Source: Baekduia alba | GTDB taxonomy: Bacteria; Actinomycetota; Thermoleophilia; Solirubrobacterales; Solirubrobacteraceae | Assembly (NCBI RefSeq): GCF_028416635.1 | Contig: NZ_CP114013.1 | Span: 1,550,001 to 1,614,000 of the forward strand | Direction of reading: 5' to 3' | DNA length: 64,000 nucleotides | In this document: positions 1 through 64,000 of the stretch, piece after piece | How positions within the stretch are numbered: position 1 is the first letter of the stretch | How the letters are laid out: each line of letters starts with the position of its first letter | Program-made: the position numbers and the translations under genes | Notes under the pieces: model-generated | What the model was told of the DNA's origin: nothing | Databases searched by the model: none | What the model saw: only the letters and a program-made list of their open reading frames with translations

Positions 1-750
1 CATGTTGGCCGTCGCGACGTCGACCATGCCGGTCGAGGTCGCGGTGACGAGAACGGTCGCGAGCAGCAGCGCGCCGGCGATCTGGACCGGCAGCGCGGGC
101 GTGCGCCAGCGGGCGGCGAGCCGCTGGAGGAGCACGGGGGCGTCGGCGTCCTCGGCGTCGCCGGTTCCACGCACGGCGGTGACGACGCCGCGCGCCAACA
201 CGTACAGCAGCAGCACCGCGCCCGCGGCCTCGCCGCCGACGAGCCAGGCGCGGTCGATCAGGACCGTCGGGACCAGGAAGGCGGCGAGCACCAGCACGTC
301 GAGCGTGCGCCAGCGCAGCAGCGGGCCGCGCAGGGTCGCGAGCAGGAAGAGCACCAACAACGCGCCGAGGACGGCGGCGTCATGGGCCAGCGGCGCGCCG
401 TAGCCCGCGCGCTGGTGCGGGTAGGTGGCCGGGTGGAAGGTCGTGCCGTCGGTCTTGATCGCGGTCGTCGCGATCCCGCGGCCGTGGCGGAACCACGTCA
501 CGGTGACGGTCTCGTCGTCGATGTACAGGACCTTGGCGTCGGTCGCGGTCTTCACGGTCGCCGCCAGCGTCGGGTCGCGCTCGCCGATCGCGATCGCCTT
601 GGCGGCGGCGATCGGCAGCGGCGGGTCGCTCTTGGCGGTCAGGAAGCCGGCGGCGGCGACGCCGGCGAAGACCACGACCGCGACGAGCAGCGCGCAGGCA
701 CGCGCGGAGAGGCCAGCGGCGATAGGTGGCCTACGGGAGGAGGGGCCCAC
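1..750 (-). CDS. Multi-spanning membrane protein (3' end outside window)
   Basis: The complement of this stretch reads open for 250 codons, from a GTG at 750 to the window edge, so the C-terminus is missing. The translation starts with a short basic leader and a hydrophobic helix (around ALLVAVVVFAGVAAAGFL), then an extracytoplasmic-looking segment with YIDDETVTVTWF. Further hydrophobic helices follow (VLLVLFLLATL, VLVLAAFLVPTVLI, AVLLLYVLARGVV, IAGALLLATVLVTA), separated by Arg-rich cytoplasmic loops, with an acidic loop GDAEDADA. Third positions are nearly all G/C. There is no ATG near the 5' end; GTG at 753 is an equal alternative. I do not recognise the family. Confidence 0.7.
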   Translation of the reverse strand, partial: MGPSSRRPPIAAGLSARACALLVAVVVFAGVAAAGFLTAKSDPPLPIAAAKAIAIGERDPTLAATVKTATDAKVLYIDDETVTVTWFRHGRGIATTAIKTDGTTFHPATYPHQRAGYGAPLAHDAAVLGALLVLFLLATLRGPLLRWRTLDVLVLAAFLVPTVLIDRAWLVGGEAAGAVLLLYVLARGVVTAVRGTGDAEDADAPVLLQRLAARWRTPALPVQIAGALLLATVLVTATSTGMVDVATANM

Positions 751-833
751 CACCGGGGACGTCGGCCTCTTGCGCGCGCGGTGCAGAGGCCCGGTCCGCC
801 CCTGGACGGATGTTCGGGCAGACTCCCGCGCCG

Positions 834-1580
834 ATGAACGCCGCCGATGGAGCGCTGCTGGCCGCCGCGGGCGTCGTGACGGGCGCGATCAACGCCGTGG
901 CGGGCGGGGGATCGCTGATCTCGTTCCCGGCCATGCTCGCGACCGGGCTGTCGCCGCTGTCGGCCAACGTCAGCAACCTGATCGCGACGCTGCCGGGCTA
1001 CGTGAGCGCGGCGGCGACGTCGCGCGAGGAGCTCGCGGGCCAGCGCGCGCGGGTCCGGGCGCTGGCGGCGGCGGGCGCGGTCGGCGCGGCGGTCGGGACG
1101 ACGCTGCTGCTGGTCGGGCCGGCGGACACGTTCGCGGTGCTGGCGCCGTGGCTGATCCTGCTGGCGTGCGCGCTGCTGGCGATCCAGCCGTTCGTCTCCC
1201 GCTGGGTCTCGCGCTCGGCGCACCACACGGCGCCGACGCGGCTCGTCGTGTCGGTCGGCATCGCATCGATCTACGGCGGCTACTTCGGCGCCGGCCTCGG
1301 GATCATCCTGCTCGCGGCCCTCGGCCTGACCCTCGACGAGCCACTGCAGAAGCTCAACGCGATCAAGCAGGTGCTGTCGCTGACGGTCGCGATCGTGTCG
1401 GCCGTCGGCGTCGCGCTCTTCGGGCCGGTGTCGTGGCTGTCGGTGCTGGTCGTCGGCGCCGGGACGCTGGTCGGCGGGCGCCTTGGCGTCGGCGTCGCGC
1501 GGCGGCTGCCGGAGAGGGTGCTGCGCGGCGCGGTGATCGGGTTGGGCGTGACGGTGGCGGTGGTGCTGCTGGTGCGCTGA
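834..1580 (+). CDS. TauE/SafE family sulfite/anion exporter
   Basis: A 248-residue polytopic membrane protein. The N-terminal helix carries the family signature GAINAVAGGGSLISFP (about residues 17-32), followed by SANVSNLIATLPGY and a second-half repeat YGGYFGAGLGIILLAAL, as in TauE/SafE (DUF81) permeases. The family exports sulfite, sulfoacetate or other organosulfur anions by an uncharacterised mechanism; the substrate here is not determinable. ATG 834 is chosen because the upstream reading frame lacks membrane character. It is divergent from the membrane protein ending at position 1, with about 80 bp between them. Confidence 0.85.
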   Translation: MNAADGALLAAAGVVTGAINAVAGGGSLISFPAMLATGLSPLSANVSNLIATLPGYVSAAATSREELAGQRARVRALAAAGAVGAAVGTTLLLVGPADTFAVLAPWLILLACALLAIQPFVSRWVSRSAHHTAPTRLVVSVGIASIYGGYFGAGLGIILLAALGLTLDEPLQKLNAIKQVLSLTVAIVSAVGVALFGPVSWLSVLVVGAGTLVGGRLGVGVARRLPERVLRGAVIGLGVTVAVVLLVR

Positions 1581-1592
1581 GCGCCAACCCGC

Positions 1593-3080
1593 TCAGCAGC
1601 GCGACCCGCGCGACACCACGGACCGCCGCAGCCACCCGCGGACGCCGGCATCGGTCACCACCCGCACCCACATGCCCGACTTGTCATGGGTCTTGATGAC
1701 GACCGGCTGGTTGCGGAACACCGTCCCGACGACGAAGCGCGACGGCGTCTCGAAGAGGTACGCGCGGTCCGCGCACACGCGATGCACGCGCTTCTCGGCC
1801 GCGAAGGCCGGCGCCGCGAGCAGGGAGCCGGTCGCGTCCGGGCGCTTGCACAGCGTCCCGACCGTGATCGGCGCGGAGCGGTGCAGGCGCTTGGGCTCGA
1901 AGACGATGTGCGCGGTCGTGGACGTGCCGAGCAGCGTCCCGGCCGAGTAGCCGTAGCCGACCCGTGCCGCGGTGCCGCCGTCGGCGGCCGGCGTGAGTCC
2001 GGCGACGCGGGTCCCGGTCGGGCACGGCAGCGTGACCGCGGGATGCCTGCTCCCGGCGGCGAGCGTCAGCTTGCGGGTGACGATCGCGGTCCCGTGCGGC
2101 ACGTGGCGGCCGCCGAGCTGGAGTCCGCCCGTGAAGATGACGCTGTGCACGGTGAACGGCGCACGCTCGCCGGGGAGCGCGACCTGCTCGGAGAACTCGA
2201 CGGCGCCGCCGGCCAGGACGGCGGTCACCGCGCCGGCGGCCGCCAGCTTCAGGCCAGCCCCCGCGCCTGCGCCGCTGAGCGCGGTCCAGCCGCCCAGGAG
2301 CGTCGCGAGCGGCGCGAGCGCCGGCCCCGGGGTGAGCATGCGCAGCGCGCCGCGGACGGTCCCGAGCTGGGCGCGGAAGCGGCGGCAGTCGCGGCAGGTC
2401 GTCAGGTGGCGGTGCGCGTGGGCGCTCGCGCGGCGGCGGCGCTCGTGAGCGCTGACGAGGTCCTCGCGGACGCTCACGCACGCGGCGCCGCGGGCGTCGG
2501 CGCGGCGGGCCAGGTTCTCCCGCGCGCGGTTGGCGAGGTTCTTGGATGCGCGGACGGTGATCCCGAGGTCGGCGGCGACCTGCTCGTGGGTCGCGCCGTC
2601 GACCTCGCGCCGCAGCAGCACCTCGCGCTGGCGGTCGGGGAGCGTCGCGATGTCCTCGAGCATGTGGCGGACGCGGTGGCGGCGGTCGACGACGTCGGCG
2701 GGATCGGCGGCGGTCGCGCCGCGGTCGGCGGCCGTCTCGGCCATGTCGTCGATCGGCAGGCTCGCGGCGTTGCCCGCGCGGCGCAGCTCGTCCAGGCAGC
2801 GGTTGCGCACCAGGCGGTGCAGCCACGCCCGCAGCTGCATCGGACGGTCGTCGCGCAGCAGCTCGGCGTGGGCCTTGAGGAAGACCTCCTGCACGACGTC
2901 CTCGGCCCCGGGCGGGCGCTCGCCCAGGACGCGCCGGGCGTAGCGGACGAGCGACGCGCGATGGCGGTCGTGCAGCTCGGCGAACGCGCCCTCGTCGCCG
3001 CCGCGCACGCGCGCGACGAGCTCGTCGTCGCGCTTGGCCGCCAGGCGCGGGATGGGGAGCGTGGGGGCGAGGGCGGCCAT
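1593..3080 (-). CDS. ECF RNA polymerase sigma factor with C-terminal zinc-finger, membrane and SH3-like domains
   Basis: A 495-residue fusion. Sigma region 2 lies at about 20-100 (GAEDVVQEVFLKAH, LRAWLHRLVRNRCLDELRR) and region 4 at about 145-195 (LPDRQREVLLRREVDG, then EQVAADLGI). Residues 201-232 carry C201, H225, C229 and C232 (HLTTCRDC), the ligand pattern of anti-sigma ZAS domains. A hydrophobic segment at about 278-295 is followed by an exported-looking region and an SH3b-like C-terminus (about 440-495, SGMWVRVVTDAGVRGWLRR). Typical ECF factors are 170-200 residues, so the tail probably regulates the sigma part in cis and anchors it to the membrane (inference). It starts 2 nt after the stop of the exported protein at 3083-3541, so the two are probably co-transcribed. 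Confidence 0.85.
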   Translation of the reverse strand: MAALAPTLPIPRLAAKRDDELVARVRGGDEGAFAELHDRHRASLVRYARRVLGERPPGAEDVVQEVFLKAHAELLRDDRPMQLRAWLHRLVRNRCLDELRRAGNAASLPIDDMAETAADRGATAADPADVVDRRHRVRHMLEDIATLPDRQREVLLRREVDGATHEQVAADLGITVRASKNLANRARENLARRADARGAACVSVREDLVSAHERRRRASAHAHRHLTTCRDCRRFRAQLGTVRGALRMLTPGPALAPLATLLGGWTALSGAGAGAGLKLAAAGAVTAVLAGGAVEFSEQVALPGERAPFTVHSVIFTGGLQLGGRHVPHGTAIVTRKLTLAAGSRHPAVTLPCPTGTRVAGLTPAADGGTAARVGYGYSAGTLLGTSTTAHIVFEPKRLHRSAPITVGTLCKRPDATGSLLAAPAFAAEKRVHRVCADRAYLFETPSRFVVGTVFRNQPVVIKTHDKSGMWVRVVTDAGVRGWLRRSVVSRGSRC

Positions 3081-3082
3081 CG

Positions 3083-3541
3083 CTACGCCGTGACCGCCTC
3101 GGCCCGGGGCCCGCACAGCAGGTACACGCGCCCGCGGCCGACCGCCTCGTCGATGCCGGAGAAGCGATAGGCGCTCAGATGGAAGCGCCGGGTGGGGTGG
3201 TGGTACTGGCCGAGGTCGCGGACCTGGAAGCCGATCGTCGAGCCCTCCGAGATCGCCGGACCCAAGGACACCATGCTGCTCGGGCAGGTGAAGCGGACGA
3301 CGCGGCGCTCGCGCTTGCGCAGCTCGATGCGCCGGCGCAGGACGACGTGGCCGAACGGGATCCGGTGGCCCTGCGTGTAGGCGCGGCCGCCGAACTCGAC
3401 GGGGAAGACGCGCGGTGGCCGGATCGTCTCCTGCGGGCCGATGACCGCGGCGCGGCTGGTCGCGGTCCCGAGCAGCAGCGCGGCGACCACGAGCAGGAGC
3501 AGGCGGCGGCCGGAGGTGGAGTGGGTGGGCTCGGAGCGCAT
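3083..3541 (-). CDS. Small exported protein of unknown function, upstream of the ECF sigma fusion
   Basis: 152 residues with a Sec signal (GRRLLLLVVAALLLGTATSRA, cleavage near residue 31). The mature part is basic and beta-rich, with two cysteines (FTCPSS and YLLCGP) that could form a disulfide. I do not recognise a family. It is followed at 2 nt by the sigma factor with extracytoplasmic tail, so it may be the extracellular partner or a sensor for that factor; this rests on context only. Confidence 0.7.
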   Translation of the reverse strand: MRSEPTHSTSGRRLLLLVVAALLLGTATSRAAVIGPQETIRPPRVFPVEFGGRAYTQGHRIPFGHVVLRRRIELRKRERRVVRFTCPSSMVSLGPAISEGSTIGFQVRDLGQYHHPTRRFHLSAYRFSGIDEAVGRGRVYLLCGPRAEAVTA

Positions 3542-3557
3542 GGCGTCGAGGAGGCAA

Positions 3558-3597
3558 CGAGCCGGGCTGGACGTTCGTGACGGTCCAGCCCGGCTCG
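3558..3597 (-). terminator. Strong stem-loop between two minus-strand genes
   Basis: A perfect 15-bp inverted repeat: CGAGCCGGGCTGGAC at 3558-3572 and its complement at 3583-3597, with a 10-nt loop. It lies 18 nt past the stop of the exported protein at 3615 and before the start at 3541. No clear T-tract follows on the minus strand, so it could terminate by structure or protect the 3' end. Confidence 0.7.
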
Positions 3598-3614
3598 GGG
3601 GTGCGACGGGCGCG

Positions 3615-4367
3615 CTACCGGCGGTGGTGCTTCTTGGCCTTGGCCTTGGCCTTCGCCTTGTTGCGCGCGGCCACGGCCTTGGCGGCGGCGCCCTTGGGGA
3701 GCAGGGCGAACACCGACTCGTTGGCCGCGGTGCGAGCGACGGTCTCGAAGGACTTCAACTTGACGTCCTGCGAGAACGAGTACTTCGCGAGCACGGTCTT
3801 GATCTCGTACAACGTGAAGCTCTCGGCGTCGACGGTCATCGTCGTCACGCCCGACGGCTCGTCGGTCTTCCACTTGCCGGGGACGGACTGCAGCTGCAGG
3901 GCGCGGCGGCCGTTCACGGTCGTCTCGCCGGTCTGGGCCGAGGCGCCGGTCGCGAACGTGTGCTGCCAGTTCGCGGCCTCCTGGGCCAGGCTCTGCCACG
4001 GCGGCGTGGTGTCCTTGTCGTCGAGCGTCTGAAGCTTGTTGCTCTTGGCGTCCCACGTGACGGCGTGGCCGCGGTCGAACGCGGTCTCGCTGACGACCTT
4101 GCCGGAGGCGACGTCGCGCGAGATCCAATGGGCCTTGTCGGAGCCGAGGTAGAGCTCGTCGTAGGTGTGGCGCGGGAAGTCGCCGGCGATCGTCGTCTCG
4201 TGGACGACGTGCTCGATCTTGTTGGACGGCACGGCGAGCGCCGGGTCGTTGATGACGAAGCCGTCGGCCTGCGCGACGCCGGCGAAGGCGCCCGTCGCGA
4301 AGGCGAGCGCCGCGGCGCCGGTGACCAGCGCGCGGCGCGGTCGGAGGAGGTGGGTGAAGGGGGTCAT
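3615..4367 (-). CDS. Exported protein with Lys/Ala-rich C-terminus, unknown function
   Basis: 250 residues. A signal peptide spans about residues 1-33 (ALAFATGAFAGVAQA). The mature region is beta-rich with GRRALQLQSVPGKWK and TMTVDAESFTLYEI, vaguely like LolA/MucB-type lipoprotein-carrier folds that describe how an attribute is stored and compared; this resemblance is weak. The last 20 residues are a low-complexity KAKAKAKAK tail ending HHRR, likely for contact with wall polymers or membrane. The start is the ATG just before the signal peptide. It is monocistronic, ended by the stem-loop at 3558-3597. Confidence 0.65.
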   Translation of the reverse strand: MTPFTHLLRPRRALVTGAAALAFATGAFAGVAQADGFVINDPALAVPSNKIEHVVHETTIAGDFPRHTYDELYLGSDKAHWISRDVASGKVVSETAFDRGHAVTWDAKSNKLQTLDDKDTTPPWQSLAQEAANWQHTFATGASAQTGETTVNGRRALQLQSVPGKWKTDEPSGVTTMTVDAESFTLYEIKTVLAKYSFSQDVKLKSFETVARTAANESVFALLPKGAAAKAVAARNKAKAKAKAKKHHRR

Positions 4368-4411
4368 GTCGCCTAGAACGACACGACCCCGCCGATGGTC
4401 CCGGAGTTTGT

Positions 4412-4774
4412 TCAGCGACGTCCGGCGGCGAGCACCCAGCGGATGAACACGAGCTGGAGCGGGAGGCGCGCGTAGAGCCCGGCCTTCGGGATCTGCGGGT
4501 AGCGGTCGGGGTTGAGCGCCATGTGCAGGTTGGCGGGGAAGACGCCGATCAGCGTGGCGACGAGCCACCAGGCGCCGAAGCGCCGGACCTTCGGGTCGCC
4601 GCTCAGCAGCAGGGCGCCGCCGGCGGCCTCGGCCACGCCGGAGGCGTAGACGAGCTCGCGCTGGGCCGGCAGGTAGTCCGGCATGATCGACTCGTAGATC
4701 TTCGGCTTGGCGAAGTGCAGGATGCCGGCGGCGACGAAGACGGGCCCGGCGGCGTGCTCGAGGATGCGGGTCAT
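4412..4774 (-). CDS. DoxX-like small membrane protein
   Basis: 120 residues with four predicted membrane helices. The start GPVFVAAGILHFAKPKIYESIMP and the motif ASGVAEAAGGALLL are typical of the DoxX/DoxD-like family (PF07681/PF13564), small integral membrane proteins of uncertain function, linked in some actinobacteria to oxidative or detergent stress. NLHMALNP and FIRWVLAAGR close the last loop and helix. A -10-like TAGGTT ends 8 nt before the ATG, so the mRNA is probably leaderless. Divergent from the hydrolase at 4822. Confidence 0.8.
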   Translation of the reverse strand: MTRILEHAAGPVFVAAGILHFAKPKIYESIMPDYLPAQRELVYASGVAEAAGGALLLSGDPKVRRFGAWWLVATLIGVFPANLHMALNPDRYPQIPKAGLYARLPLQLVFIRWVLAAGRR

Positions 4775-4782
4775 CGGCCGGC

Positions 4783-4788
4783 AACCTA
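4783..4788 (-). promoter_or_regulatory. -10 element of the DoxX-like gene
   Basis: TAGGTT on the minus strand, 8 nt before the ATG at 4774; no room for a ribosome binding site, so a leaderless transcript is likely. Confidence 0.5.
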
Positions 4789-4806
4789 CCCAGGTCGGCG
4801 CGCGGG

Positions 4807-4812
4807 TAGGCT
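4807..4812 (+). promoter_or_regulatory. -10 element of the alpha/beta hydrolase gene
   Basis: TAGGCT, 9 nt before the ATG at 4822; same layout as other first genes in the window. Confidence 0.5.
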
Positions 4813-4821
4813 GGCCCTTCG

Positions 4822-5604
4822 ATGCCCCTGGTCTACCGAGAGTCGCTCCCGGTCGAGGAGCCGAAGGGCACCGTGCTGTGCGTGCACGGCTACCCGGAGT
4901 CGTCCTACATGTGGCGCCACCTGCTCGAGGCGGTCGCCGACGCCGGCTGGCAGGCGGTCGCGCCGGACCTCCCGGGCTACGGCGACTCGCCGTACGCCGG
5001 GTCCGGGTCGTGGGCCACGCACGTCGCGGCGCTGGACGCGTTCCACCGCGAGCAGGAGCTCGGCGAGGTCGTGCTCGTCGTCCACGACTGGGGCGGCCTG
5101 ATCGGCCTGCGCTGGGCGTGCGAGCACCCGGACCTGATCCGGGCGCTGGTCATCAGCAACACGGGGTTCTTCGCCGACGGCAAGTGGCACGGGATGGCCG
5201 ACGCGCTGCGGACGCCCGGTCAGGGGGAGCAGCTCGTCGACGGCCTTGACCGCGACGGCTTCGCCGCCATGCTGAGAACGGTGAGCCCTGACCTGGACGA
5301 CCGCAGCGTCGACGAGTACTTCAAGGCCTACGGGTCGGAGGAGCGCCGGCGGGGGCAGCTCGAGCTGTACCGCTCCGGCGAGTTCTCCGAGCTGGAGGGC
5401 TACGACCTGAGCAGCGTCGACGCGCCCGCCTTGATCCTGTGGGGCGAGGACGACCCCTTCGCCCCGGTCGCCGGCGCGCACCGGTTCGCGCGCGAGCTGC
5501 CGCATCCGTCGCTCGTCGTCGTCGAGGGCGGCCGGCACTTCGTCTTCGACGACGCGCCGGCGCGCTGCTCGGCCGAGGTCGTCGCCTTCCTGGAGCGCGT
5601 GTGA
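4822..5604 (+). CDS. Haloalkane dehalogenase-like alpha/beta hydrolase
   Basis: 260 residues with the full alpha/beta-hydrolase layout: oxyanion HGYPES, cap entry [10 protein letters not shown], nucleophile elbow VHDWGG (Asp nucleophile), acid in WGEDDPFAP, and His in [10 protein letters not shown]. An Asp nucleophile in HDWGG is typical of haloalkane dehalogenases and epoxide hydrolases, so the reaction is probably hydrolysis of a C-halogen bond or an epoxide. The halide-stabilising residues cannot be judged by eye. Its stop overlaps the next start (TGATG at 5602), so it is translationally coupled to the HAD phosphatase. Confidence 0.8.
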
Positions 5605-6404
5605 TGGCCAAGCGCGAGATCAAGTCCTGGTTGATGGACATGGACGGCGTGCTCGTCCACGAGGAGCAGGCGATCCCGGGCGCCGACCGCTTCATCGCCG
5701 CGCTGCGCGAGCGCGAGATCCCGTTCCTGGTCCTGACCAACAACAGCATCTACACGCGCCGCGACCTCGCCGCGCGGCTGCGCGCGTCCGGCCTCGACAT
5801 CCCCGAGGAGTCGATCTGGACCAGCGCGCTGGCGACCGCCGGCTTCCTGCGCGACCAGCGTCCCGGCGGCAGCGCGTTCGTGATCGGCGAGGCGGGGCTG
5901 ACCACCGCGCTGCACCAGGAGGGCTACACGCTCACCGAGCGCGACCCGGACTACGTCGTGCTCGGCGAGACGCGGACCTACTCCTTCGAGCGCATCACCC
6001 AGGCGATCCGCCTGATCGAGAGCGGCGCGCGCTTCATCGCGACCAACCCGGACGCGACCGGCCCGTCGCCCGACGGCTCGCTGCCGGCGACCGGCGCGGT
6101 CGCGGCGCTGATCACGCGCGCGACCAACCGCGACCCCTACTACGTCGGCAAGCCGAACCCGCTGATGATGCGCAGCGCGCTCAACGCCATCGACGCCCAC
6201 TCCGAGACCACCGCGATGATCGGCGACCGGATGGACACCGACGTCGTGTCGGGCCTGGAGGCGGGCCTCGAGACCGTGCTGGTCCTGACCGGCGTCTCGA
6301 CCCGCGAGTCCGCCGAGCTGTTCCCGTTCCGCCCGTCCCGGATCCTGGACTCGGTCGCCGACCTGGCGACCGAGCTCGAGGCGGGGGTCGCGCCGATCGT
6401 CTAA
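5604..6404 (+). CDS. HAD superfamily class IIA phosphatase (NagD-like)
   Basis: 266 residues. Motif I is [11 protein letters not shown] (nucleophile Asp), motif [10 protein letters not shown], and the C-terminal acid pair lies in [17 protein letters not shown]. The cap insert between motifs II and III ([21 protein letters not shown]) is class IIA. Relatives dephosphorylate sugar phosphates, nucleoside monophosphates or 2-phosphoglycolate; the substrate is open. The start ATG overlaps the hydrolase stop. The upstream extension of the open frame is antisense-type noise without HAD features. Confidence 0.88.
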
Positions 6405-6420
6405 ATCGAACGGTCGTGCG

Positions 6421-6426
6421 TATAGT
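6421..6426 (+). promoter_or_regulatory. -10 element of the acyl-CoA dehydrogenase at 6435
   Basis: TATAGT, 8 nt before the ATG. It sits inside an imperfect dyad, CGAAC at 6407-6411 and GTTCG at 6425-6429, which could be a repressor site. Confidence 0.5.
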
Positions 6427-6434
6427 TCGGCCGC

Positions 6435-7598
6435 ATGTCGCTGACCCGCACGCTCTTCGACGACGATCACAAGCTGTTCCGCGAGTCCGCCGCGGCGTTC
6501 GTGGATCGGGAGGTGCTGCCGAGGCGCGAGGAGATGCGCGAGGAGCGCCGGATCCCGAAGGCGCTGTGGCAGACGGCCGGCGACGGCGGCTTCCTCGGCG
6601 TCGCGGTGCCGGAGGCGTACGGCGGCAGCGACGTCGACTTCCGCTACAACACGATCTTCAACGAGGAGCTGTCGCGCGCCGGCATGGCGTTCTCCTCGTC
6701 GTTCACGATCCACGCCGACGTGTGCGCGCCGTACCTCACGCGCCTGACCACCGACGAGCAGAAGGCGCGCTGGCTGCCGAAGTTCTGCTCGGGCGAGATG
6801 GTCACCGCGATCGGCATGACCGAGCCGGAGGCCGGCTCGGACCTCCAGGGCCTCAAGACCACCGCCAAGCGCGAAGGCGACGACTGGGTCATCAACGGCT
6901 CCAAGACGTTCATCACCAACGGCGCACACGCCGACCTCGTCATCGTCGCGGCGCGTACCGCCACCGACCCCAAGGGCCGCGGCATCAGCCTCTTCGCGAT
7001 CGAGGAGGGCATGGACGGCTTCCAGCGCGGGCGCAAGCTGCACAAGGTCGGCCAGCACGAGGCAGACACCGCCGAGCTGTTCTTCGAGAACGTGCGCGTG
7101 ACCGACGACCAGCTGATCGGCGAGGTCGACCGCGGGTTCCACCACATGATGGAGCACCTGGCGCAGGAGCGGCTGGGCTCGGCGATCTCCAACACCGCGC
7201 ACGCGCAGCACGCCTTCGCGATCACATTGGAGTACATCAAGTCGCGCAAGGCGTTCGGGCGGCCGATCGGGACCTTCCAGAACTCGCGCTTCCTCGCCGC
7301 CGACCTCCAGACGCGCCTCGACGTCACGCAGGCGTTCGTCGACCAGTGCGTCGTCGCGCACGCCGAGCACAAGCTCTCCGCCGTCGACGCCGCGAAGGCC
7401 AAGTGGTGGTCGGCCGAGGTCCAGAACATCGTCGTCGACGCCTGCGTGCAGCTGCACGGCGGCTACGGCTACATGGAGGAGTACGAGGTCGCGCATGCAT
7501 GGATGGACGCGCGCGTCACCAAGATCTGGGCGGGCTCGAACGAGATCATGAAGGAGATCATCGGGCGCGACCTGGGCCTCGGCGAGGTCCGCGCCTAG
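6435..7598 (+). CDS. Acyl-CoA dehydrogenase
   Basis: 387 residues, standard length. The N-terminal helical domain starts with RTLFDDDHKLFRESAAAF. The FAD-contacting signature is IGMTEPEAGSDLQGLKT (about 125-141), with INGSKTFITNGAHADL next. The C-terminal domain has YIKSRKAFGRPIG, the helix carrying the usual flavin contacts and, in long-chain/isovaleryl types, the catalytic Glu. It ends QLHGGYGYMEEY and WAGSNEIMKEIIGRDL. It oxidises an acyl-CoA thioester to the trans-2-enoyl form, with electron-transfer flavoprotein as acceptor. Chain-length or branched specificity is not determinable. Its own leaderless-type promoter precedes it. Confidence 0.93.
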   Translation: MSLTRTLFDDDHKLFRESAAAFVDREVLPRREEMREERRIPKALWQTAGDGGFLGVAVPEAYGGSDVDFRYNTIFNEELSRAGMAFSSSFTIHADVCAPYLTRLTTDEQKARWLPKFCSGEMVTAIGMTEPEAGSDLQGLKTTAKREGDDWVINGSKTFITNGAHADLVIVAARTATDPKGRGISLFAIEEGMDGFQRGRKLHKVGQHEADTAELFFENVRVTDDQLIGEVDRGFHHMMEHLAQERLGSAISNTAHAQHAFAITLEYIKSRKAFGRPIGTFQNSRFLAADLQTRLDVTQAFVDQCVVAHAEHKLSAVDAAKAKWWSAEVQNIVVDACVQLHGGYGYMEEYEVAHAWMDARVTKIWAGSNEIMKEIIGRDLGLGEVRA

Positions 7599-7602
7599 CG
7601 CC

Positions 7603-7779
7603 TTGCGCCATCCCGTCGTCGAGCTCCTGCGGCGCCGCGTTCCTGGCGGGCGTCGCGCGCGGCAGCCGGTCTCCCAGCTCGAACGCCGGCCCGGCCCGCT
7701 GCGCGCGGCCGCCGACGCCGCGCGGGCCCGGATCGCCGAGCTGCTGCCCGGAGCCCCGCCGATCACCCAAGCGGGCTGA
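7603..7779 (+). CDS. Possible small Arg-rich protein (TTG start)
   Basis: A 58-codon frame in the gap after the acyl-CoA dehydrogenase: TTG start 4 nt after the stop, ending with ITQAG. Third positions are G/C-rich and the middle (ERRPGPLRAAADAARARIAELL) could be helical. There is no recognised family and no clear ribosome binding site, so it may be non-coding or a remnant. The rest of the gap (7780-7883) shows nothing I can name. Confidence 0.25.
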   Translation: MRHPVVELLRRRVPGGRRARQPVSQLERRPGPLRAAADAARARIAELLPGAPPITQAG

Positions 7780-7883
7780 TTCCCGGCCCGGCTCCCCCGG
7801 ACCGGGGACGGGCGCGGTAAACCGTGCTTCCAGACCGGTCCGACGCCGGTCGCCGCTCCCCGCCGTCGCTCCCCACCGCCGCC

Positions 7884-8120
7884 ATGTCCGCCGACCCCAG
7901 GACCATGTCCACCGCCGCTGTCGTCATCGACCTGCTGACCAGCCCCGGCACGCCGGCGCCCACGCGCCTGCGGCTCGCCGCCGAGCGGCTGGCCGAGGGT
8001 CCGACGGCGACCGACAGCCCCAACCTGCTCGCCCAGCTGGCGCAGGTCATCAACGGGCCGGGCGGCAACGAGCGCGTGTCGCTCGCGCTGCACGTCTTCG
8101 ACACCGCGACCGCGGTCTAG
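7884..8120 (+). CDS. Small hypothetical protein
   Basis: 78 residues from the ATG at 7884, starting MSADPRTMSTAAVVIDLL and ending LALHVFDTATAV. Codon third positions are almost all G/C from the start on, which supports coding. The second ATG (7905), preceded by AGGA, is an alternative start. It looks like a soluble helical protein with a conserved-type ERLAEGPTATDSPNLLAQLA segment. The function is unknown. It converges with the NYN gene, 9 nt apart. Confidence 0.5.
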   Translation: MSADPRTMSTAAVVIDLLTSPGTPAPTRLRLAAERLAEGPTATDSPNLLAQLAQVINGPGGNERVSLALHVFDTATAV

Positions 8121-8129
8121 CTCGACCAG

Positions 8130-8726
8130 CTACAGGCGCTCGGACCGCTCGCCGCGCTCGGCGGCGTCGCCGAGCAGCGTCCACGGGTCGAAGCGCTCGA
8201 TCGGGATGACGCGGATGCGCGGGAGCGCGACCGTGAAGGCCCCGACGTCGTCCTCGAGGTCGTAGAGCTCCAGACCTTCGGCCGTGAGGTCGGCGAGCGC
8301 GGTCGAGATCAGCTCGCGAAAGCCGATGACGCCGACGCGACGGTCGCCGGTCCGCAGCAGCTCGGCGATCTGGGGCGCGAAGTCGCCGTCGTGCGACGCC
8401 AGCAGGACGTCGCCCTCGCCGCGCTCGGCCAGCGCCTCGAGCGTCCGCTGGATCGCGACGTCGACGACCTTGACCTCGGGCGGCCCGGACAGCAGGACCG
8501 GCCGGAACTCGAGCGCGTCGAGCGCCTGCACGAACGACATCGGGATCTGCCCCGAGCCGTTGAGGTAGAACAGGCCGCGGGCGGGCTGCTCCCACACCGC
8601 GCGGGCGTAGGTCCGCACCCGATCCCACCGCGGACGCTCCTCCGGCGCCGGCCGGCGGCCGAGGAGGCTGCCGCCGAGCGTCGCGTCGATGTTCTCCCCG
8701 TCGACGAGGAGGAAGGTCTCAGCCAC
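8130..8726 (-). CDS. NYN domain protein (PIN-like nuclease fold, LabA/DUF88 family)
   Basis: 198 residues. The N-terminus LLVDGENIDATL carries the first conserved Asp of NYN domains. The middle has VKVVDVAIQRTLEAL (second acidic cluster) and the core ends in GDVLLASHDGDFAPQIAELL (third acidic pair). Such proteins are predicted metal-dependent RNases in RNA turnover. The GTG at 8726 is chosen because the protein then begins right at the first strand of the fold; the ATG at 8759 would overlap the divergent GNAT start. The C-terminal 40 residues (ALPRIRVIPIERFDPW) are outside the nuclease core. Confidence 0.8.
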   Translation of the reverse strand: MAETFLLVDGENIDATLGGSLLGRRPAPEERPRWDRVRTYARAVWEQPARGLFYLNGSGQIPMSFVQALDALEFRPVLLSGPPEVKVVDVAIQRTLEALAERGEGDVLLASHDGDFAPQIAELLRTGDRRVGVIGFRELISTALADLTAEGLELYDLEDDVGAFTVALPRIRVIPIERFDPWTLLGDAAERGERSERL

Positions 8727-8757
8727 GACCGTCAGCGTACCCGTACGGTCCCGGGCC

Positions 8758-9276
8758 ATGGCCCCCGCGCTCCCCACCGTTCGCCTGCACCGGCTCGACG
8801 CCGACGCCCTCCAGGCGCTGATCGACCTCGACCTCGACGGCGCCCGCGCCCATGCCGGCGTCCCGCTGCCCGAGGACTTCCTGAACGACACGTGGCTGTG
8901 GACGCTGCGCCTCGGCCAGATGATCGGCGAGCCGCCGGTCGCGCCGTGGCTGGTGCGCGCGGTCGTCGCGCAGGACGGGCCGGGCGCCGGGCGGGTCGTC
9001 GGCCACGCCGGCTACCACGGCGCGCCCGACGAGCGCGGGATGGTCGAGATCGGCTACCGCGTCATCCCGGCCTACCGCCGCCACGGCTACGCGCAGGCCG
9101 CGGTCACCGAGCTGCTGGCCTGGGCCGCGGCCAACGGCGCGACGACCGCCCGCGCCTCGATCAGCCCGGACAACCCGCGCTCGCTGGCGATCGCGGCGCG
9201 CTTCGGCTTCACCCAGGTCGGCGAGCAGATCGACGAGATCGACGGGCTGGAACTGGTTTTCGAGCGCCCGCTCTGA
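8758..9276 (+). CDS. GNAT family N-acetyltransferase
   Basis: 172 residues with motifs of RimJ/RimL-like GNATs: the N-terminal strand VRLHRLDADALQAL, beta4 EIGYRVIPAYRRHGYA (acetyl-CoA pyrophosphate loop RRHGYA), and NPRSLAIAARFGFTQVGEQ at the C-terminus. It transfers an acetyl group from acetyl-CoA to an amine; the substrate is unknown. The ATG lies 32 bp from the divergent NYN start, inside GGGCCATGGCCC. Confidence 0.85.
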   Translation: MAPALPTVRLHRLDADALQALIDLDLDGARAHAGVPLPEDFLNDTWLWTLRLGQMIGEPPVAPWLVRAVVAQDGPGAGRVVGHAGYHGAPDERGMVEIGYRVIPAYRRHGYAQAAVTELLAWAAANGATTARASISPDNPRSLAIAARFGFTQVGEQIDEIDGLELVFERPL

Positions 9277-9286
9277 CACAGTGTCA
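9274..9286. promoter_or_regulatory. Perfect 13-bp palindrome before the P450 gene
   Basis: TGACACAGTGTCA, perfect around a central A, between the GNAT stop and the P450 start (4 nt before ATG 9291). The form resembles TetR-family operators of fatty-acid or steroid genes in actinobacteria. No regulator gene is adjacent. Confidence 0.55.
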
Positions 9287-9290
9287 AACC

Positions 9291-10523
9291 ATGTCCGCCG
9301 ATCCTGTCGCCCTCGAAGGCACGCTCGTCACGGAGCGTGAGCAGTGGCTGGACGGGCCGCCGCACGAGCTGTTCAAGCAGCTGCGCGGCCAGTGCCCGGT
9401 CCACTGGACCTCGAAGATCACCGAGTACCCGGAGGAGGACGGGTTCTGGTCGGTCACGACCGCCGACGACGTCCACGCGGTCAGCCGCGACTGGGAGACG
9501 TTCTCCTCGGCGACCGGCTTCACCGCGCTGACCGAGGCGATCCTCCCGCTCGCCCTCGCCCAGGGCATGTTCATCGGGATGGACCCGCCGCGCCACGACC
9601 GGCTCAAGGCGCTCTTCCAGCGCGGCTTCACGCCCAAGCGCATCGCCGAGCACGAGCCCGCGATCCGGGAGATCACCCGCGGCGTGCTCGACCGGCTCGA
9701 AGGCCGCGAGACGTGCGACCTGGTCGGCGACGTCGCGCAGCCCGTCGTCGCGCGCGTCATCGGCTCGTTCATGGGCACCGCGCCCGAGGACGACGCGATC
9801 TGGGCGCGGCTGATGAACACGACGCTCGGCGCGGGCGACCCGGACATGAACCCCGAGGGCGTCCAGTCGGTCATGGAGCGCGACGTGCCGGAGATCTTCC
9901 GGCGCTGCGGCGAGCTGATCGCCGCCCGGCGCGCCGAGCCGACCGACGACCTCATGTCGGTCCTCGTCCACGCCGAGGTCGACGGCTCCCAGCTCGAGGA
10001 GCACGAGATCGTCATGGGGTTCTTCCTGCTCGTCGCGGCGGGCAACGACTCGACCAAGGCCACGTACTGCTCCGCGATGCGCGCGCTGATCGACGACCCG
10101 TCCCAGCGCCAGCTGCTGCTCGAGGACCCGGCGCTGATCCCGAGCGCCGTCGAGGAGGCGCTGCGCATGTTCCCCGCCTTCGCGCACTTCCGCCGGACGG
10201 CGACGCGCGACGTCGCGCTCAACGGCGCGGAGATCAAGGAGGGGGACAAGGTCGTCATGTGGTACGTGTCGTCCAACCGCGACGAGACGCGCTACGAGGA
10301 CCCGGACCGCTTCGACGTCACGCGCAACCCCGAGCACCAGGCGTTCGGCGCGGGCGGCCGGCACTTCTGCCTCGGCACCGCGCTGGCCCGGCTCGAGCTG
10401 AACATCCTGATCGAGGAGACGCTGGCCCGGTACCCGGCGATGACCCTCGACGGCGCGCCCGCGGACGCCGAGTCGCCGTTCATCAACCAGCTCAAGACGC
10501 TCCCGGTGCGCCTCACGCCGTAG
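9291..10523 (+). CDS. Cytochrome P450
   Basis: 410 residues, typical of soluble bacterial P450s. The I-helix oxygen-binding segment is FFLLVAAGNDSTKA, the K-helix ExxR is VEEALRMF, and the heme loop is AFGAGGRHFCLGTALARLEL with the Cys ligand in HFCLG. It also has DPPRHDRLKALFQRGFTPK in the C-helix region. The sequence type is like CYP125/CYP142 and linalool-type P450s that hydroxylate sterol or terpenoid chains; the substrate is inference. The upstream palindrome and two downstream acyl-CoA dehydrogenases suggest a catabolic cluster for a lipid or isoprenoid. Confidence 0.92.
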   Translation: MSADPVALEGTLVTEREQWLDGPPHELFKQLRGQCPVHWTSKITEYPEEDGFWSVTTADDVHAVSRDWETFSSATGFTALTEAILPLALAQGMFIGMDPPRHDRLKALFQRGFTPKRIAEHEPAIREITRGVLDRLEGRETCDLVGDVAQPVVARVIGSFMGTAPEDDAIWARLMNTTLGAGDPDMNPEGVQSVMERDVPEIFRRCGELIAARRAEPTDDLMSVLVHAEVDGSQLEEHEIVMGFFLLVAAGNDSTKATYCSAMRALIDDPSQRQLLLEDPALIPSAVEEALRMFPAFAHFRRTATRDVALNGAEIKEGDKVVMWYVSSNRDETRYEDPDRFDVTRNPEHQAFGAGGRHFCLGTALARLELNILIEETLARYPAMTLDGAPADAESPFINQLKTLPVRLTP

Positions 10524-10564
10524 CCCTTCCAGACACCCGCTGTCTTCTGAACGACGGCGGCCAG

Positions 10565-10593
10565 TTGACCCAAGAAACCCTTGCGTCTACTGT
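10565..10593 (+). promoter_or_regulatory. Promoter of the acyl-CoA dehydrogenase pair
   Basis: TTGACC at 10565-10570, 17-nt spacer, TACTGT at 10588-10593, ending 8 nt before ATG 10602. An inverted repeat AGACA/TGTCT with 5-nt gap lies upstream at 10531-10545, possibly a regulator site. Confidence 0.6.
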
Positions 10594-10601
10594 TCGGGGC
10601 G

Positions 10602-11930
10602 ATGACCGTCGCCGAACGATCGATGGGCCTGGGACTCCGGGCCCTCAACCGCCTTGCCGGATCCGAGATGGTGGACCGGCTGGGCGTCCGCAAGCCCGCG
10701 GAGCGCGCGCTGTACCGCGCGACGCGCGACGGCTTCAAGGTGGCCAGCCGGGCCGGCCGGACCTTCCAGGCCGGCACGCGGCTGGGCAAGCCGGCGCGGC
10801 CCCGCAAGAGCGGCGGCGCCGGCCTCTTCGACCTCACGCCGAGCGACGAGCAGCAGATGCTCGTGGAGGCCTGGCGGGACTTCGCGGCGGCGCGCCTGCG
10901 CCCGGCCGCGGCCGCCGCCGAGAAGGGCGAGGGGCGCGACGCGCTGTACGCCGAGGCCGCCGAGCTGGGGCTGACGATGATCGGCGTCCCCGAGGAGCTG
11001 GGCGGCGCGATCAGCGAGCGGTCCGCGGTCACCGCGCTGATGGCGGCCGAGACGCTCGCGCACGGCGACGCCGGCCTGGCCGTCGGCGCGCTGGCCCCCG
11101 CGGCCGTCGCGACCGCGCTCGCGCTCTGGGGCGACGCCGACCAGCAGGCGACCTACCTGCCCGCGCTCGTCAGCGAGGACATCCCCGCGGCGGCGCTGGC
11201 GTTGGCCGAGCCGCGCCCGCTGTTTCACCCCAACAAGCTGGAGACGGTCGCGCGCGCCAAGCCCGGCGGCGCCGGCTACGTGCTCGACGGCGTCAAGACG
11301 CTCGTCCCGCGCGCGGCCGACGCCGAGCTGCTGATCGTCGCCGCGCGCCTGGAGGGCCCGGGAGCGGGCGGCTCCGCGCTGTTCCTCGTCGAGCCGAAGG
11401 CCGGCGGCGTGTCCGTCCGCGAGGACCCGGCGATGGGCCTGCGCGGCGCCGCGCTGGGGCGGATCAAGCTCGAAGGGGTGGAGGTCGGCCCGGGCGCGCT
11501 GCTCGGCGCCGCCGACCCGGAGGTCTTCGCCGAGTGCGTCGCGCGCTCGCGCCTGGCGTGGGCCGGGATCGCCGCCGGCGTCGGCCGCGCGGTCCTCGAC
11601 TACGTCATCCCCTACGTCAACGAGCGCATCGCGTTCGGTGAGCCGGTCAGCCACCGGCAGGCCGTCGCGTTCGGCGTCAGCGACATCGCGATCGAGCTGG
11701 AGGGCCTGCGGCTGGTGGCGCTGCGCGCCGGCGCGCGCGCCGACGCCGAGCAGGACTTCGCCCGCGAGGCCGCGCTGGCGCGGCAGATCGCCGCGAGCGA
11801 CGGCATGCGGATCGGCTCCGAGGGCGTCCAGCTGCTCGGCGGCGCCGGCTACATCACCGAGCATCCCGTCGAACGCTGGTACCGCGACCTGCGGGCGACC
11901 GGCCTCATGGAAGGCGTCCTGGTCGTCTGA
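10602..11930 (+). CDS. Acyl-CoA dehydrogenase family protein (alpha-type partner)
   Basis: 442 residues. An unusual ~75-residue N-terminal part (AERSMGLGLRALNRLAGSEM ... RPRKSGGAGLF) precedes the dehydrogenase fold, which begins DLTPSDEQQMLVEAWRDF. The FAD region is divergent (ALALAEPRPLFHPNKLE instead of the usual TEPxAGSD). The protein ends just after LMEGVLVV, so the last helix is missing but the EG of the usual IxEGT motif is kept. It overlaps the next dehydrogenase gene by one base, which suggests a heteromeric enzyme as in actinobacterial FadE pairs (inference). A TTG at 10581 is an alternative start. Confidence 0.85.
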   Translation: MTVAERSMGLGLRALNRLAGSEMVDRLGVRKPAERALYRATRDGFKVASRAGRTFQAGTRLGKPARPRKSGGAGLFDLTPSDEQQMLVEAWRDFAAARLRPAAAAAEKGEGRDALYAEAAELGLTMIGVPEELGGAISERSAVTALMAAETLAHGDAGLAVGALAPAAVATALALWGDADQQATYLPALVSEDIPAAALALAEPRPLFHPNKLETVARAKPGGAGYVLDGVKTLVPRAADAELLIVAARLEGPGAGGSALFLVEPKAGGVSVREDPAMGLRGAALGRIKLEGVEVGPGALLGAADPEVFAECVARSRLAWAGIAAGVGRAVLDYVIPYVNERIAFGEPVSHRQAVAFGVSDIAIELEGLRLVALRAGARADAEQDFAREAALARQIAASDGMRIGSEGVQLLGGAGYITEHPVERWYRDLRATGLMEGVLVV

Positions 11931-13150
11931 TGATCAACCTCGAGACCCCCAAGAAGTTCGGCCCGCTCGTCGCGCAGGCGCGGCAGGTCGCCGACGAGGT
12001 CTTCCGGCCGATCTCGCGCAAGTACGACCGCGAGGAGCACGCGCGGCCCAAGGAGCTGGACATGCTCGCCGCCGTCATCGACGGCATGAACGACGGCAGC
12101 GACCTCGGCGGCGCGGGCGCCGCCGGCGTGCGGCGCGGGTCCAACGGCAACGGCGCGTCGGCCGACGCCAACCGCAACGGGTCGAACCTCTCGACCGCGC
12201 TGTCGATCATGGAGCTGTGCCGCGGCGACGTCGGCCTGCTGCTGTCGGTCCCGCGCCAGGGGCTGGGCAACTCCGCGATCGCGTCGGTCGCCGACGACGA
12301 GCAGCTGGAGCGCTTCGCCGGCCGCTGGGCGGCGATGGCGATCACCGAGCCGGAGGCCGGCAGCGACAGCGCCGCGATCCGGACGACGGCGGTCCTGGAC
12401 GGCGACGAGTACGTCCTCAACGGCGAGAAGATCTACGTGACGGCCGGCGAGCGCGCCGAGCTGGTCGTGGTCTGGGCGACGCTCGACCGCTCACTCGGCC
12501 GGGCCGCGATCAAGTCCTTCGTGGTCGAGCGCTCCAACCCGGGGCTGAAGCTCGACCGGCTGGAGCACAAGCTCGGCATCCGCGCGTCGGACACCGCGGC
12601 GTTCCGGCTCGAGGACTGCCGCGTCCCGAAGGAGGACCTGCTCGGCCCGCCGGGGATCGAGGTCACCAACGGCTTCGCCGGCGCGATGCAGACCTTCGAC
12701 AACACCCGCCCGCTCGTGGCCGCGATGGCCGTTGGCCTGGCGCGCGCGTGCCTGGAGGAGACCAAGGCGCTGCTGGGGCAGGCCGGGGTGACCGTCGACT
12801 GGGGCGCGCCCGTCGCGACCCAGACGGCCGCGGCCGCCGAGTACGTCGCGATGGACGCCGACTACGAGGCCGCGTACCTGCTGACGCTGCAGGCGGCGTG
12901 GATGGCCGACAACGGCAAGCCCAACTCGCTGCAGGCCTCGATGGCCAAGGCCAAGGCGGGGCGGACCTGCGTCGACGTGGCGCTGCGCTGCGTCAAGCTG
13001 GCCGGCACCCTCGGCTACGGCGAGGACCTGCTCCTGGAGAAGTGGGCGCGCGACGCCAAGATCCTGGACATCTTCGAGGGCACCCAGCAGATCCAGCTGC
13101 TGATCATCGCCCGTCAGCTGCTCGGCCTGTCGTCCGCGCAGCTTCGTTGA
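11930..13150 (+). CDS. Acyl-CoA dehydrogenase (second of coupled pair)
   Basis: 406 residues. Canonical FAD motif MAITEPEAGSDSAAIRT and YVLNGEKIYVTAGERAELV. The C-terminal EKWARDAKILDIFEGTQQIQ places Glu where medium-chain acyl-CoA dehydrogenases have the catalytic base. A glycine/asparagine-rich insert (GSDLGGAGAAGVRRGSNGNG) sits near residues 55-75. The start ATG overlaps the preceding TGA, so translation is coupled. It probably acts on the same substrate as its partner, with the P450 upstream feeding the pathway (inference). Confidence 0.9.
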   Translation: MINLETPKKFGPLVAQARQVADEVFRPISRKYDREEHARPKELDMLAAVIDGMNDGSDLGGAGAAGVRRGSNGNGASADANRNGSNLSTALSIMELCRGDVGLLLSVPRQGLGNSAIASVADDEQLERFAGRWAAMAITEPEAGSDSAAIRTTAVLDGDEYVLNGEKIYVTAGERAELVVVWATLDRSLGRAAIKSFVVERSNPGLKLDRLEHKLGIRASDTAAFRLEDCRVPKEDLLGPPGIEVTNGFAGAMQTFDNTRPLVAAMAVGLARACLEETKALLGQAGVTVDWGAPVATQTAAAAEYVAMDADYEAAYLLTLQAAWMADNGKPNSLQASMAKAKAGRTCVDVALRCVKLAGTLGYGEDLLLEKWARDAKILDIFEGTQQIQLLIIARQLLGLSSAQLR

Positions 13151-13207
13151 GCGTATCTTTCTCCTGCACGGCTGTAGGAACCGCTGGGAGACGCCGATGA
13201 GTGTGGC

Positions 13208-14278
13208 GTGCGCCGGCCCGCGCCCCCATCCCATCGACCGTCCTGGATCTGCCGCGACCAGCCCGAGCGCGAGCGCTTCCTCGACATGCACGCGCGCATC
13301 CTGCCCGCGCACCAGAAGGTGCTCGGGCTCGTCGCGCTACTGCTGGCGCCGACGATCCCGTTCGACAGCGCGTACGCGCCGATCCCGCTCGTCTGCGCGG
13401 TCGTCGGCTACGCGTGGGCCCAGCACAACGCGACGCGCTTCGAGCGCCCCGAGCTGAGCATCGCCGCCGGGCTGCTGCTCGGGCAGCTGCTGCTGACGGC
13501 CGCGATCGTGATCGACGGGCGCCAGCACAGCGTCGGGCTGGCGATCCTGATCTGGCCGCTGGTCGCGGCCGGCGGGCGCTTCCCGTCGCGCGTCGTGTGG
13601 GTCTTCGCGGCCTACTCGCTGGTCCTGATGGCCGGGGCGTCGCTGGGCTTCGGCGGCGACGTCGTCCTGCACGACCCGATCCTGCTCACGCTCCCGGTGG
13701 CGACGCTGCTGGCCGTCGTGATGATGTCGGCGGTCATCCGCGAGTCCGACGCCCAGCACCGCAGCGCCGCGATCCTCGACGGGCTCACCGGGATGCTGAA
13801 CCGCACGGCGCTGGCCGCGCGGACGCACGAGATCGAGCACCAGTCGGCGGTGACCGGCGGGACCGTCGCGGTGATCGTCTGCGACGTCGACCACTTCAAG
13901 GCCGTCAACGACGGCCACGGGCACGGCGTGGGGGATCACGTGCTGACCGACCTCGCCTACGTGATGCGCAAGGAGCTGCGCGCCTTCGACCTCGCCTACC
14001 GGGTCGGCGGCGAGGAGTTCGCGGTGATCATGCCGGGCGCCGACGAGGTGGTCGCCGCGGAGCTGGCCGAGCGCTTGCGCCGCGCGATCACGGCAGCGCC
14101 CCTGGCCGGGCTCCCCGTGACGATGTCCTTCGGCGTCGCCGCCTCGGCGCCGGGCGCGTTCACGTGGGAGGACGCCTACGCGCGCGCCGACGCCGCGCTG
14201 TACCGCGCCAAGCAGGACGGCCGCGACGCGGTGCGGCTGGCGTCGGGCACCCCGGCGCCGCGCGCGCTCGCGGCGTAG
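13208..14278 (+). CDS. Membrane-bound diguanylate cyclase (GGDEF)
   Basis: 356 residues from a GTG. Roughly six hydrophobic helices fill residues 35-180. The C-terminal GGDEF domain begins ILDGLTGMLNRTALAARTHE, has CDVDHFKAVNDGHGHGVGD (metal-binding Asp and substrate Asn), the active site RVGGEEFAVIMPGAD, and an RxxD inhibitory site (RAFD) five residues before GGEEF. It therefore looks active and feedback-inhibited by c-di-GMP. The start is uncertain: no ATG in frame is near, and M27 (13286) is an alternative. It may be co-regulated with nothing; the flanking genes are unrelated. Confidence 0.85.
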   Translation: MRRPAPPSHRPSWICRDQPERERFLDMHARILPAHQKVLGLVALLLAPTIPFDSAYAPIPLVCAVVGYAWAQHNATRFERPELSIAAGLLLGQLLLTAAIVIDGRQHSVGLAILIWPLVAAGGRFPSRVVWVFAAYSLVLMAGASLGFGGDVVLHDPILLTLPVATLLAVVMMSAVIRESDAQHRSAAILDGLTGMLNRTALAARTHEIEHQSAVTGGTVAVIVCDVDHFKAVNDGHGHGVGDHVLTDLAYVMRKELRAFDLAYRVGGEEFAVIMPGADEVVAAELAERLRRAITAAPLAGLPVTMSFGVAASAPGAFTWEDAYARADAALYRAKQDGRDAVRLASGTPAPRALAA

Positions 14279-14292
14279 GCCGCGCCGGCACC

Positions 14293-14802
14293 TCAGCGCT
14301 CCGGCAGCTCCCACTCCTGCTCGCCCAGCGTGATCAGCACCGGCTCGCCGTGGCGCGCGGTCACCGTGAGGTCCACGCTCGGGGTGACCGTCTGGTAGAC
14401 CGCGATCGCGACCGACCGGCCGCCGAGCAGCTCCGCGAGCTGGCGCATCGCGTCGGCGAGCATGTCGAGGCCGCCGAGCGTGCCGGTCACCTGGCCGCTC
14501 TCGGGCTCGACCTCGAACGGCGGCAGCTGGCGCAGCTCGATCGCGCCGCCGAGGGACTCGGCCTCCAGCTCGATCGCGTGCGGCAGGTGCATGGTGCGGT
14601 CGGCGATCCGGACCTCGACGGGCGCGAGGCGGCCGACGTCGACGAGCGCGGCGGGGCCGTCAGGCATGTCGACGACGACGGCGACCCGCAGCGCACCGGA
14701 GCGGTGCAGCACGTCGCGCAGCGTCTCGACAACGGCGTCGAGCGGGCCCACCGAGGCGACGAGGTCGATCTCCTCTTCGGCGTCTGGCTGTGCGTCTTCC
14801 AT
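14293..14802 (-). CDS. Conserved hypothetical protein, acidic N-terminus
   Basis: 169 residues, starting EDAQPDAEEEIDLVASVG. A GGAGG ribosome binding site lies 3-8 nt before the ATG at 14802. Soluble, alternating strands such as ALRVAVVVDMPDGPAALVDV and VAIAVYQTVTPSVDLTVTAR, with helix LDMLADAMRQLAELLGG. I do not recognise a family. It is divergent from the histidine kinase with 60 bp between, so the two may respond to the same signal. Confidence 0.65.
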   Translation of the reverse strand: MEDAQPDAEEEIDLVASVGPLDAVVETLRDVLHRSGALRVAVVVDMPDGPAALVDVGRLAPVEVRIADRTMHLPHAIELEAESLGGAIELRQLPPFEVEPESGQVTGTLGGLDMLADAMRQLAELLGGRSVAIAVYQTVTPSVDLTVTARHGEPVLITLGEQEWELPER

Positions 14803-14862
14803 TGTCCTCCAGCATGCCACGCCGGAGCCTGTGAGAGGATCCCGCGCGGAGGAGCTGGGGCA

Positions 14863-15996
14863 TTGGATCCAACGGATACGGCAGCGGCGGCCGAGGCGGT
14901 GGTCGGCGGCGACGCGGGACATCTCGCGCGCCTCTTCGCCATGTCGCCGGACCTGCTGGCGGCCGCCGGGTTCGACGGGATGCTCAAGCTCTTCAACGAC
15001 GCGTGGGAGACGCAGCTGGGCTGGTCGCGCGAGGAGCTGGGGGCCAAGCCGTACCTCGACCTGGTGCATCCGGACGACCGCGCCGAGACGCGCGCGCAGA
15101 TCGCGCGCCTCGCCCAAGGCGAGACGATCGCCGAGTACGTCTGCCGCCTGATGTGCAAGGACGGCGCGATCCGGTGGATGGCCTGGAGCGGCGGGCCGGG
15201 CGACGAGGCGTTCTACATCGTCGGCCGCGACGTCAGCGACCGCCTGGCGATGGAGCACGAGCTCGCGCAGCGCGCCGAGCGCCTGGCCAACACCAACGCC
15301 GAGCTGCAGGACTTCGCCTACACCGCGTCGCACGACCTGTCCGAGCCGCTGCGGATGGTCGCGTCGTTCCTGGGGTTGTTGGAGCGCCGGACCGGCGACG
15401 CGCTGGACGACAAGGCCCGCGAGTACCTGCACCAGGCCAGCGACGGCGCGCTGCGGATGCGCCACCTCATCGACGACCTGCTGCTCTACTCGCGCGTCGC
15501 CAACGAGGCGCCGCGCCGCGAGCAGGTCGACCTCCGCGCGCTGGTCGACGACGTCCTCGGCGTCCTGGGCCCGGCGATCGAGCAGGAGCGCGCGCAGGTC
15601 GTCGTCCAGGACCTCCCGGTCCTCGAGGCCGAGCCGACCCAGCTCGCGCAGCTGCTGCAGAACCTGATCGGCAACGCGGTGAAGTTCCACCCGCCGGACC
15701 GCCCGCCGACCGTCACGGTCACGGCCCGGCGCACGATCGGCGCCTGCGTCGTCACGGTCGCCGACGACGGGATCGGGATCCCGGAGACCGACCAGGAGCG
15801 CATCTTCGCGATGTTCACCCGGCTGCACGGTCGCGACGAGTACGCCGGGACCGGCATCGGCCTCGCGATCTGCCGCCGGATCGCCGAGCGCCACGGCGGC
15901 CGCATCTACGTCGAGTCCGGCGTCGGTGCGGGCAGCGCGTTCCACACGCTGCTGCCGGACACGCCGGCCGCGCCCGGCACGCCCGAAGGCCGCTAG
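14863..15996 (+). CDS. PAS-domain sensor histidine kinase
   Basis: 377 residues, soluble. TTG start at 14863 chosen because GGAGGAG (14848-14854) lies 8 nt upstream. One PAS domain at about 25-130 (FNDAWETQLGWSREELGAK, LVHPDDRAETRAQI, GRDVSDRLAMEHEL). HisKA with the phosphorylated His in YTASHDLSEPLRMV, as in phytochrome-type kinases. HATPase_c: N box NLIGNAVKFH, G1 VADDGIGIPE, G2 AGTGIGLAICRRIAERHGG. No response regulator is encoded nearby, so it is an orphan kinase. The PAS cofactor is unknown. Confidence 0.9.
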   Translation: MDPTDTAAAAEAVVGGDAGHLARLFAMSPDLLAAAGFDGMLKLFNDAWETQLGWSREELGAKPYLDLVHPDDRAETRAQIARLAQGETIAEYVCRLMCKDGAIRWMAWSGGPGDEAFYIVGRDVSDRLAMEHELAQRAERLANTNAELQDFAYTASHDLSEPLRMVASFLGLLERRTGDALDDKAREYLHQASDGALRMRHLIDDLLLYSRVANEAPRREQVDLRALVDDVLGVLGPAIEQERAQVVVQDLPVLEAEPTQLAQLLQNLIGNAVKFHPPDRPPTVTVTARRTIGACVVTVADDGIGIPETDQERIFAMFTRLHGRDEYAGTGIGLAICRRIAERHGGRIYVESGVGAGSAFHTLLPDTPAAPGTPEGR

Positions 15997-16697
15997 CCGA
16001 CGTCGAAGCGCGCCGTGCGCAGGCGCGCCGCGGTGACGGTCGCCCACGGGTCGCCGAGCGCGTCCAGCGGCGCGGCCGCCGCCTCGACGTCGTAGGCCAC
16101 GCGGTGCAGGGCCACGGCGCCGGCGTTCGGGTCGAGCGTCGCGTAGGCCGCGCGGACGTCGCCGTCCCACGGCTCGCCGACCGAGCCCGGGTTGACCAGC
16201 TCGATCCCGCTCGCGCTGCGGCGGGCGAACTGCAAGTGCGTGTGGCCGAAGATCACCCGCGGCTGCGTCACGCCGCCGAGCAGCCGGTCGTCGTCGGCGG
16301 ATGACTCGGCGCCGAACGGCTCGACGTCGGACACCGGCGAGGCGTGCACGAACAGCGTCCCGTCGACGACCGCCGACGTCGGCAGCCCGCCCAGCTCGTC
16401 GACCGCGCCGCGGCCGAGCGCCGCCCGCACCCACGCGTTGGCGCCCGCGATCACCTCGGCGCCGGGCGCCGCGTCCGGCGCGGCCTGCCAGCGCTCCCAG
16501 TTGCCGCGGATCCACGTCGTGTCCGCGGGCAGCTCGCGCAGCCGCTCGACGCACTCCACCGGCCAGGCGCCGAAGGCGGAGTAGTCGCCGCCGAGCACGA
16601 ACCGGCGCGCTCCGCGGGCCTCCGCGTCGGCCAGGACGGCGTCCAGCGCGGGGCGGTTGCCGTGGATGTCGTACAAGATCGCGAGCATGTCGTTCAT
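15993..16697 (-). CDS. Calcineurin-like metallophosphoesterase (YfcE/MJ0936 type)
   Basis: 234 residues. Metal motifs in order: YDIHGNRPALDAVL (D-x-H), FVLGGDYSAFG (GD), IRGNWERW where the usual GNH(D/E) has Trp in place of His, LFVHASP, and IFGHTHLQFARR (GHxH). ELVNPGSVGEP follows, as in the single-domain phosphodiesterase family. The GNWE substitution removes a residue that normally contacts the scissile phosphate, so activity may be altered. Start at 16697 or 16688 (both ATG in frame). Converges on the kinase stop, overlapping by 4 bp. Confidence 0.85.
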   Translation of the reverse strand: MNDMLAILYDIHGNRPALDAVLADAEARGARRFVLGGDYSAFGAWPVECVERLRELPADTTWIRGNWERWQAAPDAAPGAEVIAGANAWVRAALGRGAVDELGGLPTSAVVDGTLFVHASPVSDVEPFGAESSADDDRLLGGVTQPRVIFGHTHLQFARRSASGIELVNPGSVGEPWDGDVRAAYATLDPNAGAVALHRVAYDVEAAAAPLDALGDPWATVTAARLRTARFDVG

Positions 16698-16709
16698 GAT
16701 GCCGTGCCG

Positions 16710-17312
16710 ATGGAACTCCGCGGACCCCACCTGACCCTCCGATTGCCGGACCCTGACGACGCGCCGGCGCTGCTGGAGCTCGCGCGCGACCCGGAGGTCA
16801 CGCAGTGGTTCTCCTGGGGCCCGTACACCAGCGTCGAGCAGCCGCTGGCCTGGATCGCCGAGCAGGAGGCCAGGCGCGAGCAGGGCGCCCAGCTGGACTT
16901 CGTGATCCACGACCGCGAGCACGGCCCGGTCGGGGTCACCGGCCTGGGCGAGCTGAGCCGCCGCGACCGGCGCGCGATGGTCGGCACGTGGTTCGGCCGC
17001 GCGCACTGGGGCACGGGCGCCAACGCGGAGTCCAAGGCGCTGGTGGCGCACGCCGCGTTCGCGATCTGCGGGATGGCGCGGATCGGCGCCTACTCCAACC
17101 CCGACAACGCGCGCAGCGCCGGCGCGCTGGAGCGCGTCGGCTTCGCCCGCGAGGGCACGCTGCGCGGCTGGCATCGCCACGGCGACCGTCAGCTCGACGT
17201 CCACGTCTTCGGGATGCTGCGCGACGACTGGGAGCGCGGGCCGCTGCACGAGGTCAAGGTCGCCGTCATCGGCGCTCCGCCCGCCCGGTGGATCGTGGGC
17301 GGCGTGGCATGA
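16710..17312 (+). CDS. GNAT family N-acetyltransferase (RimJ/RimL type)
   Basis: 200 residues. N-terminal LTLRLPDPDDAPALLEL, VTQWFSWGPYTSVEQ, then GTWFGRAHWGTGANAESKAL (acetyl-CoA loop) and NPDNARSAGALERVGFAREG; ends with the hallmark LRGWHRHGDRQLDVHVFGML. Probably acetylates an alpha-amino group of protein or antibiotic. It overlaps the ABC ATPase start (ATGA at 17309), so it belongs to that operon. Its start lies only 12 bp from the divergent phosphoesterase start. Confidence 0.85.
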   Translation: MELRGPHLTLRLPDPDDAPALLELARDPEVTQWFSWGPYTSVEQPLAWIAEQEARREQGAQLDFVIHDREHGPVGVTGLGELSRRDRRAMVGTWFGRAHWGTGANAESKALVAHAAFAICGMARIGAYSNPDNARSAGALERVGFAREGTLRGWHRHGDRQLDVHVFGMLRDDWERGPLHEVKVAVIGAPPARWIVGGVA

Positions 17313-18043
17313 CCGACGCCGCGCCCCTGCACGTCCGCGGCCTGACGCGCCGCTACGGCCGGCTCGTCGGCCTCGACGCGCTGGACCTCGACGTCGCCGC
17401 CGGCGAGTGCGTCGCGATCATCGGCGCCAACGGGAGCGGCAAGTCGACGGCCGTCCGGACGATCGCCGGCCTGCTCGAGCCCACCGAGGGCACCGTGTCG
17501 ATCTGCGGCCACGACCCGCACCTCGAGCCCGACGGCGAGCAGGCGCGTGCCGCGCTGGCGCTCGTGCCCGACACGCCGCTGCTCTACGACGACCTCACCG
17601 TCCGCCAGCACCTCGAGCTCGTCACGCTGGCCCACGGCGTGCCCGACGCCGCCGTGGGCGACCGCATCGACGCCCTGCTGGAGCGGCTGGAGCTGACCGC
17701 GCGCGCCGACTTCCTGCCCTCCGAGCTGTCGCGCGGCATGCGTCAGAAGACGGGCCTGGCCTGCGCGCTGATCCGCCCGGCGCGGCTGCTGATGCTCGAC
17801 GAGCCGGTCGTCGGCCTGGACCCGCCGTCCCAGGCGCTGCTCACCGAGCTGCTGCTGGAGGCCAAGGCCGGCGGGGCGGGGGTCCTGTTCACGACCCACC
17901 AGATGTACTTCGCCGACGGCGTCGCGGACCGGGCGATCGTGCTCGGCGAGGGCGCGGTCGTCGACCACGGGACGTGGCGCCACGTGCGCGAGCGCGCGTC
18001 CGCCCAGGGCTGGCTGCCCGAGGAGCACGCGGGCCGTGGCTAG
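17309..18043 (+). CDS. ABC transporter ATP-binding protein
   Basis: 244 residues. Walker A IIGANGSGKSTAV, Q-loop near LALVPDTPLLYDDL, signature PSELSRGMRQKTGLACAL (LSRGM, a variant of LSGGQ usual in ABC-2 exporters), Walker B LLMLDEPVVGLDP, H-loop LFTTHQM. Partner of the membrane protein starting at 18036, which overlaps by 8 bp. The module exports an unknown substrate or works on cell envelope homeostasis. Confidence 0.9.
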   Translation: MTDAAPLHVRGLTRRYGRLVGLDALDLDVAAGECVAIIGANGSGKSTAVRTIAGLLEPTEGTVSICGHDPHLEPDGEQARAALALVPDTPLLYDDLTVRQHLELVTLAHGVPDAAVGDRIDALLERLELTARADFLPSELSRGMRQKTGLACALIRPARLLMLDEPVVGLDPPSQALLTELLLEAKAGGAGVLFTTHQMYFADGVADRAIVLGEGAVVDHGTWRHVRERASAQGWLPEEHAGRG

Positions 18044-19640
18044 CGCGGCGGCCGCCCCGGTCGCGCCCGCGCCGGCGGCGCGCGTGCGCGCCCGCGACCT
18101 GCGGCGCTTCTGGAAGCGGGTGCAGGAGCCGCCGTCGCTGCTGAAGCGCCTGGAGCCCGCCTACTACGTCTTCATCACGCTGGCGATCGGCGGGCCGCTG
18201 GTCTACGGCACCGCCAGCCAGGCGCTGTCGGAGGTCGCGACGCCGAGCGCCGTCGCGACGTGGGGGCCGGCGCTCGCGCTCGCCGCGCTGCTGGCGGTGA
18301 CGCGCTGGGGCGCGGTCCAGGGCCCGGTCGTCTTCTCGGTCGCCGACGTCGCGCAGCTGCTCGGCGCGCCGCTGCGCCGGGCCGAGCTCGCGCTGGGCCG
18401 GCTGCTGCGCGGCCTGCTCGTGGGCGCCGGGCTCGGCGCCGTGCTGGCCGCGATCGCGTTGATCGGTGTGGCCGGCGACGGCCGCGGGATCGCGGTGGAG
18501 CGCGCCGCGGCGTTCGTCGTGGCGCTCGCGCTGCTCGCCGTGCTCGGTGTGGCGGGCGCCGCGCTCGTCCAGGGCTCGGCGCGCTGGGACCGCGGCACGC
18601 GCCTCGCGGCCTGGCCGCTGCTCGCGCTCGGCGCGGTCCTCGTCGTGCTCGCCTCGCACGACGGCTCCGCCGGCCGGCACGTCGCGCTCTGGTCCGGGCC
18701 GTGGGGCTGGGCGATCCAGCCGCTCGTCGACGACGCCGGCGTGTGGCCGGCGGCGCTCGCGCTGCTCGCGGGGCTGACCGCGGCGGGCGTGCTCCTGGCG
18801 CTCGCGCGGCGCGGCAAGACGCCGACCGAGCGCCACCTCCTGCGCGCCGAGGCGCGCAACGGCGCGGTCGCCGCGTTGTACTCCATGAACGCTCGGTACA
18901 TCCGCCGCAGCCTGACCGGCGTGAGCGGGCGGCCGGCCCGGGCGCCGCGCGGGCACCGGCTGCGCGCGCCGCGCGACCCGCGCTGGGCGATCCCGTGGCG
19001 CGACGCCGCAGCGTTGATCAGCACCCCTCAGCGGCTGGCCGAGGCGGTCGTGCTCGCCGCCGGCGGCACCGCGATCTGCGTGGTCAACGGCGATCACCCC
19101 GCCGCGGTCGGCGCGGGCGCGCTCGTGACGTTCGCGGGCGCGTCGCGCGTCCTGGAGCCGCTGCGCGCCGAGACCGACCAGCCCGGCCGCGTCCGCGTCC
19201 TGCTGCGCGCCCCGATGGGCCGCGTCCTGGCGGCCCACGCGTTCGTCCCGGTCGTCGTCGTGGCGGCGGCGGCGATCGTCGCCGCAGCGGCCTGCGCGGT
19301 CGCCGGCGCGTTGCCCGCCCACGGCGGATCCGCCGCGGCCATGGCCGTCCTCGCGACGCCCGCCGTCACGCTGTGCGCCGCGCTGAGCAGCCGCCGCGGC
19401 GGCCAGCTGCCGCCGAGCGTGATGGCGACCGGCTACGGCGACCAGACCGGCACGACCGCGATCGTGATCGTCCTGTGGATCGTCGCCTTCCCGGTCCTGG
19501 CCGCGCTGGTCGGCGCGCTGCCCGTCGCGCTCGTCGTCCACAACGGCACCGCGGGCGTGCCCCAGCTCGTCGCGCTGCTCTTCGGAGCGACCGCCGCCCT
19601 GACGGTCGCGCTGGGCTGGAGCCGCTTCGCGCCGGACTGA
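18036..19640 (+). CDS. ABC exporter permease-type membrane protein
   Basis: 534 residues from a GTG overlapping the ATPase gene. An Ala/Arg-rich N-terminus (about 1-45) precedes around ten to twelve hydrophobic helices, broken by a basic cytoplasmic loop near 280-320 (RRSLTGVSGRPARAPRGHRL). No substrate-binding domain. The size and layout fit the large ABC-2-like permeases paired with single ATPases. Converges with the next permease gene, 14 bp apart. Confidence 0.8.
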   Translation: MASAAAAPVAPAPAARVRARDLRRFWKRVQEPPSLLKRLEPAYYVFITLAIGGPLVYGTASQALSEVATPSAVATWGPALALAALLAVTRWGAVQGPVVFSVADVAQLLGAPLRRAELALGRLLRGLLVGAGLGAVLAAIALIGVAGDGRGIAVERAAAFVVALALLAVLGVAGAALVQGSARWDRGTRLAAWPLLALGAVLVVLASHDGSAGRHVALWSGPWGWAIQPLVDDAGVWPAALALLAGLTAAGVLLALARRGKTPTERHLLRAEARNGAVAALYSMNARYIRRSLTGVSGRPARAPRGHRLRAPRDPRWAIPWRDAAALISTPQRLAEAVVLAAGGTAICVVNGDHPAAVGAGALVTFAGASRVLEPLRAETDQPGRVRVLLRAPMGRVLAAHAFVPVVVVAAAAIVAAAACAVAGALPAHGGSAAAMAVLATPAVTLCAALSSRRGGQLPPSVMATGYGDQTGTTAIVIVLWIVAFPVLAALVGALPVALVVHNGTAGVPQLVALLFGATAALTVALGWSRFAPD

Positions 19641-19654
19641 GCCCGGCGCGCGCG

Positions 19655-20407
19655 TCAGTCCTCGCGGCGGGCTTCCCAGCGGAAGCCGCGCACCGCGAAG
19701 AACAGCCCGATCAGCGTCCAGATCGCCACGACGCACAGGCCCGACGCGTTGTCGGCCAGCGACCGGCCGGAGACCAGCGCGCCCGACAGCCCGTCGATGA
19801 TGTGCACCAGCGGCAGCACCTGGGCGATGTCGCGCAGGAACTGCGGGGCGTTGTCGACGTCGTAGAAGACGCCCGAGATGAAGATGACGGGCAGGAAGAC
19901 GATGTTGTTGTACGCCGCGGCCGAGTCGTAGTTGGGCACCACGTGCGACCACGCGACGCCCAGCGCCGCGAGGCATGTCACGCCCGCCGCGGTGTAGACC
20001 AGCAGCTCCGCCCAGTCCTTCGGCCAGCCGGTCCCGAACAGGAGCTTGCCCGCGACGATCACGAGCCCGATCTGGATGACCGCGTTGGCCACCGCGTTGC
20101 CGAACACGCCGAGCAGGTAGGAGCCCTCGGGCAGCGGCGTCCCGCGCATGCGCTTGAGCACGCCCTGCTCGCGCAGGAACGTCAGGTTCATGACCAACGA
20201 TGAGAAGGTGGTGGCCATGATCGACATCCCCGCGATGCCGGGGATCAGGACGTCGAGGTCGGCCTGGTTGCCGCTGAAGATCGCGCCGAACAGGGCGAGG
20301 AAGAGCAGCGGCAGCAGGAAGTTGAAGAACGCGGCGCTCGGGTTGCGCCAGAACATCCGGCGCTCGAGGCGGTACTGGTGCCAGGCGAGGGTGAGCGCGT
20401 CAGACAT
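19655..20407 (-). CDS. ABC-2 type transporter permease
   Basis: 250 residues, six helices. The N-terminal FFNFLLPLLFLALFGAIFSG and the conserved FLREQGVLKRMRGTPLPEG loop are characteristic of ABC-2 permeases (DrrB/NodJ type), as is the SGVFYDVDNAPQFLRDIAQV segment before the last helices. It overlaps the ATPase gene by 8 bp and forms an exporter with it, perhaps for a drug or lipid. Confidence 0.9.
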   Translation of the reverse strand: MSDALTLAWHQYRLERRMFWRNPSAAFFNFLLPLLFLALFGAIFSGNQADLDVLIPGIAGMSIMATTFSSLVMNLTFLREQGVLKRMRGTPLPEGSYLLGVFGNAVANAVIQIGLVIVAGKLLFGTGWPKDWAELLVYTAAGVTCLAALGVAWSHVVPNYDSAAAYNNIVFLPVIFISGVFYDVDNAPQFLRDIAQVLPLVHIIDGLSGALVSGRSLADNASGLCVVAIWTLIGLFFAVRGFRWEARRED

Positions 20408-21299
20408 CGGCGGCCACCTCCTCCGCTTCCTGGGTCGTGACCGGCCCGGCGGTGAGCTCCAGGTACACGTCCTCGAGCGATGGGCGCGCGACCGACAGGT
20501 CCAGCAGCTTCTCGCCGCGGGCCAGCGCGGCGGAGGTCAGCTGGTGCAGCAGCGCCGTCGGGTCGTCGGTCTCGCGCGTCTCCATCTCGCCGCTGCCGGC
20601 CGCTCGCCACGCGACCGTGTAGCGCGACGACGACGCGCCGAGCTCGGCCGGCGGGCCCTCGGCGACGATCCGGCCCTCCTTGACGATCGCCACGCGGTCG
20701 CAGAGCGCCTGGGCCTCGTCGAGGTAGTGCGTGGTCAGCAGGACGGTCTTGCCGAGCTCCTGCAGCGAGCGCACGACGTCCCACGCCGCGCGGCGCGCCG
20801 CCGGGTCGAAGCCCGTGGTCGGCTCGTCGAGGAAGATCAGCTCCGGGTCGCCGATGAGCGCGAGCGCGAAGTCCAGCCGGCGCATCTGGCCGCCCGACAG
20901 CGTGCGCGACAGCGCGTCGGCCTTCTCGTCCAGTCCGGCCAAGGACAGGACCTCGTCCACGTCGCGCGCCTGCGGATAGAAGCGTGCCCAGTGCGTCAGC
21001 GCCTCGCGGACCGTCACGTGGCGGTACATGCCCGTCGACTGCAGGACGATCCCGATCCGCCGGCGCAGGTCGCGCGGGCGGCGCTCGGGGTCCTGGCCGA
21101 GGACGGAGACGATGCCGCCGTCGCGGCGGCGGTACCCCTCCAGGATCTCGACCGTGCTGGTCTTGCCGGCGCCGTTGGGCCCGAGCAGGCCGAACACCTC
21201 ACCGGGCGCGACTTCGAAGTCGATGCCTCGGACGGCCGCGAACGACCCGTAGGACTTGCGCAGATCGCGCACGAGGATGGCGGGGGCGACGGCGGCCAC
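20400..21299 (-). CDS. ABC-2 exporter ATP-binding protein
   Basis: 299 residues. Walker A LLGPNGAGKTSTVE, Q-loop IGIVLQSTGMYRH, signature RTLSGGQMRRLDFALALIG, Walker B LIFLDEPTTGFDP, H-loop LLTTHYLDEAQ, then a ~90-residue C-terminal domain ending LEDVYLELTAGPV, as in DrrA-type proteins. GTG 21299 preceded by GAAGGG is taken as start; the frame upstream runs into the promoter of the divergent Ppx gene. Confidence 0.9.
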   Translation of the reverse strand: MAAVAPAILVRDLRKSYGSFAAVRGIDFEVAPGEVFGLLGPNGAGKTSTVEILEGYRRRDGGIVSVLGQDPERRPRDLRRRIGIVLQSTGMYRHVTVREALTHWARFYPQARDVDEVLSLAGLDEKADALSRTLSGGQMRRLDFALALIGDPELIFLDEPTTGFDPAARRAAWDVVRSLQELGKTVLLTTHYLDEAQALCDRVAIVKEGRIVAEGPPAELGASSSRYTVAWRAAGSGEMETRETDDPTALLHQLTSAALARGEKLLDLSVARPSLEDVYLELTAGPVTTQEAEEVAADV

Positions 21300-21334
21300 C
21301 CCTTCATTCAAGCAGTGGAGACGTGAGAGGCTGT

Positions 21335-22228
21335 GTGACGTTGGCGAGGGCGGCCTGCATAGACATCGGCTCGAACACCACGCGGCTGCTCGTCGCCGAG
21401 CCCGATCCCGCACGTCCCGGCGGGCTGCTCGAGGTCGCCGCGCACCGCGCGTTCGTCCGGCTCACGGCCGCCGAGCGGCGCTCCGGCATCCCGGACGACA
21501 AGGCGCGCGCGATCGCCGAGGCGGTCGCCGAGCAGGCGCTGACCGCGCGCGCGAACGACATCTGCGCGCTGCGCGTCGTGGCCACCGCCGCGCTGCGCGA
21601 CGCGCCCGGCCGCGACCGGCTGATCGCGCGGCTCAGCGCCGCCGCGGGCGTGACGGTCGAGGTGCTCAGCGGCGAGGAGGAGGCGCGTCTGGCGTTCGCC
21701 GGGGCGACGGCGCCGCTGGCCGGCGACGGCGTCGGGACCGTGATCGTGGCCGACGTCGGCGGCGGCTCGACCGAGCTGGCCCACGGCGCGCCCGGCCACG
21801 GCCCGGCGTGGTGGACGTCGCTGCCGATCGGCTCCGGCGCGCTGGCCGAGCTGCACCTCCACGACGACCCGCCGTCGCCCGCGCAGGTCGAGGCCGCGCG
21901 CGCCGCCGCCGCCGCCGCGATCGCCTCGGCGGGCTGCCCGGCGGCCGACGTCGCGTGGGCGGTCGGCGGCAGCGCGACCTCGCTGCGGCGCCTGTGCGGA
22001 GAGCGGCTGAGCGCCGCGGTGCTCGACGCGGCGCTCGTGCGGGTCACGCGCGCGCCGGCCGTGGAGACCGCGCTGGACCTCGACCTGCACGTCGAGCGCG
22101 TCCGGCTGCTGCCGGCCGGCCTGGTCCTGCTGGCCGAGGTCGCGCGCGCCGCGCAATGCCCGTTGCACGTCGGCTGCGGCGGCCTGCGCGAGGGCGTGGT
22201 GCTCGACCTCTTGGGGGAAGTGGAGTAG
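21335..22228 (+). CDS. Ppx/GppA family exopolyphosphatase
   Basis: 297 residues, the short single-lobe-pair form common in actinobacteria. Phosphate-1 motif AACIDIGSNTTRLLVAE, phosphate-2 motif VADVGGGSTELAHG, plus VLSGEEEARLAFAGA (polyphosphate channel signature) and AVGGSATSLRRL. It hydrolyses terminal phosphate from polyphosphate or acts on (p)ppGpp. GTG 21335 or TTG 21341 could start it; GAGAGG (21325-21330) fits the TTG better. It begins the polyphosphate cluster with the two CHAD proteins and Ppk1. Confidence 0.85.
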   Translation: MTLARAACIDIGSNTTRLLVAEPDPARPGGLLEVAAHRAFVRLTAAERRSGIPDDKARAIAEAVAEQALTARANDICALRVVATAALRDAPGRDRLIARLSAAAGVTVEVLSGEEEARLAFAGATAPLAGDGVGTVIVADVGGGSTELAHGAPGHGPAWWTSLPIGSGALAELHLHDDPPSPAQVEAARAAAAAAIASAGCPAADVAWAVGGSATSLRRLCGERLSAAVLDAALVRVTRAPAVETALDLDLHVERVRLLPAGLVLLAEVARAAQCPLHVGCGGLREGVVLDLLGEVE

Positions 22229-22252
22229 AAGAACGACTACGGCACGACGCGC

Positions 22253-22741
22253 ATGGCCAAGGCGAAGGACATCCCGGGGTTCGACGGTCGCAAGAGCTTC
22301 CGCGCGATCGCGCGCGACGCGGTCGCCGTCCGGGCCGGTGAAGTGTTCGCGCACGCGGCGGGCGTCCTGGACACCGAGGACATCGAGCGCGTCCACGCCA
22401 TGCGCGTCGCGACGCGCCGGCTGCGCGCCGTGCTCGAGGTCTTCGCGCCAGCTTTCGACGGCGCGGAGCACAAGGCGGTGCTGAAGGACGTCAAGGCGCT
22501 GGCCGACGCGCTCGGCGCGCGCCGCGACCCGGACGTGCAGCTCGCCGCGCTGGCCGCGACGGCTGCCGCGCTGCCCGGGCCCGACCAGGCCGGCATCGAC
22601 GCGTTCGCCGACCGCGTGCGCGCCGAGCAGCAGGACGGCAACCGGACGCTCGCCGCCGCGCTGAAGGCGATCGAGGACGACGACCTGCGCGGGCGCCTGG
22701 AGCGGCTGGTCGCCGGCGCCGCGCCGGAGGCGGTCGCGTGA
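22253..22741 (+). CDS. CHAD domain protein 1
   Basis: 162 residues, all-helical. The CHAD hallmark is RVHAMRVATRRLRAVLEVF (about 46-64), with conserved His and Arg that bind polyphosphate. A helix with LKDVKALADALGARRDPDVQ follows. It is only half of a normal CHAD domain (two four-helix bundles), the other half being encoded by the next gene, with which it overlaps (GTGA at 22738). CHAD proteins bind polyphosphate granules. Confidence 0.85.
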   Translation: MAKAKDIPGFDGRKSFRAIARDAVAVRAGEVFAHAAGVLDTEDIERVHAMRVATRRLRAVLEVFAPAFDGAEHKAVLKDVKALADALGARRDPDVQLAALAATAAALPGPDQAGIDAFADRVRAEQQDGNRTLAAALKAIEDDDLRGRLERLVAGAAPEAVA

Positions 22742-23376
22742 AGGCCCGCAAGGTCAAGGGCGTCGACCCCGACGGCGTGGCCGTCGACGAGGTCGCGAAG
22801 ATCGTCGCCGTCCGGCTCGACGAGCTGTGCTCGTTCATGCCGGCGGGGCGCGACCCCGCCGCGTTCCACACGCTGCACGACATGCGCATCGCGGCCAAGC
22901 GGCTGCGCTACGTGCTCGAGCTCTTCGCGCCGGCCTTCGGGCCCTACGCGCGCGACGCCGCCAAGCAGGCCAAGAAGCTCCAGGACGTGCTCGGCGAGAT
23001 CCACGACTGCGACGTCACGCGCCCGCGCGTCGCGGCGGTCGGCAGCGACCTGCGCGCCGAGGACGCGCGGTTCGTCCGCGGGCTCGCCGAGCCGGGCGCC
23101 AAGGACCTCGACCCGGCGCTCGCCGCCCAGGCGCCGCATCGCGCCGCCTACCGCGGGCTGCAGACGCTCGACGTGGCGTTGGGCGCGCGGCGCGAGCTGC
23201 TCTTCGAGCGGTTCCTGGACCGCTGGGACAAACTGGAGCGCGACAGCTTCCGACAGCGCCTGGAGCAGGCGCTCGGCGAGCGCCCCGACGCGGGTGACCC
23301 GATCACATCGCGTTCACACGACGGTAACGGCGCAGGGCCGGCTCAGCCCTTACCGTCGGAGGAGTCCCCGGCATGA
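22738..23376 (+). CDS. CHAD domain protein 2
   Basis: 212 residues. The second CHAD-type bundle: TLHDMRIAAKRLRYVLELF and AKQAKKLQDVLGEIHDCDVT. Overlapping its neighbours on both sides (GTGA at 22738, ATGA at 23373) it probably forms a heterodimeric CHAD unit with protein 1. The C-terminal ~40 residues (PDAGDPITSRSHDGNGAGPA) look unstructured, and their DNA carries the PHO box of ppk1. A fission of one ancestral two-bundle CHAD gene is the likely origin (inference). Confidence 0.85.
   Translation: MKARKVKGVDPDGVAVDEVAKIVAVRLDELCSFMPAGRDPAAFHTLHDMRIAAKRLRYVLELFAPAFGPYARDAAKQAKKLQDVLGEIHDCDVTRPRVAAVGSDLRAEDARFVRGLAEPGAKDLDPALAAQAPHRAAYRGLQTLDVALGARRELLFERFLDRWDKLERDSFRQRLEQALGERPDAGDPITSRSHDGNGAGPAQPLPSEESPA
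23301..23333 (+). promoter_or_regulatory. PHO box before ppk1
   Basis: Three contiguous 11-mers GATCACATCGC, GTTCACACGAC, GGTAACGGCGC, inside the 3' end of the CHAD 2 gene. A TACCGT hexamer (23351-23356) follows after 17 nt. GACGGTAA/TTACCGTC inverted repeat (23320-23327 and 23350-23357) overlaps both. Confidence 0.6.
23358..23364 (+). promoter_or_regulatory. Ribosome binding site of ppk1
   Basis: GGAGGAG 8 nt before the ATG at 23373; one of the strongest sites in the window, decides the start. Confidence 0.7.
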
Positions 23377-25544
23377 ACCCCGATCCGCAGCTCACGCAAG
23401 AGTCGATCCGCGCCGTCGAGGCGCACGAGGAGCCGGCTCCCCAGCCCTCCGACCTCGACGCGCCCGAGTTGTACATCAACCGGGAGCTGTCGTGGGTCGA
23501 CTTCGACGACCGCGTGATGCAGCTCGCCGAGGACCCGGCCCAGCCGCTGCTGGAGCGCTGCAAGTTCGCCGCGATCTTCGAGTCCAACCTCGACGAGTTC
23601 TTCATGATCCGCGTCGCCGGGCTGCACGACCAGGTCGACGCCGGGATCACGGCGCCCAAGCTCGACGGCCGCACGCCGTCGGAGACGATCGACGCGATCC
23701 GCGCGAAGGTGATGGACCTCAAGGAGCGCCAGTGCAGGACGCTGTCGCACGACCTGCGCCCGTCGCTGGCCGAGCACGGCATCCGGCTGGTGTCGGTCGA
23801 GGACGTCTCCGAGGACGCGCGCCGCGCGCTGGACCACCGCTTCCGCCGCCAGATCTTCCCGGTGCTCACGCCGCTGGCCGTCGGCCTCGGCCGGCCGTTC
23901 CCCTACATCTCGAGCCTGTCGCTCTCGCTGGCGGTCCTGGTCCGCGACCCGGTCTCCGGCCTGGTGACCTTCGCGCGCGTCAAGGTCCCGAAGGAGATGC
24001 TCCCGCGGTTCGTCGCGCTGGAGGACGAGCCGACGACGTTCGTCCCGCTGGAGGAGCTGATCGCCGCCAACCTGGAGGCGCTGTTCCCCGGGATGGAGAT
24101 CGTCGAGCACGGCGTGTTCCGCGTGACCCGCGACGCCGACTTCGAGATCTCCGACGAGGCCGACGACCTCCTGACCGCGGTCGAGGACGAGCTGCGCCGC
24201 CGCCGCTTCGGCGAGGTCGTGCGCGTCGACATCGAGGCCGGCATGGCCGATGGGCTGCGTGACGCGCTGACCGAGGCGCTGGAGGTCGAGGACCGCCAGG
24301 TCTACGAGGTCAACGACCTGCTCGACCTGACCGACCTGTGGCAGATCGTCGGGCTCAAGGGCTTCGACGACCTGCGCGACACGCCGTGGCAGTCGGTCAC
24401 CCAGCCGCGGCTGCGGCCCGAGGAGCACCACGCCAAGGCCGACATGTTCGCCGCGATGCGTTCGGGCGACATCCTGGTCCACCATCCCTACGACTCGTTC
24501 TCGTCGTCGGTCGGGCGCTTCGTGGAGCAGGCCGCCAACGACCCGGACGTCCTGGCGATCAAGCTCACGATCTACCGCACGTCCGACGACACGCCGCTCG
24601 TGCCCGCGCTGATCCGCGCGACCGAGCGCGGCAAGCAGGCCGTGTGCCTGGTGGAGCTCAAGGCGCGCTTCGACGAGCGGGCGAACATCGAGTGGGCGCG
24701 CAAGCTGGAGGAGACGGGCGTCCACGTCGTCTACGGCCACCCGGCGCTGAAGACGCACGCCAAGTGCATCCTCGTGGTGCGCCGCGAGGGCGACGGGGTC
24801 CGGCACTACCTCCACGTCGGGACCGGCAACTACCACCCCAAGACCGCGCGGCTGTACACCGACTTCGGGCTCTTCACGACCGACGAGCGGCTGGGCTCCG
24901 ACGTCGCCGACATGTTCAACTTCCTCACGGGCTACGCGCGGCCGCGCCGGTACCGCAAGGCGTTGATCGCGCCCGACCACCTGCGCGACGGGATCCTCGA
25001 GGAGATCGAGAAGACGATCGTCGTCCATCAGGAGGGCAAGCCGGCGCGGATCCAGATGAAGATGAACTCCTTGGTGGACCGCGCGTGCATCAAGGCGCTG
25101 TACCGCGCGTCGCAGGCGGGCGTGCCGGTCGAGCTGAACATCCGCGGGATCTGCTGCCTCGTTCCGGGCGTGCCGGGCGTCAGCGAGAACATCCGCGTCG
25201 TGTCGATCGTCGGGCGGTTCCTGGAGCACTCGCGGGTCTACGCCTACCAGCGCGGCGACGAGCAGCTGGTGCAGATCGGCTCGGCCGACCTGATGCCGCG
25301 CAACCTCGACACGCGCGTCGAGCTGGTCGTGCCGGTCGAGGATCCGGTGCTGCGCGACGACCTGCTCGACACGCTGGAGCGCGGGTTCGCCGACGACACG
25401 CACGCGTGGGACCTCGACGCCGACGGGCAGTGGACGCGCAGGGACCGCGACCCGAACGAGCCCGAGCCGCGCGACCTGCAGCGCGAGCTGATGCTGGGCC
25501 ACACCGCGCGCGCCGCCGAGCGCGATCCGTCCAGCACGTCCTGA
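23373..25544 (+). CDS. ppk1: Polyphosphate kinase 1
   Basis: 723 residues, full length. N-terminal domain LYINRELSWVDFDDRVMQLA and SNLDEFFMIRVAGL, head domain FPVLTPLAVGLGRPFPYIS, then catalytic C1/C2 domains: HPYDSFSSSVGRFVEQAA, KLTIYRTSDDTPLVPAL, the phospho-His region YLHVGTGNYHPKTARLYTD, and SADLMPRNLDTRVEL. It reversibly moves the gamma phosphate of ATP onto polyphosphate. It overlaps CHAD 2 (ATGA) but also has its own PHO box and ribosome binding site, so it can be induced alone on phosphate starvation. Confidence 0.97.
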   Translation: MNPDPQLTQESIRAVEAHEEPAPQPSDLDAPELYINRELSWVDFDDRVMQLAEDPAQPLLERCKFAAIFESNLDEFFMIRVAGLHDQVDAGITAPKLDGRTPSETIDAIRAKVMDLKERQCRTLSHDLRPSLAEHGIRLVSVEDVSEDARRALDHRFRRQIFPVLTPLAVGLGRPFPYISSLSLSLAVLVRDPVSGLVTFARVKVPKEMLPRFVALEDEPTTFVPLEELIAANLEALFPGMEIVEHGVFRVTRDADFEISDEADDLLTAVEDELRRRRFGEVVRVDIEAGMADGLRDALTEALEVEDRQVYEVNDLLDLTDLWQIVGLKGFDDLRDTPWQSVTQPRLRPEEHHAKADMFAAMRSGDILVHHPYDSFSSSVGRFVEQAANDPDVLAIKLTIYRTSDDTPLVPALIRATERGKQAVCLVELKARFDERANIEWARKLEETGVHVVYGHPALKTHAKCILVVRREGDGVRHYLHVGTGNYHPKTARLYTDFGLFTTDERLGSDVADMFNFLTGYARPRRYRKALIAPDHLRDGILEEIEKTIVVHQEGKPARIQMKMNSLVDRACIKALYRASQAGVPVELNIRGICCLVPGVPGVSENIRVVSIVGRFLEHSRVYAYQRGDEQLVQIGSADLMPRNLDTRVELVVPVEDPVLRDDLLDTLERGFADDTHAWDLDADGQWTRRDRDPNEPEPRDLQRELMLGHTARAAERDPSSTS

Positions 25545-25570
25545 GCGCTCAGGCTGTCGTACGCAATCGC

Positions 25571-25576
25571 TAGGGT
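25571..25576 (+). promoter_or_regulatory. -10 element of the deacetylase lipoprotein
   Basis: TAGGGT, 7 nt before GTG 25584. The spacing favours this GTG over the one at 25575, which lies inside the hexamer. Confidence 0.5.
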
Positions 25577-25583
25577 GCGCCAG

Positions 25584-26432
25584 GTGGGTCGCCGCGCGCT
25601 CGTCTTCTGCTGCCTGGTCGCGCTCGCCGCGGGGGCGGCGGGGTGTGGCGGCAGCGATGGGTCGTCGTCGGTCGCCACCACGCCGGCGCAGGTCGCGAAC
25701 GGGCCGGTGGCCGCCACGGCCGCGCCGGTGCGGGTCGCGCCGTCCCATGCGGCGGTGCCGGTGCTGATGTACCACGTGATCGCGGCGGCGCCGCCGGGCG
25801 CGAAGTACAGCGGCCTCTGGGTGCCGCCCGCGCTGCTGCGCGCCCAGGTCGCGGCGCTGGCGGGCGCCGGCTTCACGGGCGTCACGCTCGACACGGTCCT
25901 CGACGCCTGGCGCGGGCGGGCGCGACTGCCGGCGCATCCCGTCGTCCTCTCGTTCGACGACGGCTACCTGTCGCAGGGCAAGGACGCCGGCGCGATCCTC
26001 GCCGCTGCGCGCTGGCCGGGGGTCCTGAACCTCGCGTGGCACAACCTCGGCGTGCCCGGCGGCCTGACGCGCACGCGCGTGAAGGAGCTCGTCGGCGCCG
26101 GGTGGGAGGTCGACGCGCACTCGCTGACCCATCCGGACCTGACGACGATCGACGCGGCCGCGCTGAAGCGCGAGGTCGCGGGCTCGCGCGACGCGATCCG
26201 GCGCGCGTTCGGCGTCCCGGTCGACGCGTTCTGCTACCCGGCGGGCAAGTACGACGCGGCGGTCGAGGCGGCCGTGCGCGCCGCCGGCTACCGCGCCGCG
26301 ACCACCGAGGTCCCGGGCGCTGCGCGGCCGGGCGGCGACCGCCTCGCGCTGCCGCGCATCCGGGTCAACGCGACCGACTCGGCCGCGACGGTCGTCCACA
26401 ACGTGCAGGCTGCGCTAGTTTCCGCGTCGTGA
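25584..26432 (+). CDS. Polysaccharide deacetylase lipoprotein
   Basis: 282 residues. Lipoprotein signal VALAAGAAGCGG with Cys at about residue 21. NodB domain: VPVLMYHVI, motif 1 VVLSFDDGY (catalytic base and metal Asp), motif 2 DAHSLTHPDL (H-x3-H metal ligands), YPAGKYDAAVEAAV (motif 3). It removes acetyl groups from a cell-envelope glycan outside the membrane. The first gene of a three-gene operon; it overlaps the HD-like gene by 4 bp (GTGA). Confidence 0.88.
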   Translation: MGRRALVFCCLVALAAGAAGCGGSDGSSSVATTPAQVANGPVAATAAPVRVAPSHAAVPVLMYHVIAAAPPGAKYSGLWVPPALLRAQVAALAGAGFTGVTLDTVLDAWRGRARLPAHPVVLSFDDGYLSQGKDAGAILAAARWPGVLNLAWHNLGVPGGLTRTRVKELVGAGWEVDAHSLTHPDLTTIDAAALKREVAGSRDAIRRAFGVPVDAFCYPAGKYDAAVEAAVRAAGYRAATTEVPGAARPGGDRLALPRIRVNATDSAATVVHNVQAALVSAS

Positions 26433-27247
26433 CCGACGACGCGACGCCCCAGAGCCTGTCGGAGAAGGTCTCCGCCGCGCACATCCGCGTCCCGGCGCGC
26501 GGCAACCGCAAGCTGGACCGGCTGATCGCCGCGGTCAACGGCGACGTCCAGATCAAGGCGTGGTGGCACGCGGCGGCGATCAACGCGGAGCGCCTCGGCA
26601 TGTCCGACCACTCGTGGGTCCACATCCAGATCGTCACGAACATCGGCCTGCGCCTGGCGCGGCTGCTGTTCCGGCGCGGGGTCGTGCCGTCGGTCGTGAC
26701 CGACTACGGCCTGACCGAGCGCGACGCCGAGGTCGTGATCGCGGCGGCGGCGCTGTTCCACTGCATCGGGATGTCGATCCACCGCCAGGACCACGAGCAG
26801 TTCTCGCTGTTCCTGACGGCCGACAAGCTCCCCAAGATGCTGGAGCCGATCTACGACGAGCCGACGCGCTCGATCATCGTCGCCGAGGCGTCGCACGCGA
26901 TCATCTCGCACCGCTCCAAGGGCGCGCCGTTCACGATCGAGGGGTCGATCCTGCGCGTCGCCGACGCGCTGGACATGGCCAAGGGCCGGTCGCGCGTCCC
27001 GTTCGAGCAGCTGCTGCCCAACATCCACTCGTTGTCGTCCTACGCGATCGAGTCGGTGAAGATCTCGCCTGGCCGGGAGAAGGCCGTGCGCGTCGAGATC
27101 GAGATGAACAACAGCGCCGGCATCTACCAGGTGGATGAAGGGCTCGGAACGAAGTTGCGCGGCACGCCGCTGGCCGAGCATCTCGAAGTGGTCGCCCGGA
27201 TCGACGCCGAGCACGAGCAGCGGCTCGTCCCCGTCTTCCGCCTATGA
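26429..27247 (+). CDS. HD-superfamily protein with degenerate metal site
   Basis: 272 residues. Helical core resembling HD phosphohydrolases: AWWHAAAINAERLGMSDHS, then AALFHCIGMSIHRQDHEQFS, VAEASHAIISHRS and ILRVADALDMAKGR. The signature His-Asp doublet reads His-Cys (HCIGM), so a main metal ligand is changed. In relatives the segment is usually LLHDIGM (family knowledge). The C-terminal 70 residues (VEIEMNNSAGIYQVDEGL) look like a small-molecule or regulatory domain. It overlaps genes on both sides. Confidence 0.75.
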   Translation: MTDDATPQSLSEKVSAAHIRVPARGNRKLDRLIAAVNGDVQIKAWWHAAAINAERLGMSDHSWVHIQIVTNIGLRLARLLFRRGVVPSVVTDYGLTERDAEVVIAAAALFHCIGMSIHRQDHEQFSLFLTADKLPKMLEPIYDEPTRSIIVAEASHAIISHRSKGAPFTIEGSILRVADALDMAKGRSRVPFEQLLPNIHSLSSYAIESVKISPGREKAVRVEIEMNNSAGIYQVDEGLGTKLRGTPLAEHLEVVARIDAEHEQRLVPVFRL

Positions 27248-28092
27248 GCACACCGCGCGAGCTGTTGGACCGTCACCTGCGGCTGATGCAGGCCGGCGAC
27301 CTCGAGGGGGTGCTCGGCCAGTACCACGAGGACGCCGTGCTGGTGCGGTTCGCCGCGCCGGTCGTCGGCAAGGCCGCGCTGCGCGAGCACCTCGGCGCCT
27401 ACCTCGCGGGTCGGCCGGTGGTCAAGGAGGTGCTGAACGTCGCCGCCTCCGACGACGTCGTCAGCTACCAGGCGGTCGTCGAGCACGCCGGCGAGGAGCA
27501 GCGGACCTACGGGGCGCTGTTCCTGCGCGGCGAGCGGATCGCGCGGCAGGTGTCCGGGCTGTTCCCGGTGACGTCGGGCGAAGGTCGGCGGAAGTCCGGC
27601 GTGCACGTGGACCTGGAGCCGTACACGGCGTGGCCGTCGCGGGCGGTCCCCGACCCGCGCAGCGCCGGCCGCGAGGCGATCGGCCCCGCGCTGCTGGAGA
27701 TCGTGGCGGCCGAAGGCCCGATCCTGGCCGAGCGCGCGTACCGGCTCTACGTGAAGGCCAGCGGCGGCAAGGCCCTGACCTCCATCGCCCGAGCGCCGCT
27801 GAGCGGCTCGACGTTCCGGCTGCGCCAGGCCGGCGCCATCGACTTCGAAGAGGGCTCCGAGGTCCTGCGCCCAGCCGGAACACCCGAGGTCCGCGTCCGC
27901 GAGCTCGGCCCACGAGCCCTGGACGAGGTCCCCTTGCGCGAGGTCGCCGAGCTGATGCGCCGCCTGCGCGCCGCCGGCGCCACCGAGCTCCCCCGCGCCG
28001 TCCTCGACGCCTACGGCCTGGTCCGCATGACGGCCAAGGCCGAGGACTTCCTGGCCCAGGCGGAGCAGGTGTCGTTGATGGCCGACGTGTGA
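27244..28092 (+). CDS. SnoaL-like domain fused to DUF3320-like winged helix
   Basis: 282 residues. Residues 1-100 form a SnoaL/NTF2-like cone: LLDRHLRLMQAGDLEGVLGQ, YHEDAVLVRF, YGALFLRGERIARQ. After a linker, residues ~140-280 (LLEIVAAEGPILAERAYRLY, REVAELMRRLRAAGATEL, AVLDAYGLVRMTAKAEDFL) resemble the DUF3320 C-terminal domain of DUF4011/Superfamily-1 helicases. Here it is without helicase. Function unknown; the resemblance was judged by eye. Confidence 0.65.
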   Translation: MSTPRELLDRHLRLMQAGDLEGVLGQYHEDAVLVRFAAPVVGKAALREHLGAYLAGRPVVKEVLNVAASDDVVSYQAVVEHAGEEQRTYGALFLRGERIARQVSGLFPVTSGEGRRKSGVHVDLEPYTAWPSRAVPDPRSAGREAIGPALLEIVAAEGPILAERAYRLYVKASGGKALTSIARAPLSGSTFRLRQAGAIDFEEGSEVLRPAGTPEVRVRELGPRALDEVPLREVAELMRRLRAAGATELPRAVLDAYGLVRMTAKAEDFLAQAEQVSLMADV

Positions 28093-28320
28093 GGCCGGGG
28101 CCGGTTCGCGCGCTGTCGCCGGTCCTCCGCCGCCGTCGGCACACGCGCCCTGCACCGCCTCGGCACTGCCGCCGCAACCGGCCGCGGTCGTCGCCCCTTG
28201 CATCGCCACCGCTTCCGCACCGGTCGTGACTGCCCCGGCGCCGCCACCGTCGCGGGTCCTCCGGGGACGCTCGGACTGCGCGCCTGGTCGGCCGCTTCGT
28301 CGAATAAGCGCCTTGCGACC
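28093..28320. other. Intergenic stretch without supported gene
   Basis: 228 bp between the SnoaL fusion (plus) and the deacetylase-like gene (minus). It is less coding-like than its surroundings, with no promoter, repeat or stem-loop that I can support. It separates two convergent stop codons. Confidence 0.4.
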
Positions 28321-29238
28321 TCACCGGCGCGGCGCGGCCGCTGCCGCCGCCCGGATCGTCGCCGCGTGGATGTCCACCGTGTCGACCACGTCCGGCGCGT
28401 AGCCGCCGGCCAGGGTGACGACCACCGGGACGCCGGCGCTGCGGCACCGGTCCAGCACCAGCGCGTCGCGTGCGGCCAGGCCGGTCTTGGTCAGCGCCAG
28501 CCGTCCGAGGGCGTCGCCCTCCCACGGGTCGGCGCCCGCGACGTAGAACACCAGCTCGGGCTCGCCGAACCGCGTCCACGCCTCGTCCAAGGCCTCCAAC
28601 AACGCGTTGTTGTACGTCTCGTCGCCGGTCCCGGCCGGCAGCTCGACGTCGAGGTCGCTCGGGATCCGCGTGAACGGGAAGTTCCGTGCGCACTGGACGC
28701 TCAGCGTGAACGCGTCGCGATCCGGCCCGAGCAGCTCGGCCGTCCCGTCGCCCTGGTGGACGTCGCAGTCGACGACCATCACGCGCCGGACCGCGCCCTC
28801 GCGGCGCAGCACCGTCGTCGCGATCGCCACGTCGTTGAACATGCAGTACCCGCGCGCGCTGGCGCGGCCCGCGTGGTGCGTGCCGCCGCCGAGCATCGCC
28901 CCGATGCCGCCGTCGAGCGCGTCGCGCGCCGCGCCGAGCGTGCCCGCGATCCCGTGCAGCGTGCGCGTCACCAGCTCGGCCGACCACGGCAGTCCGAGCA
29001 CGCGCTCTTCCCGCACGGTCAGCGAGCCGCGGCGCATCCGCGTCGCGAAGTGCGGGTCGTGCGTCTGCTCGACGGCCGGCCACGGGATCGCGTCGGGCTC
29101 GGCGACCTCCAGGCCGTCGGCCTCCACGCGCTCGCGCAACAACCCGTACTTGCTCAGCGGGTAGCGCTGCTTGCGCCCGAGCGGGAAGGTCAGGCGGCTG
29201 TGGGACCACGCGCGCACGCTAGATGGTCGATCTGGCAT
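28321..29238 (-). CDS. Histone deacetylase/AcuC-like deacetylase
   Basis: 305 residues. Charge-relay His pair in LGGGTHHAGRASARGYC, zinc ligands in VVDCDVHQGDGTAEL (Asp, His) and YVAGADPWEGDALGRL (Asp), GGGY-like loop LAGGYAP. Acts on acetyl-lysine or acetylpolyamine; bacterial AcuC deacetylates acetyl-CoA synthetase. The lid Tyr is present (LAGGYAP). The ATG at 29238 lies 6 nt after the HxlR stop, so both are one transcription unit. Confidence 0.9.
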   Translation of the reverse strand: MPDRPSSVRAWSHSRLTFPLGRKQRYPLSKYGLLRERVEADGLEVAEPDAIPWPAVEQTHDPHFATRMRRGSLTVREERVLGLPWSAELVTRTLHGIAGTLGAARDALDGGIGAMLGGGTHHAGRASARGYCMFNDVAIATTVLRREGAVRRVMVVDCDVHQGDGTAELLGPDRDAFTLSVQCARNFPFTRIPSDLDVELPAGTGDETYNNALLEALDEAWTRFGEPELVFYVAGADPWEGDALGRLALTKTGLAARDALVLDRCRSAGVPVVVTLAGGYAPDVVDTVDIHAATIRAAAAAAPRR

Positions 29239-29244
29239 CGACCA

Positions 29245-29640
29245 TCAGGCCGCGATCGGCGTCGGCGGGCCCGTCGGCCGCGGCCGCGCGTCGAACTCGG
29301 CGCGCGCGCCGTGCACGTCCTCGATGTTGTCGACGGCCCAGGTCCGGATCGTCTCGACCGCGCCGCTCAGGCTGCGACCGAGCGGCGTGAGCGCGTACTC
29401 GACGGTCACCGGCACGGTCGGGTACGCGGTGCGGGTGACGAGGCCGTCGCGCTCGAGGTTGCGCAGCGTCTGCGTCAGCATCTTCTGCGTGACGCCCTCG
29501 ACGCGCCGGCGCAGCGCGCTGAAGCGCAGCGTCTCGGGCTCCAGGGCCAGCAGCACCAACATGGACCACTTGTCGGCGATGCGACTCAGCACCTCGCGCG
29601 TGGGGCAGGCGGAGCACAGCGGGTCATAGGTGGTATCCAT
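29245..29640 (-). CDS. HxlR family transcriptional regulator
   Basis: 131 residues. Winged helix with family core CPTREVLSRIADKWSMLVL, LEPETLRFSALRRRVEGVTQ, KMLTQTLRNLERDGLVTR (recognition helix), TVPVTVEYALTPLGRSL. HxlR proteins sense quinones, aldehydes or redox via the N-terminal Cys; here CSACP gives two candidates. It is divergent from a quinone oxidoreductase-like gene, with an inverted repeat between them, so it probably represses that gene and itself. Confidence 0.9.
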   Translation of the reverse strand: MDTTYDPLCSACPTREVLSRIADKWSMLVLLALEPETLRFSALRRRVEGVTQKMLTQTLRNLERDGLVTRTAYPTVPVTVEYALTPLGRSLSGAVETIRTWAVDNIEDVHGARAEFDARPRPTGPPTPIAA

Positions 29641-29657
29641 CAGGTACCAAGGATACC
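29632..29657. promoter_or_regulatory. Putative HxlR operator
   Basis: GGTATCC at 29632-29638 and GGATACC at 29651-29657 form a perfect inverted repeat, with the palindrome GGTACC (29643-29648) at its centre. It covers the regulator's start codon and lies directly upstream of the -35 region of the gene at 29708. Confidence 0.6.
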
Positions 29658-29693
29658 TCAAGGTGCCATCTTCCGGAAGGAGACCGAGACGCC

Positions 29694-29699
29694 TACGGT
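29694..29699 (+). promoter_or_regulatory. -10 element of the quinone oxidoreductase-like gene
   Basis: TACGGT, 8 nt before ATG 29708; a weak TTCCGG lies 17 nt upstream. Confidence 0.5.
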
Positions 29700-29707
29700 T
29701 CTCGTCC

Positions 29708-30625
29708 ATGGACGCCTTCATCCCCACCAACGACGCCGAGACGCTCGTGGAGCGCGCGGACGTGCCGGAGCCCGAGCCCGCGAGCGCCGAGCTCGTCGTC
29801 GCCGTCGAGGCGTACTCCATCAACCGCGGCGAGGTCATCCTCCTGCGCGGCGCGCCGCGCGAGAACTGGCGCCCCGGCGCCGACGTCGCCGGCCGCGTGA
29901 TCCACGCGGCGGCGGACGGCTCCGGCCCGGCGGTCGGCGCGCGCGTCGTCGGCCACGCCGAGCAGGGCGGCTGGGCGCAGCAGGTCGCGATCGCGACCGA
30001 CGCGGTCGCCGAGCTCCCGGACGGCGTGTCGTTCGAGGACGCCTCGACGCTGGGCGTCGCCGCGCTGACCGCGCTGCGGCTGCTGCGCGTGGCGCCCGAC
30101 GTCGCGGGCCGCCGCCTGCTGATCACCGGCGCGTCGGGCGGCGTCGGCCACTTCCTCACCGAGCTGGCCATCGCGCGCGGGGCGGAGGTCGTCGCGGTGT
30201 CGCGGCGCGGCGAGCGGCTCGCCGCACTCGGCGCGGCCGTCGTCGCCGACCTCGACGCCGCGCACGGCCCGTTCGATGTCGTCTTCGAGTCCGTGGGCGG
30301 CGACGCGTTCGCGCCCGCTGCCGCGCTCGCGGCGTTCGGCGGCGTCGTCGTCTGGCTCGGCCAGGCCTCCGGCGCGCCCGTCACGGTCGACTTCTTCGCG
30401 ACCGTCGGCGGCGACGGCCCGCCCGCCGCGATCGTCCCGTTCTCCTACTGGCGCACCGGTGCGTCGGACGCCGACGACCTCGCGACGCTCGCCGGCCTCG
30501 TCGCCCGCGGCATCCTGCACCCGGAGATCGGCGCGGTCGAGGACTGGACCGAGACACCGCGGCTGCTGCGCGCGCTGGCCGACCGCGAGCTGATCGGCAA
30601 CGCGGTGCTGCGCGTGGGCGGCTAG
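29708..30625 (+). CDS. Zinc-independent quinone oxidoreductase-like MDR dehydrogenase
   Basis: 305 residues. MDR layout: VEAYSINRGEVILLRG (GroES-like part), RPGADVAGRVIHAA, then Rossmann fold LLITGASGGVGHFLTELAIARGAEVVAVSRR with the AxxGxxG nucleotide motif. It lacks the Cys/His zinc ligands of alcohol dehydrogenases. Probably an NADPH quinone or enone reductase. Divergent from HxlR, whose operator overlaps its promoter. Ends NAVLRVGG; converges with the MFS gene, overlapping by 4 bp. Confidence 0.9.
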   Translation: MDAFIPTNDAETLVERADVPEPEPASAELVVAVEAYSINRGEVILLRGAPRENWRPGADVAGRVIHAAADGSGPAVGARVVGHAEQGGWAQQVAIATDAVAELPDGVSFEDASTLGVAALTALRLLRVAPDVAGRRLLITGASGGVGHFLTELAIARGAEVVAVSRRGERLAALGAAVVADLDAAHGPFDVVFESVGGDAFAPAAALAAFGGVVVWLGQASGAPVTVDFFATVGGDGPPAAIVPFSYWRTGASDADDLATLAGLVARGILHPEIGAVEDWTETPRLLRALADRELIGNAVLRVGG

Positions 30626-31827
30626 GCCACGGCGGCCGCGGGCGCGGGTGCCGGCACCTGCAGCGTCCCCGCCCGCGCCGCCGCCAGCCCGGCCGCCGCG
30701 ACACCCGCGGCGCCCATCGCCACGAACGCCGGTCCGGTGCCGGCCGCTTCGACGACCGCGCCCGCCAGCGCCGAGCCGAGCGCGACGCCGCTGGCCAGGG
30801 CGGTGATGTTCCAGGAGAACGCCTCGGTCGTCGTGCCGGGGCGGGCGAGCTCGCCGGTCAGCGTCATCGTGGTCGCGAAGACCGGCGCGATCGACGCGCC
30901 CGCGGCCAGGAGCAGCGCGCCCAGCGCGACCGCCGACGTGCCGCCGGCGACGAGCGCCATGTGCGTGGCGCCCAGCATGACCAGGAGCACCAGCAGCTCG
31001 CGCGCGCCCCGCGCGCCGCCCAGCCGCGCCGCCGCGATCCCGCCGACGAGCGAGCCGACGCCCCAGATCGCGAGCAGCGCGCTCGTCGCGCCGGTGCCGT
31101 GCGCGCTCCCCGCGGCGGTCACCGCGACCTCGATCCCGCCCATGACGACGCCGATCAGCGTGGTGACCGCGGCGATCGTGAGCACGCCCGGCGCCTGCAG
31201 CGCGCTGCCCCGCGCGGCGCCGCCGGCGCCGACGCTGGCGTCCGGCCGCCAGGCGCGCGACGCGGGTTCGGCGGCGAACGCGACCGTCCCGACCGCCAAC
31301 ACGACGCCGAGCACGGCCATCGCCGCGCCGGTCGACGTGGCCGCGGCCAGGAGCAGGAAGCCCGCGGGACCTGAGATGTAGGTCAGCTCCAGCGCCGCCG
31401 CCTCGAGCGCGAACGCGGAGCGCACGGCCTCGCGGTCGCCGTCGAGGACGTCGGGCCACAGGGTCCGCAGGCACGCGCCCGTCGGCGGCTGCGCGGCGCC
31501 GGCCACGGCCGCGAGCGCCGCGATCGCGCCGAGCGGGGCGGAGTGGGGGAGGGATCCGAGCGCCACGTACGTGCCGCCGGCCACGAGCCCGGACGCCACG
31601 AGCACGGCGGTCTGCCCGCGCCGGTCGACGATCCCGCCGAGCAGCGGCGCCGCCACCGCGACGGCCAGCGCGGCCGCGGCCGCGACGAGCCCCGCCGCGG
31701 CGTAGGAGCCGGTCAGCGCGTGGGCGTGGACGACGATGAGCACGCCGGCGCCGGCGGTGGGAACGCGCGCGGCGACGTTCAACGCGAACAACCGCTTGAC
31801 GCCGGGATGACGGAGGACCGTGGACAC
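30622..31827 (-). CDS. MFS transporter
   Basis: 401 residues with 12 predicted helices. Starts STVLRHPGVKRLFALNVAAR, has the A-motif region LLGGIVDRRGQTAVLVAS after helix 2 and GGIAAARLGGARGARELL in the second half. Probably drug or metabolite efflux. GTG 31827 is chosen as start; GTG 31872 adds 15 residues without change in topology. Divergent from the ArsR-type regulator at 31906, which probably controls it. Confidence 0.88.
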   Translation of the reverse strand: MSTVLRHPGVKRLFALNVAARVPTAGAGVLIVVHAHALTGSYAAAGLVAAAAALAVAVAAPLLGGIVDRRGQTAVLVASGLVAGGTYVALGSLPHSAPLGAIAALAAVAGAAQPPTGACLRTLWPDVLDGDREAVRSAFALEAAALELTYISGPAGFLLLAAATSTGAAMAVLGVVLAVGTVAFAAEPASRAWRPDASVGAGGAARGSALQAPGVLTIAAVTTLIGVVMGGIEVAVTAAGSAHGTGATSALLAIWGVGSLVGGIAAARLGGARGARELLVLLVMLGATHMALVAGGTSAVALGALLLAAGASIAPVFATTMTLTGELARPGTTTEAFSWNITALASGVALGSALAGAVVEAAGTGPAFVAMGAAGVAAAGLAAARAGTLQVPAPAPAAAVA

Positions 31828-31865
31828 CCGACCACGGTCCACCACCGACCGCGAAGGCGCCAACA

Positions 31866-31885
31866 GATTCACGCCAGCGCGAATC
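31866..31885. promoter_or_regulatory. Possible operator between MFS and DUF5937/ArsR genes
   Basis: Inverted repeat GATTC (31866-31870) and GAATC (31881-31885), between the divergent starts. Short arms. Confidence 0.3.
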
Positions 31886-31891
31886 CTGGAG

Positions 31892-31897
31892 TACGCT
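31892..31897 (+). promoter_or_regulatory. -10 element of the ArsR-type regulator
   Basis: TACGCT, 8 nt before GTG 31906; TTCACG at 31868-31873 is a fair -35 with 18-nt spacer. Confidence 0.5.
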
Positions 31898-31905
31898 CGA
31901 CCCGC

Positions 31906-32880
31906 GTGATCGCGTATCGCTTCAGCCACGAAGACCTCCTGCGGACGCGCTTCGCGATCTCTCCGCTGATGGAGCTGTCGGGCGCCGTCGAGGCCGTCCG
32001 CGAGCCCGAGGGGCGCCAGATCCACGCGCCCTTCGTCGCGTGGGCGCAGCCGCGGATAATCGACCTCGACTGGGACCTCCTGAGCGCCGTGATCCCGACC
32101 GGCGGCCGATGGTACCCGGACTTCGTGATCCCGCCGCCCACCGAGGCTCAGCCTCGACTTGAGGGTGAGCTTCGCAGAGTTCTGGAGACCGATCCGGCGC
32201 AGGTCGCGCACGAGATGCGCCTCGCCTACCCGGACGGCCTGCCGCCTGCCGCCCGGCTGCTGGTCGACCGGCCGGGCACCGGGATCCGTCGCCTCGTCGA
32301 CCAGATGCGCGCCTTCTGGGACGCGGTGCTGGCGCCGCGATGGGAGGACATCCTCGCGTTGCTCGAAGCCGAGATCGCCGAGCGCGGGCGCAACCTGGCG
32401 ACGATCGGTCCGGCGGCCGCGTTCGCCGACCTCGGCGACGAGGTCGCGTGGCGCGACGGCGGCGTCGAGGTGCGGGCGCGCACCGAGCGCGAGGTCGACC
32501 TGGCCGGTCGCGGTCTCCTGCTCGTCCCGGCCGTGTTCTCGTGGCCGGTCGTCTGGCCGATCAACGATCCGCCGTGGCAGCCGACGATCGTCTACCCGCC
32601 GCGCGGGATCGCGGACCTCTGGGCGCCGCAGGCGCTGCGCGACACCTCCGCGCTCGACGACCTCCTGGGCGCGCGCCGCGCGGCGGTCCTCAACGGCCTG
32701 GACCGTCCGGTCTCCACGCTCGACCTCGCGCGCCGTCTGGGCGCGAGCCCGGCGGGCGTGTCCGGCCATCTCGGCGTCCTGCGCCGCGCCGGCCTGGTCA
32801 TCGGCCGGCGCGACGGACGCCAGGTGCTCTACGGCCGGACGGGGGCCGGCGACCGCCTGCTCCGCGCGGCTATGCGCTGA
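31906..32880 (+). CDS. ArsR-type regulator with DUF5937 N-terminal domain
   Basis: 324 residues. The N-terminal 240 residues (YRFSHEDLLRTRFAISPLME, VFSWPVVWPINDPPWQPTI) match the DUF5937 type found fused to a winged helix. The C-terminal HTH is RRAAVLNGLDRPVSTLDLAR then ASPAGVSGHLGVLRRAGLV. Effector-responsive repressor; the probable target is the adjacent, divergent MFS gene. It overlaps the carotenoid oxygenase stop by 11 bp. Confidence 0.85.
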   Translation: MIAYRFSHEDLLRTRFAISPLMELSGAVEAVREPEGRQIHAPFVAWAQPRIIDLDWDLLSAVIPTGGRWYPDFVIPPPTEAQPRLEGELRRVLETDPAQVAHEMRLAYPDGLPPAARLLVDRPGTGIRRLVDQMRAFWDAVLAPRWEDILALLEAEIAERGRNLATIGPAAAFADLGDEVAWRDGGVEVRARTEREVDLAGRGLLLVPAVFSWPVVWPINDPPWQPTIVYPPRGIADLWAPQALRDTSALDDLLGARRAAVLNGLDRPVSTLDLARRLGASPAGVSGHLGVLRRAGLVIGRRDGRQVLYGRTGAGDRLLRAAMR

Positions 32881-34300
32881 AGAACTGGCCGTGGAACCCG
32901 AACGGGATGTGGTGCGGCGCCTCGGCCCGCGCGATCTCGGTGAAGGTCTGCGCGTCGAGGACCAGCAGGAACGAGCGGCCCTCCGCCGCGTCGAGGACGA
33001 CCGACAGGACCACGCCGTCGTCTTCCGCGTCGGCGCCCGGCCGCGCCACGAAGACCGGCTCGCCGGCCCAGGCGTCCGGCTCGTCCCAGACCGCGTAGGA
33101 GCCGTCGGTCACGTCGATCTTGACCAATCGCTTCAGGAACGCCGCGCCGCCGGCGCTGCCGCCGTAGGCATAGCGGTAGGGCTGGCCGTTGCGCGTCCGG
33201 TAGTTGATGCGCGGCAGCTCGAGGTCGACGTCGGCCAGCTCGCGCACGGTCGCGCGGCCGCCGCCCGCCGGCAGCGTCAGGCGCACGGGCCGCGCGCCGA
33301 GGTCGCTGTGGTCGCTGCCCGAGCGCAGGCGGTCGAGCTCCAGGAGCTCGATGATCGAGGCGTCGTCATGCGCGCAGAGGTCGACCACGACGTCGTCGCC
33401 GTCCTCGTACGCGTTGATGGTGTGGAACACGAAGAACGGGTCGGCGACCCAGGTCCGGGCGAGCGCGCCGGTGGCGCGGTCGAACGCATGGATCTTGACG
33501 CCCAGCTCGGGCTTCCACTTGTAGTTGTGGATGAACGCCTTGCCGCCGAGCGCGAGCTTGAGCGGGTTGACGACGAGCGGGTTCTCGATCAGGACCGCAT
33601 AGCGCGGAGTCAGCGAGAAGGAGTGCATGTAGGACGGCTCGCGCACCGGCAGCGTCGCGACCACGCGCCCCTCGCTCGCCGAGCGGCGCGCGTAGACGCG
33701 GTACTCGGACGTGCGCCCGAGGTGCGCGGCGAAGTTGACGAGCTCGCTGACCCCGTCCCCGCCCACCCCGTGGTGCGGGTGCGCGGTCGTGATCTGCCCG
33801 AACTGCTTGGCGCCGGCGTCGGCGCGGACGGTGGCCAGCGTCTCGGGGTCGAAGGCGACCGCGACCGGCGTCTCGGTCATGGCGATGTACTCGTCGCCCA
33901 GGCGCGAGAGGTTCACGTTGGTGTTGTCGGTCGTCACCTGCGAGAACACCGACGACACGCGCTGGAACAGCGAGCGGCACGGGTCGGTCGCGAAGCCCGC
34001 GATCGACGTGCCGCCGGTCGCCAGCGCGTCGCGGCGCGCGGCCGTGTCCAGGAACGCCGAGGCGTAGGACACGCTGCCGTCGCCCGCGAAGCCGAAGCGG
34101 TTGAGCATCGCCATGCCGTCGAACCAGTGGGCGACCGAGCGCTGCTCGAAGTCCATCTGCGCGGGCGTGACGCGGACCAGCCCGCCGTGCAGCCACGCCG
34201 GCACCTCGCCCGACACCGCGAGCGCATCGACCCGGACCTCCTCGGTCTGATCGGCGAACCCGAGCCGGTAGTCGGTCTGCGTGCCGGATACGATGCTCAT
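32870..34300 (-). CDS. Carotenoid cleavage oxygenase (RPE65 family)
   Basis: 476 residues. Seven-bladed propeller with the four iron-binding His at the usual places: TAHPHHGVG, SYMHSFSLTP, PFFVFHTINAYE and the terminal IPFGFHGQF. HWFDGMAMLNRFGF near the N-terminus is a family hallmark. Fe(II)-dependent cleavage of a carotenoid, apocarotenoid or stilbenoid double bond with O2. Divergent from a PadR regulator, sharing the ATAGTC dyad. Confidence 0.93.
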   Translation of the reverse strand: MSIVSGTQTDYRLGFADQTEEVRVDALAVSGEVPAWLHGGLVRVTPAQMDFEQRSVAHWFDGMAMLNRFGFAGDGSVSYASAFLDTAARRDALATGGTSIAGFATDPCRSLFQRVSSVFSQVTTDNTNVNLSRLGDEYIAMTETPVAVAFDPETLATVRADAGAKQFGQITTAHPHHGVGGDGVSELVNFAAHLGRTSEYRVYARRSASEGRVVATLPVREPSYMHSFSLTPRYAVLIENPLVVNPLKLALGGKAFIHNYKWKPELGVKIHAFDRATGALARTWVADPFFVFHTINAYEDGDDVVVDLCAHDDASIIELLELDRLRSGSDHSDLGARPVRLTLPAGGGRATVRELADVDLELPRINYRTRNGQPYRYAYGGSAGGAAFLKRLVKIDVTDGSYAVWDEPDAWAGEPVFVARPGADAEDDGVVLSVVLDAAEGRSFLLVLDAQTFTEIARAEAPHHIPFGFHGQFFSA

Positions 34301-34331
34301 AGTCCCGAACGTACCGTCCGAAAGAGACTAT
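34299..34331. promoter_or_regulatory. Putative PadR operator
   Basis: ATAGTC (34299-34304) and GACTAT (34326-34331) form an inverted repeat that covers both start codons of the divergent oxygenase and PadR genes. Confidence 0.45.
34308..34313 (-). promoter_or_regulatory. -10 element of the carotenoid oxygenase
   Basis: TACGTT on the minus strand, 7 nt before the ATG at 34300. Confidence 0.5.
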
Positions 34332-34876
34332 TGCAAGACCTGAAGCTCACCCCGACCTCGTACATCGTCCTCGGCCTGCTCGACGCGGCCGCGCCCAACG
34401 AGGCCACGCCCTACGACCTCAAGCAGCTGATGGCCCTGTCCATCGACAACTTCTGGTCGACGCCGCACGCGCAGGTCTACCGCGAGCCCGAGCGGCTGGC
34501 CGCCGCCGGGTACATCTCCGAGCGGCGCGAGGAGACCGGCCGGCGCCGGCGCTTCTACGCGATCGGCGAGCGCGGCCGCGCCGCGCTGGACAGCTGGCGC
34601 CACACCGCGCCCGACGACGTGCCTCAGCTCCGCGACGCCGGCGTCCTGAAGCTCTTCTTCGGTGCCGACCCCGCGACCGTCGCGGCCCACCAGGTCCCCA
34701 TCCACGAGGCGAAGCTGGCCGAGTACGAGACGCTCCGCGCGCAGGTCGCGCAGCACATCCCGATCGGCCAGCTCCTGGCGCTCGACGTCGGGATCGCGCA
34801 CGAGCGCGCGATGCTCGACATCTGGCGCACTCGCGTCGCCGCGGCCGCCGTCGCTACCAATGCACCCCGCGCATGA
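34331..34876 (+). CDS. PadR family transcriptional regulator
   Basis: 181 residues from a TTG start. N-terminal winged helix: LTPTSYIVLGLLDAAAPNE, TPYDLKQLMALSIDNFWS, HAQVYREPERLAAAGYISER, then RRRFYAIGERGRAALDSW. The C-terminal helical part (LKLFFGADPATVAAHQVP) is the Vir_act_alpha_C dimer domain. Probably controls the divergent carotenoid oxygenase. The 3' end overlaps the acyl-CoA reductase by 23 bp. Confidence 0.88.
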   Translation: MQDLKLTPTSYIVLGLLDAAAPNEATPYDLKQLMALSIDNFWSTPHAQVYREPERLAAAGYISERREETGRRRRFYAIGERGRAALDSWRHTAPDDVPQLRDAGVLKLFFGADPATVAAHQVPIHEAKLAEYETLRAQVAQHIPIGQLLALDVGIAHERAMLDIWRTRVAAAAVATNAPRA

Positions 34877-36839
34877 TGTTGGCCATCGCGATCTGCTCGA
34901 CCGAGGCCTTCTCGTTGGGGTCCTTCTCGCCCCTGGACGCGGCCGAGTCCGGGAACACCTTGTAGGCCATGTGCAGGATCTGGTCGACGGCCTTCGGCGC
35001 CACCGCGTAGAGCACCTCGCCGAAGGTGCCCAACCGCGTGTTGATCTGCTTGGGCTTGGAGCGGATCGCCTCGCAGATGATGTCGCCGGCCTCGTCGGGC
35101 GAGATCGTCGGGAACGAGTCGTAGATCTTGGTTGGCGCGATCATCGCCGTCCGGACCAAGGGCATGTGGATGGTCGTGAACGTGATGCCGTCGCCGATGA
35201 CCTCCGACGACACGACGCGCGTCCACGCGTCCAGCGCGGCCTTGGAGGCCACGTAGGCGCTGAACCGCGGCGGCGAGGTCTGCACGCCGATCGACGACAC
35301 GTTGACGATGTGGCCGAAGCCGCGCTCGCGCATGTGCGGGAGCAGGCCCATCGTCAGCTTGATCGTGCCGAGGTAGTTGAGCTGGACCGTGCGCTCGAAG
35401 TCGTGGAAGCGATCCTGGGAGAGCGCGATCGAGCGGCGGATCGAGCGGCCCGCGTTGTTGACCAACATGTCGATCGACGCGTGGTCGGCGAGCAGCTTGG
35501 CCACGAGGTCGTCGATCGAGTCGATGGCGCTGAGGTCGGCGGAGTAGGCGTATGCGGTGCCGCCGTGGCGCTCGATGTCGGCCCGCGCCTCCTCGAGCTT
35601 GTCCATCGAGCGGGCGACGAGGATCGGGATGCCGCCGGCGCGCGCGATCTTGTGGGCGGCCGACAGGCCGATGCCCGCCGACGCGCCGGTGATGACCACC
35701 GTCTTGCCGTTGACGGAGTGCTCGAAGGACCGGTCCTTGTAGAGGTCTGGGTCCAGCACGCGCTCCCAGTAGTCCCACAGCTTGGCCGCGTAGGTGTCGA
35801 GCTCGGGGACCGTGATGTCGGCGTCGGCCAGCGCGCGCTCGGTGTCGCGCGTGTCGAACTGGCAGCTGAAGCCGACGTGCTCGACGACCTGCGGCGGGAT
35901 GCCGAAGTCGGCGAGGATCGAGTCGCGCACGCCCTTGAGCGCCGGCAGCTTCATCACCATCGACAACGTGCCCTTGGGCAGCATGTCCAACAGCTTCTTG
36001 TCGATGCGCATCGCCATGTGCGGCGCGTGGCCGGCGCGGGCGAAGGTGTTGAGGATGTCGCCGGAGCGCTGGCCCTTGGGGTGGGCGAGGTGGAAGGCCT
36101 GGCCGTCGAGCCCGTCGGCGTGGGCGATGTGGTCCATCGCCTTGGCGACGTAGTCGACCGGGACGACGTTGGTCCAGCCCAGCTCCGGGCCGATCAGCGG
36201 CGCCCACTCCGGCAGCCAGCCGCGGATCTTCTGGATGGCCTTGAAGAAGTAGTAGGGCCCGTCGACCTTGTCCATGACGCCGGTCTGCGAGTGGCCGACG
36301 ACGACCGCGGGGCGGTAGACGCGGAACGGGACCGTGGAGTCCTCGCGGGCGATCTTCTCGGACTCGAACTTGGTGCGGTGGTAGGCCGACGGGAGCTTCT
36401 GGCCCTCGTCGAACATGTCCTCGCGGAACAGGCCGCGGTGGGCGCCGGCGGCGGCGACCGAGGAGGTGTGGTGCAGGATGCCGGCGTCCAGCGCGTTGGC
36501 GAGGTCGACCGCGTGGCGCGTGCCCTCGACGTTGAGCGTCTCGTTGCGCTCCTCGTCGGCGGTCATGTCGTAGATCGCCGCGAGGTGGAAGAAGTGGGCG
36601 ATGTCGCCCTTGTGCTCGGCGATCCAGGCGTCGCTCACGCCCAGGTTGGGCTCGGCGAGGTCGCCGACGACGGGGTGGATCCGCGTCGTGTCGCCGGGCC
36701 ACGTCTTGATCAGGGCGTCGAGGCGGTCGCGCGAGGTCTCGCGCACCAACACGTACACGTCGCCGGTGCGATTGCGCAGCAGCTCCTCGACCAGATGCCG
36801 ACCGATGAAACCCGTCGCTCCGGTCACGAAATACGCCAT
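34854..36839 (-). CDS. Two-domain fatty acyl-CoA reductase
   Basis: 661 residues: an N-terminal extended SDR (1-~365), starting AYFVTGATGFIGRHLVEEL with TGxxGxxG and catalytic YHRTK in KLPSAYHRTKFESEK; and a C-terminal classic SDR (~370-661) with VVITGASAGIGLSAAHKIA, NNAGRSIRRS, and SxxxY-K as VSSIGVQ... then SAYVASKAALD. The length and order match the Marinobacter-type fatty acyl-CoA reductase and mycobacterial AcrA1, which reduce acyl-CoA to aldehyde and alcohol, e.g. for wax esters. The start is the ATG with GGAGGAGAGG upstream (36843-36852). Confidence 0.92.
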   Translation of the reverse strand: MAYFVTGATGFIGRHLVEELLRNRTGDVYVLVRETSRDRLDALIKTWPGDTTRIHPVVGDLAEPNLGVSDAWIAEHKGDIAHFFHLAAIYDMTADEERNETLNVEGTRHAVDLANALDAGILHHTSSVAAAGAHRGLFREDMFDEGQKLPSAYHRTKFESEKIAREDSTVPFRVYRPAVVVGHSQTGVMDKVDGPYYFFKAIQKIRGWLPEWAPLIGPELGWTNVVPVDYVAKAMDHIAHADGLDGQAFHLAHPKGQRSGDILNTFARAGHAPHMAMRIDKKLLDMLPKGTLSMVMKLPALKGVRDSILADFGIPPQVVEHVGFSCQFDTRDTERALADADITVPELDTYAAKLWDYWERVLDPDLYKDRSFEHSVNGKTVVITGASAGIGLSAAHKIARAGGIPILVARSMDKLEEARADIERHGGTAYAYSADLSAIDSIDDLVAKLLADHASIDMLVNNAGRSIRRSIALSQDRFHDFERTVQLNYLGTIKLTMGLLPHMRERGFGHIVNVSSIGVQTSPPRFSAYVASKAALDAWTRVVSSEVIGDGITFTTIHMPLVRTAMIAPTKIYDSFPTISPDEAGDIICEAIRSKPKQINTRLGTFGEVLYAVAPKAVDQILHMAYKVFPDSAASRGEKDPNEKASVEQIAMANIMRGVHW

Positions 36840-36842
36840 GCA

Positions 36843-36852
36843 GCCTCTCCTC
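36843..36852 (-). promoter_or_regulatory. Ribosome binding site of the acyl-CoA reductase
   Basis: GGAGGAGAGG on the minus strand, 3-4 nt before the ATG at 36839; unusually strong for this window and fixes the start. Confidence 0.65.
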
Positions 36853-36943
36853 CAAGATGCCTCCCGCGGCACTCCATACGTGCCGGTCACGGGACAGGTC
36901 GCGATCCTATCCGCATGCGCCCGGCCCCACGCAGGGTCGCGTG

Positions 36944-37291
36944 CTAGGCAGGCGCCTTCGCGCGCTGGGCGGCGATGCTGGCCAGGACGCCGTCGAGCAG
37001 GCCGGGGAAGCGCTCGCCGAGGTCGTCGCGGCGCAGCGAGATGTACTTCAACCGGCCGTCGACGCGCGTCCGGGTGACGCCGGCCTCGCGCAGGACGCGC
37101 AGGTGGTGGGAGACGGTGGCGGGGGAGAGCGGGAGCTCGATCGAGCCGCACGCCACGTCGTCGGCGCCGTCGGGGCCGCGGGTCGCCGCGTCGGTCGCGC
37201 CGACGATCGCCAGACGGGCCGGATCGCTGAGCGCGTGCATGACCGTGGGGAGGTCGAGCTCAGCGGTCGGCGGGTGGGGGAAGTCGCGCAT
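36944..37291 (-). CDS. ArsR family transcriptional regulator
   Basis: 115 residues. Winged helix core VMHALSDPARLAIVGATDA, CGSIELPLSPATVSHHLRV (recognition helix), LREAGVTRTRVDGRLKYISL (wing). The Cys (ACGS) is a single possible metal or thiol site. It is directly upstream of, and on the same strand as, the acyl-CoA reductase (about 100 bp gap). Its own start is preceded by a GAGGGAG ribosome site, inside the small dyad ACTCC/GGAGT at 37295-37307. Confidence 0.88.
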   Translation of the reverse strand: MRDFPHPPTAELDLPTVMHALSDPARLAIVGATDAATRGPDGADDVACGSIELPLSPATVSHHLRVLREAGVTRTRVDGRLKYISLRRDDLGERFPGLLDGVLASIAAQRAKAPA

Positions 37292-37312
37292 CGGACTCCC
37301 TCGGAGTGTAGG

Positions 37313-38083
37313 TCAGCCGATCCCGGCACCCGCCCCGCCGCGGCCTGCGCCGCCGGCGAAGCGCGCCGCCCCGGCCTGGGCGTCGGCGAAGACGGCGGGG
37401 CCGGCCTGGGCCTCGAGCGCGAGGCCGTCGGCGAGCGGGAGGCCGAAGCCCTCGATCGCGGCGCGGCGGTCGGCGAGCATCGTCGCCTGCGGGAAGGCAG
37501 CGAGCGCCTCGGCCCACGCGAGGGCGCGGGTGAGCGCCTCGCCGTCCGGGACCACCTCGGTGAGCAGGCCCATGGCCAGCGCCTCGGGCGCCTCGACGAT
37601 CCGGCCCGACAGGATCAGGTCCAGCGCGCGGCCGAGGCCGACGATGCGCGGCAGGCGCTGCGTCCCGCCGTCGATCAGCGGCACGCCCCAGCGGCGCTCC
37701 GGGTAGCCGAGCTTGGACTGCTCGGTCGCGATCCGCAGGTCGCACCACAGCGCGAGCTCCAGCCCGCCGGCCAGCGCGAACCCGTCGATCGCGGCGATCG
37801 CCGGCTTGGCGGGCGTCCGGCGCGTGAAGCCCATCGGGCCGCTGGGATCGTCCAGCCGGCCGGCGTAGGTGTCGATCGCCTTCAGGTCGGCGCCCGCGCA
37901 GAACGCGATCCCGCCCGCGCCGGTCAGGACCATGACGCGCGCGTCGTCGTCGGCCTCGAAGCGCTCCAGCGCGGCGAGCAGCGCCTCGGCGGTCGGCCCG
38001 TCGACGGCGTTGCGCCGCTCCGGCCGATCGATCGTCACGACGGCGGCGGCGCCGACGCGCTCGTACTGCACGGGCTCGGACAT
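37313..38083 (-). CDS. Enoyl-CoA hydratase/isomerase family protein
   Basis: 256 residues. Crotonase signature: oxyanion loops GIAFCAGADLKAID and FALAGGLELALWCDLRIA; EFLG-like region YPERRWGVPLIDGGTQRL; conserved DRPERRNAVDG near the N-terminus. The glycine-rich C-terminus (RFAGGAGRGGAGAGIG) is unusual. The Glu that usually acts as base lies near PERRWGVP (Glu). A -10 TAGGGT lies 7 nt before the ATG. Confidence 0.88.
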   Translation of the reverse strand: MSEPVQYERVGAAAVVTIDRPERRNAVDGPTAEALLAALERFEADDDARVMVLTGAGGIAFCAGADLKAIDTYAGRLDDPSGPMGFTRRTPAKPAIAAIDGFALAGGLELALWCDLRIATEQSKLGYPERRWGVPLIDGGTQRLPRIVGLGRALDLILSGRIVEAPEALAMGLLTEVVPDGEALTRALAWAEALAAFPQATMLADRRAAIEGFGLPLADGLALEAQAGPAVFADAQAGAARFAGGAGRGGAGAGIG

Positions 38084-38090
38084 GGTCCGA

Positions 38091-38096
38091 ACCCTA
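38091..38096 (-). promoter_or_regulatory. -10 element of the enoyl-CoA hydratase
   Basis: TAGGGT on the minus strand, 7 nt before the ATG at 38083. Confidence 0.5.
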
Positions 38097-38107
38097 CGGG
38101 CCTGCGA

Positions 38108-38377
38108 CTACCAGCCGCCGGACCAGCGCTTGTCGCCGCCGGCGGCCTTGACGGCCGCCTTCTTGGCGTCCTTGCGCTTCTCCAGGCGCCACTGCAGGAG
38201 CGAGACCAGGAGCACGAACAGCGGGAAGAAGATGATGACGAGGAAGGCGCTGTTCGTGACGACCTTGTCGTCGGTCTCTCCATAGGCGCCCTCGCCCGAG
38301 GCCTGGGCGAACGCCATCGGGGCGCTGAGGGCCAGGAGGAACAGCGAGAGCAGCAGGGTCTTCGTCAGGCGGCGCAT
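38108..38377 (-). CDS. Small membrane protein with signal peptide
   Basis: 89 residues. Signal peptide LLLSLFLLALSAPMAFAQA, then an acidic stretch GEGAYGETDD, a membrane helix AFLVIIFFPLFVLLVSLLQW, and a basic tail EKRKDAKKAAVKAAGGDKRW. The function is unknown. It is separated from the hydratase gene downstream by 24 nt on the same strand, so it may be co-transcribed. Confidence 0.75.
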   Translation of the reverse strand: MRRLTKTLLLSLFLLALSAPMAFAQASGEGAYGETDDKVVTNSAFLVIIFFPLFVLLVSLLQWRLEKRKDAKKAAVKAAGGDKRWSGGW

Positions 38378-38407
38378 GGCAACCCGCATCGTATTGAATG
38401 CGGCGCC

Positions 38408-39136
38408 ATGGTGGCACTCACGCGCGAACGGCTGGACGACGACATCGAAGTCCTGCGGCTGGACCGTCCGGAGGTCCGCAACGCGATGGACTCCACGATG
38501 CTGGCCGAGCTGGACGTGGCGCTCACCGAGCTCGCGGCGGACGGCACGCTGCGGGCGCTGGTCTTCTCCACGACGAGCGAGCGCGCGCTGTGCGCCGGCG
38601 CCGACGTGTCCGAGCAGCTCGACCGCGCCGGCGGCGTGGCGCGGATGGAGCTGTTCGCGCGGCTGTACGCGGCGATCGAGGCGTTCCCGGCGCCGACGAT
38701 CGCGGTGTGCGTCGGCAACGTCGTCGGCGCGGGCGCCGAGGTCGCGGTCGGCTGCGACCTGCGCGTCGGTGCCGACAACCTCAAGCTCGTCTTCCCGGGC
38801 GCGAAGCTCGGCGTGCCGGTCGGGCCGGCGCGGCTGACGCCGCTGGTCGGGCTCTCGAAGGCCCGCGAGCTCATCTTTACCGGACGCGTCGTCGACGTGG
38901 AGGAGGCCGACGCGCTCGGCCTGCTCGCCCGCCGCGCGCCGGCCGCCGACGCCGAGGCCGCGGCGATCGCGCTGGCGCGCGAGATCGCCCGGCATCCGGC
39001 CGACGGCCTGCGCCACCTCAAGGACCTGTTCCGCGAGTACGAGGCGACGAAGTACCGCGTGGCGAGGGAGAACGCCGAGATCGTGGAGTTCCAGAGGACG
39101 GGCGGCGGCCTGCCGTACGGCGGTGTGCAACGCTGA
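38408..39136 (+). CDS. Enoyl-CoA hydratase/isomerase family protein
   Basis: 242 residues. Crotonase fold: LRLDRPEVRNAMDSTMLAEL, oxyanion ALCAGADVSEQLD and GNVVGAGAEVAVGCDLRVG, then KLGVPVGPARLTPLVG. The usual catalytic Glu positions are replaced (GAKLGVPVGPARL), so a racemase/isomerase or a non-hydratase role is possible. Divergent from the small membrane protein. It ends directly at the next gene (stop at 39136, ATG at 39137). Confidence 0.85.
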   Translation: MVALTRERLDDDIEVLRLDRPEVRNAMDSTMLAELDVALTELAADGTLRALVFSTTSERALCAGADVSEQLDRAGGVARMELFARLYAAIEAFPAPTIAVCVGNVVGAGAEVAVGCDLRVGADNLKLVFPGAKLGVPVGPARLTPLVGLSKARELIFTGRVVDVEEADALGLLARRAPAADAEAAAIALAREIARHPADGLRHLKDLFREYEATKYRVARENAEIVEFQRTGGGLPYGGVQR

Positions 39137-40360
39137 ATGGCGATGACCCGTCGCTCATTCGTCACCCTCCCCGCACTCCTGCTCGCTCTGCTCGCCCTCG
39201 CCGTCCCGGCGACCGCGAAGACCACGACCACCACCGACAAGACGTTGCACGCCGACCTCGTGCGCCTGGCCGACGGCGCCGGTGGCAGCGGCGGCTTCGT
39301 CGTCTCCGACGGCAAGACCGGCAAGACGATCGCGCAGTCCCGTCCGACGACCGTCCGGCCGCTGGGCTCGACGGCGAAGCTGCTGACGACGGGCGCCGCG
39401 CTCCGCGCGCTCGGTCCCGGCTTCCGCCTCACGACGACCGTGCTGACCATGGCCGGCGTCGACGCCGCCGGGACGCTGCATGGCGACCTGTGGCTGAAGG
39501 GCGGCGGCGACCCGACGCTCGGCGAGGCGCAGTTCCAGACTCTCGCCGCGGCCGTCCAGGCGCGCGGCATCAAGGTGGTGGAGGGCTCGATCGTCGGCGA
39601 CGAGTCGCTGTTCGACACGCTGCGCGGCGGCCCGGCGACCAACGGCGCGTTCGACCTCAACTTCGCCGGCAGCGTCGGCGCGCTGACCTACGAGCGCGGG
39701 CGCCAGGCGGTCGACGGGCCGTTGCAGCCCGACCCGGCGCGCGCCGCCGCGTTCCGCTTCGACGACGTCCTGGAGGCCAAGGGCCTGACGATCCGCGGGA
39801 CGCCGAAGGCCGGCGTCGCGCCGGTCGGGACCGCGCAGCTCGGCCTGATCGCCACGACCGTCGCGGCCGTCGTCAAGGTCATCGACAAGCAGTCCGACGA
39901 CTTCGCCGCCGAGGTGCTCGCGAAGGACCTCGGCGCGGCACACGGCGGCGCCGGCACGACCGCGGCCGGCGTCGGCGTGATCAAGGCCAACATCTTCGGC
40001 GCGCAGCTCTTCCCGGTCGACGGCTCCGGCGTCGACCCCGCGACCACCGGCGCGCCGCGCCAGCTCGCCCGTCTCGTCCGGCGCCTGCGCACGCAGCCGG
40101 GGCTGGGCTCCGCGCTGCCGATCGCGGGCGTCGACGGCACGCTCCAGGCGCGGATGACGTCCGGTCCGGCGCGAGGCACCTGCCGCGCGAAGACCGGGTC
40201 GCTGCCGACGACCCGGTTCAGCGCGCTGGCCGGATGGTGCAAGACGCACGGCCGGACGCTCGTCTTCGCGCTGCAGCGCGACCGGGTGACGAGCCAGGCC
40301 GCGGCCAAGGCCGCCGAAGACGCGATGGTCCAGCGGATCGCCGCGTCGCGGAAGCGCTAG
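39137..40360 (+). CDS. D-alanyl-D-alanine carboxypeptidase/endopeptidase (S13, DacB type)
   Basis: 407 residues. Signal peptide LPALLLALLALAVPATA. S13 motifs: GSTAKLL (Ser78-x-x-Lys81), KQSDDFAAEVLAKDLG where the usual SxN reads SDD, and AKTGSLPTT (KTG). The insert GDLWLKGGGDPTLG is typical of S13. It trims pentapeptide side chains or cuts cross-links in peptidoglycan outside the membrane. The Asn-to-Asp change in the second motif is notable. It starts immediately after the previous stop. It converges with the next gene with overlapping stops (TAG). Confidence 0.88.
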   Translation: MAMTRRSFVTLPALLLALLALAVPATAKTTTTTDKTLHADLVRLADGAGGSGGFVVSDGKTGKTIAQSRPTTVRPLGSTAKLLTTGAALRALGPGFRLTTTVLTMAGVDAAGTLHGDLWLKGGGDPTLGEAQFQTLAAAVQARGIKVVEGSIVGDESLFDTLRGGPATNGAFDLNFAGSVGALTYERGRQAVDGPLQPDPARAAAFRFDDVLEAKGLTIRGTPKAGVAPVGTAQLGLIATTVAAVVKVIDKQSDDFAAEVLAKDLGAAHGGAGTTAAGVGVIKANIFGAQLFPVDGSGVDPATTGAPRQLARLVRRLRTQPGLGSALPIAGVDGTLQARMTSGPARGTCRAKTGSLPTTRFSALAGWCKTHGRTLVFALQRDRVTSQAAAKAAEDAMVQRIAASRKR

Positions 40361-41715
40361 CGCTCCTTCGTCACCCGCTTCAGCCACGGCACGACCGTCT
40401 GCAGGTACCGGTTCTTGGCCGGCGCCGCGGTGAGCGGGTCGAGATGGGACTCGGTCGCGCTCGCGTCCACGTACCGCGCGTCGCCCTCCGGCGAGTGCGA
40501 CAACTTGACGAACGACTTCGCGCCCTTCAGCACGGCGCCGTTGGTCAGCGAGGTCTGCAGCGCGTAGACCGGCAGCGCGGCCTGCTTGGCCCACTTCAGG
40601 CGCAACCCCAGGTACTTGGCCGCGCTGTCCTCGGTGAGCGGCGACGCGGCGTCGACGTCGAGGTTCAGACGCGTGGGGTAGAACCACTCGACGGCGTTGG
40701 CGGGCTCCTGCCCGAACGTCTCGGCCAGGCGCTGGAGCGGCGTCACCTCGCCGTCGACCCAGTCGCCGTCGGGGCCGAGCGATCCGGCGCGGACCTGGAT
40801 CAGGCCGAGCTCCTTGGGCGAGGTCGTCGCGTCGAAGGCGAAGCCGAGCTGGCCGCGGTTGGTCGCCGGGATCGGCGGCTTGAACTGCGGCGGCAGGAGC
40901 GAGAAGGCCTGGCCGACCGACGGGCCGGTCGGGTCCTTCAACGCCAGGACCGCGGCGCTCTCGCTAAGGATGCCGGTCACCCACGGCAGGCCCAGGCCGA
41001 GCAGGTCCAGGAACGGCTGCTTGCGGATCGCCGCCAGCCGCTTCTTGGCCTGCGCGAGGTCGGCGGAGTCGAACGAGCCGCGCAGGCCGCCGTCGATCAG
41101 GACGACGCCGTCGAGGTCCTTGTAGCCCGGACGGCCCGCGAAGTCCCAGGACGCGTAGGCCACCGCCACCGACGCGCCCAGCGAGTGGCCGCCGAGGATC
41201 ACGCGCCGGCCCGCGGCGCGCGCCTTGGCCACCACCGCGCGCACGTCCTCCAGCTGGACCTTCAGGCCCCAGTCGGCGGCGAAGCCGAGCGTCGCGGCGT
41301 CCGGCGGCCGGTAGTGCGGGGTGATCGTCGGGTCCGCGATCCAGCCCGCGTAGTAGTCGAACATCGCCTTCGGGGTGACCTTGCCGGCCAGCGCGTCGGC
41401 GAAGACGGAGGTGTCCTCGAGCGCCTGCGAGCGCCGGTCGACCGCCCAGACCTGGAGGCTCGGCACGTCCTTGACCAGCTCGCGCGCGGTGAGGGTGAAG
41501 TCGCCGCGGCCGCCGTTGGTGCCGGGGACCAGGACCAGGACGGTCTTCGCGTTCGCCGACCCGAACTTCGTGACGTCGAGCCGGTCGTACTTGCGCGGTC
41601 CGGGGGCGTGGGTCCAGCCGGTGATCGTGGTCTGGACCTCGGCTGCGGAGGCGGTCGCGGCGAGGGTCAGCGACGTCGCGGCGAGCGCCGCGACGAGCAG
41701 AAGGCGGTGGGGCAT
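40357..41715 (-). CDS. Exported alpha/beta hydrolase
   Basis: 452 residues. Signal peptide LLLVAALAATSLTLAATASA. Fold motifs: VLVLVPGTNGGRGDF (oxyanion), VILGGHSLGASVAVAYA (GHSLG nucleophile Ser), ending YLQTVVPWLKRV. Acid and His are likely near KLSHSPEGDARYVDA and TESHLDPLTA. A secreted esterase or lipase; the substrate is unknown. Divergent from the ABC-F gene with 22 bp between the start codons. Confidence 0.85.
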   Translation of the reverse strand: MPHRLLLVAALAATSLTLAATASAAEVQTTITGWTHAPGPRKYDRLDVTKFGSANAKTVLVLVPGTNGGRGDFTLTARELVKDVPSLQVWAVDRRSQALEDTSVFADALAGKVTPKAMFDYYAGWIADPTITPHYRPPDAATLGFAADWGLKVQLEDVRAVVAKARAAGRRVILGGHSLGASVAVAYASWDFAGRPGYKDLDGVVLIDGGLRGSFDSADLAQAKKRLAAIRKQPFLDLLGLGLPWVTGILSESAAVLALKDPTGPSVGQAFSLLPPQFKPPIPATNRGQLGFAFDATTSPKELGLIQVRAGSLGPDGDWVDGEVTPLQRLAETFGQEPANAVEWFYPTRLNLDVDAASPLTEDSAAKYLGLRLKWAKQAALPVYALQTSLTNGAVLKGAKSFVKLSHSPEGDARYVDASATESHLDPLTAAPAKNRYLQTVVPWLKRVTKER

Positions 41716-41725
41716 CGCGCATACC

Positions 41726-41731
41726 TACCAT
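41726..41731 (+). promoter_or_regulatory. -10 element of the ABC-F gene
   Basis: TACCAT, 6 nt before GTG 41738, on the strand opposite to the hydrolase promoter within a 22-bp gap. Confidence 0.45.
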
Positions 41732-41737
41732 GGAGGC

Positions 41738-43699
<1,962 letters not shown>

Positions 43700-43744
43700 C
43701 GCCCCGGCGTGCATCCGCCGGTGTGTCCCTCAACCCCGCCCGGG

Positions 43745-43750
43745 TACGCT
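43745..43750 (+). promoter_or_regulatory. -10 element of the YbjQ operon
   Basis: TACGCT, 7 nt before ATG 43758. Confidence 0.5.
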
Positions 43751-43757
43751 CCAGCGC

Positions 43758-44129
43758 ATGGCCGGGGAGCTCGATCTGGTTGCGTCCGCGCTGCGGGCTG
43801 ATGCCGGGGATGTCGATGTGTTCTTCGACGTCCTGGTGGGCAAGTTGGAGCAGGTGTTGCCCGAGCAGGTGGAGATCGAGCGTGGTGGGTTCCTCGGCCG
43901 GGGCAAGCCGGAAGCGGTCACGGTCGCGCTCGGCGATCGCCTCTACCAAGCGGAGCGGGCGCGCAGGCGGGTCGTGTGCCGGCGTCGGACGGTCGTGCGC
44001 GGCATCGCGCTCAAGAGCGAGGACCTCGACGTCGGCGCTTGGATCGACGCGCTGTCGGCGGATCTCGTGGACGAGGCCGCTCGCAGCGAGCGCGCTCGCA
44101 GCGCGCTGCAGGGGCTGCTCGACGCGTGA
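43758..44129 (+). CDS. Small hypothetical protein, first gene of YbjQ operon
   Basis: 123 residues, soluble. LDLVASALRADAGDVDVFFDVL, then KLEQVLPEQVEIERGGFLGRG, basic core QAERARRRVVCRRRTVVRG and a helical C-terminus. No family recognised. It overlaps the first YbjQ protein (GTGA at 44126), and the trio is probably one transcription unit. Three-gene conservation would support a joint role. Confidence 0.65.
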   Translation: MAGELDLVASALRADAGDVDVFFDVLVGKLEQVLPEQVEIERGGFLGRGKPEAVTVALGDRLYQAERARRRVVCRRRTVVRGIALKSEDLDVGAWIDALSADLVDEAARSERARSALQGLLDA

Positions 44130-44998
44130 GCGATCCGGTCGACGAGGACGCGGACGCGGTCGTCGGCATGCCGCCCGGCGCGCGGCAGCGGCTGAACCGC
44201 ACCACGTTCTCCTCGGCGCTGGGCACCGGCGAGGCGCTCGCCGTCCGGCAGTCGGGCCTCGTCCCGCTCACGCAGGTCATGGGCGTGTCCTATTACAAGC
44301 TCGGCTGGCAGAACATGCCGTGGACGAACCGCGGCGGCTGGGGCTCGTCGCGCGACGGCGAGACGTTCGAGCTCGAGAACCAGACCGCGGCGTGGAACGA
44401 GGCGCGGCGGCTGGCCGTCGGACGCCTGCGCGACGAGGCGGTGGAGGCGGGCGCGGACGCGGTCGTCGGGGTCCAGATCCGGCGCGGCCTGCGCGACTGG
44501 GCGACCGACCTGGTGGAGTTCGTCGCGGTCGGGACCGCGGTGCGCTCGACGCGCGTCGACTTCGGCGGCGACGCCCCGCTGCTGTGCAGCCTGTCGGGCC
44601 AGGACGTCGCCAAGCTCGTCGCCCACGGGTTCTGGCCGGTCGGGATCGTCGGCGGCTCGACCGTCGCCTACGTCGCCTCGGGCTGGCAGCAGAGCCGGCG
44701 CTCCGGCGGCCTGTTCTCGCGCATGCAGAACCAGGAGCTGCCGGACTTCAGCAAGGGCCTCTACGACGCGCGCGCCCTGGCGATGGAGCGCGTCACGCGC
44801 GACGCGCACCGCCTCCACGCCCACGGCGTGGTCGGCGTGACGATCGAGCGCTCGCAGCGCGAGCGCGAGCGTGAGATCAACAACACCACCTACATCGACC
44901 TCATCATCTCGATGCACGTGCTCGGCACCGCGATCGTCGAGGTCGCGGACGGCCCGCCGGAGCCGCCGAGCAAGTACCTCGCCTTGCCGTTGAACTAG
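44126..44998 (+). CDS. Tandem YbjQ/heavy-metal-binding-domain protein 1
   Basis: 290 residues with two YbjQ-type repeats (PF01906). Repeat 1, about 25-145: ARRLAVGRLRDEAVEAGADA then VVGVQIRRGL and FVAVGTAVRST. Repeat 2, about 155-275: ALAMERVTRDAHRLHAHGV, VGVTIERSQ, HVLGTAIVEVADG. E. coli YbjQ is a single ~105-residue domain that forms pentamers; the two-domain form and loss of Cys argue that metal binding is not general. It overlaps the small gene upstream. Confidence 0.8.
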   Translation: MSDPVDEDADAVVGMPPGARQRLNRTTFSSALGTGEALAVRQSGLVPLTQVMGVSYYKLGWQNMPWTNRGGWGSSRDGETFELENQTAAWNEARRLAVGRLRDEAVEAGADAVVGVQIRRGLRDWATDLVEFVAVGTAVRSTRVDFGGDAPLLCSLSGQDVAKLVAHGFWPVGIVGGSTVAYVASGWQQSRRSGGLFSRMQNQELPDFSKGLYDARALAMERVTRDAHRLHAHGVVGVTIERSQREREREINNTTYIDLIISMHVLGTAIVEVADGPPEPPSKYLALPLN

Positions 44999-45022
44999 GA
45001 CAACAGGAGCAACCCGTACACC

Positions 45023-45886
45023 ATGGCCGACGACGACCTCCAGTCCCACGAGCAGTACGACCCCGAGAGCACCGCGGGCATCCCCGAGCACGGGCGCGAG
45101 CGGCTCGCCCGGATGCGCGACCGCAGCCTGTTCACGAGCGACCTGTCGGTCAACGAGTTCCTGCTCGTCCGCGCCGCGGGCTTCGAGCCGCTGGGCCTCG
45201 TCGTGGGCTCGTCGATCTACCACATCGGCTTCCAGGCGAGCGCGTGGAACCGCAACCAGGAGATGGACGTCCTGACGCAGGCGATGTACCACGCCCGCGA
45301 GCTCGCCATGACGCGCATGGAGGAGGAGGCCGACCAGCTCGGCGCGGACGGCATCGTCGCGGTGCGCCTGGACGTCAGCCGGCGTGAATGGGGCAACGAC
45401 CTGGCGGAGTTCGTCGCGATCGGGACCGCCGTGCGCCACCGTGAGGGCAAGCTCCACCGCGCGCCGAGCGGCCGGCCGTTCACGAGCGACCTGAGCGGCC
45501 AGGACTTCTACACGTTGTTGAGTGCCGGGTACCGCCCGGTCGGCATGGTGATGGGGACGTGCGTCTACCACGTCGCCCACCAGGGGCTGGGGACCTGGCT
45601 CAAGCGGGTCGGGCGCAACGTCGAGATGCCGAACTTCACCCAGGCGCTCTACGACGCCCGCGAGCTGGCGATGGAGCGCATGCAGGCCGAGGCCGAGGCG
45701 GCGGAGGCCGAGGGGATCGTGGGCGTGCAACTCGTCGAGGGCAACCACGGCTGGTCCTCCCACGTGCTGGAGTACTTCGCGGTCGGCACCGCGGTCGTCC
45801 CGACGTCCGACATGCACGAGATCCCGGCGCCGTCGTTCGTCCTGAACCTGGACGACGCCCGGCAGTCCGGGTTCAAGGGGTTCTAG
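45023..45886 (+). CDS. Tandem YbjQ/heavy-metal-binding-domain protein 2
   Basis: 287 residues and a paralogue of the preceding gene: ARELAMTRMEEEADQLGADG with VAVRLDVSR and FVAIGTAVRHREG; then ARELAMERMQAEAEAAEAEG, VGVQLVEGNHG, YFAVGTAVVPT. A second SGQDF/SVNEF element starts each repeat (TSDLSVNEFLLVRAAGFEPLG; TSDLSGQDFYTLLSAGYRPVG), so the repeat unit is larger than plain YbjQ. An AGGAG site precedes the ATG. Function unknown. Confidence 0.8.
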   Translation: MADDDLQSHEQYDPESTAGIPEHGRERLARMRDRSLFTSDLSVNEFLLVRAAGFEPLGLVVGSSIYHIGFQASAWNRNQEMDVLTQAMYHARELAMTRMEEEADQLGADGIVAVRLDVSRREWGNDLAEFVAIGTAVRHREGKLHRAPSGRPFTSDLSGQDFYTLLSAGYRPVGMVMGTCVYHVAHQGLGTWLKRVGRNVEMPNFTQALYDARELAMERMQAEAEAAEAEGIVGVQLVEGNHGWSSHVLEYFAVGTAVVPTSDMHEIPAPSFVLNLDDARQSGFKGF

Positions 45887-45890
45887 AAGC

Positions 45891-45934
45891 GTTCACCGCC
45901 TGTTCACGTCTGGATCACTGAGCGGTCACAGTTG
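45891..45934 (+). promoter_or_regulatory. Four-unit PHO box before the TIM-barrel gene
   Basis: Contiguous 11-mers at 45891, 45902, 45913 and 45924: GTTCACCGCCT, GTTCACGTCTG, GATCACTGAGC, GGTCACAGTTG. All four keep the TCAC core. CAGGAT (45952-45957) follows after 17 nt and ends 6 nt before the GTG at 45964. Confidence 0.75.
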
Positions 45935-45963
45935 ATGGTCTTGGCCCGCGCCAGGATGTCGGC

Positions 45964-46833
45964 GTGACGATCGAGCTCGGCACTCGCCTCGGCCTCAGCG
46001 TCCATCGCGATCAGTGGCCCACGACGGCGCTGCTCGACTCCTATGAGTCGGCAGGCCTGAGCTGGGTGCAGATCCACACCCCGCCGCGCCCCATGCTGGC
46101 CGACCGGGAGCGGCGTCGCCGTCACGCTCGTGCGCTGCGCGCCGCCCTGGCTCCTCACGGCCTGCGGCTCGTTCTCCACGGCCCCGACGATCTCGTCGCC
46201 GGGACCCTCGAGCAGGACCGGGCCTTCGACGGGTTGATGGACTACGCGGCGGAGGCGGGTGCGGAGCTCGTCGTCTACCACGGCGCGGGCTTCACAGCGG
46301 CCGAGGAGCGCTCGCTGCGGCGCTTCGCCGCGCGGGCGGAGGCCCTGGACGTCGTCATCGCGGTGACGAACGTCGCGCCGATGTGGCCGTCGTCGCCGGA
46401 CCCGTCGCGCGCCGGCTACGACCCGCTCGCCGTCCGGGACCTCGTCCGCCGGCTCGGCTCACCGGCGGTCGGCATGCTGCTCGACGTCGGCCACGCGCAC
46501 CTGACCGCGTCGCTACGCGGCGGGAGCGCGGAGCGCGCGGTGCGCGCCGTGCTCGACGACGTCGTCCTCTTCGGCGTGCACGACAACCTTGGCGCTCGGC
46601 GCCACGACCTCGGGGCTCCCGGGGTCGACCCGCTTCGTCTCGACCTCCACCTGCCGCCCGGTGCGGGCTGCCTGCCCTGGGATCGCCTCGGCCCGCTGCT
46701 GGCCGACCACCGAGCACCGCTCATGCTCGACGTGGACCGCGCCCACGGCGTGGCGCCGGCGGCGCTGGCGGCCGGCGCCGCCGCGCTTCTGCGACGCGCG
46801 GCGGCGCTGGCCGCTCCAGCCGCGGCGGCCTGA
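45964..46833 (+). CDS. TIM-barrel sugar-phosphate isomerase/endonuclease IV-like protein
   Basis: 289 residues of the xylose-isomerase-like TIM-barrel superfamily (AP_endonuc_2). It starts IELGTRLGLSVHRDQWPT. Metal-type positions are in LVLHGPDDL (His), ELVVYHGAGFT (His), VTNVAPMW, MLLDVGHAHL (Asp, His) and LFGVHDNLGARRHDLG (His), with LMLDVDRAHG near the end. The usual Glu ligand in strand 4 (here VAVTNVAP) is not obvious. Its PHO box suggests a role in phosphate starvation, e.g. on phosphate esters or nucleic acids. The substrate is unknown. Confidence 0.72.
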   Translation: MTIELGTRLGLSVHRDQWPTTALLDSYESAGLSWVQIHTPPRPMLADRERRRRHARALRAALAPHGLRLVLHGPDDLVAGTLEQDRAFDGLMDYAAEAGAELVVYHGAGFTAAEERSLRRFAARAEALDVVIAVTNVAPMWPSSPDPSRAGYDPLAVRDLVRRLGSPAVGMLLDVGHAHLTASLRGGSAERAVRAVLDDVVLFGVHDNLGARRHDLGAPGVDPLRLDLHLPPGAGCLPWDRLGPLLADHRAPLMLDVDRAHGVAPAALAAGAAALLRRAAALAAPAAAA

Positions 46834-46836
46834 GCC

Positions 46837-47310
46837 TCAGTCCTCGACCGGCACCGGCTCGTCGAAGATGTCCGCGATCGCGTCGAGCGCCTGCTGCTCG
46901 CGCTCGCTGACGGGCTTGCCGCCGATCCCGAGGAAGCTGCCCTCCTTGTGGGCGGCCGCGACGCCCTCAGCCAAGGTGTAGACGAACCGCTTGTACTCCA
47001 CCAACTCGTCGTCGTGGGCGGTGCGGTCGAGGATCCGGACCGCGCGGCGCAGCTGCTCGAGCGCGGCGCTGCGGATGTCCTCGGGCGTCTTGGGGCGGGT
47101 CGCGGAGTTGAGCGTGGGCGCGGTGGAGAGCACGCTCTCCAGCAGCTCGCCGGGCTGGCGCGTGCGCGCTTCGGCGTAGCCGCGCGAGAGCGCGACGGAC
47201 TCGCGGAGGTTGCCGCCCGCCTCGGCCGAGGCGACCAGCAGGCCGGCGAGGGCGGGGGCGGTGGTGATCACCGCCCAGTCCTCGGCGTTGAACGAGGCCT
47301 TGGTCGTCAT
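46837..47310 (-). CDS. Conserved helical hypothetical protein
   Basis: 157 residues. Starts TTKASFNAEDWAVITTAPAL then LAGLLVASAEAGGNLRESVA, with ARTRQPGELLESVLSTAP and VYTLAEGVAAAHKEGSFLGI. All-helical, acidic. Similar sequences occur widely in actinobacteria without known function (recollection, not searched). A -10 TACCAT lies 7 nt before the ATG. Converges with the TIM-barrel gene at 3 bp. Confidence 0.7.
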   Translation of the reverse strand: MTTKASFNAEDWAVITTAPALAGLLVASAEAGGNLRESVALSRGYAEARTRQPGELLESVLSTAPTLNSATRPKTPEDIRSAALEQLRRAVRILDRTAHDDELVEYKRFVYTLAEGVAAAHKEGSFLGIGGKPVSEREQQALDAIADIFDEPVPVED

Positions 47311-47317
47311 GGCCTCG

Positions 47318-47323
47318 ATGGTA
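47318..47323 (-). promoter_or_regulatory. -10 element of the helical hypothetical gene
   Basis: TACCAT on the minus strand, 7 nt before the ATG at 47310. Confidence 0.5.
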
Positions 47324-47357
47324 GGCGGCGGCGAGTTGTGGCACCGTTCCCGACCCC

Positions 47358-48386
47358 ATGCTCGTCATCTTCAGCCCCGACGCGACCCCTGCCCAGATCG
47401 ACGCCGTCACGGAGCGGATCCTCGCGACCGGCGCCGGCGCGCAGCGCGTCGTCGGCGCGGAGCAGACCGTCATCGGCGTCATCGACGCCGACCGCGACCA
47501 CATCGTCAGCCTTGAGCTGGACGCCGATCCAGGCGTCGACCGCGTCGTCCCGGTCTCCTCGCCCTACAAGCTCGCCCACCGCCACCGCCACGGCGACCGC
47601 CCGCACCCGGTCGACGTCGCCGGCGTCTCGTTCGGCGGCCCGGACGCCGACTTCCGGCTGATCCTCGGCCCGTGCGCGGTCGAGTCCGCCGACCAGACGC
47701 TCACCGCCGCCCGCGCGTGCGCCGACGCCGGCGCCGACCTCCTGCGCGGCGGCGCCTTCAAGCCGCGCACCAGCCCGTACGCGTTCCAGGGGCTGGGTGT
47801 CGAGGGCCTGAAGATCCTCGCCGACGCGCGCGCCGAGACCGGCCTGCCGGTCGTCACCGAGCTCACCGACCTGCGCGACATCGACGTGGTCGTCGAGTAC
47901 GCCGACTGCATCCAGGTCGGCGCGCGCAACATGCAGCACTTCCCGCTGCTGACCGAGCTCGGCCGGGCCGGGCTGCCGGTGCTCCTCAAGCGCGGGATGG
48001 GCGCGTCGATCGACGACTTCCTGCTCGCCGCCGAGTACATCCTCACCGAGGGCAACCAGCACGTCGTCCTGTGCGAGCGCGGGATCCACGCCAAGGCGAC
48101 CCCGGCTCGGTCCTGCCTGGACCTCGCCGCGGTGACGGTCCTGAAGGAGCACACGCACCTCCCGGTGATCGTCGACCCGTCCCACGCCGCCGGCCGCCGC
48201 GCGCTCGTCGAGCCGCTCGCGCTGGCCGCGGCCGCCTGCGGCGCCGACGGCCTGATCGTCGAATGCCACCCGGACCCCCGCAACGCCCGCTGCGACGGCC
48301 CCCAGGCGATCACGCTGGACTCGCTGCCGGCCTTCGCGTCGAGGGTTCGCGCCGTGGCGCAGGTCGCGCAGGGCGCGCCGGCGTAA
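47358..48386 (+). CDS. aroF: 3-deoxy-7-phosphoheptulonate synthase
   Basis: 342 residues: N-terminal ferredoxin-like regulatory domain (~1-70, LVIFSPDATPAQIDAVTERI) and a DAHP synthase barrel. Catalytic motifs: LILGPCAVESADQTL, LLRGGAFKPRTSPYAFQGLG, IQVGARNMQHFPLL, LLKRGMGASIDDFL, VLCERGIHAKAT, and IVDPSHAAGRRALV. It condenses phosphoenolpyruvate and erythrose 4-phosphate, the first step of aromatic amino acid synthesis. The form with N-terminal domain is like that of Thermotoga and Bacillus, in which Tyr or chorismate-derived metabolites inhibit. Confidence 0.95.
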   Translation: MLVIFSPDATPAQIDAVTERILATGAGAQRVVGAEQTVIGVIDADRDHIVSLELDADPGVDRVVPVSSPYKLAHRHRHGDRPHPVDVAGVSFGGPDADFRLILGPCAVESADQTLTAARACADAGADLLRGGAFKPRTSPYAFQGLGVEGLKILADARAETGLPVVTELTDLRDIDVVVEYADCIQVGARNMQHFPLLTELGRAGLPVLLKRGMGASIDDFLLAAEYILTEGNQHVVLCERGIHAKATPARSCLDLAAVTVLKEHTHLPVIVDPSHAAGRRALVEPLALAAAACGADGLIVECHPDPRNARCDGPQAITLDSLPAFASRVRAVAQVAQGAPA

Positions 48387-48392
48387 CCGCGC

Positions 48393-48423
48393 TTGACTTC
48401 AAGCTCACTTGAGCTTGCATCAT
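48393..48423 (+). promoter_or_regulatory. SoxR/MerR-type promoter-operator
   Basis: TTGACT (-35, 48393-48398), then a dyad TCAAG-CTCA-CTTGA (48399-48412) in a 19-nt spacer, and CATCAT (48418-48423) as -10. A long spacer filled with TCAAG...CTTGA is the hallmark of SoxR-like MerR activators, e.g. CCTCAAG...CTTGAGG in the enteric soxS promoter. No MerR gene is in the window. Confidence 0.6.
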
Positions 48424-48430
48424 GGTCGGC

Positions 48431-48799
48431 ATGACCACGCAGACCACAGCCTCAGCAAGTGAGCGGATCACCGCCGAAGTCACGTCCTGGCCCGGCGTCA
48501 GCGCCGGCTTCGGCCGGCGCGGGGAGTGGGCGTTCAGGGTCGGCACGCGGGAGATCGGCCACCTGCACGGCGACCATGTGGCCCACTTCGGCTTCCCCAA
48601 GGACGTCTTCGACGAGCTCTTCGCCGCCGGCCGGATCGTCCACCATCCGGTCTTCCCCGACCGCCGCGGCCCGGGGGCGCGGCGGATCGAGGACGACGCG
48701 GACGTGGAGGACGTGATCGCGCTCCTGCGCGAGCAGTACGAGCGCGTGGCTAGCCGGCCGTCGCCCGCTGATAGCGACGGATCGCCAGCGGCACGGTGA
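48431..48799 (+). CDS. DUF5519 (luciferase-family) protein
   Basis: 122 residues. SERITAEVTSWPGVSAGFGR, GTREIGHLHGDHVAHFGFPK, DVFDELFAAGRIVHHPVFPD, EDVIALLREQYERV: the pattern of DUF5519, small proteins annotated as luciferase-family without proven activity. The conserved HLHGDHVAHF holds His that could bind metal. ATG 48431 is chosen since it lies 7 nt after the -10; ATG 48422 overlaps it. Its SoxR-like operator suggests response to redox-active compounds or nitric oxide. The last 50 bp overlap the DrrB-type gene on the other strand. Confidence 0.75.
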   Translation: MTTQTTASASERITAEVTSWPGVSAGFGRRGEWAFRVGTREIGHLHGDHVAHFGFPKDVFDELFAAGRIVHHPVFPDRRGPGARRIEDDADVEDVIALLREQYERVASRPSPADSDGSPAAR

Positions 48800-49585
48800 C
48801 GGCGAGGATCGCCAGCGACCAGGCGATCGCCGACACGGCCGGGTGATGCAGCGGCCAGGGCGTGTCGGCGCCGACGGCGGAGGGGTTGCCGAACAGGTCG
48901 CGCAACGCCGCGACGACCGAGCTGAGGGGGTTGTAGTCGGCGAGCGTCCGGACGAACTTGTCCATGCCCTGGGTCGGAACGTAGGAGTTGGCCAGGAACG
49001 TCAGCGGGAACAGCACCACGAGGCCGAGGCCCTGCGCGGCGTCGGGCGCCCGGACGAGCATCCCGACGAGCGTGCCGAACCACAGCATGGCCAAGGTGAA
49101 CAACATGAGCACGCCAAAGCCGGCGGCCGCGTGCCACACGTCGGTGTGGATGCCCCAGCCGACGATCAGGCCGCTGCCGACCAGCACCACCAACCCGATC
49201 AGCGCGGACGCGAAGTCCGCGAGCACGCGGCCGCTCAGGACCGCCGATCGCGCCATCGGCAGAGCGCGGAACCGGTCCACGACGCCGGTGTGCAGGTCCT
49301 CGGCCATCGACGTCGCCGCGCCGATGAACGTGAAGGCCATGGTCTGGGCGAAGATCCCGGCCATCAGGAACTCCTTGTAGTCGCCGCCGCCGGGGATCGC
49401 GATCGCGCCCCCGAAGATGTAGGCGAAGAGCAACACGAACATCAACGGCTGAACGGTGACGTCGAGCAGCTTCTCGGGCACGTAGCGGACGTGCGTCAGG
49501 TTGCGCTGGGCGACGGTGAAGCCGTCGGCGACGGCCCACTTCAGCTTCGCGACCATGCGGCCGGCTTGCGAGCGCTCTGCGCGAG

Positions 49586-49589
<4 letters not shown>
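48750..49589 (-). CDS. ABC-2 permease (DrrB-type)
   Basis: 279 residues, six helices. N-terminal LTHVRYVPEKLLDVTVQPLM, then MFVLLFAYIFGGAIAIPGGG, the loop GVVDRFRALPMARSAVLSGR typical of DrrB, and LGLVVLFPLTFLANSYVPTQ. Partner of the ATPase at 49586-50347, from which it overlaps 4 bp. Daunorubicin-type drug or lipid exporter. Confidence 0.92.
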
Positions 49590-50347
<758 letters not shown>

Positions 50348-50363
50348 CGAGTTCGAGGTTGTT

Positions 50364-50412
50364 CGTACGGTGTACGTCTACCGTACGGCGTACGATGGCA
50401 GTACGCTGTACG
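50364..50412. promoter_or_regulatory. Triple TetR operator at 18-bp period
   Basis: Three 13-mers at 50364, 50382 and 50400: CGTACGGTGTACG, CGTACGGCGTACG, AGTACGCTGTACG. Each is a near-palindrome GTAC-G-n-n-GTAC. The third overlaps the TACGCT -10 (50402-50407) of the TetR gene, ending 6 nt before its ATG. Confidence 0.75.
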
Positions 50413-50413
50413 A

Positions 50414-51310
50414 ATGTCAAGCGACCCTCCGCGCAAGCGCCCGACCCGCCAGGAGCGTGAGGAGCAGGCGGCCGCACGCCGGCGCAAGCGCGGGCGTGGC
50501 CGCCCCGGCGAGGACCCGCAGGGCAACATGGGCGTGCCGAGCCTCGGGGTCGACGGGCCCTTCGGCCTCCTCTGGGCCGACCCGCGCGAGGTCGCGCCGG
50601 CCGGCCCCCGCCGCGGCGGTCGCGGCCGGAGCGGCGGCGGCCTGCTCACGCGCGACGAGATCGTCCGCGCCGCGCTGCAGATCGCCGCCACGGACGGGGC
50701 GGAGGCGATCTCGATGCGCCGCATCGCGTCCGAGCTCGGCGTCGGGACGATGTCGCTCTACCACCACGTCCCGACCAAGGACGACCTCCTCGACCTCATG
50801 CAGGACGTCGTGATGGGCGAGCTCGTGATCCCCGATGACGAGCTGCCGGGCAACTGGCGCGACGCCCTCGCGGCGATCAGCCGCCGCACCTACCTCGTGT
50901 ATCGCCGACACCAGTGGATGGTGTCCGGCGTGTGGGAGCGGCCGCAGATGGGCCCGCGCGCGTTCGCCCACATCGAGCAGTCGCTCGGGATCTTCGCCGG
51001 GCTCGACCTCGGCGTGCAGGAGATCGGCGAGATCCTCGGCGCGGCCGACGACTACGTGATCGGGTTCGTCACGCGCCAGGTGGCGACCGAGCGCGCGCTC
51101 CGGCGCTCCGGCCTGTCCATGGAGGCCTACCAGCAGGCGCTCGAGCCCTACGTGCAGCGCCTGGTCGCGCAGGGCGACTACCCCAACCTGCGGCGCTTCG
51201 TCGCCGAGGCCGGGCAGGCGGAGGACGAGCCGCGCTTCGAGCGCGGGCTGGCCTTCATGTTGGACGGGGTCGCCGCCGCGCTGGAGCGCCGCGACCCGTC
51301 CGGCGCCTGA
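50414..51310 (+). CDS. TetR family regulator of the DrrAB exporter, long basic N-terminus
   Basis: 298 residues. An ~85-residue Arg/Gly-rich leader (RKRPTRQEREEQAAARRRKR; GPRRGGRGRSGGGLLTRDE) precedes the HTH: EIVRAALQIAATDGAEAISM, RRIASELGVGTMSLYHHVPT (recognition helix ends SLYHHV), KDDLLDLMQDVVM. The C-terminal ligand domain is the TetR_C_1 type (WRDALAAISRRTYLVYRRHQ; FAGLDLGVQEIGEILGAADD). It probably represses itself and the exporter through the triple operator. The leader is unlike other TetR proteins and may contact DNA outside the operator. Confidence 0.88.
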   Translation: MSSDPPRKRPTRQEREEQAAARRRKRGRGRPGEDPQGNMGVPSLGVDGPFGLLWADPREVAPAGPRRGGRGRSGGGLLTRDEIVRAALQIAATDGAEAISMRRIASELGVGTMSLYHHVPTKDDLLDLMQDVVMGELVIPDDELPGNWRDALAAISRRTYLVYRRHQWMVSGVWERPQMGPRAFAHIEQSLGIFAGLDLGVQEIGEILGAADDYVIGFVTRQVATERALRRSGLSMEAYQQALEPYVQRLVAQGDYPNLRRFVAEAGQAEDEPRFERGLAFMLDGVAAALERRDPSGA

Positions 51311-51312
51311 CG

Positions 51313-51356
51313 GTTCACCTCCCGGTCACATCATGTTGGCCGGCCGTTCACAGAAG
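51313..51356 (+). promoter_or_regulatory. PHO box before the PHP-glycosyltransferase gene
   Basis: 11-mers at 51313, 51324, 51335 and 51346: GTTCACCTCCC, GGTCACATCAT, GTTGGCCGGCC, GTTCACAGAAG; the third is degenerate. A GAGGAT hexamer (51370-51375) follows and ends 10 nt before ATG 51386. Confidence 0.7.
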
Positions 51357-51385
51357 GCCCTGCAAACCTGAGGATTCTGCCGTGC

Positions 51386-53677
51386 ATGACCGCGCGTACG
51401 AGCCGGGCCGACCTGCACTGCCACTCGACCGCCTCGCAGCTGTCGAAGCTCGGGGTCCAGCGCGCGCTCGGACTTCCCGAGTGCGCGACGCCGCCGCACG
51501 AGGTCCTGGAGCTCGCGCTCGCGCGCGGCATGGACTTCGTCACGATCACCGACCACGACACGATCGCCGGCGTCCTGGAGATCGCGGGCGACCCGCGCGT
51601 CTTCATCTCGGTCGAGCTGACCTGCTGGTTCCGCGAGGAGCCGCAGGCCGTCCACGTGCTGTGCCTCGGGATCACGCCCGACCAGTTCGCCGAGCTGCAG
51701 GCCATCAGCAACTGCGTGGAGTCGGTCGCCGAGCACCTGCACGACCGCGAGATCGCCTGCGCGCTCGCGCACCCGTTCTACGCGGTCGAGGCGCCGCTGA
51801 CCCCGCGCCATCGCCGGCGGCTCGCGCAGCTCTTCCCAGTCTGGGAGGTCCGCAACGGCGCGCGGGCCCAGGAGCTCAACCTCCCCGCCTCCATCTACGT
51901 CGAGACGCACGGCGGCACCGGCGTCGGCGGCTCCGACGACCACGCCGGGGTCGACATCGGCCGCACGTTCACCGAGACGCCGCTCGCCGAGACGCCGTTC
52001 GCGTTCCTCCAGCACATCCGCCAGGGCCGGGCGCGCGCGGCCGGCGACCAGGGCAGCGCCGCCAAGTGGGCGCATGCCGCGATGGCGCTCGCCGTCCGCT
52101 CGCTCGACCACGACGGCGCGCGCCGGACCGAGGACGACAACCTGGATCCCGCCACCGTCCTGCGGATGGTCGAGCGCGTGATGAGCGACGGCGAGGCGCG
52201 CAGCGGCGCGATGGGCGCCGACCTCCAGCCCGCCGACGCCCGCGGGCTGCTGCGCGCCTGGCTCGACGCGGTCGACCTCGGCCACCTCGGCAGCGCCGAC
52301 CTGCTCGCCGCGATGCAGGACGACGAGTTCCGCCACGCCGACCTCTTCCGCCGCGCGCGCCGCACCCACGAGCGCAAGCTCGCCCGCGTGGTCGACGAGA
52401 TCGTCGCGGGCGTCGGCGCGCACGGCGCCCAGGGCCTCGCCGCGGGCGCCGCGAACCTCTTCGACGCCTGCGTCGCCGCGATCCCCTACGCGCCGGCCGC
52501 CGCCTTCCTGGGCAAGGAGAAGTCCAAGCTCACGCCGCGCGAGGACGGCGCGCCGCGGCGCGTCGCGCTGGTCGCCGACGGCGTCGGCGGGATGCACGGC
52601 GTGACGCACACGCTCGCCGAGCTGCGCCACCGCGGCGTGCCGGGCTTCGAGGTCGAGGTCGTCTCCACCGACCCGATCGCCGACCGCCGCCTCGGCGCGG
52701 TCGCCGAGGTCGAGGTTCCCTTCTACGCGGGCCTGCAGGTCGGCGTGCCGAGCCTCCCGACGATCGTCGAGGCGCTGGCCGAGGGCCGCTACGACCTCGT
52801 CCACCTCTGCTCGCCGGGCCCGGCCGGCATCGCCGCGCTGCTGACCGCGCGCGTCATGGACCTGCCGGTGCTCGGCAGCTACCACACCGAGCTGGCCGCC
52901 TACGCGGGCGTGCGCTCCGCCGACCCGATGTTGGAGGCCTTCGCCCAGGCCGCCATGTCAATGTTCTACGCCCAGTGCGAGGTCGTGCTGTCGCCGAGCG
53001 AGGCGAGCGACGCGGTGCTCGGCACGCTCGGCATCGACGCCGACCGCGTCGGCCGCTGGGACCGCGGGGTGGACGTCGACCGCTTCTCGCCCGACCGACG
53101 CAAGGACCATGCCTTCCAGGGCGAGGTCAACGTCCTGTACACGGGCCGGCTGACGCGGGAGAAGGGCGCCGACCTGCTGGCCGACGCGTTCCTCGCGGCG
53201 CGCCGCCGCGACCCGCGGCTGCACCTCGTCCTGGCCGGTGGCGGCCCCGAGGAGCACGTCCTGCGCGAGCGCCTCGGCGAGCACGCGACGTTCCTGGGCT
53301 GGTTGGAGGGCGACGCCCTGGCCGACGCCTACGCGTCCGCCGACCTCTTCCTCTTCGCCAGCCGCACCGACACCTTCGGGCAGGTGCTGCTGGAGGCGCA
53401 GGCCAGCGGCCTGCCGGTCGTCGCGGTCGCCGAGGGCGGTCCGTGCTCGATCGTCGAGGACGGCGTGACCGGCCGGCTGGTCGCGCCCGACGCGCGGGCG
53501 CTCGCCGACGCGGTCGTCGCGCTCGCCGCCGACCCGGACGCGCGCGCCCGCCTCGCCGCCGCCGCCCGGAGCGCGGTCGCGCAGCGCACCTGGGACCGAG
53601 CGCTCGAGCGCCTCGCCGCCGGCTATCGCCGCGCGCTGGACGGCGCGGCGGCTCGCGAGGTGCGCCATGCCGCCTGA
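51386..53677 (+). CDS. PHP-domain phosphoesterase fused to family 4 glycosyltransferase
   Basis: 763 residues. PHP part ~1-300: SRADLHCHSTASQLSKLG (metal His), VTITDHDTIAGV, CALAHPFYAVEAP (His), VGGSDDHAGVDIGRTFTE. From ~390 a GT4 fold: VALVADGVGGMHGVTHTLAEL (donor-site Gly loop), LYTGRLTREKGADLLADAFL, LVLAGGGPEEHVLRERL, SRTDTFGQVLLEAQASGLPV (E-x7-E). The middle (~300-390) is helical. It could both add a sugar and remove a phosphate from an acceptor or product. Relatives are glycolipid mannosyl/glucosyltransferases (inference). First gene of a PHO-box-led cluster; overlaps the next by 11 bp. Confidence 0.85.
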   Translation: MTARTSRADLHCHSTASQLSKLGVQRALGLPECATPPHEVLELALARGMDFVTITDHDTIAGVLEIAGDPRVFISVELTCWFREEPQAVHVLCLGITPDQFAELQAISNCVESVAEHLHDREIACALAHPFYAVEAPLTPRHRRRLAQLFPVWEVRNGARAQELNLPASIYVETHGGTGVGGSDDHAGVDIGRTFTETPLAETPFAFLQHIRQGRARAAGDQGSAAKWAHAAMALAVRSLDHDGARRTEDDNLDPATVLRMVERVMSDGEARSGAMGADLQPADARGLLRAWLDAVDLGHLGSADLLAAMQDDEFRHADLFRRARRTHERKLARVVDEIVAGVGAHGAQGLAAGAANLFDACVAAIPYAPAAAFLGKEKSKLTPREDGAPRRVALVADGVGGMHGVTHTLAELRHRGVPGFEVEVVSTDPIADRRLGAVAEVEVPFYAGLQVGVPSLPTIVEALAEGRYDLVHLCSPGPAGIAALLTARVMDLPVLGSYHTELAAYAGVRSADPMLEAFAQAAMSMFYAQCEVVLSPSEASDAVLGTLGIDADRVGRWDRGVDVDRFSPDRRKDHAFQGEVNVLYTGRLTREKGADLLADAFLAARRRDPRLHLVLAGGGPEEHVLRERLGEHATFLGWLEGDALADAYASADLFLFASRTDTFGQVLLEAQASGLPVVAVAEGGPCSIVEDGVTGRLVAPDARALADAVVALAADPDARARLAAAARSAVAQRTWDRALERLAAGYRRALDGAAAREVRHAA

Positions 53678-54809
53678 GCTCGCGCTCCTCGAAGGCGGAG
53701 CGGCCGGCTCCGCGGGGCTTCGCGTCGCCCGCCCGGCGCCGCTGCGCGTGGCCGACGTCGCGCTCTTCTACGGCGAGCGCTCCGGCGGCATCCGGACCTA
53801 CCTCGACGCCAAGGCCGAGCACGCGGTCCGCCACCCCGACGAGCTCGACCACCACATCCTCGTCCCCGGCGCGAAGGCGCGCCACGAGGGCGGTCGCCAC
53901 GAGCTGCCCTCGCTGCGCGTCGTGGCCGCCAACGGCTACCGCGTCCCGCTCGGCGCCGGTGCGTTGAAGGAGACGCTGCGCGCGCTGAAGCCCGACGTCG
54001 TCCTGCTGCACGACCCGTTCTGGTGGCCGGTCGACGTCATCGCCTGCGCGCGCGAGATCGGCGCCCGCACGGTCGCGGTCCACCACGGGACGAGCAACCT
54101 GGAGGCCGCGTCGCTGCCCGGCCCGTCGCGCGTCTACGCCCCGCTGCTGCGGCGCTGGCTGCGGCGCTCCGGCCGGCACGTCGACGCGGTGATGAGCAAC
54201 GTCGACACCATGGCGGACTTCGGGCGGCTGGCGACGATGCCGCTGCGCCTCGGCGTCCACGAGGCGTTCCGCCCGCGGCCGGAGGCCCGGCGCGGCGACC
54301 ATGTGCTGTATGTCGGTCGCCTGTCGCGGGAGAAGGGCGTGCTGGAGCTCCTGGAGGCCGCCGCGCGCAGCGCGGACCCGTGGCCGCTGCGCATCGTCGG
54401 CAGCGGCCCGCTCGAGGAGACGCTCCGCACCCGCGCGCGCCGGCTCGGCCTGGCCGCGCGCATCAGCTTCCGGCCGCACGCGCGCGACCGCGTCCGGCTG
54501 GCCCACCGCTACGCGAGCGCGCGCTGCGTCGTCATGCCCGGCGAGCACGAGACGTTCGGGCTCGTCGCGCTGGAGGCCGCCGCCTGCGGCACGCCGGTCG
54601 CGGCCTGCTCGACGGCGCCCGCGGTGCACGCGATCGGCACGCTCGGCCACGGCTTCGTCCCCGCCGACCCCGACGACCTGGACCGCGCGATCGGCGAGGC
54701 CTACCACTCCGAGCACGACGCGCGGGAGGCGGCGATGATCGCCTGGCGCCACCGCTGGGACCGCGTCTTCCGCGCCGAGGCCGAGTCGCTGCGCGACCTG
54801 GTGGGCTGA
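53667..54809 (+). CDS. Glycosyltransferase family 4
   Basis: 380 residues. Acceptor half: LFYGERSGGIRTYLDAKAEH and LHDPFWWPVDVIACAREIG; donor half: LYVGRLSREKGVLELLEAAA, LRIVGSGPLEETLRTRAR, ISFRPHARDRVRLAHRYASA, GEHETFGLVALEAAACGTPV (E-x7-E), DPDDLDRAIGEAYHS. GT-B retaining enzyme on an activated nucleotide sugar. It overlaps the PHP-GT gene, so both act on one lipid or glycan; sequential sugars on a diacylglycerol or inositol lipid is the likely setting (inference). Confidence 0.9.
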   Translation: MPPELALLEGGAAGSAGLRVARPAPLRVADVALFYGERSGGIRTYLDAKAEHAVRHPDELDHHILVPGAKARHEGGRHELPSLRVVAANGYRVPLGAGALKETLRALKPDVVLLHDPFWWPVDVIACAREIGARTVAVHHGTSNLEAASLPGPSRVYAPLLRRWLRRSGRHVDAVMSNVDTMADFGRLATMPLRLGVHEAFRPRPEARRGDHVLYVGRLSREKGVLELLEAAARSADPWPLRIVGSGPLEETLRTRARRLGLAARISFRPHARDRVRLAHRYASARCVVMPGEHETFGLVALEAAACGTPVAACSTAPAVHAIGTLGHGFVPADPDDLDRAIGEAYHSEHDAREAAMIAWRHRWDRVFRAEAESLRDLVG

Positions 54810-54813
54810 GGCG

Positions 54814-55539
54814 ATGGCCCGGCGCGGCGGCATCATCGCGGTGTCGCTGCACGACGTCGAGCCGGCGACGTTCGAGCGCTGCGCGCTGATCCGCGACTGG
54901 CTCAACGACCACGGCGTCGACCGCGTCACGCTGCTCGTCATCCCGGCGCCGGACCTGCATCCGTTCCACGACCGCCGGCCGGACATGGCGGACTGGCTGG
55001 AGGAGTGCGCGCGCGGCGGCGACGCGATCGCCCAGCACGGCTTCCAGCACCGCCAGTCGCGCCGCGTGCACGGGCCGCGCCAGCTCGTCGCGCGGCTGCA
55101 GGCCGGCGACGCCGCGGAGTTCGTCGGCCTCGACGGCGACGAGACGCGCCGCGCGGTCCTCGCCGGCCGGCGCGTGCTCAAGCTCGCCGGCATCCAGCCC
55201 CGCGGGTTCGTCGCGCCGGGCTACGCCTACACCGGGGCCCTGCGCGCGACGCTCGCGACGACGTTCGAGTGGTGGGCCGGCATCGGCCGCCTGCACCGCG
55301 CCGCCGACGACCGCACGACGACCGCGCCCGCGCTGACGCTCGGGACGAGCACGCGCTTCAAGCGCTGGACGTCGCCCGGCGTCGTGCGCGCCGGCGCGCT
55401 GCTGTCGGGCGACCTGCTGCGCCTCGACCTCCATCCGTCCGACCTCGACCACCCGCGCGGCGTCAGCGCGGTCGAGCGCGTCCTGCGCCGGGCGCACGAC
55501 CGCAGCGCGGTGACCTACGACGAGCTCGCCTTGCGCTGA
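54814..55539 (+). CDS. DUF2334 polysaccharide deacetylase-like protein
   Basis: 241 residues. Starts IIAVSLHDVEPATFERCAL (Asp of motif 1), TLLVIPAPDLHPFHDR, then AIAQHGFQHRQSRRVHG (metal His pair), GFVAPGYAYTGALRATL. The catalytic site of NodB-type enzymes is recognisable. It is 4 nt after the glycosyltransferase stop. Probably removes an acetyl from the product glycan or glycolipid; no signal peptide is visible, so it may act inside. Confidence 0.82.
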   Translation: MARRGGIIAVSLHDVEPATFERCALIRDWLNDHGVDRVTLLVIPAPDLHPFHDRRPDMADWLEECARGGDAIAQHGFQHRQSRRVHGPRQLVARLQAGDAAEFVGLDGDETRRAVLAGRRVLKLAGIQPRGFVAPGYAYTGALRATLATTFEWWAGIGRLHRAADDRTTTAPALTLGTSTRFKRWTSPGVVRAGALLSGDLLRLDLHPSDLDHPRGVSAVERVLRRAHDRSAVTYDELALR

Positions 55540-55572
55540 CCGTCGAGGGGGCGTCATGCTCTGGCGCGGCCC

Positions 55573-56964
55573 ATGCTCTTCCGTCAGATCACGCACGACG
55601 ATCTCGGCTGCGCGTCGTACCTCGTCGGCGACACGAAGGCCGGCGTGGCGTGCGTGGTCGACCCCAAGCTGGCGATCGAGGAGTACCTGGCGGTCAGCCG
55701 CTACATGGGCGTGCGCATCGAGCACATCCTCGAGACGCACAACCACGCCGACCACGTCTCCGGCCACGGCCGCCTCGCCGCGGCGACCGGCGCGACGATC
55801 CACGTCCATCGCCTCGCGGCGCCTGAGTACGACCACGAGCCGTTCGACGACGGGTGGGAGCTGGCGCTCGGCAGCGTGGTCGTCCGCGCGCTGCACACGC
55901 CCGGCCACCGCCCCGAGCACACCGCCTTCGCGCTGACCGACACCGCGCGCGGCCCCGAGCCGTGGGCCGTGCTGACCGGCGACTCGCTGTTCGTCGGCGA
56001 CGTCGCGCGGCCCGACCTCGCCGTCGACAAGGAGGAGGGCGCGCGCGACATGCACCGGTCGCTGCGCGAGCTGCTGGCGCTGCCCGCGATGTGCGAGGTC
56101 TGGCCCGGCCACCTCGGCGGCTCGCTGTGCGGCGGCCCGGCGATGGACATGAAGATCTCGTCGACGATCGCCTTCGAGCTGGCCCACAACGCGCTCGTGG
56201 CCGAGGACGACCCGGAGGCGTTCGTGGCCCAGGCGATCTCCGCACTGGCGCCGCAGCCGCCGAACTTCCAGGCGATCGTCGCGCTCAACCGCGGCCCGCT
56301 GCATACCGGCCGGCCGCCGCTGGAGCCGCTGACGCCGCGCCAGGTCGCCGCCGAGCAGGCCGCCGGCGCGCTGGTCATCGACGTGCGCACCGACCTGCAG
56401 TTCGACGACGCCCACATCCCGGGCGCGATCTGCAACCCGGCGGTGCGCGCCGGCTTCGGCACGAAGCTCGCATGGGTCGCCGACCGCGACCGCGACGTGA
56501 TCCTGGTCGGTCGCGACGACGAGGACGCGAAGGCCGCCGCGGCGCTGAGCGCCGCCGTCGGCATCGCGCGCATCGGCGGCTACCTGGCGGGCGGCATGAC
56601 GAGCTGGCGCGAGGACCAGCGCCCGACGGCCTCGGTGCGCCGCGTCGACGTCGCGACGCTGCACGCGCAGGGCGGCGGGGCGCAGATCCTCGACGTGCGC
56701 GAGCGCCGCGAGTGGGACGCCGGGCACATCGCGGGCGCCGTTCACATGCCCTACCACGACATCGCGGGCGTGCCGGACGGGTTGGACCCCAACCAGCCGA
56801 TCGCCGCGATCTGCGCGTCGGGCCAGCGCAGCGCGGTCGCCGCGTCGCTGCTGCTGCGGGCGGGCGCGACGCAAGTCCTCCATGTCGCCGGCGGCGGCGT
56901 CGGCACGTGGCCGGAGCCGCTCACGGCGACGCCGGCCCCGGAGCACGTCCCGGGACCGGCGTGA
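55573..56964 (+). CDS. MBL-fold persulfide dioxygenase-like protein with two rhodanese domains
   Basis: 463 residues. Metallo-beta-lactamase domain 1-~245: ILETHNHADHVSGHGRL (HxHxDH), ALHTPGHRPEHTAF, VLTGDSLFVGDVARPDL, WPGHLGGSLCGG: the ETHE1-type arrangement. Rhodanese 1 (~270-350, ALVIDVRTDLQFDDAHIPGA) lacks a Cys at its active loop (VILVGRDDED). Rhodanese 2 (~365-450) has it: AAICASGQRSAVAASLL. The Fe(II) domain oxidises glutathione or low-molecular-weight persulfide to sulfite; the active rhodanese may supply or take sulfane sulfur. Ends before a convergent gene. Confidence 0.88.
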   Translation: MLFRQITHDDLGCASYLVGDTKAGVACVVDPKLAIEEYLAVSRYMGVRIEHILETHNHADHVSGHGRLAAATGATIHVHRLAAPEYDHEPFDDGWELALGSVVVRALHTPGHRPEHTAFALTDTARGPEPWAVLTGDSLFVGDVARPDLAVDKEEGARDMHRSLRELLALPAMCEVWPGHLGGSLCGGPAMDMKISSTIAFELAHNALVAEDDPEAFVAQAISALAPQPPNFQAIVALNRGPLHTGRPPLEPLTPRQVAAEQAAGALVIDVRTDLQFDDAHIPGAICNPAVRAGFGTKLAWVADRDRDVILVGRDDEDAKAAAALSAAVGIARIGGYLAGGMTSWREDQRPTASVRRVDVATLHAQGGGAQILDVRERREWDAGHIAGAVHMPYHDIAGVPDGLDPNQPIAAICASGQRSAVAASLLLRAGATQVLHVAGGGVGTWPEPLTATPAPEHVPGPA

Positions 56965-56991
56965 GCGGCAACCTCGGCTGAGGCCGTCGCG

Positions 56992-57681
56992 CTACTGGAT
57001 CGGCGCGACGTCCCCGGTGGTCGACTCGGTCGTGTCGGCCGGGATGTGGGTCTGGCCGCCGCGGGCCGACTTCGGGCAGCCGCGCGGACGGCCCAGGTCG
57101 AACGGACCGGCGATGTACTGCTGGGCCTTGCCGGCGGAGACCGACGCGAACGTCACGACGAGCAGCGGGTCGACGCGCGGCTCCGCGCAGACGTCGCCGT
57201 CGACCGTGAACGTGGACTTCACGACGTGCCAGTTGCCGGTGACGGCGCCGGTGCAGTTGATGCCCCAGCCCGGCTGCTCGCCATTGCAGGAGAGCGCATC
57301 GGTGCCCAGCGGCTCGAGCGTCTTCGGGTCGGAGCCGAAGACCTCGGTCTCGAAGGCGGTGGCCTCCTTGTCGGGCACGATCGAGTAGCCCGTGATCGCC
57401 TGCGAGCAGGCGAAGGTGTAGGCCACCACGCCGCTGTCAGGATCGTCCGCGTCGGCCTTGCCCTTGTCGATGTGGCCCTTGCAGAGCGTGTTGTTGGGGT
57501 TCTGGTCAGCGACGGACTGCGGAGCCGAGTGGTTCAGCAGGATCGCGGCGGCGAGGGCGGCGGCGAGCACGACCAGGGCGAGACCAAGTCGCGACCGCAG
57601 GCGCGAGACGGCGACGTTCAACTTCAAGACCTCCATGTACAGGGTGATGCGGATCGGGCGAGGCTTCCGGGCCGACCGCAA
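56992..57681 (-). CDS. Membrane-anchored exported protein, PHO-box controlled, unknown function
   Basis: 229 residues from a TTG. N-terminal membrane anchor LGLALVVLAAALAAAILLNH (~32-51), then an exported part with six cysteines spread over it (TLCKGHIDKG, FACSQAI, LSCNGEQ, INCTGAV, VCAEP, RGCPKS), fitting three disulfides. A GGAGGA is 10 nt before TTG 57681, which doubles as the -10; ATG 57636 is an alternative start. No family recognised. Its PHO box suggests a secreted or cell-surface role on phosphate starvation. Confidence 0.7.
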   Translation of the reverse strand: MRSARKPRPIRITLYMEVLKLNVAVSRLRSRLGLALVVLAAALAAAILLNHSAPQSVADQNPNNTLCKGHIDKGKADADDPDSGVVAYTFACSQAITGYSIVPDKEATAFETEVFGSDPKTLEPLGTDALSCNGEQPGWGINCTGAVTGNWHVVKSTFTVDGDVCAEPRVDPLLVVTFASVSAGKAQQYIAGPFDLGRPRGCPKSARGGQTHIPADTTESTTGDVAPIQ

Positions 57682-57690
57682 GGTGGCCGC

Positions 57691-57696
57691 ATCCTC
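57691..57696 (-). promoter_or_regulatory. -10-like GAGGAT of the PHO-box gene
   Basis: GAGGAT on the minus strand, 17 nt after the PHO box (57714) and 9 nt before TTG 57681. Confidence 0.4.
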
Positions 57697-57713
57697 CGCG
57701 CCAGCCGGTGTCC

Positions 57714-57757
57714 GCGGTGTGACCGCGAGGTTGCGCCGCCGTGAACGATTGGTGAAC
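57714..57757 (-). promoter_or_regulatory. PHO box before the exported protein
   Basis: Minus strand 11-mers from 57757, 57746, 57735 and 57724: GTTCACCAATC, GTTCACGGCGG, CGCAACCTCGC (degenerate), GGTCACACCGC. Confidence 0.7.
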
Positions 57758-57762
57758 GAGGG

Positions 57763-59130
57763 TTAGCTTCCGGCATCTTCGGAGGGGTCCCAGGCCGCGT
57801 ACACCTTCGGTCCGAAGGCCTTCAACTTGGTCTCCGCGGCGTAGCCGAGCGGGTCGAGGCCGAAGAGGTCCTCGATCGACTTCAGCAGCGCGAACGGGTC
57901 GTACGGCGCGTTCACGGTGGCGCCCGGCGTGACGAAGGGGGAGAGCAGGAGCGCGCCGACGCGGCCGCCGCCGGCCTCGGTGTCGTCCGGCGCGCCGGCG
58001 TCGAACGTGACGACGACCAGGCCGCCGTCGGCGTACGCCTTGGAGTCCAGGATTGCCGGCAGCGTCGTCTTCAGCCACGCGTCGGCGTCGGCCAGCGACG
58101 TCGACCCGTCGTGGGCGGGGCCGGGCAGGATGTAGGAGAACGTCGGCGCGCTGTCGGTGTCGGCGGCGTCGGTCGCCAGCGCGTCGAGCTCGGCAAGCGA
58201 CGGGCCGCACTCGGCGACGCCCGTGATCGTCGTGAACCGGAGGAACGGGTTGCGCGGCGCCTGCTCCGGTGGCCGCGTGCAGGGGTCGTCGCCGGGCTGG
58301 AGGCCCGCGGTCGCGCCTTCGACGTAGGCCTTCCAGGTGCGGCCGAGGCCGGTGAGCTGGTCGGGGAGCGTCTGCGTCTGGTCGTCGAACGGGCCGGCGG
58401 CGTCCTTCTGGCCGCCGAGCAGCGCGACGCCGCCGGCCGCCGGGTCGTGGCCGGCCGCGTGGTACCAGGGCAGCAGCGTGCCCTTGTCGCGCAGCTCGCC
58501 GGCGAGGTACGGCGCGCCGCCGGCGGCGCCGGCGCCGAACGTCTCGGCGTAGGAGTGGCCGGTGAGCGCGACGACCCAGACGTGCTTGACGGCGGGAAGC
58601 CTGGGCGCGGGCGTGGCGGGCTCCTCCGCGGCGGGCGCGGGCGCGTCGTCGCTCGCCGGGGCCGGCACGGGCGCGGTCTCCGGCTCCGGCTCCGACTCCG
58701 GCTCCGACTCCGGCTGTGGCTCGGGCGCGGGGCTCTCCTCCTCGACCGGTGCAGCGGGCGCGGGGTCGGAGGCGGGCGCCTCCGGCTCCGGCGTCGGCGC
58801 GGGGACGACCGGCGCGGCCGCGAGCGGCACCGCCGCCGGGGCCTGGGCGACGATCGTCAGGCGCGACCGCGCGCCCGCGTCGGCGGCCGGCGCCCCCGGT
58901 CCGGCCGCGTCTCCGAGCACGACGCCGAACGCGAGGACCCCGAGGACGAGCGCCGCCGCGATGCGCGGCGACGGGAGCGCTGGACCGACCCCTTCATCTT
59001 GGTCGACCACCGAATGGTCGCCCACCACCATCGCCTTCCAGTCCAGCCGCGGCGGGCCGTTGCGGGTCCCGCACTCCAGGCAGTAGCGCTGGTCGGCGGC
59101 CAGGGGCGATCGGCAGGTTGCGCAGGGCAT
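57763..59130 (-). CDS. Membrane-anchored phosphoesterase with N-terminal zinc ribbon
   Basis: 455 residues. N-terminal zinc ribbon with Cys3, Cys6, Cys17, Cys20 (MPCATCRSPLAADQRYCLEC). A membrane helix at ~55-73 (RIAAALVLGVLAFGVVLGD). Pro/Glu-rich spacer (~100-170, PEPQPESEPESEPEPE). Then a phosphoesterase-family domain (~180-455) as in PF04185 acid phosphatases/phospholipase C: KHVWVVALTGHSYAETFG, AHDGSTSLADADAWLKTTLP, GGLVVVTFDAGAPDDTEAGG, GALLLSPFVTPGATVNAPYD. The usual nucleophile Thr/Asn pattern of PLC is not clear. Divergent from pstS across the pst PHO box; the same zinc ribbon begins the gene at 63786. Confidence 0.8.
   Translation of the reverse strand: MPCATCRSPLAADQRYCLECGTRNGPPRLDWKAMVVGDHSVVDQDEGVGPALPSPRIAAALVLGVLAFGVVLGDAAGPGAPAADAGARSRLTIVAQAPAAVPLAAAPVVPAPTPEPEAPASDPAPAAPVEEESPAPEPQPESEPESEPEPETAPVPAPASDDAPAPAAEEPATPAPRLPAVKHVWVVALTGHSYAETFGAGAAGGAPYLAGELRDKGTLLPWYHAAGHDPAAGGVALLGGQKDAAGPFDDQTQTLPDQLTGLGRTWKAYVEGATAGLQPGDDPCTRPPEQAPRNPFLRFTTITGVAECGPSLAELDALATDAADTDSAPTFSYILPGPAHDGSTSLADADAWLKTTLPAILDSKAYADGGLVVVTFDAGAPDDTEAGGGRVGALLLSPFVTPGATVNAPYDPFALLKSIEDLFGLDPLGYAAETKLKAFGPKVYAAWDPSEDAGS
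58679..58716. repeat. Tandem 6/12-nt repeat coding Pro-Glu/Ser-Glu spacer
   Basis: Alternating CTCCGG and CTCCGA hexamers; part of the low-complexity spacer of the phosphoesterase gene. Likely length-variable between strains. Confidence 0.6.
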
Positions 59131-59174
59131 CGAGGGCGGCAGTCTCGTGCGCGCGGGATCGGACCAAAACCCCG

Positions 59175-59218
59175 GTTCACAACCCGTTCACGGGAAAGGC
59201 ACCAGCGCTTCACAAGGC
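59175..59218 (+). promoter_or_regulatory. PHO box of the pst operon
   Basis: 11-mers at 59175, 59186, 59197 and 59208: GTTCACAACCC, GTTCACGGGAA, AGGCACCAGCG (degenerate), CTTCACAAGGC. Lies 45 bp from the divergent phosphoesterase start, so it might serve both genes. Confidence 0.75.
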
Positions 59219-59278
59219 TCGCCTTCGCGAGGGTCAGTCTGCCGATCGCTTTCCCTCTCACCAAAGGAGCACACGAAC

Positions 59279-60094
59279 ATGACGACCCGCCTGCGCCGAC
59301 TCGGCGTGTGCGCGGCGGCGGTCGGCGTCCTGGCCGCCGTCGTCCCCGGCACGGCCTCGGCCACGCCGGTGATCACGATGAGCGGCTCGACGTCGGTCGC
59401 CCCGCTCGCCACGCTGCTGGCCAAGCAGTACCTGAAGACCCACAAGGGCAAGGTGAAGTTCAAGCTGGCCCAGGGGGGCTCGGACGTGGGCGTCGCCGAC
59501 GTGGCCGCGGGCCGCGTGACCATCGGCAACTCGTCGCGCGATCCGAAGTCCAGCGACCCGGGCGGCATCTTCTTCAACAAGATCGCCCGCGACGCGATCT
59601 GCCTGGCCACCAACCCCAAGAACCCGGTCGCGAACCTGTCGCAGTCGACGATCCAGGCGATCTTCTCCGGCGACATCCGCGACTGGAGCCAGGTCCCCGG
59701 CGCCACCGCCACGGGCACGATCGACCTCGTCGGCCGCACGGCCGCTTCCGGCACGCAGGACGCGTTCCAGAAGATCTTCATGGGGTCGAAGACCGTGACC
59801 TCGTCGATCGCGGCGAAGGCCTCGAACGGCCTCGTCCAGCAGGCCGTCCAGACCGACCCGAACGCCATCGGCTACGTGTCCCTGGACTTCATCGACGGCA
59901 CGAGCCCCGCCGGCTACAACGGCGTGGCCTGCAACCTGCGCAACGCGAAGTCCGGTGAGTACGGCGGCGTGCGCAACTTCTGGATGGTCACCCGCGGCCG
60001 CGCCACCGGCGTCGTCGCCGCCTTCATCTCCTGGGTGCAGAACGACGCCAAGGCCCAGGCGATCGTCGGCAAGCACTGGGTGCCGCTGAAGTGA
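59279..60094 (+). CDS. pstS: Phosphate ABC transporter, phosphate-binding protein
   Basis: 271 residues. Sec signal VCAAAVGVLAAVVPGTASA, cleaved before TPVITM; no lipobox Cys, so the mature protein is not lipid-anchored by the usual route. Phosphate contacts: ITMSGSTSVAPLATLL, SDVGVADVAAGRVTIGNSSR, and VGRTAASGTQDAFQKIFMG. Start ATG with AAGGAG 9 nt upstream. High-affinity phosphate capture outside the membrane for PstCAB. Shorter than E. coli PstS (about 320 mature), with a compact second lobe. Confidence 0.95.
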   Translation: MTTRLRRLGVCAAAVGVLAAVVPGTASATPVITMSGSTSVAPLATLLAKQYLKTHKGKVKFKLAQGGSDVGVADVAAGRVTIGNSSRDPKSSDPGGIFFNKIARDAICLATNPKNPVANLSQSTIQAIFSGDIRDWSQVPGATATGTIDLVGRTAASGTQDAFQKIFMGSKTVTSSIAAKASNGLVQQAVQTDPNAIGYVSLDFIDGTSPAGYNGVACNLRNAKSGEYGGVRNFWMVTRGRATGVVAAFISWVQNDAKAQAIVGKHWVPLK

Positions 60095-61080
60095 TGCTCG
60101 CACGGCTGCGACAGCCGTGGTCCGACCGGCGCGCCGAGCTCACGCTCGGCGCGCTGGCGTGTGCCGTGCTGCTGGTCATCGTCCTGATGGTCGTCTTCGT
60201 CGCGAACGAGGCCTGGCCCACGTTCAAGCACAACGGCCTCGGCTGGCTGCTGCCCGGCGGCAACGTCGACGAGCAGATCGGCACGATGGTCAACGCCGGC
60301 GCCGAGCCGCCGGCGGCCGACTACCACCTGCGGGCGTGGCCGCTGATCTGGGGCACGGTCCTGACGACGGGGCTGGCCGTCGTCTTCGGCCTGGTCTTCG
60401 CGGTGCTCGCCTCGATCTTCATCGTGGAGTTCGCGCCCGACCGCCTGCGCGCGGTCATCGTCCCGGTCGTCCGCCTGTTGGCGGCGGTGCCGTCGGTGAT
60501 CTACGGCCTGATCGGGATCCTCGTGCTGGTGCCGTTCGTGGGCAACCACATCATCTCGCAGCACGACAAGAAGTCGGTGGAGTTCATCGTGCAGCTGACC
60601 GGCGCGAGCCTGGCGGTCGCCGTGGTGATCCTCACCGTGATGATCGTCCCCATCATGATCGCGATCATCGTCGACGCGCTCTACGCCGTCCCGCGCGGCT
60701 GGAAGGAGGGCGCAGTCGCCCTCGGCGTCAACCGCTGGCGCGCGATGTGGACCGTGAGCGTCCGCGCGGCGCGGCCGGCGATCGTCGCCGCCGCCGTCCT
60801 GGCCTGCGCCCGCGCGCTGGGCGAGGCCATCATGTTGTCGATGGTGTCGGGGTCGGTCGGCTTCTCGCCCAACCCGTTCGACGGCCCGCGCCTGTTCCTG
60901 CTCGAGCCCCTGCGCCCGCTGGCGTCCACGATCGTCGAGGACGCTGAGTCGCTCCAGGCGCCGGCCGTGCGCTCCACCGTGTACGCCTTCGCGTTGTTGT
61001 TGCTGTTCTCGAGCCTGTTCCTGTCGTTGGCCGGGTTCCTGGCCAAACAGCCGATGAAGAAGTACGGAGTCCGCATCTGA
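60094..61080 (+). CDS. pstC: Phosphate ABC transporter permease PstC
   Basis: 328 residues, six helices: [56 protein letters not shown]. The EAA loop carries [20 protein letters not shown], the inner-membrane signature of PstC, and [18 protein letters not shown]. Starts at ATG overlapping the pstS stop (TGATG). GTG 60091 adds one residue. Forms the channel with PstA. Confidence 0.95.
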
Positions 61081-62066
61081 TGGCCGCCACGCATCCCGGC
61101 GTCGTGCGCAAGCGCGCCAAGCCGGAGTCGATCGCGACCTGGCGCTGGGGCGACCGCCTCGCCTACGTCGCGTGCTGGGCCGCCGGCCTGTCGCTGTGCC
61201 TGATCGCGCTGCTCATCGTCGGCTACATGGCGGTCAAGGGCGTGCAGTACCTCAAGCCCGCGCTGCTGTGGTCGCACCCGTCCGGCGAGGTCGACCAGTC
61301 CCAGTCCGGCGGCTTCCTGGACCCGATCCTCGGCACGATCGTCCTCACGGTCATCGGGATCTGCATCGCGACGCCGCTGGCGGTCGCGACCGCGTTCTGG
61401 GTCGTCGAGTACGGCCGGCCCAAGGGCCTGGCGCGTGCGGTCGAGTCCGGCATCGAGGTCGTCGCCGGCACGCCGGACATCGTCCTCGCGATCTTCGGGC
61501 TGGCGCTGTTCCAGCACGGCCTGTTCGGCTGGATGTCGTTCACGGCCGAGGGCGGCGCGGTCTTCGGCCGCTCGTTCCTGACCGCCGGCGCGATGATGTC
61601 GCTGATCGCGCTGCCGATGGTCTTCGGGGCGACGCGCGAGGGCCTTCAGTCGATCCCGCGCCACGTGCGCGAGGCGTCCTACGGCCTGGGCAAGACGAAG
61701 ATCGCGACGATCCGCCGCGTCCTGCTGCCGGCCGTGCGGCCGAACATCTCGACCGGCGCCGCGCTCGGCATGGGGCGCATCGCCGGCGACACGGCCATCG
61801 TCGTGATCCTGCTCGGCGCCACGCTGCGCCTGGAGGGCGAGGGCTCGATCCCCGGCGTCGACGTGCTCAAGGGCACCGGCTCGACGCTGACCAGTTACGT
61901 GTACAACAACTCACCCGCCGGCGAGGGCGCCGCGCCGGAGAAGGCCTACGCCGCCGCGTTCGTCCTGCTGCTGCTGGTGGTGGCGCTGAACTTCGCCGTC
62001 GACCTCCTCGCGCGCCGCGGCGCGAAGACGGGGCTCGAAGGCACCCGCCTGGGGACCGGCAAGTGA
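61080..62066 (+). CDS. pstA: Phosphate ABC transporter permease PstA
   Basis: 328 residues. Starts in an ATGA overlap. Six helices with [20 protein letters not shown], the EAA segment [20 protein letters not shown], and [20 protein letters not shown]. The N-terminus (~1-30) is basic. PstA half of the phosphate channel. Confidence 0.95.
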
Positions 62067-63031
62067 TCATCGACGAGGAGACCAAGGACGTGTCCATCCC
62101 GACGGGCGACCCGCGGGCCGAGGGCGCCGCGCTGCCCGAGCGCGCCGCGCCGGTCGTCCCGCCGATCCGCAAGATCGTCGTCGACCGGCACCCGACGGTC
62201 GCGCCGGCCGCGGCGGTCACGACGCACCCCGGCGGCTACGCCGGCGTCGGACCGAGCGCAGCGCGCGGCGAGCCCGGACCGGAGCGCATGGCGCTCCAGG
62301 GGCTGTCGGTGTTCTACGGCGACAACGAGGCGGTCAAGCAGGTGTCGCTCTCGATCCGGCTGGGCGAGGTCCTGGCCTTGATCGGGCCGTCGGGCTGCGG
62401 CAAGACGACGCTGCTGCGGACGCTGAACCGCCTGACCGAGCTGACGCCCGGCGCCGCGCGCGGCGGCACGATCCTGCTCGACGGCATCGACGTCGACGCG
62501 CTGGAGGTCACCACGCTGCGCCGCCGCGTGGCGATGGTCTTCCAGCAGCCCAACCCGTTCCCGATGTCGATCTTCGACAACGTGGCCTACGCGCTGCGCG
62601 AGCAGTCGCGCAAGCGGCCGGGCCGGCGCGTCGTCGAGCCGCTGGTCGAGGACGCGCTGCGCCGCGCCGGCCTGTGGGACGAGGTCAAGGACAAGCTCGA
62701 CGCGCCCGCGCTGCGCCTGTCCGGCGGCCAGCAGCAGCGCCTGTGCATCGCGCGCGCCATCGCGACGCGGCCCGAGGTCCTGCTGATGGACGAGCCGTGC
62801 TCGGCGCTGGATCCGCGCTCGACCGCGGTCATCGAGCAGCTGATCGGCGAGCTGCGCACCGACCTGGCCATCGTGATCGTCACCCACAACATGCAGCAGG
62901 CCCGGCGCGTGGGGGACAAGGTCGCGTTCATGTACCTGGGCGACCTGGTGGAGTACGGCCCGGCCGAGCAGATCTTCGACGCGCCGCAGGCGCAGCGCAC
63001 GCGCGACTACGTGCGCGGGGCGTTCGGGTGA
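62063..63031 (+). CDS. pstB: Phosphate ABC transporter ATPase PstB with N-terminal extension
   Basis: 322 residues from GTG 62063. The PstB core begins at Met76 ([18 protein letters not shown]). Walker [19 protein letters not shown], PstB insert [21 protein letters not shown], signature [18 protein letters not shown], Walker [21 protein letters not shown]-loop [12 protein letters not shown]. The first ~75 residues (Pro/Ala/Val-rich, ending RGEPGPER) are absent from ordinary PstB (~255 residues), but their codon bias is coding-like and the frame is open from the pstA overlap. Confidence 0.93.
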
Positions 63032-63789
63032 TCCGTGTTGTCTCGTCGTGCGCGGTGCTCGGCACGGCGACGGTCGTGCTGACCGGCTGCCTCGGCGTCG
63101 AGACGACGCCGGAGAAGAGCGCCGCGAAGGCGGCGAAGGCCGCCAACACCGTCGCCCATCAGAAGGGCGTCACGGTCGGCAAGGCCAACGCCTCGATCAA
63201 GGTGGAGGACGCGGTCGTCGTCCAGGATCCCAACGGCGTCGCGGCCGTCGTGCGCGTCAAGAACACCGGCCCCACGCAGGCGTCGCTGCCGGTGGGCATC
63301 ACCGTCACCGACGCCAGGGGAAGGAAGCTGTACGCCAACGACGTCCCCGGCCTCGACCCGTCGCTGACCTCGCTGCCGGTGCTCGCGGCCGGCGAGGAGG
63401 TCGACTGGGTCAACAACCAGATCCTGGTCGCCGGCCGGGCGGCGAAGGTCGCGGCGGTCGTCGGCGCGGCCAAGGGCAACGCGCCGGGCGCGCTGCCCAA
63501 GATCGCGCTGGCCGGCATCGCCGCCGGCCAGGACGAGGACGGCTTCTACGCGAAGGGGACGATCCGCAACGAGTCCTCTGTCGCGCAGCAGCGCATCGTG
63601 ATCACCTGCGTCGCGCGCGACGGCGACCGGGTGACCGCCGCGGGTCGCGCGGTCATCGACCGCCTCGAGCCCGCCAAGGACCTCAAGAAGCCCACGACCT
63701 TCACCGTCTTCTTCATCGGCGACCCGAAGCAGGCCAGGCTGGCCTGCGCCGCGCCGCCGACCGTCCTCGAGGAAGGAGGAGCCAAGTGA
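63028..63789 (+). CDS. Lipoprotein encoded in the pst operon
   Basis: 253 residues. Lipobox VVLTGCLG (Cys21). The mature part starts with an Ala/Lys-rich helix ([19 protein letters not shown]) and then one or two beta-sandwich repeats ([40 protein letters not shown]) resembling DUF4352-like or FxLYD proteins. Translationally coupled to pstB (GTGA at 63028). Function unknown; because PstS lacks a lipobox, this could tether or dock PstS at the membrane (speculation). Confidence 0.8.
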
Positions 63790-64000
63790 CCCCTGACGTG
63801 CACCGACCGCAGCTCGGTCAACCGGACGCGCCGTGCCGCACCTGCGGCGCGCCGCTGGCCGCCGACCAGCGCTACTGCCTGCAGTGCGGCAACCGCCGCG
63901 CCGAGGCGCGCCTGCCGTTCCTGGACATCCTGGCCTCGCAGGTGCCGCACGCCTCGGCGGCCGCTGCCGCGCAGGCCACGACCAAGACCACGTCGCGCGG
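63786..64000 (+). CDS. Zinc-ribbon protein, 3' end outside window
   Basis: 71 codons up to the edge, from a GTG overlapping the lipoprotein stop. A four-Cys zinc ribbon APCRTCGAPLAADQRYCLQC is nearly identical to that of the phosphoesterase gene at 57763-59130, followed by LPFLDILASQVPHAS and a helical Ala/Thr-rich part. Last visible member of the pst operon. The remainder might be a membrane or phosphoesterase protein like its paralogue. Confidence 0.75.
   Translation, partial: MTPDVHRPQLGQPDAPCRTCGAPLAADQRYCLQCGNRRAEARLPFLDILASQVPHASAAAAAQATTKTTSR

What the first reader, a model, noticed from the sequence alone, without database searches (positions are those of the whole stretch)
51313..55539. 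PHO box before a PHP-glycosyltransferase, glycosyltransferase, deacetylase cluster: probable lipid remodelling on phosphate starvation
A PHO box precedes a gene that fuses a PHP phosphoesterase to a GT4, coupled to a second GT4 and a DUF2334 deacetylase. Many bacteria replace phospholipids by glycolipids when phosphate is scarce. A single protein with phosphatase and glycosyltransferase parts could remove a head-group phosphate and add sugar, a direct phosphate-saving step. The fusion and its control together look undescribed.
Basis: partly seen in the sequence, partly recalled or inferred. Interest (0 to 1): 0.82.

Follow-up and report, generated by a model that had tools for sequence, protein, structure and literature searches.

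The report
Phosphate-starvation genes for a sugar lipid
A bacterium carries, behind a switch for phosphate shortage, a conserved three-gene cluster whose main enzyme joins a phosphate-removing part to a sugar-adding part; it probably helps make membrane lipids that need less phosphate, but this has not been tested in the laboratory.

Summary
A PHO box (51313-51356) lies 73 bases before a gene that fuses a PHP phosphoesterase, a helical middle part and a GT4 glycosyltransferase (51386-53677), followed by a second GT4 and a DUF2334 deacetylase (to 55539).

The box is real. The strict pattern occurs 6 times in the 5.86 Mb genome, among others before pstS and phoA. It recurs upstream of 44 of 79 orthologs, against 11 of 437 other genes. 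In 18 of 58 orthologous loci phoU, ppk, ppx or pit genes lie nearby.

The gene order is kept in a distant family (fusion 36-41% identical) with similar boxes. The second GT4 and the deacetylase are closest to GpgS and GpgD, which make glucosaminyl-phosphatidylglycerol in Pseudomonas aeruginosa (PMC12713373). This supports a lipid product, probably with an aminosugar.

That the PHP part removes a lipid head-group phosphate is plausible, by analogy with PlcP-Agt, but untested. Modified phospholipid, soluble glycoside or wall polymer remain rivals.

Verdict: a new variant of a known kind (Pho-controlled lipid remodelling). The paper listings I saw describe neither this fusion nor its control.

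The parts
51313..51356 (+). PHO box: four 11-base units at 51313, 51324, 51335 (degenerate) and 51346; first unit 73 bases before the ATG
   Evidence: conserved geometry (units at 0, 11 and 33) in orthologs
51386..53677 (+). PHP-GT4 fusion gene, 763 aa
   Evidence: orthologs
51386..52051 (+). PHP phosphoesterase part (residues 1-222); H11, H13, H57, E77, H90, H129, D184, H186 invariant in 42 sequences
52052..52543 (+). helical middle part (about residues 223-386), no family named
52544..53650 (+). GT4 glycosyltransferase part (about residues 387-755), GT-B fold nearest MshA, SPS, BshA, PimA
53667..54809 (+). second GT4, nearest GpgS (GlcNAc-PG synthase model, 164.7 bits; cut-off 480)
54814..55539 (+). 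DUF2334 deacetylase, nearest GpgD model (94.7 bits; cut-off 280); HDVEP and HGFQH motifs intact
59175..59191 (+). PHO box before pstS (start probably ATG 59279, read from the translation): internal positive control
   Evidence: PstS family match TIGR02136 169.4 bits, below its cut-off of 206.6, and PF12849
23301..23328 (+). weaker PHO-box match (1 mismatch) before ppk (ORF 23373-25544): internal positive control

Best explanation
The cluster is a PHO-regulon lipid-remodelling unit. When phosphate is scarce the PhoB/PhoP-type regulator binds the box and switches on the fusion gene, with the second GT4 and the deacetylase co-transcribed. Most likely mechanism: the PHP part hydrolyses a phosphate ester from a phospholipid-derived substrate, phosphatidate or a phospholipid head group, leaving a diacylglycerol. 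The GT4 part puts a sugar, perhaps GlcNAc, on it; the second GT4 adds a (further) GlcNAc; DUF2334 removes the acetyl group, giving a cationic aminosugar glycolipid that stands in for phospholipid. Shown: box, conservation, gene order, predicted folds, conserved metal and GT residues. Inferred: co-transcription (from packing), regulator binding (from the motif), and from homology the lipid acceptor, GlcNAc and deacetylation. Conjecture: that PHP acts on the lipid phosphate and hands its product to the GT part.
For: PHO control. Phosphate neighbourhood in 18 of 58 loci of 9 kb or more (for example transporter genes, phoU, ppx, [PHP-GT], ppk, DUF47, pit in L040 and L053). Lipid link: best NCBIfam matches GpgS (both GT4s; 130.1 and 164.7 bits) and GpgD; in the own genome the two stand at 132.2 and 162.6 bits, the next GT4 at 74.6. 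DUF2334 follows the fusion: 11 of the 12 class genomes with DUF2334 at E <= 1e-8 have it beside a PHP-GT gene; order kept in 6 of 6 clusters of a distant family. In 7 of 63 loci DUF2334 follows the fusion without a second GT4, so it may act on the fusion's own product. PHP ligand set invariant in 42 of 42; GT residues S659, T661, G665, E670 in 42 of 42 and D662 in 41. Precedent: PlcP-Agt with a Pho box, phospholipase C plus GT making glycolipids (PMC8528852, passages read); agt needed for glycolipids under low phosphate in Desulfovibrio (PMC5193443, passages).
Against: No biochemical data. All family scores named here lie far below the curated cut-offs, so acceptor and sugar are not fixed. PHP enzymes of known function act on nucleotides, histidinol phosphate or phosphotyrosine; I know of none acting on lipids (recalled). 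The Asp usual in PHP motif I (HxHSxxSD, recalled) is absent (position 18 is mostly E, Q, A or V), so metal loading may differ. 39 of 63 loci lack both partner genes, and of 12 such genomes searched whole one has a weak GpgD-model match. 19 of 23 distant PHP-GT homologs have no box of 10/12 or better. Near the fusion in some relatives lie a cluster of glucosylglycerate-hydrolase-like genes (one member scanned: 138.7 bits, cut-off 550) and a cluster of GH31 genes (two members scanned), which would fit a soluble glycoside. Three of 11 DUF2334 relatives lost the Asp of HDVEP, and one of them also the HxxxH pair. Solirubrobacter deserti, which has the cluster (L042), shows no phosphate-free glycolipid in ordinary culture but phosphatidylinositol mannosides and an unidentified aminophospholipid (PMC10722151, passages).
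Confidence: 0.5

Rival explanations
1. A GlcN-PG-type system: the GT4s glycosylate phosphatidylglycerol itself and DUF2334 deacetylates it. The product keeps its phosphate and serves to change membrane charge under phosphate stress; the PHP part trims something else or regulates.
For: Closest named relatives are GpgS and GpgD, which act on PG (PMC12713373, abstract and passages). An unidentified aminophospholipid exists in Solirubrobacter deserti, which has the cluster.
Against: Scores far below the equivalog cut-offs. PHO control fits a phosphate-saving product better than a phospholipid. The PHP part with its invariant ligand set would be unexplained.
Confidence: 0.17
2. A bifunctional synthase-phosphatase for a soluble glycoside: the GT4 part makes a sugar phosphate and the PHP part dephosphorylates it, as in sucrose-phosphate or glucosylglycerol-phosphate synthase/phosphatase fusions.
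For: GT-phosphatase fusions of that kind exist (recalled). Sucrose-phosphate synthase is a near structural match of the GT part (6kih, Z 36.6). Clusters of glucosylglycerate-hydrolase-like genes (11 loci) and GH31 genes (42 of 112 loci) are neighbours (one and two members scanned).
Against: The GT part scores best against GpgS, a lipid enzyme. Partner genes resemble lipid enzymes. PHO control is not expected for a compatible solute (recalled). Neither GH gene is seen between 48000 and 60000 of the window (by reading).
Confidence: 0.15
3. A phosphate-free wall or surface glycopolymer made in place of a phosphate-rich one, as teichuronic acid replaces teichoic acid in Bacillus under Pho control.
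For: Such a Pho-controlled exchange is described (PMC4415409, passages). GT4 enzymes often build polysaccharides. What look like ABC-exporter genes (48750-50347, minus strand, read, not scanned) lie upstream beyond the TetR gene.
Against: No polymerase or ligase gene among the three genes or the scanned neighbours. Lipid-type GT and deacetylase are the nearest relatives.
Confidence: 0.1
4. A mycothiol-like pseudodisaccharide route: GlcNAc transfer to a phosphorylated polyol, dephosphorylation by PHP, deacetylation by DUF2334.
For: MshA is the top structural match of the GT part (3c4q, Z 37.3, tied within 1 with sucrose-phosphate synthase), and the order transferase, phosphatase, deacetylase is that of mycothiol synthesis (recalled).
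Against: The GT part scores 92.6 bits against MshA (cut-off 462.5), while another gene at 1273080 scores 157.5. Mycothiol synthesis is not known to be under PHO control (recalled).
Confidence: 0.05

Closest known systems
PlcP-Agt lipid remodelling (Pseudomonas, rhizobia, marine bacteria)
   Same: Pho-box control; a phosphoesterase paired with a glycosyltransferase; product expected to replace phospholipid
   Different: There two separate proteins, and PlcP is a metallophosphoesterase of another family (family recalled); here a PHP part fused to the GT, plus a second GT4 and a DUF2334 deacetylase
GpgSDF, glucosaminyl-phosphatidylglycerol synthesis (P. aeruginosa)
   Same: GT4 followed by a COG3233/DUF2334 deacetylase; nearest NCBIfam models for both genes
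   Different: Scores well below the equivalog cut-offs; the gene after DUF2334 is a metallo-beta-lactamase/rhodanese protein, not a flippase; PHP-GT fusion and PHO box here; GpgS acts on a phospholipid
Alpha-monoglucosyldiacylglycerol synthases (NF049988)
   Same: GT4 family, diacylglycerol acceptor in the known enzymes
   Different: Only 42 bits against a cut-off of 400; no PHP part
PHP-family phosphoesterases (2anu, 3e38, PsfC, RNase AM)
   Same: Fold (Z 14-17) and most of the metal-ligand set (motif list recalled)
   Different: Fused to a GT4; motif-I Asp absent; substrate unknown

Membership tests
PHO regulon | 11-base direct repeats of the GTTCAC type upstream, shared with known Pho genes of the same genome | tested here: met
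   same motif before pstS, phoA and (weaker) ppk
PHO regulon | box conserved in orthologs above background | tested here: met
   44 of 79 at 11/12 or better against 11 of 437 other upstream regions; 46 of 79 in a 250-base scan, 3 of 79 on the reverse strand, 0 of 79 inside the gene. Not met in 19 of 23 distant homologs at 10/12
PHO regulon | induction at low phosphate and regulator binding | not testable with these tools
   needs expression and binding experiments
PlcP-Agt pathway | PlcP-type phospholipase C | not tested
   No PlcP sequence or model was compared. The phosphoesterase part has the PHP fold, which from recalled knowledge is not that of PlcP, so membership is not claimed
PlcP-Agt pathway | glycosyltransferase acting on diacylglycerol | not testable with these tools
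   GT4 fold met, acceptor unknown
GpgS / GpgD equivalogs | score above the NCBIfam cut-off | tested here: not met
   164.7 of 480 and 94.7 of 280 bits: homologs, not equivalogs
PHP phosphoesterases | PHP fold | tested here: met
   Z 17.0 to 2anu (185 residues, rmsd 3.2) and to 3e38 (196 residues, rmsd 3.6), on a predicted model
PHP phosphoesterases | conserved metal ligands of the four motifs | tested here: inconclusive
   H11, H13, H57, E77, H90, H129, D184, H186 invariant in 42 of 42; the usual motif-I Asp is missing. The motif list is recalled; a profile search of solved structures found no alignment
MshA (mycothiol) | score above TIGR03449 cut-off | tested here: not met
   91 and 92.6 bits against 462.5

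The most novel reading that the evidence does not exclude
A single polypeptide exchanges the head group of membrane lipids: its PHP part strips the phosphate (or phospho-head group) from a phospholipid and its GT4 part glycosylates the diacylglycerol thus made. It would be a one-protein, independently evolved counterpart of PlcP-Agt, extended by a GpgS/GpgD-like pair to a cationic glucosaminyl glycolipid, as a standard phosphate-starvation lipid of Thermoleophilia.
Probability: 0.33. Interest if true: 0.83.

Novelty: new variant of a known kind. Interest (0 to 1): 0.62.

Why it matters
If right, it extends Pho-controlled lipid remodelling to the Thermoleophilia, soil Actinomycetota for whose low-phosphate lipids the searches made here listed no study, and it would give the PHP superfamily a first lipid role that I know of. 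It names one gene whose deletion or expression would test the idea directly, and a motif with which to read the PHO regulon of this class.

Tried and rejected
Box by chance: rejected. Sequence-only PHP assignment was weak, so structure was used; a profile search of the PHP and middle parts against solved-structure sequences found nothing at E <= 0.01. The whole-protein fold search was filled by GT-B folds; the PHP part with the middle part was therefore folded alone. The helical middle part was not folded by itself, so no statement on its kinship is made; folds absent from the lists are not thereby excluded. Box as a hairpin: single-strand folding is no better than shuffles (z 0.45). MshA membership: rejected. 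Glucosaminyl-diacylglycerol in print: one search of the library under four spellings gave no paper. A wider box pattern gave 8 more places in the genome against 2 in the control; I read the surroundings of two of the eight (L127, L128) and saw no classical Pho gene. Box in all PHP-GT homologs: rejected; among 23 distant homologs one reached 11/12 and three 10/12. In the distant family with DUF2334 four of six reach 11/12 and one more 10/12; the sixth, L146, could not be scanned there because its match began inside the gene, and scored 10/12 as L123. Three clusters of that family without a visible DUF2334 have none at 10/12 in 500 bases, but in one of them (L152) the contig ends right after the second GT4, so its DUF2334 may be missing only from the assembly. 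A taxonomy paper looked at for lipids of the group gave nothing of use (PMC6113628, passages).

Rows dropped and limits: L070 left out (too little upstream DNA; 79 of 80 loci scored). One search counted upstream regions with identical ends once (79 distinct of 80 loci). One search counted downstream partners, as found by tblastn with the window proteins, only in loci with a complete gene and 1.5 kb of room (63 of 80), and neighbours only in loci of 9 kb or more (58 of 80); neighbour families are BLAST clusters of which one or two members were scanned. Orthologs are related, so counts are not independent events. Background genes came from a simple gene caller of my own, and some are true Pho genes. 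The phylum search scored at most 4 candidates a genome. The 42-sequence alignment holds the window protein and 41 of the 80 locus relatives; the DUF2334 alignment 11 sequences.
Full report
WHAT IS THERE. The finding's coordinates are correct. The DNA before the fusion gene reads as four 11-base units, GTTCACCTCCC, GGTCACATCAT, GTTGGCCGGCC and GTTCACAGAAG, from 51313 to 51356, with the ATG at 51386. Three genes follow with short overlaps or gaps: 51386-53677, 53667-54809 and 54814-55539. Pfam and NCBIfam give GT4 in the first two proteins and DUF2334 in the third; the PHP part is weak by sequence (PF13263 at 19.5 bits, NF038032 at 38 bits, both below cut-off). Structure settles it: the AlphaFold2 model of the fusion has mean pLDDT 88.6 and pTM 0.86. 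Its C-terminal part matches MshA, sucrose-phosphate synthase, BshA and PimA (Z 37.3, 36.6, 35.4 and 33.5). Its N-terminal part, predicted with the middle part but without the GT (mean pLDDT 78.5, pTM 0.80), matches PHP phosphoesterases 2anu and 3e38 at Z 17.0.

IS THE PHO BOX REAL. In the window the pattern GKTCACNNNNNGKTCAC with one mismatch allowed has 9 matches against 0.99 expected. In the whole 5.86 Mb genome GTTCACNNNNNGKTCAC occurs 6 times and its backward reading 0 times. The six stand before alkaline phosphatase phoA, a xylose-isomerase-like TIM barrel, the fusion gene, a 229 aa secreted-looking protein, pstS, and a receiver-less PhoB-type DNA-binding protein that is divergent from a DUF47/PhoU-like gene. 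A weaker match stands before ppk (window 23301). This is the same kind of repeat that is described for Streptomyces (GTTCACC; PMC4415409, passages). A wider pattern adds 8 places, with 2 in the control; the two of these that I read showed no classical Pho gene.

CONSERVATION. A scan of genome contigs gave 80 loci with a relative of the PHP-plus-middle part (278 of 372 candidate stretches confirmed, best 80 kept; 54-82% identity). Of 79 scored, 46 carry a box of 11/12 or better within 250 bases upstream, 3 on the reverse strand and 0 inside the gene. With predicted starts and 200 bases it is 44 of 79, against 11 of 437 upstream regions of other genes. The conserved columns are at units 0, 11 and 33, as in the window. 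Of 58 loci of at least 9 kb, 18 have PhoU, DUF47, Ppk, Ppx or Pit genes within about 6 kb, some in a row: transporter genes, phoU, ppx, [PHP-GT], ppk, DUF47, pit (L040, L053; families assigned by clusters of which one or two members were scanned).

DISTRIBUTION. In 149 genomes of the class, 47 have a match at E <= 1e-20, each in an open frame of 636 aa or more (my count from the table). In 396 genomes of the phylum, 17 match at E <= 1e-10: 14 in the class and 3 in one other family (which scored at most 4 candidates a genome). Twelve of 149 class genomes have a DUF2334 relative at E <= 1e-8, and 11 of these have it on the same contig and strand within about 4 kb of the PHP-GT gene. Reading six of them from a distant family (fusion 36-41% identical) shows the order PHP-GT, GT4, DUF2334 in 6 of 6, with boxes of 11/12 in four and 10/12 in one; the sixth scored 10/12. 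Three clusters of the same family without a visible DUF2334 have no such box in 500 bases, though in one of them (L152) the contig ends before the place. Among the 80 nearer loci the partner genes are optional: of 63 with room downstream, 12 have both, 7 only DUF2334, 5 only the GT4 and 39 neither. Of 12 genomes from the 'neither' group searched whole, 1 has a weak match to the GpgD model (23.1 bits). The fusion is thus the core, the other two an extension.

WHAT IT DOES. The second GT4 and DUF2334 have GpgS and GpgD as nearest curated models (164.7 and 94.7 bits), and the GT part of the fusion also ranks GpgS first (130.1 bits); all lie below the cut-offs of 480 and 280. In the own genome the two GT4s score 162.6 and 132.2 against the GpgS model, the next of 29 matches 74.6. 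GpgS adds GlcNAc to phosphatidylglycerol and GpgD deacetylates it (PMC12713373, abstract and passages). A lipid acceptor and an aminosugar product are therefore the best guess. The PHP ligand set is invariant in 42 of 42 sequences, as are S659, T661, G665 and E670 of the GT motif (D662 in 41), so both parts look active; the usual motif-I Asp (recalled) is missing. The window's DUF2334 has its HDVEP and HGFQH motifs; 3 of 11 relatives lost the Asp and one of them (L010) also the histidine pair. The known parallel is PlcP-Agt, where a phospholipase C and a glycosyltransferase under a Pho box turn phospholipids into glycolipids (PMC8528852, passages), and agt of Desulfovibrio, needed for glycolipids at low phosphate (PMC5193443, passages). 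The step that PHP does the work of PlcP is an inference without direct evidence.

AGAINST. No assay exists. PHP enzymes of known function act on small phosphates or nucleic acids (recalled). A cluster of GH31 genes (42 of the 112 loci held, mostly divergent from the fusion gene; two members scanned) and, in 11 loci, a cluster of genes like glucosylglycerate hydrolase (one member scanned) lie near, which a soluble-glycoside model would explain. Lipids of Solirubrobacter deserti in ordinary culture include phosphatidylinositol mannosides and an unidentified aminophospholipid but no phosphate-free glycolipid (PMC10722151, passages); this fits either an inducible glycolipid or a GlcN-PG.

NOVELTY. 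The rows listed by the library searches (in 13, 14 and 47 only the best rows are listed) show no paper on a PHP-GT4 fusion under PHO control; one paper mentioning both domains concerns another superfamily (PMC12419801, passages). The library lacks most subscription journals. I rate this a new variant of a known kind, Pho-controlled lipid remodelling.

Noticed in passing
L118:1552-1911 (+), just outside the window (G000:C1 about 1616094-1616453): A 119 aa protein that is only a PhoB-type DNA-binding domain (no receiver), with its own PHO box and divergent from a DUF47/PhoU-like gene; a cluster of similar short genes occurs in 8 related loci, in 7 of them beside a DUF47 gene (one member scanned).
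   Followed up: partly
window 45891-45929 and ORF 45964-46833: A multi-unit PHO box before a xylose-isomerase-like TIM barrel protein (PF01261), not a usual Pho gene.
   Followed up: partly
window 57741-57757 (-) and ORF 56992-57681 (-): A strict PHO box before a 229 aa secreted-looking protein without any Pfam or NCBIfam match at the thresholds used.
   Followed up: partly
window 57763-59130 (-): A PF04185 phosphoesterase (weak acid phosphatase match in NCBIfam) divergent from pstS.
   Followed up: no
window 23301-23328: A weaker PHO-type repeat before ppk, polyphosphate kinase, ORF 23373-25544.
   Followed up: partly
L006:3581-5842 (-) and its cluster in 42 loci: A GH31 glucosidase gene, mostly divergent from the PHP-GT gene; a glucosylglycerate-hydrolase-like cluster in 11 loci.
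   Followed up: partly
L010:9493-10212: DUF2334 relative that lost its HD and HxxxH motifs (HGIEP, QNGFQL): perhaps a pseudoenzyme.
   Followed up: no
L006 (CAMCUD010000002.1): Record titled Bifidobacterium breve MAG, but its 71% identity and neighbour order match Solirubrobacterales (as in Svornostia abyssi, L011): probably a mislabelled bin.
   Followed up: no
L011:5986-9411: In Svornostia abyssi one open frame of 1142 aa runs through the PHP-GT and the second GT4; fusion or sequencing frameshift not resolved.
   Followed up: no
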